A DNA stretch of 33,123 bases from assembly GCA_030622435.1 (NCBI GenBank), contig JAUXGE010000007.1, positions 1-33,123 on the forward strand, read 5' to 3'. The notes under the pieces were generated by a model. It was not told the DNA's origin. It ran no database searches and saw only the letters and a list, made by a program, of their open reading frames with translations. Origin of the DNA: Planctomycetota bacterium (lineage in GTDB: Bacteria; Planctomycetota; Phycisphaerae; UBA1845). This document shows positions 1 to 33,123 of the stretch, in pieces. Position 1 is the stretch's first letter. Each line of letters starts with the position of its first letter. The position numbers and the translations under genes were made by a program.

Positions 1-2
1 AC

Positions 3-2141
3 TCCGGCACCATCGGCGAAGCCCTCTATTTCATAATGGATCACGTCGAGGGTGCGCACCTCGACAAGTACCTGGCCTCTAGTGCTGGAGATCTCGAGGA
101 GAAGCTCATCGTTTTCGAGAGCGTGTGCCGCGCCGTGGCCGATGCCCACGCAGCAGGTGTGATCCACCGCGATCTCAAGCCGAGTAACATCATCGTCGAT
201 GCCGACGGGCAGCCGCACATTCTCGATTTCGGTATCTGCGCGCTGACGACGACGGAGTGGAGTAGCTGGGCTCGTTGCGACATCACGCAACCGGGTGATG
301 TGATCGGAACACTGAAGTACATGTCACCCGAGCAGGCGTGGGGGGGCGTCGCCGGCCCCGTCAACGAGCGGAGTGACATCTGGTCGTTGGGCGTGATGCT
401 CTACGAGATCGTGACGGACGGAAAATACCCCTATTCCCTGGAACCCGATCCCGACCGTTCGGCTCACGAAGCGCTCCTGGAACGCATCCGCCGGGAGTTG
501 CCCTACATTCCCCAACTCGACACCGTTCCCCGTGGTGAGAGCCTCCAGGTTCTCTTGGAGCGATGTCTCGCCTGGGAGCCCGGTCACCGAATCGAATCGG
601 CATCCAGGCTGGCCGAGGATCTCGAACGCTACCGGTGCGGGCAGCGAATCAGGACGAAGCGTCTCTGGCTGCCACATCGAGTGAAGCGACTCGCCGTAGG
701 GGCCGCGTTACGTTCACGGTGGATGTTCTCCGTGGCTTTCGTGGCGTTGGTGGGGGCAACGCTCTGGGGGGGCATGTACTTTTTCAATGTGCAGTGGCGA
801 TCGACGGCGGATCCCTATGCGAGTGCAGCAGCTTCGGTGCTGATGGCCAGCGATCTTGGTGAGATTCGCAATGGCATGCTGGTCGCGGGCGTGTTCGATG
901 ATACGGTGGACGCCATCGCCGCCTATGCGTCCGAGCATGACCTTTCCGGTGTCACGGCGAGTGCTACAACCTGGCGGGCAATTCACGGTCATTTGATGGA
1001 CCGGCTTGCGACTGCGCGACCTCGGGCTGTTGTATGGGACTACTACTTCCGGAGCCCGCGACCTGAAGACAGTCGTCTCACGGCCGGTGTGAGGCGACTG
1101 GAGGATGCGGGTGTTCCGGTAATCCTCGCCGCGCTCTCCTTCGGCCCGGACGGTACGCCCGACCTGAGTCCGGGGGTGGTCGGTCCGCTTGGTGATCGGC
1201 TTCGGCAAGGTGCCATCGTTGCCCGGGATATGGTGCGGCGTCCGGGCGAGTTCGTGATGGCGATCAAGAGGGGGAAGCAGACCGTGGTGCCGAGTGTTGC
1301 CACGATGACTCTGGCCGCCGTTTTGCATCCGGCCGCTCGTGTCGAGTTTGAATGGACCGGGCGGAGCACATCGATCAACCTGCTCTACGAGGTGCAACCC
1401 GGGGCATATTTGAGGCAGCGGGATCGAATCGAGTTCACAAAGGTGGCCAGGATGCTTCAGGCGAAGCACCCGGTTCTCGAGGATGACCTTCTCGCCTTCA
1501 ACACGTTCCATCTGGAGCGGCCAGAGGGATGGCAGCGGCGCACGGTACCCTACCAGACGCTACTGACGTGCCCCGATGACGAGTTGTCGCACCTCGTGGC
1601 GGGCAAGCTGTTGGTCATCGGTGATTTCCGCACTCCTCATCTGGGATTTGCCGGGGATCGCCATCGCGTCAAGTACGGAGCCTCTATTGTCGACGACGTT
1701 CCGGGCTGCTATCTGTTGGCTGATGCCATCGCCGGTTTATTGGATCGGTATTGGGTCAAATCGGCGTACCTGCTACCACCAACGATGCTGTTGTCGATGA
1801 TGTTGGTGGCTGTGGTGGGTTGCCTGCTCCCGATCAAGCTGGCAACCGTGAAGGTGTTCGATCGCCGGGGGTGTCGACGTGCACTTTGGATCGGGCTGTT
1901 CGGGGGAGCGGCCGTCTCGCTTCTGGTTACGACGCTCTCGGAGAGCTACGTGCCGGTCCATCTCGGGATAGTCGGCTTTGCGCTCCTGATGCCGATGGCC
2001 GGGTCCTTCTGGGTCGAGTTCGTTCGCAACCGTCACAGAATCGCCGATCGGCGACGGCATGCCCTCGAGAGCTTCGGCCTGACTCCCAAACGCACGATCA
2101 CACTTGCGTCGAGGCCAGGGAAATCGCTCCCAAGAGCATGA
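3..2141 (+). CDS. Ser/Thr protein kinase with CHASE2-type sensor region (5' partial)
   Basis: The reading frame is open from base 3 with no start, so the N-lobe of the kinase lies upstream. Counting from the Met at base 36, the kinase core shows HRDLKPSN at 44-51, DFG at 64-66, SPEQ at 97-100 and DIWSLG at 114-119. All are intact, so the kinase is probably active. A membrane helix follows at about 230-250. A region of about 320 residues then resembles the CHASE2 extracytoplasmic sensor, including a stretch around 329-365 (RAVVWDYYF, then a PVILA strand). Three C-terminal helices lie at about 578-600, 616-634 and 641-660. Known CHASE2 proteins have this domain-plus-triple-helix ending. The likely role is membrane signalling by Ser/Thr phosphorylation; ligand and substrates cannot be read from the sequence. 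The kinase assignment is firm. The CHASE2 label rests on architecture and is less certain. Confidence 0.9.
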   Translation, partial: SGTIGEALYFIMDHVEGAHLDKYLASSAGDLEEKLIVFESVCRAVADAHAAGVIHRDLKPSNIIVDADGQPHILDFGICALTTTEWSSWARCDITQPGDVIGTLKYMSPEQAWGGVAGPVNERSDIWSLGVMLYEIVTDGKYPYSLEPDPDRSAHEALLERIRRELPYIPQLDTVPRGESLQVLLERCLAWEPGHRIESASRLAEDLERYRCGQRIRTKRLWLPHRVKRLAVGAALRSRWMFSVAFVALVGATLWGGMYFFNVQWRSTADPYASAAASVLMASDLGEIRNGMLVAGVFDDTVDAIAAYASEHDLSGVTASATTWRAIHGHLMDRLATARPRAVVWDYYFRSPRPEDSRLTAGVRRLEDAGVPVILAALSFGPDGTPDLSPGVVGPLGDRLRQGAIVARDMVRRPGEFVMAIKRGKQTVVPSVATMTLAAVLHPAARVEFEWTGRSTSINLLYEVQPGAYLRQRDRIEFTKVARMLQAKHPVLEDDLLAFNTFHLERPEGWQRRTVPYQTLLTCPDDELSHLVAGKLLVIGDFRTPHLGFAGDRHRVKYGASIVDDVPGCYLLADAIAGLLDRYWVKSAYLLPPTMLLSMMLVAVVGCLLPIKLATVKVFDRRGCRRALWIGLFGGAAVSLLVTTLSESYVPVHLGIVGFALLMPMAGSFWVEFVRNRHRIADRRRHALESFGLTPKRTITLASRPGKSLPRA

Positions 2142-2226
2142 TGACGGCGGCGGCCGCAATCGGAACCAGTCGAACGGCCCAGCGAATCAGCCGATCCTCC
2201 GCTGCTGACAAGGGATAGACAACCAC
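2098..2226 (-). CDS. Possible 42-residue single-helix membrane protein
   Basis: A GTG at 2226 is preceded by AGGAG with an 8-base gap. It opens a 42-codon frame ending in TGA at 2098. The protein has a short charged N-terminus (around AEDRLIRW) and one hydrophobic stretch (VPIAAAAVIMLLGAISLA) long enough to span a membrane. The last 44 bases are antisense to the 3' end of the kinase gene, so the two genes converge and overlap. No family is recognised. Support is only the ribosome site and the helix, so it may be a chance frame. Confidence 0.33.
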   Translation of the reverse strand: MVVYPLSAAEDRLIRWAVRLVPIAAAAVIMLLGAISLASTQV

Positions 2227-2909
2227 GGTCGGCTCTCCTAGCCTTCGATCCCTATGACAATCAGCGGTACGAGTCCTTCCAGCCAATCCAGAAACATCAA
2301 AAATGTATCCATAGCACCTTACCTCCAAAGCGAGTCGTCGGGCGACTTTATCGTCTCGCGGCGATGCTCCGCGAATCCCTCGAGCTCTCGCCGCGCAGGA
2401 GTCGGCACTTGGTGTATCTATGCATCGTCCTTGCAGGAAGTGTCTGCCAGTTATCCGAGTGTTTTCTGCAGAAATGTAGCCTTCGCGCGCGTTTTCACCC
2501 GGGGAATCCCGCAGTTTAGCAAGCGTTGCTGCGCCATTTGGTGCAGAACTACAGCGCAACCGAACGTTGTTCGGATCTTTTCCCCCGAGTTACATCACGG
2601 TTTTCCCCGAGCCGCATAACGAACCTCGTGAACAACCTCGAGTGTTGAGGCGGACGAGTCCAACTTCGGTACGTTTTACGCCTTCTACTTCCGGTTTAGT
2701 GTTTCACAGGTTCAATGATTGCCCGAGCCGCGGGCTTGACGCCCGCGCGGACGTCCTTGCGTGCCCGAGAACGCGGTTCCGCTCGCGTTGATTGTCATAC
2801 CTCGCGTGGAATGTCGCGCTTTTTCGTGGTGCGGGATACAAAACGAAGTGTGGAGCATTCATGGTGGCGGTGCTTGTTACCGTCGCTCGGCAAGCTACTG
2901 CCCGACGTG
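2227..2909. other. Gene-poor stretch with one short GC hairpin
   Basis: No frame here looks like a protein; the open frames are short, on both strands and low in recognisable composition. The one clear structure is a hairpin at 2729-2747: a 7-bp stem CGCGGGC/GCCCGCG around the loop TTGAC, with no T-run. The same core (GCGGGC, five bases, GCCCGC) recurs at 22855-22871, where it works as part of a terminator. Confidence 0.5.
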
Positions 2910-2972
2910 CCGGCAACCGACACTCCGTTCCCGTTTATCGATGTCCCTGGGTTAGTCAGGCATAACTCGATG
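2910..2972 (+). repeat. 63-bp direct repeat, left copy
   Basis: This segment begins CCGGCAACCGA and ends TAACTCGATG. It recurs in the same orientation at 3726-3788 with 60 of 63 positions identical. The left copy ends where the left hairpin of the RAYT element starts. It is much longer than a normal target-site duplication. Confidence 0.85.
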
Positions 2973-3043
2973 GTGCCCCATCCTTCCGCCCGTGCACATT
3001 TGTGACACCATCCGACATTCGAGGCGGAAGGGTGGGGGACGGA
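2972..3043 (+). repeat. Left REP-like hairpin of the RAYT element
   Basis: The arms at 2976-2990 and 3023-3037 pair over 15 positions with one G-T wobble, around a 32-base loop. The outer part GGTGCCCCATCC (2972-2983) recurs inverted at 3712-3723. The inner part GGGTGGGGGACGGA (3030-3043) recurs inverted and perfectly at 3648-3661. The left and right hairpins are therefore mirror-image relatives, as expected for paired REP sequences around a RAYT gene. Confidence 0.75.
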
Positions 3044-3067
3044 CACGATGTCTGATAGACTGGAGGA

Positions 3068-3643
3068 ATGCCGAGTAAGCTACGTCGATACGATGAGTAC
3101 GGTCACGTTCATTTCTTGACGATCTCCTGCTATCGCCGGTTGCAGTTCTTCCGCCACGACCCTGTCAAGCGGGTGTTCGTGGAGGGGATGGGCCGTACAC
3201 GGGCCAAGTTGGGCATTCGTTGGGTGGGGTGTGTGGTGATGCCGGAGCACGTGCATCTGCTGTTGTTCCCCATGCCCATCGGTGCGGACGAACCCGTTGG
3301 CGTGTCCGCTGTGCTGCATGAACTGAAGCAATACGTTGGACGACACGGGAAAGAAGCACTCCGCTCAATCTGGCGCGAGGTGCAGAGCCTGGGAAGCCCT
3401 CCGATGGACGGCTGGGCCTTGGGGCCCGGGGCGAAGCCGCTCTGGAAGACACGCGCTTACGACTTCAATGTGACCACCGAGAAAACGCTTCACGCCAAGC
3501 TGGACTACATACACAAGAATCCGATCTCGCGAGGGCTTGTGGAACAAGCTGATCAATGGGTTTGGAGCAGCTATCGGTACTACGAATACGACGATGATTC
3601 TGTGATCGTTATGGACTGGGATGGGTCGTGGCCAATAGTGTGA
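3068..3643 (+). CDS. REP-associated tyrosine transposase (RAYT, Y1_Tnp family)
   Basis: The 191-residue protein begins with the typical RAYT opening (HVHFLTISCYRR at 13-24). It has the metal-binding HUH motif as HVHLLL at 61-66 and the region holding the catalytic tyrosine as LDYIHKNP at 145-152, with Tyr147 as the likely nucleophile. WKTRAYDF at 126-133 is also typical. These proteins cut single-stranded REP hairpins and join through a 5'-phosphotyrosine. All motifs are present, so the enzyme may be active. GGAGG sits only one base before the ATG, closer than usual, so translation could be weak. It is flanked by the mirrored hairpins described separately. Confidence 0.9.
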   Translation: MPSKLRRYDEYGHVHFLTISCYRRLQFFRHDPVKRVFVEGMGRTRAKLGIRWVGCVVMPEHVHLLLFPMPIGADEPVGVSAVLHELKQYVGRHGKEALRSIWREVQSLGSPPMDGWALGPGAKPLWKTRAYDFNVTTEKTLHAKLDYIHKNPISRGLVEQADQWVWSSYRYYEYDDDSVIVMDWDGSWPIV

Positions 3644-3647
3644 TCGA

Positions 3648-3723
3648 TCCGTCCCCCACCCAACCCGGCGACGCAACGAGGCGACTGCCCGGGCGATTCA
3701 AGCGCCGGGTTGGATGGGGCACC
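3648..3723 (+). repeat. Right REP-like hairpin of the RAYT element
   Basis: The arms at 3654-3670 and 3703-3719 pair at 16 of 17 positions around a 32-base loop. The left edge TCCGTCCCCCACCC and right edge GGATGGGGCACC are the inverted counterparts of the inner and outer edges of the left hairpin. The stem begins four bases after the transposase stop codon. Confidence 0.75.
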
Positions 3724-3725
3724 GG

Positions 3726-3788
3726 CCGGCAACCGACGCTCCGTTCCCGTTTATCGATGTCCCTGGGTAAGTCAGGCGTAACTCGATG
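3726..3788 (+). repeat. 63-bp direct repeat, right copy
   Basis: It matches 2910-2972 at 60 of 63 positions. The differences are A/G in the CACTCC/CGCTCC segment, T/A in GGGTTAG/GGGTAAG and A/G in GGCATAAC/GGCGTAAC. It starts two bases after the right hairpin and lies upstream of the methyltransferase operon. Confidence 0.85.
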
Positions 3789-3824
3789 ACAGCGAGGCAT
3801 CGGGCCGGACCACGGGAGGAGGTA

Positions 3825-3854
3825 TTGGAGACTCCGTAGAGATTCTGGTAGCAT
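3825..3854 (+). promoter_or_regulatory. Weak candidate promoter of the methyltransferase operon
   Basis: TTGGAG (3825-3830) and TAGCAT (3849-3854) are 18 bases apart and match the sigma-70 boxes at 3 and 4 of 6 positions. They lie about 65 bases before the first gene of the operon. No cobalamin or SAM riboswitch pattern was recognised in the leader. Confidence 0.28.
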
Positions 3855-3920
3855 CGCCCCCGTAGTGGTCGCCCCGGCGGAAGGGCGTCCGATCACGGCG
3901 TCGCATTCAGGAGCGTCAAC

Positions 3921-5381
3921 ATGAGACCGACTGTCAGGTTCCTGAGCAATCAACTGTTGGAAGATATTGTCGGTGAAGCGCGGAGTCTTCTCGAGAAGCT
4001 CGGAATCGAGATTCACAATCCAGGAATCCTGGACATGCTTGGCGATCACGGAGCCAAGATCGATCGCGATAAGAAGCGGGCCTTTCCAGGTGGTGAGATC
4101 ATCGACAAGGCTCTGGAGGCCGCCCCATCCGGGTTCCGGCTGTATGATGTTGAAGGGGGTGAGACGCATGATCTTTCCGGCCACAACGTGCACTTCACAC
4201 CCGGCTCGGCCGCCATCAACGTCCTCGATTACGAAACCGGTGGCAGCCGCAGGCCCACCACGGAGGATTACGTACGGTACGTGAAGGTGGTGAGCCGCCT
4301 GCCGCATTTGTCGTCGCAGAGCACGGCCCTGGTACCGGCCGACGTGCACCAGAACATCTCCGACAGCTACAGGCTGTTCCTGAGCCTCATGTACTGTTCC
4401 AAGCCTGTCGTGACCGGAGCCTTCACGATCGACGCCTTCAATATCATGAAGGACCTTCAGATTGCGGTGCGAGGAAGCGAGGAAGCGCTAAAGGCCAAGC
4501 CGCTTACCGTTTTCTCCTGCTGTCCGACGGCGCCTCTCAAATGGAGCGATGTGACGTCGCAAAACGTCGTCGATTGCGCCAAGTATTCGATTCCGGTGGA
4601 ATACATCTCGATGCCGCTCTCCGGCTTTGTCGCCCCCATCACGCTCGTCGGGAGTCTTGTGCAGCACACGGCCGAGACATTGAGCGGCATCGTCATCAGC
4701 CAACTGACGAATCCAGGTACACCGGTGTTGTACGGCGGCTCACCAGCTCCCTTTGACGTTCGGTATGAAACGACACCGATGGGTGCCGTGGAGACCATGA
4801 TGATCGACTGTGCTTACAACGAGATCGGCAAGCACCTCGGGCTTCCCACCCAGGCTTATATCGCTCTGAGCGATGCCAAGTTGCTTGATGCACAGGCGGG
4901 CGTCGAGTCCTCGATGGGGGCGACGCTTGCGGCCCTGGCCGGTATCAACAACGTCTCCGGACCAGGCATGCTGGACTTCGAAAGTTGCCTGAGTATCGAG
5001 AAGCTCGTGCTCGACAACGAGATATGCGGCATGGTCCTGCGCATGATCGAGGGGATCGAGCCGAGGGAGGATTTCCCTGCCCAGCCGCGGTTTGAAGAGC
5101 TGCTAGCCGATCACCATCTTCTGATCTCGAAACACACACGCCGATACCTTCGGGATGAGCATTACATTCCAGGTCCTGTGGTCGATCGGGCCAATCACTC
5201 GCGGTGGCTGGAGGAGGGTGGGCGGACCCTGGGCGAGCGGGCGCATGCAGAGGTCGAAAGGCTCCTGGGAGAGCACGAACCCACGGCCCTTCCCGGTGAC
5301 GTACGGAAGGATCTGACAGAGCGAATGTCGGTCGAGGCACGTCGCCACGGAATGACCTCTCTGCCCCATGAGAACCTATGA
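3921..5381 (+). CDS. MttB-family (trimethylamine/betaine-type) methyltransferase, non-pyrrolysine
   Basis: The 486-residue protein matches the MttB family along its length. It has a conserved N-terminus (RPTVRFLSN), a VHFTPGSAAINVLD stretch, SDAKLLDAQAGVE in the C-terminal half and a SIEKLVLDNEICGMV segment. Archaeal MttB carries pyrrolysine at an in-frame UAG. Here the frame runs at full length without one, which is the mark of the wider family that includes glycine betaine, carnitine and proline betaine demethylases. Those enzymes transfer a methyl group to a Co(I) corrinoid protein. The substrate cannot be named from sequence; a quaternary or tertiary amine is most likely. AGGAG lies 7 bases before the ATG. 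The gene overlaps the next by four bases (ATGA), so the two are probably translationally coupled. Confidence 0.9.
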   Translation: MRPTVRFLSNQLLEDIVGEARSLLEKLGIEIHNPGILDMLGDHGAKIDRDKKRAFPGGEIIDKALEAAPSGFRLYDVEGGETHDLSGHNVHFTPGSAAINVLDYETGGSRRPTTEDYVRYVKVVSRLPHLSSQSTALVPADVHQNISDSYRLFLSLMYCSKPVVTGAFTIDAFNIMKDLQIAVRGSEEALKAKPLTVFSCCPTAPLKWSDVTSQNVVDCAKYSIPVEYISMPLSGFVAPITLVGSLVQHTAETLSGIVISQLTNPGTPVLYGGSPAPFDVRYETTPMGAVETMMIDCAYNEIGKHLGLPTQAYIALSDAKLLDAQAGVESSMGATLAALAGINNVSGPGMLDFESCLSIEKLVLDNEICGMVLRMIEGIEPREDFPAQPRFEELLADHHLLISKHTRRYLRDEHYIPGPVVDRANHSRWLEEGGRTLGERAHAEVERLLGEHEPTALPGDVRKDLTERMSVEARRHGMTSLPHENL

Positions 5382-6088
5382 CCGGAATCCTGCAGTTTAT
5401 GCCTGCGGAGGTCTTGCCGTCTCGGGATGCCGTGCTGGAAAACCAGGGCATCGCGCCGGGTACGGTCGTGACGAAGGAAATCGACGCACTTTGCCGAACG
5501 GCAATCGACGTCTTGGAAGCGACGGCTGTCCCGGTGGGAGTTATGGAGGAGATTTCGGAGGACGATTTCCGAGGTATCTACGATGGTGAGGGGAGAAACG
5601 AACCACGGACGCCCGTTGCGGACGTTTACATGCAGGCCGATCATTTGGCCCTCTTCGCTGTCACGCTTGGCAAGCAGCCGGAAGCGGAGATCGCCAAACG
5701 TTTTCAGTCGAACGATTTTGCCCTTGCGAGTATGCTGGACGCGGCCGCCTCGGCGGCGGCGGACCGGCTGGCCGGATTGGCCGAGCATCGCTACGAACGG
5801 AATTTGCGCGAGAGAGGTTGCGTCACGGAAACGACGGGAGTACTCAGGTACAGTCCGGGTTACTGCGGGTGGGACATCAGCGGGCAAAAGAGGCTTTTCG
5901 CCTTCGTACACCCCGACAGAATTGGTCTGATACTGAGGGACAGCTTCCTGATGGAACCGCTGAAATCCGTGTCGGGCCTCATCATTGCAGGGCTCAGGAA
6001 CATTCATGACAGACCGGACACGTATCCGTTCTGCGACCGCTGCGAAACCCACGGCTGTCGGAAGAGGTTTCGTGCATTAACGAAGTAG
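5378..6088 (+). CDS. MetH-type B12 reactivation-domain protein (stand-alone)
   Basis: The 236-residue protein resembles the AdoMet-binding reactivation domain of cobalamin-dependent methionine synthase. The key segment is RYSPGYCGWDISGQ at 157-170, matching the R-x-x-PGY motif that binds AdoMet in MetH. LMEPLKSVSG follows at 191-200. The C-terminus carries a cysteine cluster (Cys219, Cys222, Cys227) that could bind metal. A stand-alone version is known from Thermotoga maritima (TM0269), where it serves a MetH lacking this domain. Here it would reductively remethylate inactive Co(II) on the corrinoid protein encoded next. No separate start region is needed, as the ATG overlaps the upstream stop. 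The cysteine cluster is not part of E. coli MetH and may be a redox or structural addition. Confidence 0.83.
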   Translation: MTGILQFMPAEVLPSRDAVLENQGIAPGTVVTKEIDALCRTAIDVLEATAVPVGVMEEISEDDFRGIYDGEGRNEPRTPVADVYMQADHLALFAVTLGKQPEAEIAKRFQSNDFALASMLDAAASAAADRLAGLAEHRYERNLRERGCVTETTGVLRYSPGYCGWDISGQKRLFAFVHPDRIGLILRDSFLMEPLKSVSGLIIAGLRNIHDRPDTYPFCDRCETHGCRKRFRALTK

Positions 6089-6120
6089 TGACAACGCCAT
6101 GATATACGGAGAGATTCGAA

Positions 6121-6759
6121 ATGGCTGGATTAGCCGAGATTTCGGAAGCGGTGATTCGGGGTGATGACGAGCAGGTGGATCGGCTCACGAAGCAGGCGAT
6201 TGCCGATGAGATCTCGGCAAAGAATATCCTGGACGATGGTCTGATTGCGGGGATGGGGACCGTGGGAGAGCGTTTCAAGGCTCACGAGATCTTCCTCCCC
6301 GACGTACTGATGGCCGCCAAGGCTATGTACGCCGGCATGGACAATCTGAGACCGCTGTTGATCAAGGAGGGTGTTCCCTCGCTCGGGAAGATCGTCATCG
6401 GGACCGTGCAGGGAGATCTGCACGACATCGGGAAGAACCTCGTCGCCATTATGCTCAAGGGTGCCGGTTTTGACGTCATTGATCTGGGTAACGATGTGGC
6501 TCCCGAGTCCTTTGTCGAGACAGCCAAAGAGCATGGCGCGTCGATCATCGGCATGTCCGCTCTTCTGACGACAACCATGCCGGTCATGAAGAGTGTTGTG
6601 GAGTGCGTGGAGAAGGAAGGTCTGGCCGGGAAGGTCAGGACGATCGTAGGCGGTGCTCCTGTGTCGAAGGATTTCGCGGCCCAGATCGGCGCTGATGCGT
6701 ACGGGTTTGACGCTGCCAATGCCGTGGATCGTGTGAAGTGCCTCATCAGTGAGAACTGA
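6121..6759 (+). CDS. Corrinoid (B12-binding) methyl-carrier protein, MttC/MtbC/MtgC-like
   Basis: The 212-residue protein has the two parts typical of methyltransferase corrinoid proteins: a helical cap at about 1-85 and a Rossmann-like B12 domain at about 90-212. The B12 signature DLHDIG lies at 99-104, with His101 as the expected lower cobalt ligand. Further matches are SALLTTTMPVMK and VGGAPVS, followed by a GADAYGFDA end. It would carry the methyl group on cobalt between the methyltransferase (3921-5381) and an acceptor enzyme. It begins 32 bases after the reactivation gene, with GGAGAG upstream of the ATG. It ends two bases before the homocysteine methyltransferase. Confidence 0.94.
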   Translation: MAGLAEISEAVIRGDDEQVDRLTKQAIADEISAKNILDDGLIAGMGTVGERFKAHEIFLPDVLMAAKAMYAGMDNLRPLLIKEGVPSLGKIVIGTVQGDLHDIGKNLVAIMLKGAGFDVIDLGNDVAPESFVETAKEHGASIIGMSALLTTTMPVMKSVVECVEKEGLAGKVRTIVGGAPVSKDFAAQIGADAYGFDAANAVDRVKCLISEN

Positions 6760-6761
6760 AG

Positions 6762-7655
6762 ATGAAGAGGCTGATCGATCGGTTGTCATCCGGAGAGACG
6801 CTCGTTGCCGACGGCGCCATGGGTACCATGTTGTTCGAGAAGGGACTCGATGCGGGGCAATGTCCTGAGACCGTCAACCTCTCGAACCCGCGCGTCCTCG
6901 AGGAGATAGCCGAGGCATATCTGGAGGCCGGCGCGGACATCCTCGAGACGAACACGTTCGGCGGCTCGCCGCTGAAGCTCTCCCTTTACGGCCTTGAAGA
7001 GAAGATGGAGGCTATCAACCGTGACGCCGTGCTCGCGGTTCGCGGGGTAGTCGGCGATCGCGCATACGTGGCCGCATCCTGCGGGCCGTGCGGCAAACTG
7101 CTCAAACCATACGGAGATGCGGACCCCGGAGATGTCTACGCGGGCTTCCGCCGGCAGATCGAATGTCTTGTTGGGGCGGGGGCGGACTGCATTTGCGTCG
7201 AAACCATGACCGACCTTGCCGAAGCGAAGCTTGCCGTTTCAGCCGCCAGGGAAGTGTCACCCGACATACCTATCCTTGCCACGATGACTTTCGACGATAC
7301 TCCCAGAGGGTACTACACCATCATGGGTGTCAGCATCGAGGTTGCCGCGGCCGGGTTGTTTGAGGCCGGCGCCGACGTCATCGGCTCGAACTGCGGCAAC
7401 GGCATCGACAACATGATTGCGGTGGCCGGAGCCTTCCGAAAGTGCATCGACATGCCGCTCATCATCCAGGCGAATGCGGGGCTGCCGGAAACGAGGGACG
7501 GGCGGACGGTCTATACGGAATCGCCGGCGCTGATGGGCGAGAGAGCCCGAGACCTGCTTGATCTCGGAGTGTCGATCATAGGGGGGTGTTGCGGTACGAC
7601 CCCGAGCCATATCGGGGCAATTCGGTCGGCTGTTGACTCCTTGGGAAAACCCTGA
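6762..7655 (+). CDS. Homocysteine S-methyltransferase (MetH N-terminal module type)
   Basis: The 297-residue protein corresponds to the homocysteine-binding module of MetH alone. It has DGAMGTML at 17-24, ETNTFGG at 62-68, and the three zinc ligands Cys211 (SNCGNG) and Cys276/Cys277 (GGCCGTTP). It should activate homocysteine on zinc and accept a methyl group to give methionine. It lacks the folate, cobalamin and reactivation modules of full MetH, but the latter two are encoded as separate proteins just upstream. The start ATG lies two bases after the corrinoid gene stop, so the four genes are probably one transcript. An alternative is a BHMT- or S-methylmethionine-type enzyme of the same family that acts without B12; the operon context argues for a corrinoid donor. 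Confidence 0.92.
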   Translation: MKRLIDRLSSGETLVADGAMGTMLFEKGLDAGQCPETVNLSNPRVLEEIAEAYLEAGADILETNTFGGSPLKLSLYGLEEKMEAINRDAVLAVRGVVGDRAYVAASCGPCGKLLKPYGDADPGDVYAGFRRQIECLVGAGADCICVETMTDLAEAKLAVSAAREVSPDIPILATMTFDDTPRGYYTIMGVSIEVAAAGLFEAGADVIGSNCGNGIDNMIAVAGAFRKCIDMPLIIQANAGLPETRDGRTVYTESPALMGERARDLLDLGVSIIGGCCGTTPSHIGAIRSAVDSLGKP

Positions 7656-7711
7656 TGCCGGCAGCGTATGAGATCATGTGTCGATGAGTCCAAAGGGTTG
7701 GGCCGGCTGTT

Positions 7712-7735
7712 ACCGGGCATGTGATTATGCCCGGT
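7712..7735. terminator. Hairpin between convergent genes
   Basis: A perfect 9-bp stem (ACCGGGCAT/ATGCCCGGT) with a 6-base loop lies between the end of the homocysteine methyltransferase gene and the end of the convergent zinc-ribbon gene. There is no T-run on either side, so termination is likely from position rather than from a full intrinsic signal. Confidence 0.45.
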
Positions 7736-7747
7736 GTCGGGGTGTGA

Positions 7748-7930
7748 TCAGTCCTGCTTCTCAGTAGGTTCGATATCCACCGGCTTGGGTTTGGCGCATC
7801 GACTGCCGGTCGCAGGAACGATCAACGTTGTCCCGCACTCCGGACAACGGACCCGCTTGCCGCGCACATTGTCTGGTACACGCAGGATCGCGCGACAGGA
7901 AAGCCGCGGACACAGTAGAGTCACGGGCAT
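7748..7930 (-). CDS. Small MJ0042-like zinc-ribbon protein
   Basis: The 60-residue protein has two cysteine pairs, Cys7/Cys12 and Cys29/Cys32 (CPECG), around a VPDNVRGKRVRC stretch. This pattern is common in small or N-terminal zinc ribbons of planctomycete proteins. The frame extends upstream to a Met at 7981. The Met at 7930 is preferred because it opens directly on the conserved MPVTLLCP; no strong ribosome site distinguishes them. A zinc-binding or nucleic-acid-binding role is plausible but no specific function is known. Its stop faces the methyltransferase operon. Confidence 0.65.
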   Translation of the reverse strand: MPVTLLCPRLSCRAILRVPDNVRGKRVRCPECGTTLIVPATGSRCAKPKPVDIEPTEKQD

Positions 7931-8131
7931 AGTGTACTCTTGGAGTTTACCGGTCCACCCCAACGCCGGGGGAAAAGGCAACGAGCCCGCGCGGGGTATC
8001 GACCAGCTTGTCTGAGGACTTTACCCCGTGGTGTCCCTGCATCCCCTCGAATCGCGACAGGCAATGGGTGGTGGCCGGTAATCATTTGGCCGGCAGGACG
8101 TTGAAGTCGGAGAAACCTCGACCGATCCGCG

Positions 8132-9418
<1,287 letters not shown>

Positions 9419-9530
9419 TACATTCTCTCCAAACGTACCCGCTTCCAGCGCCTGAACCATCGGTCCGCGCGCCGACGCGCTCATATCGTCACAACTTCAG
9501 GCCCCGCTGAAGGACATTATCGGGCCAAGA

Positions 9531-9746
9531 TCAGCGGTCGCAATGCACTGTTTGCTGCAGGTCTATCACGATCCGGTTACGCAGCGTGTCGTGCTCGTCC
9601 GGAGTGACAGTTCCCCGATTCCGCAATCGCCGCAGCTCCTCGAGGGTGAAAGCCTCCCGCCGGTGGCGTTGTGATGCCTTCGCCCGCTGTCTAACACAGG
9701 CAGCCACGCCCACCCCGACGATGATCAGAAGGATCAGCAGCCCCAT
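9531..9746 (-). CDS. Small membrane protein with SHOCT-like tail
   Basis: The 71-residue product opens with a hydrophobic helix (about residues 2-18) followed by a basic segment. The C-terminal segment (FTLEELRRLRNRGTVTPDEH, then DTLRNRI) resembles the SHOCT fold, a short helical domain found at the C-terminus of many small membrane proteins. The frame extends to 9824. The Met at 9746 is preferred as it starts at the membrane helix and has GAGG about 11 bases upstream. It lies 112 bases before clpX on the same strand. Its function is unknown. Confidence 0.6.
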   Translation of the reverse strand: MGLLILLIIVGVGVAACVRQRAKASQRHRREAFTLEELRRLRNRGTVTPDEHDTLRNRIVIDLQQTVHCDR

Positions 9747-10001
9747 CCATATCACACCCTCGAGCACCCTGGCTTGGTGTGCCCAGGTAGCGGCCAGAAT
9801 CGGACACGAACCGTATACTCCCATTCCAAGTAACGTCCCGCATGATCGCTGAGCATGGTAACCCGACCGATCATCGGCTTCAACCCGACGAGCGGCGGGG
9901 AGGCTGGTGTTCCCATCTCAATGGTAGGCCCCCGTGTCGGGGCATTCCACCGCCTGCCGCCCGCGTTCCATTGTCTGAAGGGGGGACACGCGGCAACCGT
10001 G

Positions 10002-11555
10002 CTAGGTGAGGGGGATGCTCGGTCTTGCTTCTTTCTGTTCCACATGCACAGGCATGTCCACGGTGAATGTGCTTCCTCGTCCTTCCGTGCTGTCAAGGTG
10101 GATTTTACCGCCGAGCATGTCGACGAGTTCCTTGGTGATGGCCAAACCGAGCCCGGTTCCCTCGTACTCGCGCGTTCGTGACGCGTCCAACTGGTGAAAG
10201 ACCTCGAAGATGGCGTCACGCCGATCGGCGGGTATTCCCGGTCCGGTGTCGTTTACCGTCAGCCGGACGACGTCGTTTCCCCTGCACTCGATCGCCAGCG
10301 AGACAAAGCCGCCGGTGGGTGTGAACTTGACGGCGTTGCTGAGCAGGTTGTACAGGATCTGCTTGATCTTCCCCGCGTCACTGTGGCAGCGGGGAAGGTC
10401 GTCGCCGAGTGTCAGGGAAAGATCCTGGTTCCGTTTGTCGGCGAGAGGGCGAACAAAGTCGATCATGTCACGCCCGAGTTCCGCGATGTCGAACTCCGAC
10501 AGGTGGAGTTCCATCTTCCCCGCCTCGATCTTCGCCAGGTCAAGCAGGTCGTTGATGATGTCCAAAAGACTACGCCCGCTGGTCAGGATGTTCTGGGAGT
10601 AGCGAGAAAGCCTGTTGCGATCCGCGTCCGGGTTCTCCCATGCGTCTCGCAACAGCTCTGCGAAGCCGATAATCGACACCAGCGGCGTACGCAGCTCGTG
10701 CGTGACGTTGGCGAGGAACTCGCCTTTGAGGCGATTGGATTCGTACAACGCCACGTTTGTCTCTGCCAGTTCGCCCAGGCGGATGTCGAGCGACCTGTTG
10801 ATTCTCTGCTGTTCTTCCTGGGCGGCATTGAGGTGTGTCAGCATGTCGTTCAGGGCGTCCGAGAGCTTCTCGAATTCGTCGCCGCTTTCGATTGACGAAC
10901 GGACGCTCAAATCCCCCGTGGTCACTTTCTCGGCCACGCGACGGAGGGCGTGAACCGGGGACAGCACCAGACGCTGCGTCACCATGTAAAAAGCGAGGAT
11001 GGCCAGCACGGCGCCGCTTGCACCGGCTAACACCGTCACTACCGCGTTCCACACGGCCGGTGCCTGTGGGATTGGCAGACGAACGTCAATGATCCCGCGC
11101 AGCACATGCGGGTGCGGGTCCGCGTCCGCGCCTCGTACGGCCATGGCGAACCGGAACAGTCGCCCGTCCTTTTGTCGTTTCCAATGATAGCGCTGCTTCG
11201 GATAACGTTGAAGCCGGTCGATGGCCTCTCGTTGGAAGCCGCCTCCGACTCCCGGACTGTTGTGTACGAGTCGCGGCGGCTGCGGAGGCACGCCAAGCTC
11301 TCGAACGCACGTGGGCCATCGTGCCTCCAACGCCGCCTGGGCGTTGGCCCAATCCCGCTGCTGCAGGTCGACGGCCTCGTAGGCAGTCGAGGCAACGAGC
11401 ATAGCCCGCATCAGCATGGCTTGCTCGTCCAACGCGTTCATCTGTAGCCACGGGTAAGCAAGTGTGACCGTGATCGTCAGCAAGACGGCGGTGCCGAAGA
11501 GCAAGCATATCTTGCGGGCAAGAGAGACACTCTTGATGAACATCCTCTGCTGCAT
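10002..11555 (-). CDS. Membrane sensor histidine kinase (HAMP-HisKA-HATPase)
   Basis: The 517-residue protein has a membrane helix at about 15-36 and an extracytoplasmic sensor of about 135 residues. A second helix lies at 172-192, a HAMP linker at about 193-245 and a coiled segment at 243-275. The kinase core has the H-box VTHELRTP with His286, the N-box LLSNAVKF with Asn407, the G1 box DTGPGIP and the G2 box GTGLGLAI. It should autophosphorylate on His286 and pass the phosphate to a response regulator. None is encoded beside it, so it is an orphan here. The sensor loosely recalls DUF3365-type domains, but this is not certain. A second in-frame ATG four codons in, directly after AGAGG, is an alternative start. 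Confidence 0.95.
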   Translation of the reverse strand: MQQRMFIKSVSLARKICLLFGTAVLLTITVTLAYPWLQMNALDEQAMLMRAMLVASTAYEAVDLQQRDWANAQAALEARWPTCVRELGVPPQPPRLVHNSPGVGGGFQREAIDRLQRYPKQRYHWKRQKDGRLFRFAMAVRGADADPHPHVLRGIIDVRLPIPQAPAVWNAVVTVLAGASGAVLAILAFYMVTQRLVLSPVHALRRVAEKVTTGDLSVRSSIESGDEFEKLSDALNDMLTHLNAAQEEQQRINRSLDIRLGELAETNVALYESNRLKGEFLANVTHELRTPLVSIIGFAELLRDAWENPDADRNRLSRYSQNILTSGRSLLDIINDLLDLAKIEAGKMELHLSEFDIAELGRDMIDFVRPLADKRNQDLSLTLGDDLPRCHSDAGKIKQILYNLLSNAVKFTPTGGFVSLAIECRGNDVVRLTVNDTGPGIPADRRDAIFEVFHQLDASRTREYEGTGLGLAITKELVDMLGGKIHLDSTEGRGSTFTVDMPVHVEQKEARPSIPLT

Positions 11556-11856
11556 GAGGGCAGTCTACCGTATTTCCCACGTTGCGTAGACCCGGGTGGG
11601 ATCGGTGAATCGGTGGGGCGTCGTCGGTCGCAGTCCCTGCGCCAAGCAGGCTCGACTGGAATCGCCCCAACCGAGCAGCAGCCCGGGGTACACTCCTGCC
11701 GGGGAATCTGACAGGAATCGACGGAACGGCATTGGGTCGGTGTGATCGCGTCAGCTAGAATGTCATAATGGTGAGGCCATACCGGGGTCACGGCGTTGCA
11801 TTGGGGGACTGGCCAAGCCGGGTTGGCGTGGCGGTAAGCAGGAGGACACAGAACGG
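11556..11856. promoter_or_regulatory. Divergent intergenic region with one candidate promoter
   Basis: This spacer separates the histidine kinase (leftward) from the exported protein (rightward). A possible rightward promoter has TTGGGT at 11732-11737 and TAGAAT at 11756-11761, 18 bases apart, about 95 bases before the start of the exported protein. No leftward promoter stood out. Confidence 0.35.
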
Positions 11857-13464
11857 ATGACCGAATCGATCCGAAATCTCAGCTTGTCTTCTGCCGATCG
11901 GTTCGGGCCGTTGGCCCGGAGACAGCCTTCGTGTCGGGTGGGACCCGGTGCCGGGACCACGGCCATGCGGCAAGCGCGGTTGGGCATGATGCTGGGGCTT
12001 CTCTTGGTGGCAGCGTTGCCGGTTGCAGGTTCCCCCCAAGCCCACGCAACTCGTGAAAAGACACCGTACTTACTGGAGGCCATCCCGCGGGATGCTGTGG
12101 CCGCCTGGGTCATCAACGGAGACGAATCATCGACCAGGACGGCGCGTCATTCCGGGGAGGCTTCCGATCCCGGTCGAATGGATGGGACCTTTGCGCTCAT
12201 CAGGTCGCTCGCGGACCAGGCAGAACGTATGGGCCTGTTCTCGGAACTCGACGACTGCGTCCGGGGATGGATCGACTCGCTGCTCAGCCTTCCGATCATT
12301 CTCGATCGTCCGCACGCGGTAGCACTCCTCGACGTCTCAGCCTCGGCACGCGCGGACGGGGGGCATGAACTGGCCAGTCTGCGTGCCGCGATCATCATTC
12401 ACACTCGCGGTGATAATGATGCCTTGGTGCGCCGGATCCGGCACCTGCTGAATACGTACACCAACAACGAAGATACGACGTTGACGGAGCGTACCATCGG
12501 GGGTCGCACGGTCTTCACGCTGAAGGACCGGCGGCTCCCGTTGTGGGGAACCATTACCTGGGGGCCGTTTGAAAACAATTACGTGATTGCGATTGGCGAG
12601 GGTGCCTTCGAGAGCATGTCGCGTGCAGCGGCCGGCCGTGCCAACACGCTTGCCGCCGATCCATGGGTTATGTCGAGTTTGGCTCGTATGGCCGGTTTGC
12701 CGACCGATACGGTGCTTTACGTCGGCTTTGATGGGCTCTCGCGCCGCATGGACTCGTTGTTTGCGCAAAAGGTATCGGCTGTTAAAGGCGCGCTGGGTTT
12801 GTCGGGTGTCGAGCGGGGTTTGTGGGTTGTCGGGAAGCGGGGTCGAGACGTCGAGGTGAAGGGCGTGCTACGCCGGCACAGGCGCGATGAAACGGTGAGA
12901 ATCGCCGGCGAGAAAGTGCTGGAATTGGAAACTCGCTTGGTGATCCCGGATGGCGCGAGCGGCTATGCGGTTGTCGATGCGGAACCTCTTGCGATCCTGC
13001 GCGGAGCGTGCACCGCATATCTCGCGTCGAGGAGTCCGCACTCACGCGAGGGCATCCGGGCATACTGGCGAGGTCTGGAGGCGGCCGCCGGTGTGTCGAT
13101 CGAGCGCGACATTGTTGCGCACCTGGGTGGTCCGATCATCATCCACGATTTCCCTCGGCACGCACTGGGGCTTCCTCTGGCCTGGACTGTCATCGCACCG
13201 GTTGTCGGGGATGCGACCGCACTTCGCGGGAACATCGATCGAATGGTGGAGGTCGTGGAGAATGAGCTTGCTCGGGGCAGTCTTATCCGCTTGGGATGCG
13301 ATTCCGACGGTGTCTGGTACGCGCACTGGGGCTTGGTCGGTCCGGCGCTGGCCGTGACGGATCGGTGGCTCGTGCTCGGCTTCTCTCCGAGCGCCGTGAA
13401 GGAAAATGTCAGGTATCTGTCGCTCGAAGGGGCGGCGCAACCGCCCGGTGCCCCGCCCAAGTGA
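11857..13464 (+). CDS. Exported protein of unknown function
   Basis: The frame encodes 535 residues. A hydrophobic export signal (MMLGLLLVAALPVAG, ending in an AHA-type cleavage site near residue 65) is preceded by about 36 polar residues. The ATG at 11857 has AGGAGG 11 bases upstream. The internal ATG at 11965 would give a normal-length signal peptide (499 residues) but has only a weak ribosome site. The mature part is mixed alpha/beta with no catalytic motif that I recognise and ends in a Pro-rich tail. Its layout recalls large planctomycete exported proteins with a DUF3352-like fold, but I cannot confirm that. It lies between a divergent sensor kinase and a convergent efflux operon. Confidence 0.75.
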   Translation: MTESIRNLSLSSADRFGPLARRQPSCRVGPGAGTTAMRQARLGMMLGLLLVAALPVAGSPQAHATREKTPYLLEAIPRDAVAAWVINGDESSTRTARHSGEASDPGRMDGTFALIRSLADQAERMGLFSELDDCVRGWIDSLLSLPIILDRPHAVALLDVSASARADGGHELASLRAAIIIHTRGDNDALVRRIRHLLNTYTNNEDTTLTERTIGGRTVFTLKDRRLPLWGTITWGPFENNYVIAIGEGAFESMSRAAAGRANTLAADPWVMSSLARMAGLPTDTVLYVGFDGLSRRMDSLFAQKVSAVKGALGLSGVERGLWVVGKRGRDVEVKGVLRRHRRDETVRIAGEKVLELETRLVIPDGASGYAVVDAEPLAILRGACTAYLASRSPHSREGIRAYWRGLEAAAGVSIERDIVAHLGGPIIIHDFPRHALGLPLAWTVIAPVVGDATALRGNIDRMVEVVENELARGSLIRLGCDSDGVWYAHWGLVGPALAVTDRWLVLGFSPSAVKENVRYLSLEGAAQPPGAPPK

Positions 13465-13544
13465 AACGCGGGCATGTAACGCAGCGCGTGGGCGGCGCCG
13501 TGGTGCCTTATGGCGACCGACCCCGTGTCGGCCGTGGAATGGGG

Positions 13545-13637
13545 TGCCACCGCTGTGGCAGCAGTGTGGGTTGGGTGGCCCATGGCTTCAGCCGTGGTGG
13601 ACTCGAATCGTCATGACCACCACCTCTGAAGAGGTGG
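13545..13637. repeat. Cluster of three short hairpins between convergent genes
   Basis: Three stem-loops follow one another. TGCCAC/GTGGCA lies at 13545-13560. CCATGGCT/AGCCGTGG, with a two-base loop and one wobble, lies at 13580-13597. CCACCTC/GAGGTGG lies at 13620-13637. They fill the spacer between the exported protein and the RND pump gene, whose 3' ends face each other. They may end transcription from both sides, and their sequences resemble dispersed intergenic hairpin repeats. No T-run is present. Confidence 0.55.
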
Positions 13638-13680
13638 GCCGTGTCGTTCGACCCCCGACCCATTTGAATGGTGATTTGCG

Positions 13681-16600
13681 CTACGCATCCCCGACCGGTT
13701 GCGTGGGTGGTCTGCCGATGAGCCACGCGACGAACGCGCCCAGGATCCTCTTGAAATCGAATACGATCATGTACAGCGATGGCACGGCGATGAGTGTCAA
13801 GACGGTGGCGAAGATCAATCCGGCCGAGAGCGATATCGCCATCGGGATGAGGAACTTGGCCTGGAATGACGTTTCGAACAGGAGCGGCCCCATACCTAGA
13901 ACCGTTGTCACCGACGTCAGTAGGATCGGGCGGAGTCTGCTCTTGCCACCTTCGATCACGGCTTCCTGGAGAGCCATACCCTTGGCGACGCGCTTGTTGA
14001 TGAAGGTGACCAGAATCATCGAATCATTCACGACCACGCCGGTGAGTGCAACGAGGCCGAACATCGAGGCGATCGTCAGCGGGTAACCCATCACGAAGTG
14101 ACCGGCCACGGCCCCGATCAACCCGAATGGGATGATCGACATCACGATCAGTGGCTGTATGTAGCTGCGGAACAGACCGGCGAGAATCACGTAGATCAGC
14201 AGCATCGCGATCAAGAAGCTTCGGTCGAGAGAGTCGAACGCCTTGGATGTCTCCAGTTGTTGCCCTCCGAACGCAAGCTCCACTCCAGGGTGTTGACGGA
14301 GGATGTCCGGGAACGCCTTCTTTAAGGCAGCCATGACCTTGCGCGAGTTGGTGACGCTTTGGTCGACGTCTGCCTTGACGGCTACCGTTCGACGTTGGTT
14401 CGTGCGACGGATGGAAGCGTATCCGGTTCCCTCGGTGAGACGCGCGACCTCCGTGAACGGCACGAGCGCACCCGACGGTGTCGCCACCCGCATGGATTCG
14501 ATATCGTAGATGCGTTTGCGATGCTCCGGGGGGTAGCGAACCATGATCTTCACGTCTTCTCGCCCACGCTGAATCTTGCGCGCCTCGAAGCCGTAGAAGG
14601 CCGATCGAACCTGCATCGCCAGTGATCGCGTCGTCAGCCCCAGTGATCTGGCCGATTCAAACAGCTCGATCTGGACCTCCGGTCGGCCCGCGTCGAAATC
14701 GTCGGCGATGTCAACGACGCCGGCAAACCCCGCCAGGCGGCTCTTGATGTCGTCGGAAACCTCGATCAAATCCTCCACGCGGTGACCTCGAACCTCCAGT
14801 TGGATCGCCGATCCACCCGGCCCGCCGTGGATCGCCTGGAACCTGAGTGTATCCACGCCCGTAAGATCAGCCGTGTTCGCCCGCAGATCCTGCAGAATTT
14901 CCTCGCTTGTGGCTTCGCGCTGTTCGCCGGGCACCAGCTCCACGAAAACCTGTCCGAGATGAGACTGAGGGACCGAGGGCGCTCCGTCCATGTTGTACTG
15001 GGCACCGATCAATGCAAAGACAGTCTTGACATCCTTACGTTCCAGCGCGGCCTTCTCAATGACGTTAGTGGCCGCTCGTGTACTGGAGATCGGTGCGGCC
15101 ACGCCCATCTTCACGTTGACATACAGACTGTCCGAGTCCATTTTTTGAAGGAAGACAAACGGGACGTGATCACCCTTGACGGCGCCGATCGCCACCAGCA
15201 TGCACGCGCATAGAGCGCCCATAGTTACATACCGGTAGGATGTCGCCACCCGCAAGAGCCGGTCGTAGGGTTTGCGCAGCAGATGCATAAGGAGATCGTG
15301 CTCCCCTGCGGCAAGCCAGCGCAGTTTTGCCCCGAGGGTCGTCCTTGCGGCGGCGTCTCGTTTCGAGTTCGACCGGGGGCGCAGACTGTGACCCAGGTGC
15401 GAGGGCAGAATCGTCAGTGCCTCGACGAGCGAGACGGACAAGGCGACGCACACAACGAGGGGGAGCACACCCATCCAGTCGCCCATCTGACCTTTGATGT
15501 ATCTCAGTGGAAAGAACGCGACGATGGTCGTGACGATTGCGCAGACGACCGGCCACGTCACCTCCTCCGTCCCGGAGATAGCGGCCAGTTTCGGCTCGAT
15601 GCCTTGCTCGACCTTTGAATACACGTGTTCCGAGACGATGATGGCGTCATCGACGAGCAGGCCGAGCACGATGATCAGACCACCCATAGTGATCAGGTTC
15701 AGGCTCAGGCCGACCAGCTTCATGCAGATTAGCGCCCCGGTGATCGCCAGAATCAGCCCCATCATCACCCACAACGCCACTCGCCAGTGCAGAAACACCA
15801 GCAGGGACAGGAACACGAGCAGCAGTCCCCACTGCCCGTTGCGCATAAGCAAATCGAGTCGACCGGAGACGAAAACGGAGAGGTCACTATGTGTCTCTAT
15901 TCCGATGCCCGGGGGGTACGGATCGCTCTTGGCTTTCTCGTAGGCTTCGCGGACCGGGTCGTTCCCAGAGAGCCTCGCAAGCAGCCGATCGGTCCACGAT
16001 CGCTCGAGAGGTTGCCCCGTCTTTCCTGCCACGAGCGCACGAACCAGCGCGGAAATCTCGATCGCGTCCTGTTCCGATCTCTCGTAGACAATCAGGGTAA
16101 CTGCCGGCAACCCTCGGAAAGAGCCGGCCGTGTCCACGTCTTCGAATCCGTCCACGACGGTTGCGATGTCACGCACGCGGACTGTTCGACCCGCCGAATC
16201 ACTGTGGATGACGATGTCGTGCAGTTGTTCCCCACGGTCCTTCTCGCCGAGCGTACGCACGGCGACGTTGGCGCTGGGTGTTCGAACCTGTCCGCCGGGA
16301 AGGTCGAGATTGCTGGCGGCAATGGCCTCGGCCACCTGCATGAAGGACAGACTGAACTCGACCAGCTTGTCCGGTTTCACCTCGACGCTGATCTCGTCCT
16401 TTCGCGTGCCGCCAAGTATGACGTCGGTGATGCCGGGAAGTTCCAGGACATCTTCACGCAGCCGTTCGCCGAGTTGTTTGAGGGCGCGGTCGCCATGGTC
16501 GCTGAAGAGCGACACGTCGATGACGGGCAGGCGTGGCTCGAACTTCGCAACGCGTGTCTCCAGAGCATCCTCGGGGAAATCCTCGGAGGGAATCGAGTCG

Positions 16601-16941
16601 ATGGCGGATTCCACGTCGTTGACGGCCCGATCCATGGCCTCGAACCCGCTCTCCATCTCGACGAGGATCATGCTCAGACCCTCGCTGATGACGGAACGAA
16701 CCGTTTCGACGCCTTCAATGTTCTTGATCTGCTCCTCGATCTTGAGCGTGATGCCCTTTTCGACCTCGGCCGGGGTCGCTCCCGGGTAGGCCGTAGTGAT
16801 TAGAATTTGGTTGGGACGAGATTCCGGGAACATCTCCCGGACGAGGGTCAACCCGCCGTACACGCCGCCGACGAGGATCGTCATCATGAACAGATTGATG
16901 AGCACCGGATTGTTGACGCTGAAGCGCGGGAGGGAGGTCAT
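13681..16941 (-). CDS. RND-family efflux permease (AcrB-like)
   Basis: The 1086-residue protein is a full-length inner-membrane RND transporter. It has the opening helix (NNPVLINLFMMTILVGGVYG) followed by the first periplasmic loop with YPGATPAEVE. The proton-relay pair lies in helix 4 (GLLVDDAIIVSEHVY), the two Asp matching AcrB Asp407/408. The second large loop and the C-terminal helices (TGVVVNDSMILVTFINKR) are also present. Such pumps use the proton gradient to expel drugs, metals or lipids through an outer-membrane channel. No channel gene is present in this window. The start overlaps the stop of the membrane fusion gene by four bases (ATGA), so the two are coupled. The substrate cannot be told from sequence. 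Confidence 0.95.
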   Translation of the reverse strand: MTSLPRFSVNNPVLINLFMMTILVGGVYGGLTLVREMFPESRPNQILITTAYPGATPAEVEKGITLKIEEQIKNIEGVETVRSVISEGLSMILVEMESGFEAMDRAVNDVESAIDSIPSEDFPEDALETRVAKFEPRLPVIDVSLFSDHGDRALKQLGERLREDVLELPGITDVILGGTRKDEISVEVKPDKLVEFSLSFMQVAEAIAASNLDLPGGQVRTPSANVAVRTLGEKDRGEQLHDIVIHSDSAGRTVRVRDIATVVDGFEDVDTAGSFRGLPAVTLIVYERSEQDAIEISALVRALVAGKTGQPLERSWTDRLLARLSGNDPVREAYEKAKSDPYPPGIGIETHSDLSVFVSGRLDLLMRNGQWGLLLVFLSLLVFLHWRVALWVMMGLILAITGALICMKLVGLSLNLITMGGLIIVLGLLVDDAIIVSEHVYSKVEQGIEPKLAAISGTEEVTWPVVCAIVTTIVAFFPLRYIKGQMGDWMGVLPLVVCVALSVSLVEALTILPSHLGHSLRPRSNSKRDAAARTTLGAKLRWLAAGEHDLLMHLLRKPYDRLLRVATSYRYVTMGALCACMLVAIGAVKGDHVPFVFLQKMDSDSLYVNVKMGVAAPISSTRAATNVIEKAALERKDVKTVFALIGAQYNMDGAPSVPQSHLGQVFVELVPGEQREATSEEILQDLRANTADLTGVDTLRFQAIHGGPGGSAIQLEVRGHRVEDLIEVSDDIKSRLAGFAGVVDIADDFDAGRPEVQIELFESARSLGLTTRSLAMQVRSAFYGFEARKIQRGREDVKIMVRYPPEHRKRIYDIESMRVATPSGALVPFTEVARLTEGTGYASIRRTNQRRTVAVKADVDQSVTNSRKVMAALKKAFPDILRQHPGVELAFGGQQLETSKAFDSLDRSFLIAMLLIYVILAGLFRSYIQPLIVMSIIPFGLIGAVAGHFVMGYPLTIASMFGLVALTGVVVNDSMILVTFINKRVAKGMALQEAVIEGGKSRLRPILLTSVTTVLGMGPLLFETSFQAKFLIPMAISLSAGLIFATVLTLIAVPSLYMIVFDFKRILGAFVAWLIGRPPTQPVGDA

Positions 16942-18287
16942 GGCGATGAGCTGTATGCCTCCTTTTCATGCGGGATGTCATCCTGTTGTCCGGGCGGTGG
17001 TTTTGGAGACGAGGTTGCCGTCAGCGCGGGGAGCCGTACCAGAGTACCGTCGATCAGCCGATCCAGGTGCGACAGGATCAGGCGATCGGCGTCGTGTAGC
17101 TCACCCGAGACTATCATGCGTTCCTCGAGGTATCGTTTGGGCGTGACGACACGCCGCCGGGCGACGCCGTCCTCCACGACAAACACCTGGCCGTTGCGAC
17201 AGGCGCTGCGAGGGATCACGATAGCGTCCAGATGTAGGAGCCCTCGGACCTCGGCACGGGCGAATGTCCCCGGTACCAGAGGCCGAGACTGCCTCGTGTT
17301 ATCAACGATGATGTATGCGGCGAAGGTGCGCGTTTGTTCGTCAGCGGCTGGTGCGACCCTGGCCACCTCACCGGTCCAAAGTGAACCTGCCGCACTCTCC
17401 GACACTATCTTGCAGGGTGTCCCCACCCGGACACGATCGTAGGACGCCGCCGGCAATTCGATCGGAATCTCGATGTGCGACGAGTCGATCAGCGTGAGGA
17501 CAGGTGTACCGGGGCCAACGCGATCGCCGGCCTCCACCAGCATCTGATCGATCTGACCACCCCATGGCGCACGAATCTCGCATCGTTCGACGTTCAAGAG
17601 CGTAAGTGCGGCGTCGGCCTCATAGCTCCGTTTCGTTGCCTCGAGGTTCAGCCGGCGGGGAGCCATCTTGGCCACCTCCCGCTCATATCCCTGAAGCATT
17701 CGTCGGGCTTGTTGGTACGCCAGGCTCGCGAAATCATATTCCTTCTTTGCTGCCACACCCTGCTCGAACAAACCGGTCACACGGGCCTTCTCGTCACGGG
17801 CTATTCGCAGCTCCTGCTCAGCCGTCTTCATCATTGCATGAAGGTTGAGCTCTTCGACCGCGAGTTCAGCAAGGGCGGCTTCCTGAGACTCGACGCGAGC
17901 TGTGGCACCGTCCAGGGCAATGTGGTACTCGCGGGAATCGAGCCGGATAAGAACTTGTCCTTCCGCGACGGCCGACCCTGCTCGTATATCGCCGACCCGT
18001 TCAACGACTGTGGCGGGGACCTCGGCGGCGAGGTTCGCCCGGCGCACCGGTTGCGCGGTTCCGTATCCGATGAACTGTTCCGTCACGTCACATGCATGAA
18101 GGACCTCGGTATCGACAAGGACGGGAAGGGCGGTGACCTCACGTCGCGGCGGCTCCTTGCGAAGGGCTATGAGCGCTGCGGCGAGCGCACCTCCGATGGA
18201 CAAGAGCAGCGCCATCAGGACGACTGTCCGAAGAACAATTGACCGCGCCACACGACGAAGCCGTCCCGGATTTGATTCTATGCTCAT
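16938..18287 (-). CDS. RND efflux periplasmic adaptor (membrane fusion protein)
   Basis: The 449-residue protein has an N-terminal anchor helix at about 18-42. A lipoyl/barrel-sandwich half (PATVVERVGDIRAGSAVAEG) follows, then an alpha-hairpin coiled coil of about 100 residues. The second lipoyl half (CEIRAPWGGQIDQMLVEAGD) comes next, then beta-barrel and membrane-proximal regions. This is the AcrA/HlyD layout. The adaptor links the RND permease encoded downstream to an outer-membrane channel. It is the first gene of a two-gene operon, overlapping the permease by four bases. The ATG at 18287 lacks a strong Shine-Dalgarno site. A good promoter lies about 170 bases upstream. Confidence 0.94.
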   Translation of the reverse strand: MSIESNPGRLRRVARSIVLRTVVLMALLLSIGGALAAALIALRKEPPRREVTALPVLVDTEVLHACDVTEQFIGYGTAQPVRRANLAAEVPATVVERVGDIRAGSAVAEGQVLIRLDSREYHIALDGATARVESQEAALAELAVEELNLHAMMKTAEQELRIARDEKARVTGLFEQGVAAKKEYDFASLAYQQARRMLQGYEREVAKMAPRRLNLEATKRSYEADAALTLLNVERCEIRAPWGGQIDQMLVEAGDRVGPGTPVLTLIDSSHIEIPIELPAASYDRVRVGTPCKIVSESAAGSLWTGEVARVAPAADEQTRTFAAYIIVDNTRQSRPLVPGTFARAEVRGLLHLDAIVIPRSACRNGQVFVVEDGVARRRVVTPKRYLEERMIVSGELHDADRLILSHLDRLIDGTLVRLPALTATSSPKPPPGQQDDIPHEKEAYSSSP

Positions 18288-18458
18288 AGGGTTCGCTCAG
18301 GTTGCAAGTGGTCCGCTGTCCGGCCGGCGCCGCGGTGTTCTCGTTTCCCTTATTCTCATGGAACTAAGCGAAAGACTGTTTCCTTCCGTTGCCCTCGTGG
18401 TACTTGTCTGGAAGCACCCATACCGCGCACACGGACCGTCCTTCTCGAGCCCTGTAAA

Positions 18459-18488
18459 ATTATAGTCCACGAACGAGCGCGTTGCGAA
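18459..18488 (-). promoter_or_regulatory. Sigma-70-type promoter of the RND efflux operon
   Basis: On the minus strand a perfect TATAAT (18464-18459) is preceded, with an 18-base gap, by TTCGCA (18488-18483, 4 of 6 matches to TTGACA). Transcription would start near 18452 and leave a leader of about 165 bases before the adaptor gene. No operator palindrome was seen. Confidence 0.6.
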
Positions 18489-18797
18489 TCGCGCCTATGT
18501 GTTCGTACGGAACGAGAATCCATCGTGCAACCGTCGTACCAAACAGCGACCCTATCGTCCAATGATGTTCGCTCCTACGGTCTTGCCGTTTCCGAGGGTT
18601 GATGCCGACTTGGAGTACACAAGCGTTCGATCGGACTCCGCGGATTGGGCCAAGACCTGTTGTCGAATGTCGCTGTGGTACATGCATGTCGAAGGGCTGC
18701 GCTGAGCATGAAGACCCCAGTCGAGCGGGTGGGGTTGCTCGGCTACGGGTTTCTGAGCGACGCAAGTGGATTGGGCGGTCTCGGCCTGGCGGCGTGC

Positions 18798-18828
18798 AAA
18801 AAAAACGGCCCGGCGGGGTAACCGGGCC
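18798..18828 (-). terminator. Orphan rho-independent terminator, minus strand
   Basis: Read on the minus strand, a 7-bp stem GGCCCGG/CCGGGCC with an 8-base loop is followed after one G by eight T. It is the most canonical terminator in the window. No protein gene on the minus strand ends at it; the nearest minus gene starts 510 bases further on. It may end a small RNA, or trim transcripts entering the efflux region. Confidence 0.82.
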
Positions 18829-18860
18829 TTAGGGAACCGTCCAATGGGGGAATCGGACGG
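18798..18860 (-). ncRNA. Candidate two-hairpin small RNA
   Basis: Directly before the orphan terminator hairpin (minus strand) lies a second hairpin, CCGTCC/GGACGG (18860-18855 with 18842-18837), with the loop GATTCCCCCATT. A TATATT box (18872-18867) with a weak CTTGGG (18894-18889) 16 bases upstream would start a transcript near 18860. The result would be an RNA of about 60 nt made of two stem-loops and a U-tail. A C-rich loop is typical of RNAs that pair with ribosome-binding sites. This is inferred from structure only; no known RNA family was recognised. Confidence 0.35.
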
Positions 18861-19509
18861 TGAGTGAATATAGTTTGTCGGAGAACCACCCAAGGACTTC
18901 AGGCGGAAGGAATTACCCCGAAGCCGTCGCGTCCCATACACGACAGCGCTAGTTATGTTAACAGATCCCCACCGCCGTGCAAACCCCCTGCGCCAATATT
19001 TTGGCCGCCCACGATTTTGGATTATCCTCCGGGAATCTTGTTCCGATCCTGGCACGTCTCTGCGGCATGGCGCTCAGATTATCGGACATTGAACTTGTGA
19101 CCGTGATCGAACGTCTCCCAGAATCCGCGTCTGGGCCATCCCGCATTCGTCCTTGCCGCACTTTTCCAGGAGCAGGGGCGGCGGTGCCAGGGTGCTATGT
19201 AGCGTCCGACCCGCGTGTCAGACGTGGCAATGGATCTACGACGACTCAGATGCCCTCACTCCGTCCAGAGTGCATCCCCTTCAGGGTGTCTAGCAGGCTG
19301 GGTGATCGGATCCTATGCGTAGCGTCCGGACGTGCGGCAGGCCGGGTGCGCCGGGTGCCGGCGCTTTCAGTCGGTCAAAAGGGGTGCCGACAGCTTGCCA
19401 TGTTCTCGATCCTCGCCGTCTTCCAGGCTCTGCGATCTCGATCGATTCGGATGAGCACCGTTCTGTCTTCGAGGGTCCCGCCGGGTCGGCGAGCGGATGA
19501 GGCATTGAA

Positions 19510-19537
19510 TTGACAGGTCGGACGCGCCACCTATAGT
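19510..19537 (+). promoter_or_regulatory. Strong sigma-70-type promoter before the LptD-like gene
   Basis: A perfect TTGACA (19510-19515) and TATAGT (19532-19537, 5 of 6) are 16 bases apart. Transcription would start near 19544, giving a leader of about 215 bases before the LptD-like gene. This is the best promoter match noticed in the window. Confidence 0.7.
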
Positions 19538-19759
19538 GACCGTTCGTGGGGTTGGGCGTGGCTTGGCGTGGGCACGTCGATCTCCGTTGCGGGTGCCGCG
19601 TCCTGAGTGTGCGCGCGAAGCGCCAGATATGGCGGTCGATCGTGCCTCAGATCTGAACGGCAGGCACGGCGGGGAGTAATTGATCGGCTGATCTAACCGC
19701 CCTGGTGTTGTGCCGGACGATGTTCGGGATTGGGTTTCGGAGCGAGGCAGCTTCCCCTC

Positions 19760-22717
19760 ATGCCCATGCTACGCAGGATCGGCTGGTTCACCGTTTTGTG
19801 TCTCACCTCCGGTGTGGCCCATGGACAAGGGCTCACACCGTTGGGCGATCCCGTTTGGGATTCGTTGGTTCCCAGCGGCATTTCTCGACTTCCGGTCCGG
19901 TTCAACGGGCAACTGGCACACGTGTTCGAGGATGAGGTCGGGACGGAGGCAATCCACATCATCGGCGATTTCGTCGCCACGATAGGAGAGAAGGACGGAC
20001 AGACGCTTCGCTCCCGCGAGGCAGTCATCTGGATCGTTCACGGTGGGCTCGAGGGCAGGCCTTGCCGCTGCTTGGAAATCTTACTCTGGCAGGATGCGCA
20101 GATAACGGAGACGGCGGGCACGGTCACCTCGGGACCGGCTCTGTTCGTCACGCTCAGCACTTCCGGCGAGATCACGACCGAAGTCGACGATATCGCCTTT
20201 CAACCACCGACTGACAGCCCGGCTTACCGCGAAGGGCTTGCCCTGCGAGGGGCTGCCGTTCGTGATGGACAACCCGCCACGGGTGAGGACACCCATCTGC
20301 GTGTATACGACGCCTCCGGATTGTCGGGCACCGTGCAGCAAGCCGCGCCGCGTCCTCTGATTCATGTACGGTCCGAGGGGGAGCTGGTCGTCTCGGAGGT
20401 TGAAGGGGGCGGGCAGGTGCTGACCGTCGCGGGCGGTGTGTATCTGTCTCGCGGTGGGGTCTCGGATGACGATTTCCTGGAAGTTCAGGCGGATTCTGTC
20501 GTTGTTTTCCTGCCGCGCGGGGGAGGAGGCACTCGTAGGGAGGAGCCCGGTGTAGCCGGTCTCGGTGGTGAGGCGCAACCGTCGCGAAGTCCTGGATGGG
20601 AGGAGCCGTCGTTCGGGATTGGTGGACGTGATGCCTCCGAGCGTCAGCGTTTGTCTACCGGTTTCGGTGAGGTTGAGGTCGAGGCGGCGTACCTCGAGGG
20701 CGACGTTGTCATGGCGCAGGGTCCGAACACGATCCGCGCATCCAAGTTGTACTACGACTTTCTCGATGATCGTGCTCTGATTCTGGACGCCGTTGTGCGA
20801 ACGTCCGTCACGCAGCGGAGTATTCCGCTGTACGTCCGCGCATCTGAGATTCGCCAACTGTCGCGAAACCGCTTCACGGCGCAAGACGCCATGTTGACGA
20901 CCAGTGAGTTCCATACACCGCACTATCATGTAGGGGTGGAGCGCGTCGAGCTGGTGAACAGAACGCCTCTCGACATCACTGGACAACAACGTGGTCTGCG
21001 CGCCGGCACATTCAGCATCCGCCACGCCACCTTGAATGTCGAAGGGAAGCCGATTCTCTACTGGCCTTATGTCCGGGGGCGCATAGATGCTTCGGAGACG
21101 TCCATTAAGAGTTTGCGGACCGGCTACAGCGACGATTTCGGGGTCGAACTCGAATCTGAATGGCAGTTCTTCAACGTGTTGGGTCTGGAGACCCCGGACG
21201 GTTTTGATTCCACGTTGAGCCTCGATTTCTTCTCTGAGCGGGGGCCTGCTGTCGGGATCGATGCCGATTACACGCGGGACACATACTTCGGTCTTGTGCG
21301 CAGCTATCTGCTCTGGGACAGCGACGAAGACTTTCTCGGCCGGGATCGGGAGGAACCTTCCATACAGGATATTCGAGGTCGTTTCCTGTTGCGCCACAGG
21401 CATTACCTGCAAGATGACTGGGAGTTGTCGCTCGAGCTATCCTACATTTCGGATTCGAGCTTCCTCGAGGAGTTCTTCGAGTCGGAGTTCGACAACGAGA
21501 AGGAACAGGAGACTCTGTTTCGCCTCAAGAAGCAGCGGGCGAACTGGGCATTCACCGTGACGACCCAGCCGCGGATTCTCGATTTCACGACTCAGACGGA
21601 GCGGCTTCCCGAGTTCACGTACCATGTGGTGGGCGAGCCGGTCGGAGACTTCGGCACGTGGTACGGTGAGAATCGGCTCGGGATCGTGCGGCTCCGCCCG
21701 GGGCATCAGACTTTCCGCGAGTTGCTGCGCGACGGGCGTATCGTCGGTTCGGGAAGTGTTGCGCGGTCAGACAGCCGACATGAGATCGGTATACCGCTGG
21801 ACGTCGGGCCGTTGCGGTTTGTACCGTTTGTGGGGGTGCGTACCACGTCGTGGGACGATTCGCCTGGGAGTGGCGGTCTCTCGCGGGTACTGGTCTCCTG
21901 CGGGTTGCGCGGCAGCATGTATCTGGAACGCGTCTATCCCGATGCCCGTTCATCGCTGTTCGACATCGATGGTATCCGTCACGTCATCAAGCCCGACATC
22001 ACGGCCTGGGTCGCAGGCGCCAACCGGCAACCCGATGAACTGTTCCGGTTTGATGATACGGTTGAAGGCGTCGGCGAGACGGACGGCGTGGCGCTCGGCC
22101 TGCGGCAGCGGTGGCAAACGAAACGCGGCGCCGGGGCGACCCGCCGTACGGTGGACTTCCTTACTTTGGACGTCGAGGTTGGATTGTTTAATGACGCTCC
22201 GGGTGAGATCATCACGAACGGATACGGATCGTTCTCCCGACCTGAGAACAGTCTCTCTCGGAACTACGTGAACTCCTCGGCGATCTGGCGGTTGAACGAC
22301 CGAACGGCGCTTCTCAGTGAGATGAACTACGACGTCAACGACGGCGAGGTCGACATCTTCAACGTGTCGGTGGCCGTGGAGCGCACGCCGCGACTCAGTT
22401 ACCTGCTGGGATACCGGCTGATTGAGGAGACCGATTCCGAACTGCTGGGATTCGACCTCAACTACCGGCTTTCGGAGAAGCACACCCTGGCGATCCGGGA
22501 GGCGTTCGACCTTGCGGAGGGACGGTCTCTGGATTTCACCGTCGCTCTGATACGCAAGTTCCCGGGATGGTTTGGCGCCGTATCGTTCGCACTGGATGAA
22601 CCGGAGGATGACTTCGGCGTCTCAATCAGCATATGGCCACAGGGAGTCCCGGAGGCAACGCTCGGTTCGCGTCGGTTTGCCGGATTGGGAAGTACGATGC
22701 GGCTCCAGCAAAACTGA
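19760..22717 (+). CDS. lptD: LptD/OstA-like outer-membrane LPS-assembly protein
   Basis: From the Met at 19760 the protein has 985 residues. An export signal (LRRIGWFTVLCLTSGVAHG) is followed by an N-terminal OstA-type beta domain and a long C-terminal region rich in alternating, aromatic-ended strands. Segments such as NTIRASKLYYDF, RFTAQDAMLTTSEFHTPHY and GKPILYWPYVRG are typical of LptD. LptD forms the outer-membrane barrel that inserts LPS into the outer leaflet. The frame extends to 19730, but the Met at 19760 is nearer the signal and has GAGG about 10 bases before it. The insert at about 265-305 is Gly-rich. No lptA, lptE or surA gene is adjacent. Family assignment is good; whether it handles LPS or a related lipid here is inferred. 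Confidence 0.82.
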   Translation: MPMLRRIGWFTVLCLTSGVAHGQGLTPLGDPVWDSLVPSGISRLPVRFNGQLAHVFEDEVGTEAIHIIGDFVATIGEKDGQTLRSREAVIWIVHGGLEGRPCRCLEILLWQDAQITETAGTVTSGPALFVTLSTSGEITTEVDDIAFQPPTDSPAYREGLALRGAAVRDGQPATGEDTHLRVYDASGLSGTVQQAAPRPLIHVRSEGELVVSEVEGGGQVLTVAGGVYLSRGGVSDDDFLEVQADSVVVFLPRGGGGTRREEPGVAGLGGEAQPSRSPGWEEPSFGIGGRDASERQRLSTGFGEVEVEAAYLEGDVVMAQGPNTIRASKLYYDFLDDRALILDAVVRTSVTQRSIPLYVRASEIRQLSRNRFTAQDAMLTTSEFHTPHYHVGVERVELVNRTPLDITGQQRGLRAGTFSIRHATLNVEGKPILYWPYVRGRIDASETSIKSLRTGYSDDFGVELESEWQFFNVLGLETPDGFDSTLSLDFFSERGPAVGIDADYTRDTYFGLVRSYLLWDSDEDFLGRDREEPSIQDIRGRFLLRHRHYLQDDWELSLELSYISDSSFLEEFFESEFDNEKEQETLFRLKKQRANWAFTVTTQPRILDFTTQTERLPEFTYHVVGEPVGDFGTWYGENRLGIVRLRPGHQTFRELLRDGRIVGSGSVARSDSRHEIGIPLDVGPLRFVPFVGVRTTSWDDSPGSGGLSRVLVSCGLRGSMYLERVYPDARSSLFDIDGIRHVIKPDITAWVAGANRQPDELFRFDDTVEGVGETDGVALGLRQRWQTKRGAGATRRTVDFLTLDVEVGLFNDAPGEIITNGYGSFSRPENSLSRNYVNSSAIWRLNDRTALLSEMNYDVNDGEVDIFNVSVAVERTPRLSYLLGYRLIEETDSELLGFDLNYRLSEKHTLAIREAFDLAEGRSLDFTVALIRKFPGWFGAVSFALDEPEDDFGVSISIWPQGVPEATLGSRRFAGLGSTMRLQQN

Positions 22718-22849
22718 CTACCTATCCGACAGGCATACTCATCAGCGGCTCGCGTTCCCATGCGTTCCGGATGCACCTTGGCTCGAGGTCCCCAGACAGC
22801 TTGTTGATTAGGGGTCTCTTCCTCGTGTGGCACCGGCTTCAAGCCAGAG

Positions 22850-22884
22850 AAAAAGCGGGCTGGAAGCCCGCGCCACTCCTTTTT
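22850..22884. terminator. Bidirectional terminator between convergent genes
   Basis: A GCGGGC/GCCCGC stem with a 5-base loop (22855-22871) lies between the LptD-like gene and the convergent exported repeat protein. On the minus strand it is followed at once by five T. On the plus strand five T occur at 22880-22884, nine bases after the stem. It should work well for the minus gene and less well for the plus gene. Confidence 0.65.
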
Positions 22885-22932
22885 CCATGGACTGCTAAAG
22901 TCCTCGGGCAAGGAACCTACCCCCGTAGGGCA

Positions 22933-24858
22933 CTATTCGTCCGACTCGTTCATGCGGGAAACGCGCAGGACCGCATCGCGCAGGAGTGTCACAATCTCGT
23001 CTTTGTTGTCCGACGTCGCCTGGAGATCGAGAACGGACATCGCAAGCTGCGGATCGCCAGCGGCGTAATGGAGGTATCCCAACAACAGCCGTGCATCCGG
23101 ATCTTGTGGGTGAGCCTCGACGAAGGCAACGAGTGAATCGAGTTGCGCAGCGAGCCACGATTTGTCCGGATAGAAGCTTCGTATATCGACGGGATAGTCG
23201 ATCAGGTCCACGGTCGTCAGAAGGGCCCGTCGAATAGCCATACTTGCGACTTCGTAGTCGCCCAAAGCGAAGTTCGTCAGTGCATAGAGGAATTTGGCGT
23301 ACCCGTCCCGTTCGTCGGCCATGATTGCGCTGACGTAGAAACGACGCGCATCGTCATAGCGACCGTTAGTGAAGGCGGCATTGCCCTTTCCGACGAGAGT
23401 CATCTCGCCGGGCTCCGTCAAGGGGAGTAGATCCGTGTCGGCCGTTGTCACCTGCGGGGGGACGGTCTCATCGACCGTCACGAGATCGGATGTCGCCACC
23501 TCCCCGATGGTTACTATGTCGGATGCTGCGGGTGTCTCGATCGTAGTCATCTCGGGCGACATGAGAACGGCAGTGGAGGGCGTGGTGATGACGGACGAAA
23601 CCGTCACGTCCAGTGGATCATCCAACACGTACGTTTGATCGATGTAGTACACATCCGTGTCGTAGGCTCGATAGGCGTAGGGCATGTCGTAGTAAGTCGT
23701 GGCGTAGGTGTATCCATACCACGGCTCACGGTAGTCGCAGCGGTGATAGCGGAGAGGGCGGTAACGGTCAAAGTATCGAGGACCACCATAGTATGAGTGC
23801 GAGCCCCGATGGTGTCGGTCGCCGCGGTAGAGGAAGGTTCCTCTCAGGTCGGCATCGCAACGCGTGTTGCCGAATCGTACGTAGCCTGCGAAACGATCAC
23901 CACGTGCGCCGATCGTCAAGTCGATGGATGGACTGTGTCCACGATGCGTGTTCCTTCCCGAACCGAAGCTGTTGGGATTGTGCCCCACGCCGCGGCCACC
24001 GGCGACCCTTCGACCCGATCCGTGGCCGGCGGCGTTTCCATGTCGGCGCCCGTAAGTGTCGGCCGCGATGGATCCGGTTCGAGTGTTGCCGGTGTTGAGC
24101 AAGGTTGATCCGTGCGGGGGAACCTTGCGCCGAGTCACGGAATCCGCTTGCGGTGGAGAAAGACGAGTCAGTGGCCTTCTCGATACAGGCTGGTTGTTGA
24201 GGGCCGATGCGCGTCCGGAGTCTCGGGAGCGCCCGGCGCGCGGAGCGTTTCGCGTTGCCCTCGTCGAACCTGTGCGGGATCGAGAAGCTTTCGTCGCCCG
24301 AACCGATGAGCCGGTACGAGGTTTGGGGGAGCTGGCGGCGAGCGTCCTGCTACTTGGCCTCGTCCGCGACTTGGGTGCCAAGGCCGTGATGCTCGTCGAG
24401 CGGCGCTTTGCTCCGCTGTTTGCACGTCGCGTGGCCGGTTGTTGTCTGACTGATCGAGAAGTACGGGCAGGGGAGGTCCGGACTTTCGCAGGCGCGGTCG
24501 ATCGGTAGGAGCTGATCCTTGGCGCCGGCCTGCTCGACCTTGCCGTGTGGGTTGAGCGGCTGGAGCGTACTCTCGTTCTGGGCGCGCTGGATCGAGCCCG
24601 TGAGGTCGACCGGGTTGTTCTTGCTCGGGAGGTCGACCGGGTTCTTCTTGCGCGGGAGGGCGATCGGGTTGTTCTTGCGCGGGAGGGCGATCGGCTTGCC
24701 CTCGCTCGGCTGGGTGATCCGCTCGATCTCGCCTTGGCGACCGGCCGACTCGATCTGCTCGGCTTCCGAGGTCCGGCAGCGGCGTCGGGTACAGGGGAGG
24801 CAAAGGCTGCGATCGTCGCTACCGCCAGGAACAGCCGGAAACTCATTCGGAATGTCAT
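22933..24858 (-). CDS. Exported Ser/Arg-rich repeat protein with C-terminal TPR-like region
   Basis: The 641-residue protein has a signal peptide at about 1-28 (ending DAAAG). About 220 residues of low-complexity Ser/Arg/Thr/Pro sequence follow, including five 9-residue repeats at 50-90. A His/Gly/Tyr-rich stretch lies at about 265-410 and a Thr/Val-rich linker at about 415-500. The C-terminal region of about 140 residues reads as helical repeats (GKGNAAFTNGRYDDARRFY; YALTNFALGDYEVASMAIRR), consistent with TPRs. AGGGGG lies 6 bases before the ATG. The strongly basic N-half could bind polyanions such as LPS, DNA or acidic polysaccharide; that is inference. No known family for the whole protein is recognised. 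Confidence 0.8.
   Translation of the reverse strand: MTFRMSFRLFLAVATIAAFASPVPDAAAGPRKPSRSSRPVAKARSSGSPSRARASRSPSRARTTRSPSRARRTRSTSRARTTRSTSRARSSAPRTRVRSSRSTHTARSSRPAPRISSYRSTAPAKVRTSPARTSRSVRQQPATRRANSGAKRRSTSITALAPKSRTRPSSRTLAASSPKPRTGSSVRATKASRSRTGSTRATRNAPRAGRSRDSGRASALNNQPVSRRPLTRLSPPQADSVTRRKVPPHGSTLLNTGNTRTGSIAADTYGRRHGNAAGHGSGRRVAGGRGVGHNPNSFGSGRNTHRGHSPSIDLTIGARGDRFAGYVRFGNTRCDADLRGTFLYRGDRHHRGSHSYYGGPRYFDRYRPLRYHRCDYREPWYGYTYATTYYDMPYAYRAYDTDVYYIDQTYVLDDPLDVTVSSVITTPSTAVLMSPEMTTIETPAASDIVTIGEVATSDLVTVDETVPPQVTTADTDLLPLTEPGEMTLVGKGNAAFTNGRYDDARRFYVSAIMADERDGYAKFLYALTNFALGDYEVASMAIRRALLTTVDLIDYPVDIRSFYPDKSWLAAQLDSLVAFVEAHPQDPDARLLLGYLHYAAGDPQLAMSVLDLQATSDNKDEIVTLLRDAVLRVSRMNESDE
24589..24711 (-). 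repeat. 27-bp tandem repeat inside the Ser/Arg-rich gene
   Basis: About 4.5 copies of a 27-bp unit encode the 9-residue repeats SRARASRSP, SRARTTRSP, SRARRTRST, SRARTTRST and a partial SRARSSAP. The copies are close at DNA level, so copy number could change by slippage without breaking the frame. Confidence 0.8.
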
Positions 24859-24921
24859 AGGGCACCCCCTGTAGATCTTATGTGCGAACTATTCACGTTG
24901 AGCAATTCTATCCATTGGTAA

Positions 24922-24950
24922 CTATTATCCACTGTTAAATAATACATCAA
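24922..24950 (-). promoter_or_regulatory. AT-rich candidate promoter for the Ser/Arg-rich gene
   Basis: In an AT-rich patch unlike its surroundings, the minus strand has TTGATG (24950-24945), followed by TAATAG at a 17-base spacing or the overlapping GATAAT (24929-24924) at 15. It lies about 65 bases before the start codon at 24858. Confidence 0.42.
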
Positions 24951-24993
24951 AGACCGATACGGGGCAAGTGAAACGTTCAGGATGCTGGATTTA

Positions 24994-25728
24994 CTAGCAG
25001 AAAAGGCGCTTGGCGTCAGTGAGGGTGGAATATGTGAATGTGGGCTGGGACGAGCCGATGTCGTGGATACGGTCTTCGCGGCAGATCCAAGCGGTGCTCA
25101 GGCCAAGAGCGGAAGCTCCGCCTATGTCACTGTGGAGCGAATCTCCCAAGTGGATGGCTCGATCCGGCGTGACGCCGAGTACGGCCAGGGCGTCGAGGAA
25201 AATGCCCGACGCGGGCTTGTAACTCCGCGAATCTTGGGATGTGACGATCGCATCGAAGCGAAGACCATGACGCTGAATCGCCGCCATCAAGGGAGATGTA
25301 TCAGCGTTGGAGACGCAACAGACGGGCAAATTCACGTTGGCGAGGAAATCGAAGGCGTCTTCGTGGATGGCCGGGTCTCGCCAGTAGGCCTCGAGGTCGA
25401 TGACGAGCGGGGCGGGGTCTGCATCTATGCCGAGAGTGGCGAGTGTCTCTCGAAGGCTGATCTGCACGCACTCGTCCAGGGTACGAAAGGCCTGGCCGTT
25501 GCTCTGGTCGACCAGTGCGAAAAAGCGCTCTCCCCAAATCACAGCCAGATTCTCGGGTGGGATCGTGAGGTCGAGGGTTTTGACGACGCGGCGGCAGGAG
25601 GCTTCGACGGCCTCGCGATCCCCGGCGGTGATCGTGCCGTAGAAGTCGATCATGATGGCGTCGAACCGGCGAGCAGGCACTTCGAAACGTCTCCTCGGTC
25701 TATCCGTCAGCAAGTCAGATGTATCCAC
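24994..25728 (-). CDS. HAD-superfamily hydrolase (subfamily IA type)
   Basis: The 244-residue protein has the four HAD motifs. They are DFYGT at 28-32 with nucleophile Asp28, Ser140 in CVSNAD, Lys171 in SYKP, and GDSLHSD at 195-201 with Asp196 and Asp201. The helical cap lies between the first two, as in subfamily I. The position two after the nucleophile is Tyr instead of Asp, as in 2-haloacid dehalogenases and some phosphatases; Asp there normally acts as the general acid in phosphatases. The substrate is therefore open: phosphatase or dehalogenase-like. The start is a GTG at 25728 with only a weak ribosome site; an internal Met at residue 26 is too close to motif I. It diverges from aspS. 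Confidence 0.88.
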   Translation of the reverse strand: MDTSDLLTDRPRRRFEVPARRFDAIMIDFYGTITAGDREAVEASCRRVVKTLDLTIPPENLAVIWGERFFALVDQSNGQAFRTLDECVQISLRETLATLGIDADPAPLVIDLEAYWRDPAIHEDAFDFLANVNLPVCCVSNADTSPLMAAIQRHGLRFDAIVTSQDSRSYKPASGIFLDALAVLGVTPDRAIHLGDSLHSDIGGASALGLSTAWICREDRIHDIGSSQPTFTYSTLTDAKRLFC

Positions 25729-25944
25729 CCGCAGGTTCTGCCGGGCAGTATAGGGCTTTGGGGATCAGGTGGCCACGGGGCATATGGGCTCTGGGTGAGC
25801 GGGTTTGCTGCTTGTGTTTCGGTTGTGAAGACGGCCTGTCTCGGGTGGCATGGAAGTGAAGGGACGGCCTCACGGATTGATTTTCCAGGCTATGCGGCTT
25901 ACAAGATGGGCTGAGTTTATTGGAAATGTTTCGGGAGTAGACAC

Positions 25945-27741
25945 TTGGGCATCCCTTATCACAAGCGGACACATAAGTGCGGTGAGCTTCGAGGCTCGGA
26001 CGTCGGGGAGGAAGTACGGCTGGCGGGTTGGGTTCATACCAGCCGAGATCATGGCGGGCTGGTTTTTGCGGACCTGCGAGACCATACGGGGCTCGTGCAA
26101 CTGCGATTTAACGTGGATCATGTGCCCGGGGTACATGAGCAGGCTCAAACTCTGCACAACGAGGACGTGATCGTCATCGAGGGCACGGTCGTCAGCAGGG
26201 GTGACATGGTCAACCCGAAGCTGCCGACCGGCGAGGTCGAGGTGGAGGTTGCGGCGATGGATGTGCTCAGCCGCGCCGATCCTCTTCCACTTCAGGTGAA
26301 TGACGAATTCGAGGCGAACGAAGATCTCCAGCTGCGGCACCGATATCTGCATCTGCGGCGCCCCGAGATGCAGGCGATCTTCCGGCTTCGCCATCGTGTG
26401 GGACGGGCGATCCGAGAGTATTTCCATGAGCACGGATTCGTCGAGATTGAGACTCCGTTTCTGACGAAGTCGACTCCGGAGGGGGCTCGTGACTATCTTG
26501 TCCCTTCGCGCATACGGGCGGGCGCGTTCTATGCGCTGCCGCAGTCGCCGCAGATCTTCAAGCAACTGCTGATGATCGCCGGTTTCGATCGTTATGCCCA
26601 GATCGTGCGGTGCTTTCGGGACGAGGATCTCCGGGCGGATAGGCAGCCGGAGTTCACACAGCTCGATATGGAGATGGCGTTTGTAGAGCGCGAGGATGTG
26701 ATGGCCGCCGTCGAGGGGTGCGTTCAGCGAATCTTCAAGGAGGCGCTGGACATCGAGATCGAGTTACCGTTGCCGATCATGCCCGAGCAAGAGGCGATGG
26801 AACGTTTCGGGATCGATAGGCCTGACACGCGGTTCGGCATGGAACTGCAGGACGTCACCGAGCTTGTGCGCGAGGTCGATTTCGGAGCGTTTCGCGAGGC
26901 GATCGAGGGCGGCGGTGTGGTCAAATGTCTCGTTGCGAAGAATGCCGAGGCGCTTACGCGAAAGATCCTGGACGGTTTGGCGGAGGAGGTTCGTGGGATA
27001 GATGCGGCCGGGCTCCCGTATGTCAAGGTGAAGAGCGGTGACGATGGTGTGACGTTCGCAACCGGAATAGCGAAGTTCGTTGAGCCGATTTGCGGGCAGT
27101 TGTGCGAGCAGGTCGGAGCCGAGCCGGGTGACGTGATCTTCTTCATGCCGGGAACGTTCCGTGATGTCTGCAAGTACTTGCATTATGTGCGGACGCGGCT
27201 TGCGACTATTCTCGATGTGATTCCGAAAGGGCGCTGGGATACGCTTTGGGTTGTGGACTTTCCGCTGCTCGACTGGGATGAGGAAGAAGAGAGGTGGGTC
27301 AGCACGCATCACCCGTTCACGGCTCCGCTCGACGAGGATCTTGCCATGCTGGACAGCGATCCCGGCAAGGTTCGGGCGAAGGCCTATGACCTGGTGCTCA
27401 ACGGGATGGAGATGGCGGGTGGGAGCATCCGTATCCATCGGCGAGAGGTGCAGCAGAAGGTGTTCTCGCTCTTGGGCATCGGTCCGGAGGAAGCGCAGGA
27501 GAAATTCGAGTTCCTGTTGGAGGCTCTACGCTTCGGCGCACCGCCGCACGGTGGGATTGCCTTCGGGTTCGATCGATGGGCGATGATGCTGGCGGGGGTG
27601 GAGAGTCTGCGCGACGTGATCGCCTTCCCGAAGACGACGCGGGCCATCTGTCCGCTGACCGACGCGCCGGGAACGGTCTCGCAGGCTCAACTTGACGAGC
27701 TGTCACTGTCAGTAAAACCGCCTCCGAACAAGGATGTGTGA
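25945..27741 (+). CDS. aspS: Aspartyl-tRNA synthetase (bacterial type)
   Basis: The 598-residue protein matches bacterial AspRS throughout. It has an OB-fold anticodon domain (residues about 1-110), a class II catalytic core with ETPFLTKSTPEGARDYLVPS and FRDEDLRADRQPEFTQLD, a GAD insertion (about 285-420), and motif 3 near the end (GIAFGFDRWAMML). It charges tRNA-Asp. The start is TTG at 25945, with GGGAG 8 bases before it and no better ATG. The N-terminal domain reads SRDHGG where E. coli has RRDLGS. A His at this place is known from non-discriminating AspRS that also charge tRNA-Asn for GatCAB amidation, so this enzyme may be of that type. Confidence 0.97.
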   Translation: MGIPYHKRTHKCGELRGSDVGEEVRLAGWVHTSRDHGGLVFADLRDHTGLVQLRFNVDHVPGVHEQAQTLHNEDVIVIEGTVVSRGDMVNPKLPTGEVEVEVAAMDVLSRADPLPLQVNDEFEANEDLQLRHRYLHLRRPEMQAIFRLRHRVGRAIREYFHEHGFVEIETPFLTKSTPEGARDYLVPSRIRAGAFYALPQSPQIFKQLLMIAGFDRYAQIVRCFRDEDLRADRQPEFTQLDMEMAFVEREDVMAAVEGCVQRIFKEALDIEIELPLPIMPEQEAMERFGIDRPDTRFGMELQDVTELVREVDFGAFREAIEGGGVVKCLVAKNAEALTRKILDGLAEEVRGIDAAGLPYVKVKSGDDGVTFATGIAKFVEPICGQLCEQVGAEPGDVIFFMPGTFRDVCKYLHYVRTRLATILDVIPKGRWDTLWVVDFPLLDWDEEEERWVSTHHPFTAPLDEDLAMLDSDPGKVRAKAYDLVLNGMEMAGGSIRIHRREVQQKVFSLLGIGPEEAQEKFEFLLEALRFGAPPHGGIAFGFDRWAMMLAGVESLRDVIAFPKTTRAICPLTDAPGTVSQAQLDELSLSVKPPPNKDV

Positions 27742-28018
27742 TTGGGCGAGCGGAGCGTTGCCAGCATACAGTCAGTAAACCCGTATGTGGGTGACATGCC
27801 CACACCCGGTAGCCCGGTACGTTGCTCGCGGGGATACGCAACATGGCCACGCTCTGCGAACGATGCCCGGAAGCTCAGGGCGTGGGCATGGGGCTTCCTG
27901 CCGCAGTCTCTGCCGTTTTCCGCGTGGCCATGCCACCCGGGGATGGGTTCAATGATCGTCCACCGTTGCCCCGAGATCTAATGTTCCATGAGATGATATC
28001 GCTGTGGAGGTCGAATCC
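27742..28018. other. Spacer with short hairpins, no gene
   Basis: A 6-bp stem TGTGGG/CCCACA at 27786-27804 lies 45 bases after aspS and may help end its transcript, though no T-run follows. Further on are small GC stems (for example GTGGC/GCCAC near 27925) resembling the hairpin cluster at 13545-13637. No open frame here looks real. Confidence 0.35.
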
Positions 28019-29125
28019 ATGTCAACCAAGCAGGTCGCTGTTGCCGCCGTCATGCCGGGGCCAAACGTCCCGGTGGAGGTGCGTGAGGTTCCTCTACCGG
28101 AGTTGGAGCCGGACTCCGGGTTGTTGAAGGTGGAGCTCAGTGAAGTATGCGGTACGGACGTTCACCTGCATGATGGACGTCTGGCCGGGGTTCCCTATCC
28201 CATTATCCCGGGGCACGTGTCGGTCGGGGTGCTCGATCGGATACGCGGCACTCTGCGGGACATCAACGGGCATCGATTTGCCGAGGGGGATCGCGTCACG
28301 TTTCTGGATGTGCACCGGACGTGCCACGAATGTTGGTATTGTCTGGTGGCCAAGGCGTCGATACGGTGTCCGCACCGGAAGGTGTACGGCATCACGTACG
28401 GGGTCGAAGACGGGCTGACCGGTGGATGGGCGGAGTATATCTACATCAAGCCGGGCGTGCGTTGCATTCGGATGGGCGACGTTGGTAGCGATTTGTTCAT
28501 GGCCGGCGGCTGCTCGCTGCCCACCGCGTTGCACGCAGTCGAGCGAGGCGAGGTGACGTTCGGGGATGCGGTGCTTGTTCTGGGCGCAGGGCCTGTGGGT
28601 TTGTCCGCGATCGGTCTCTCCGTACTTCGCGGCGCGCGCCGGGTATTGTGCATCGGGGCGCCGGATGATCGGTTGTCCTATGCACGGATGATGGGAGCGA
28701 AGGCGACGCTGGATTTTACGGGAAGGAGTGAGTCGGACCGGCTCGAGTGGGTATTGAAGGAAACGGAGGGGCGTGGGGCGGACGTGACGATCGAATGCAC
28801 CGGCGTCCCCGAGGCCGTGCCGCAGGCCATGCGCTTCACACGCGATGCCGGTCGGGTGGTCGTCGTCGGGCAGTATACGGACCACGGGGAGATCGCGTTC
28901 AATCCGCACGTGGACCTCAACAGGAAACACCTCGATGTACGCGGCTGCTGGGGTTCGGACTACTCCCATTTCCATCGCGGTATTGACACTCTGGCGACAC
29001 CGGCGGGCGTTGCCTTGTGGTCGCAGATCGAACTCAAACGGTATACGTTGTCGCAGGTCAACGAAGCCCTCGATGATGTGGCCGCGGGCAGGAGCATCAA
29101 GGCATTGGTTGTTCCGAGACGATGA
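28019..29125 (+). CDS. Zinc-dependent medium-chain dehydrogenase (MDR superfamily)
   Basis: From the ATG at 28019 the protein has 368 residues. It has the catalytic zinc ligands Cys44 (CGTDVH), His66 and probably Cys165 (GGCSLPTALHA). Structural-zinc cysteines lie at 102, 105, 108 and 117, and the NAD(P) fold motif GAGPVG at 189-194. It should oxidise an alcohol or polyol with NAD(P). Two oddities stand out. The usual GHE after the catalytic His is GHV here, and the last structural cysteine spacing is eight instead of seven residues. A GTG at 28004 gives a longer frame, but GGAGG sits 8 bases before 28019, which decides the start. It overlaps the next gene by four bases. The substrate is unknown. 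Confidence 0.92.
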   Translation: MSTKQVAVAAVMPGPNVPVEVREVPLPELEPDSGLLKVELSEVCGTDVHLHDGRLAGVPYPIIPGHVSVGVLDRIRGTLRDINGHRFAEGDRVTFLDVHRTCHECWYCLVAKASIRCPHRKVYGITYGVEDGLTGGWAEYIYIKPGVRCIRMGDVGSDLFMAGGCSLPTALHAVERGEVTFGDAVLVLGAGPVGLSAIGLSVLRGARRVLCIGAPDDRLSYARMMGAKATLDFTGRSESDRLEWVLKETEGRGADVTIECTGVPEAVPQAMRFTRDAGRVVVVGQYTDHGEIAFNPHVDLNRKHLDVRGCWGSDYSHFHRGIDTLATPAGVALWSQIELKRYTLSQVNEALDDVAAGRSIKALVVPRR

Positions 29126-29364
29126 ACCGGGTCACGCTGTTCACGGCGCCTAAGTGCGCGAGCTGTCACGCGGTGCGTTACGTGATTCACAGGGTACGCG
29201 CCGACATCGCCTTTGAGCTGGAAACGATCGACGTGTCGTCGCCGGGCAACGAGCGATGGCTGGAAGCGTATCGCGACGCGATTCCCGTTGTGCATATCGA
29301 TGGGAGCGAGGTCTTCCGTGGTGGTATCGACGAGCGACGGTTGCGCCGATTGCTGGGGTGCTAG
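29122..29364 (+). CDS. Glutaredoxin-like small thiol protein
   Basis: The 80-residue protein begins with a beta strand (VTLFTAP) leading to a Cys12-x-x-Cys15 site (CASC). A Pro-containing IPVVHIDG strand and a GG turn follow (VFRGGID), which is the minimal thioredoxin/glutaredoxin fold. It should carry out dithiol redox chemistry. The ATG overlaps the TGA of the zinc dehydrogenase (ATGA), so the two are translationally coupled. This suggests the small protein helps keep the cysteine-rich dehydrogenase reduced or passes electrons to it; that is inference. Confidence 0.82.
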   Translation: MNRVTLFTAPKCASCHAVRYVIHRVRADIAFELETIDVSSPGNERWLEAYRDAIPVVHIDGSEVFRGGIDERRLRRLLGC

Positions 29365-29514
29365 TCCGGTTCCCGCACCAGTGTGACTGTTGGGTGCATC
29401 TTCGGAACCGCCCCGTTTTCCAAGGCCTGTCCAATCGTGCCGTCATGTGCCGGCTCCACATTGCCTTCGTCGGGGCTCACCGTGAAACCATTGTGCTGAG
29501 TTGCGATACCCGGT

Positions 29515-30243
29515 TCAGTGAGACTTGCGTCGGCGCCGGATAAGAAGTGTGGACCCCAAAGCGAGCAGTGCAAGCGATCCGGGTTCCGGAACGACAGCAG
29601 AGCTGATGCCGAGGTTGTTGGTGAAAACGGCGGGTCCGGTTGTCAGGATATAATCGTCGATGTTCGTTGTGCTAAGGTCAGCGGCGCTTCCCTGGAAGAG
29701 CAAGGCGCTCATATTGCTCGAGGGCAGTGGTCCGTCGAATGACGGGCCGAAGTCCCCGTCGGTGTCGTTGAAGGCCGAGCCGGTGGTCGGTCCGGTGTAT
29801 GACTCGCCGCCAAATCCGAGTGACCAGTAGATGACACCGTCATCACCTTCGTAGGTGATCCGTCCCGCGTCCAGGTAGTCTGTGGGAATGACGTTCGAGA
29901 GCGCGAAGTCGCCTGTCAGGGACGGGTCCGTGTAGTTGAAGAAACTCGGGCTGGCTACCAGTATGCGATCGCCGAAGCGGTTGTTGGGTACGTTCGTGTC
30001 GAAATCGATGAGGGTGATCGGGTTCGCGCCCGTTGCATCCCAAGCCCGAATCCGTGCGAAGGGAAGGGAGCTGTCTCCGGGGAATCTCATCCGCAACTGA
30101 ATTGCCTGTGCCGACGTATCGCCCTCCACTCCACCGATGACTTGCTCGATCTGCATGAGGTGGAACGAGGCATCGGCAGGGTCGGCCGTGAACAGGCACA
30201 TCAGCATCGCCATGATGGCGTAGGATACGGGTCTCGGTAGCAT
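29515..30243 (-). CDS. PEP-CTERM-anchored exported protein
   Basis: The 242-residue protein has a signal peptide at about 1-26 (ending ADA). The last 25 residues form a PEP-CTERM sorting signal: VPEPGS, a hydrophobic helix (LALLALGSTLLI), then a basic RRRRKSH tail. Exosortase recognises this tail and processes the protein at the membrane. The body is rich in Asp, Gly, Ser and Phe and looks like a beta-sandwich surface protein, with no enzyme motif. GGGGGA sits 7 bases before the ATG. Its role is unknown, perhaps in the cell surface or extracellular matrix. Confidence 0.93.
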   Translation of the reverse strand: MLPRPVSYAIMAMLMCLFTADPADASFHLMQIEQVIGGVEGDTSAQAIQLRMRFPGDSSLPFARIRAWDATGANPITLIDFDTNVPNNRFGDRILVASPSFFNYTDPSLTGDFALSNVIPTDYLDAGRITYEGDDGVIYWSLGFGGESYTGPTTGSAFNDTDGDFGPSFDGPLPSSNMSALLFQGSAADLSTTNIDDYILTTGPAVFTNNLGISSAVVPEPGSLALLALGSTLLIRRRRKSH

Positions 30244-30465
30244 CTTCTTTCCCCCTTGCGCTAGCAGATCCGTGCAGTCTGGTTATCAGCGTCTATCGGA
30301 CCTGCGCTGTGAACATACAGGCACGCACATTGTACATCGAATTGCCGCCAACTTCCACATGTCCGTCAATATGAGAGAATCGCAACTGACCGGGCGCACG
30401 CGAAGTGTGAGGGTGTTTTTATCGGTCGATTCACTCAGGGTCGACCCGCATGTTCAGAGACTCAC

Positions 30466-30507
30466 TTCAAATGTCCGATGACCTGATCAGACTTCTCGAC
30501 ATTTGAA
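30466..30507. promoter_or_regulatory. Perfect inverted repeat upstream of a small membrane gene
   Basis: TTCAAATGTC (30466-30475) and GACATTTGAA (30498-30507) form a perfect 10-bp inverted repeat with a 22-base gap. It ends 13 bases before the Shine-Dalgarno site of the small membrane gene. It could be an operator for a dimeric regulator or a leader stem-loop. There is no T-run, so a terminator is unlikely. Confidence 0.55.
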
Positions 30508-30533
30508 CAAACTCACAACGGAGGTTGCCTTCT

Positions 30534-30731
30534 ATGACCACAAACGATCGAGCGACCGTATCGCGCATGGTGATATACGGTGCCATGGTCATTCTGTTCG
30601 CTGCCATCTGTCTGGGAGCCCAGCAGGGGGCGCCTCCGGTCTACCTGGCCGTGGGCTTCATCGGCGAGGTGATCCTGGTCGCCACGGCCCACCTGTCCTC
30701 GATGATCGAGAAGTACGGCCACGCAGGATAG
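30534..30731 (+). CDS. Small two-helix membrane protein of unknown function
   Basis: The 65-residue product has a polar N-terminus and two hydrophobic segments at about 11-31 and 36-55, joined by a short QQGAPP turn. The C-terminus is charged (SSMIEKYGHAG). GGAGG lies 9 bases before the ATG at 30534, which is preferred over an in-frame TTG three codons upstream. The codon choice and ribosome site look real. No family is recognised. The inverted repeat at 30466-30507 is its most likely control site. Confidence 0.7.
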   Translation: MTTNDRATVSRMVIYGAMVILFAAICLGAQQGAPPVYLAVGFIGEVILVATAHLSSMIEKYGHAG

Positions 30732-30795
30732 CCTGGTGATGTGTAGTGCGGGTAGGTAATTCACCCCTGCGCAGTAGGTTGGTTGAACACGCGAT

Positions 30796-31527
30796 CTACT
30801 TGCTCAACGGTGCGATCTGTTCCTCAACGTCATCCAGGTATGCTCGGAGTCCATTGCCCGCGCCTCGCATTCGCAAAACGGCCAATGAGGTGCTGTCAAG
30901 CCCTTGCTCCGCTCGCTCGGCGACTTCATTGCAAAGAGCCGAGAGCACACGTTTTGCACTTCGCTTGGCATCTTCCTTCTGCGCGGTCAACTGGTCGGAT
31001 CGCTCGCACGGGTTGAATCCCAGTTCCTGACTGAGATTAGTGAGGCGTTGGGTTTCCTCGACATCACCCGGTTCGAAAGCTGCCAGAAGCCAGGCTTCCC
31101 GCTTACAGTGTGGAAGACCAATGACGACCACGAACGGGCGAACGTCCGCACGCGCCTGTTCGAGTCCTTCGCGCCGTTCGACGTGACCGTCCGTATCCCT
31201 AATGAGTAGAACACCAGCTAACTCTGGTCTGAGTCTCGCCGCAAGAAGCAATGCAAGCCGCGCGGCCCGGGCATCCAGTGCGCCTGGGCGCCCCTCGAAA
31301 TATCCGTGAGCGCGAACACCGCGTTTATCGGCCTCGCGTGGGACCGACGCCCAGCGAAGGAATGTTGACTCGGTAGATCCGCCGGCCCAGTGGCGAGCCG
31401 CTCCCAGCGTCTCGGCGTCGAGCCATGTCGACTTCTCCAGAATGACTCGATCAGCCAACGCGCAGGCTGTTCTCTGGTCGGCCTCCGCTTCGCAGACGAC
31501 GACGAACGTGAAGGCCTCACGATCCAT
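30796..31527 (-). CDS. TOPRIM-like (DUF4276/OLD-nuclease-like) partner of the ATPase
   Basis: The 243-residue protein starts with a beta strand ending in a conserved acid (VVVCEAEAD, Glu13). It later has a strand ending in DTD at 111-113 (GVLLIRDTDG). This acid-plus-DxD pattern is that of TOPRIM domains, the nuclease/primase fold of OLD-family nucleases. A KREAWLL segment at 142-148 resembles the EAWLL-type motif of DUF4276 proteins, which often pair with ABC-type ATPases. The start overlaps the end of the ATPase gene by 11 bases. The likely role is an effector, perhaps a nuclease, controlled by the ATPase. Homology is judged by eye only. The C-terminal 80 residues are helical with no motif. 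Confidence 0.6.
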   Translation of the reverse strand: MDREAFTFVVVCEAEADQRTACALADRVILEKSTWLDAETLGAARHWAGGSTESTFLRWASVPREADKRGVRAHGYFEGRPGALDARAARLALLLAARLRPELAGVLLIRDTDGHVERREGLEQARADVRPFVVVIGLPHCKREAWLLAAFEPGDVEETQRLTNLSQELGFNPCERSDQLTAQKEDAKRSAKRVLSALCNEVAERAEQGLDSTSLAVLRMRGAGNGLRAYLDDVEEQIAPLSK

Positions 31528-32683
31528 TGCTCTGCGCCGCCTTGTCGTTGTCGATCCAGTCCTCGCCGACCGTGCTCCAAAACTCGCCGGGTTTCATCTC
31601 ATCCTTCCAACGGTCGAACTCCGGGTGCTCGTTAAGGCGTCCCGCCGCAACAGACCCGTCTTTGCGCAGCGTAGTGAGAACGACCTCGTCGGGCTGGAAG
31701 TGGTCGACGAGATAAGGTGAATGCGTCGTGCCGACAATCTGCAAATTAGGGAATTGCTTCTGCACTTCTCGAAGCTGCCGGACGAGTTCACCGAGGGCCT
31801 TGGGATGAAGTCCGCGTTCGAGCTCATCGATGAGGACGAGGTTCGGGCGGCCGGGACACGTCATAACCGTCAGAAGGCCCACGGTTAGAAGGGTGCCCTC
31901 GCTTGCCTGCACGGCGGGCAGCCCATCGCCGGTGGAGAAGTCGAAAAGGATCTGATAGCCGAGCGCTTTGGTCGGCACAACGCGATACGTGCCTATCGGC
32001 TCAGTTTCGACCTGCTCCATCTTCTCTTCTTCGATTTTGGTCTTCGTCAGCCGCACTTTGCGTACCGAAGGGACGATCGATCGAAGCCGTTCTTGGAGTT
32101 GTTGATATTCAGTTGGTGTGGCGATCGCCATGTCGGCCAGCACACCCGCCAGGTTGGACCCGTCAGACTCGACGCTCGGCACCATGTCCTCGGTAAACGA
32201 TGGGCGCGCCAACTTTGCTGGATCGAGATGGAGCAAAACGGCGGATCGCACGGCCTTCAGCAGGGGGTGCTCATCCGTTGGACTGGCGTAGATGTATGGG
32301 AAGTCCGGCAAAATGTGCGGTTCCACCGCTAATTCTACAGCCTCGTCAGCCCACGCCCCTAGTAACTTGTGGCCGTAGGACTCCCATGATGGATTATCAG
32401 GAATGCAGGATAGTCCCAGTTGGCCGACAACGCCGTTCCATTCTCCGGCGAGAGATAGGCCCATTTCGTTGGGTGCGCCGACCGTGTGCAAGCGCTTTGG
32501 ATCCAGTCCTTTAGAGAACACGTTCTGAGGTGGGTCCGATCCTAGCTGCGTCAGAAAGCGCAGTCCCTCCAGGATACTCGTCTTGCCGGATGCGTTCGGC
32601 CCGACAATGACCGTGAAGGGAGCCAAAGGGACCGTTACGTCGCGCAGGGCCTTGAAGTTCTTGAACGTCACTTGCTGGATCAT
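31517..32683 (-). CDS. ABC/SMC-type AAA ATPase of OLD/RecF-like class
   Basis: From the ATG at 32683 the protein has 388 residues. It opens with the class-typical VTFKNFKALRDVTV and has Walker A GPNASGKT at 28-35 and Walker B LVLIDELERGLHP with Asp286/Glu287. The H-loop is TTHSPYL with His321. The signature region reads ASEGTLLTVGLLTV. The ATP site is thus complete. Such ATPases dimerise on ATP and in many bacteria drive a linked effector in phage defence (OLD/Gabija, PARIS and related systems). The frame extends to a GTG at 32698, but GGGAG sits 8 bases before 32683. It overlaps the TOPRIM-like gene, so the pair is made together. Confidence 0.93.
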   Translation of the reverse strand: MIQQVTFKNFKALRDVTVPLAPFTVIVGPNASGKTSILEGLRFLTQLGSDPPQNVFSKGLDPKRLHTVGAPNEMGLSLAGEWNGVVGQLGLSCIPDNPSWESYGHKLLGAWADEAVELAVEPHILPDFPYIYASPTDEHPLLKAVRSAVLLHLDPAKLARPSFTEDMVPSVESDGSNLAGVLADMAIATPTEYQQLQERLRSIVPSVRKVRLTKTKIEEEKMEQVETEPIGTYRVVPTKALGYQILFDFSTGDGLPAVQASEGTLLTVGLLTVMTCPGRPNLVLIDELERGLHPKALGELVRQLREVQKQFPNLQIVGTTHSPYLVDHFQPDEVVLTTLRKDGSVAAGRLNEHPEFDRWKDEMKPGEFWSTVGEDWIDNDKAAQSNGS

Positions 32684-33057
32684 GAACGGCGCTCCCACTG
32701 GGAATCACGGGACCGAAGCCCTGAACAAACCGTGAGGATGTGGCAAATGCGACTCCAAACGGAGTGTCCAGCACTCAATCCTGCCTCGTCATTCTTATCG
32801 GATCCAGAACCGCGTCAAGTTCGGTGTCACCGTGTCTTTCCCCCGGCCTAGATCCAGGGCGTCCGAGGTCCATGCTCGACGGTGATCATCCGGAGCCCTG
32901 GGGCCGCGTCCGTTGCCGGAGAGGGGTGCCTTGGGGGCTGGGAGACACATGGTGCAGCCATTCCCGGGCTCTCTGTTGCCAGCTCCGATGCTTGACTTCA
33001 TAATGTCGCCTTGATGTGGAACAGGTTCCCGAGACACCGTGCGAACGAGGTTATCCC
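32684..33057. other. Divergent spacer without a recognisable gene
   Basis: This 374-base stretch separates the leftward ATPase pair from the rightward fumarate hydratase-like gene and must hold both promoters. No good sigma-70 pair was picked out. Short frames on both strands here have no family resemblance. Confidence 0.4.
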
Positions 33058-33123
33058 ATGGAAGACATGACGGAGCGTTTTGTCGAACTGATCAAGGCGA
33101 CGTCCACGGACTTGTCGCCGGAC
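33058..33123 (+). CDS. Start of a probable class I fumarate hydratase / tartrate dehydratase alpha (3' partial)
   Basis: The ATG at 33058 has GAGG 7 bases before it. The 22 visible residues end in LIKATSTDLSPD, which resembles the N-terminus of iron-sulfur (class I) fumarate hydratases, where a hydrophobic helix leads into a TSTDLP-type segment. Those enzymes interconvert fumarate and malate. The gene runs off the window, so the iron-sulfur cysteines cannot be checked. Confidence 0.45.
   Translation, partial: MEDMTERFVELIKATSTDLSPD

Follow-up and report, generated by a model that had tools for sequence, protein, structure and literature searches.

A conserved four-gene cassette predicted to pass methyl groups from an MttB-type enzyme to homocysteine through a corrinoid protein

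The window, i.e. the whole stretch of 33,123 nucleotides analysed here, is contig C181 of an incomplete Planctomycetota MAG (76% complete, 423 contigs). Four genes on its forward strand are the subject of this work:

mttB (MttB-like), 3921..5381, + strand: 486 aa, non-pyrrolysine MttB-superfamily methyltransferase (PF06253, 253 bits)
act, 5378..6088, + strand: 236 aa, stand-alone MetH-type corrinoid reactivation protein (PF02965 Met_synt_B12, 41 bits, in the C-terminal half)
corP, 6121..6759, + strand: 212 aa, MtgC/MtbC-type corrinoid protein (PF02607 and PF02310 B12 domains, 83 and 97 bits)
hcy, 6762..7655, + strand: 297 aa, stand-alone zinc homocysteine S-methyltransferase module (PF02574, 225 bits)

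The mttB and act reading frames overlap by 4 nucleotides (ATGA), act and corP are separated by 32 nucleotides and corP and hcy by 2 nucleotides. Pfam assignment and the joins between the ORFs confirmed the initial annotation, which had described four genes of these families running in one direction with overlaps or tiny gaps; the four ORFs are real and have the family identities given there. Three of the genes had been equated with modules of MetH, with the folate module missing and mttB alongside, and this also holds, since the operon encodes no PF00809 protein and no protein of PF02007, which we take to be the methyl-corrinoid:folate methyltransferase family.

The operon is bordered by a RAYT-type transposase gene (3068-3643) on one side and by clpX, encoded on the opposite strand, on the other. 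The RAYT-like (Y1_Tnp) gene is flanked by repeated DNA (window positions 2142-3790), and copies of a 64-bp repeat lie around it at 2909-2972 and 3725-3788 (95%). The two flanks are found again, at 86% and about 205 bp apart, in contig C367 (L004, 1030-1447), a pair that resembles a shortened copy without the transposase. Rfam searches of the window and 17 loci detected neither a SAM nor a cobalamin riboswitch at gathering score, and control of the cassette by such a riboswitch was therefore rejected. A scan for sigma-70 promoters found nothing.

The MttB-like protein matches PF06253 over its full length and its gene contains no in-frame TAG; the pyrrolysine position is occupied by leucine (Leu316), as it is in 79 of 81 sequences, which places the protein among the non-pyrrolysine MttB proteins. 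It is predicted to be a donor:Co(I)-corrinoid methyltransferase. The closest solved structures are those of MttB (7xcl/7xcm) and MtgB (9yce/2qne), and the MttB proteins encoded on Roseobacter plasmids are only 26-29% identical to it. The sequence was rejected as a guide to the donor because the protein is about equally distant from MttB and MtgB; a search of the openly licensed literature found no published pocket residues for MtgB. Neighbouring genes were rejected as well, since neither transporters nor genes of amine catabolism are conserved near the cassette loci. Judged from what is known of the family, the donor is most likely a quaternary amine, as all characterised non-pyrrolysine MttB proteins have substrates of this kind (PMC12155760 and references therein).

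Inside mttB at six loci (L115, L117, L146, L147, L154 and L174), the Rfam family PYLIS_3 reaches gathering score at about 7943-8045. These mttB genes have no amber codon there, thus the matches most likely reflect mttB sequence similarity. On a haloarchaeal plasmid (NZ_CP100467.1, Halomicrococcus gelatinilyticus), genes for an MttB-family protein and a corrinoid protein lie about 17 kb from each other.

CorP consists of a cap and a B12-binding domain. The nearest NCBIfam models are those of MtgC, with scores below the cut-off, and D99, H101 and G104 of its DxHxxG motif are kept wherever a cassette sequence resolves these positions. For Hcy the best PDB match is T. maritima MetH (1q7m, E 3e-52), with BHMT far weaker. 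Its residues C211, C276 and C277 align with the zinc cysteines of T. maritima MetH, which bears out the statement in the initial annotation that all zinc ligands are present and gives Hcy the zinc cysteines of a classical MetH homocysteine module. Across 51 Hcy sequences these cysteines are kept in every one covering the site, and D17, T65, E147 and N238 are conserved too. The homocysteine modules of MetH proteins reach no more than 33-38% identity with an Hcy of the cassettes. Hcy is predicted to act as a methyl-Co(III):homocysteine transferase.

An AlphaFold model of Act (pLDDT 93.6) matched the activation domains of T. maritima TM0269 and E. coli MetH, the best Foldseek matches being 1j6r (E 1e-12), 1msk and 6bm5. 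The PF02965 match and the fold of this model support the earlier proposal of a MetH-type reactivation protein, and Act probably belongs to the MetH reactivation domains. C163 and a C-terminal CxxCx4C motif (C219, C222, C227) are at least 97% conserved in 64 Act sequences. To our knowledge these additional cysteines do not occur in MetH; they may form a metal site. Nearly all of the 64 sequences retain the PGY of the RxxPGY motif, and only 36 have the arginine (R157 position), presumably the SAM-binding arginine of MetH, making the use of SAM by Act uncertain. RamA-like DUF4445 and DUF1638 families are not conserved among the cassette neighbours.

In relatives from the same order, distant stand-alone Act proteins with a similar PGYC and C-terminal cysteine pattern are found at three loci (L049, L051, L056), clustered with a corrinoid protein and a UroD-superfamily protein. 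These clusters are a different corrinoid system that has the reactivator family in common with the cassette.

A search of 100 relatives for a close Act identified 10 genomes besides that of the window, with identities of 44-58% in the nine that aligned whole. The order mttB-act-corP-hcy is kept in six of these ten (five of them aligned full length), and Hcy proteins of five relatives are 62-70% identical to the window Hcy. The contig ends inside hcy in G009 and G039, the latter having an hcy-like stretch of 269 aa at another contig end that is possibly the missing remainder. G026 is masked within corP, G059 has no hcy beside the other three genes and G092 has mttB-act only.

Scanning GTDB genomes with the MttB alignment yielded 255 encoding places. 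The best 80 of these 255 are 67-79% identical and include Planctomycetota, Zixibacteria, WOR-3 (Caldifarciminota), Stahlbacteria, Gemmatimonadota, Fermentibacteria/Aegiribacteria, Acidobacteriota, Cloacimonadota, Neomarinimicrobiota, Spirochaetota and others. Planctomycetota, most of which carry the label Phycisphaerae or Phycisphaerales, supply the closest MttB relatives. Conservation of the gene order, which had been suggested as a check of the initial annotation, was assessed at the 59 related loci where the sequence extends 3 kb or more beyond mttB. At 43 of them act-corP-hcy follow in full; at the remaining loci mttB is followed by corP-hcy (4), act-corP (4), corP (3), act (2) or none of them (3). 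The same order in at least 43 genomes from bacteria of more than ten phyla shows that the arrangement is not due to chance. Antisense artefacts aside, all-against-all ORF clustering revealed no further family of neighbouring genes that recurs at more than 8 loci. In the MttB tree the phylum label changes 21 times, compared to a minimum of 14 and to 41 in shuffles, and sequences thus group partially by phylum. Variants with mttB-corP-hcy and no act in between were seen at L152, L153, L125 and L149. At other loci (L179, L122, L138, L139, L136, L164) hcy is missing beside other cassette genes, so that Hcy may not always be the acceptor.

The initial annotation had pointed out that no MtgA/MtqA-type folate enzyme is encoded with the operon, and this can now be extended: PF00809 and PF02007 searches of 11 cassette genomes identified no free-standing folate methyltransferase of the MtgA/MtgD type. 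PF02007 is absent from all 11. PF00809 occurs once in the window genome, in an ORF of folP size, and the matches in the ten cassette relatives are folP (in nine of the ten) and MetH ORFs of 1059-1217 aa, together with a 590-aa ORF at a contig end in G009 that also holds a homocysteine module. Since only folP and MetH ORFs were found, a distant folate partner elsewhere in the genome was rejected. Each of the 11 genomes encodes exactly one MttB, and it is located in the cassette. Together this supports a dedicated four-part system in which the only encoded methyl acceptor module is that for homocysteine, as had been claimed, and with no free-standing folate methyltransferase in these 11 genomes homocysteine is the best candidate for the acceptor.

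The idea that the cassette stands in for metH, by contrast, did not hold. Nine of the ten relatives encode a full-length MetH, and in the remaining one a fragment of MetH lies where a contig ends; in the window genome an ORF matching the N-terminal module of MetH is truncated by the end of contig C338. Replacement of metH was therefore rejected for this lineage, where the cassette supplements MetH.

More distant carriers differ in this respect. Fifteen further records of the cassette or the mttB clade were searched, two of which (G100, G101) are records of relatives already counted. Among these, G102, G106, G108, G109 and G111 have only a folP-size PF00809 match; PF01717 (MetE) is absent in G102, G106, G108 and G111 and PF02219 (MetF) in G108, G109 and G111. 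The suggested check for a lack of metH or metE thus turned out positive for some distant genomes, with neither found in G108 and G111, but not for the relatives, which keep MetH or a fragment of it. A long PF02219 ORF is present in G106, and a PF02574-like stretch was detected at that locus too. In G102 (Gemmatimonadota; L219, 793-2715), where neither MetH nor MetE was found, a 641-aa fusion of homocysteine methyltransferase and MTHFR (PF02574 and PF02219) is the only other methionine-related gene detected. G109 (Zixibacteria; L220, 1325-2287) has the cassette and a core MetE-type ORF of 321 aa, with no MetH or MetF found. G110 (WOR-3; L217, 2411-5564) encodes a short MetH of 777 aa that comprises homocysteine, pterin and B12 modules without an activation domain and overlaps a MetF-like gene; this genome also has the cassette genes mttB-act.

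G108 and G111, both WOR-3 MAGs consisting of a single chromosome, contain the complete cassette. Searches of them with PF00809, PF01717 and PF02219 found no MetH, MetE or MetF, although errors in chromosome-level MAGs may hide genes. With no synthase of the MetH or MetE family and no source of methyl-folate found, the cassette may be the only methionine synthase there, which the gene content suggests. A wider reading, which we put forward tentatively and hold to be possible but doubtful, is that in some bacteria such as these two the relay would be the sole methionine synthase, demethylating amines without methyl-folate, and that the same cassette, with its cysteine-rich reactivator and a possible metal cluster, would constitute a widespread folate-free pathway.

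The gene anatomy, the missing folate partner and the conservation as a unit favour a direct route, in which the corrinoid receives the methyl group from the donor and passes it on to homocysteine. We consider it probable that the operon encodes a self-contained, corrinoid-dependent and folate-independent methionine synthase driven by demethylation; the methyl-transfer steps, the donor and the partnership of Act and CorP are what we infer here. MttB would take the methyl group off a small donor, a quaternary amine being the likeliest, and load it onto the Co(I) corrinoid of CorP, which would carry it as methyl-Co(III). The zinc-bound thiolate of homocysteine on Hcy would then take the methyl group, giving methionine and regenerating Co(I). 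CorP that has been oxidised to Co(II) would be rescued by Act in the manner of the MetH reactivation domain. In the lineage of the window this route would run beside classical MetH. The folate-free reading of the initial annotation, from amine methyl to homocysteine, thus stands as far as the dedicated four-part system, the acceptor module for homocysteine only and the missing folate partner are concerned, and falls with regard to the replacement of metH.

The relay to homocysteine might also be the same but start from an S-methyl or sulfonium donor (DMSP, S-methylmethionine or a breakdown product of SAM), so that the operon would serve methionine salvage. An internal donor would fit the finding that amine transport and catabolism genes are not conserved nearby, and corrinoid-based salvage of methionine or methyl-selenide has been proposed for other clusters (PMC10418091). 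We regard this as unlikely, since the conserved gene set contains no methionine-salvage genes and the characterised non-pyrrolysine MttB proteins all act on quaternary amines (PMC12155760).

A catabolic demethylase comparable to MtgBCD, in which MttB and CorP deliver the methyl group to tetrahydrofolate via the folate module of MetH, or via a methyltransferase that escaped recognition, and Hcy has an accessory role, appears quite improbable. We know of no case in which a separate corrinoid protein uses the folate module of MetH. A free-standing folate methyltransferase was found in none of the 11 genomes, hcy lies inside the operon at most loci, and the searches of G108 and G111 detected no MetH and no MetF. 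What speaks for such a function is that an ORF for MetH, or for a fragment of it, with a folate module exists in all ten relatives searched, that a few loci consist of mttB-act-corP without hcy, and that folate is the final acceptor in the MttB systems known so far (PMC7154762, PMC12155760, PMC12478193).

Very improbable is a relay in reverse, in which Act and SAM charge the methyl-corrinoid and MttB methylates another acceptor, while Hcy recycles homocysteine. The methyl flow would then resemble that of the estradiol methyltransferase EmtABCD, where SAM is the stoichiometric donor and an MtmB-type subunit acts together with a corrinoid protein (PMC7448270). Against this reading, the stand-alone Hcy module fits a methyl sink, and the R157 position of Act is conserved in only 36 of 64 sequences.

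In textbook methionine synthesis the methyl group comes from folate, and the known MttB demethylases return it to folate or coenzyme M; the cassette seems to couple the demethylation of amines straight to homocysteine, and does so across many phyla of uncultured sediment bacteria. If this is true, it would represent a folate-independent route to methionine and would provide a function for a clade of MttB proteins and for a family of stand-alone reactivators with a conserved cysteine motif.

A search of the openly licensed literature found no description of an mttB-act-corP-hcy operon. Compared with classical MetH, the cassette has the homocysteine, B12 and reactivation modules in common, but MetH is a single polypeptide with methyl-folate as donor, whereas here the modules are separate proteins, PF00809 is missing and MttB takes the place of the folate module. 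BHMT, also of the PF02574 family, would catalyse the same net reaction if the donor were betaine, but is one enzyme without B12, whereas the cassette would be a multi-protein, corrinoid-dependent system. Folate-independent methionine synthases of the MetE type are known, some of them predicted to take the methyl group from corrinoid proteins (PMC7857596). Three of the four MesA-D families are predicted to methylate homocysteine in this way; they have a MetE-type catalytic domain and obtain the methyl group from corrinoid proteins of methanogenesis or the Wood-Ljungdahl pathway, whereas Hcy belongs to PF02574 and would be supplied through MttB (PMC7857596).

MttB-superfamily enzymes work with MtgC-type corrinoid proteins, as proposed here, in MtgB-MtgC-MtgA of Desulfitobacterium hafniense (glycine betaine) and MtpB/MtcB/MtyB-MtqC-MtqA of Eubacterium limosum. 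These systems end on tetrahydrofolate, to which a dedicated enzyme that is absent here passes the methyl group (PMC7154762, PMC12155760), and activation in E. limosum is by the ATP-dependent RamQ rather than by a MetH-type Act (PMC12155760). The greatest likeness is to MtgB, MtgC, MtgD and MtgE of Ruegeria pomeroyi (PMC12478193) and the three-part methionine synthase of Phaeobacter inhibens with its RamA-like and DUF1638 proteins (PMC5764234), both of which have a separate corrinoid protein and a separate PF02574 enzyme, in Ruegeria together with an MttB-family donor enzyme. In MtgBCDE, a single corrinoid protein serves both the synthesis of methionine and the demethylation of the amine, as would be the case in the cassette, but neither function can do without the pterin enzyme MtgD, and the two are linked via folate (PMC12478193); the cassette has no folate module, and the cassette genomes searched encode no separate pterin-binding subunit. 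In addition, reactivation in these two systems relies on RamA-like and DUF1638 proteins and their genes are scattered in the model strains, whereas the cassette has a MetH-type Act and forms one four-gene operon (PMC12478193, PMC5764234). The cassette is thus a variant of the known modular corrinoid methyltransferases and not a new kind, the closest concept being the one already published for Ruegeria pomeroyi, with a folate module and RamA (PMC12478193).
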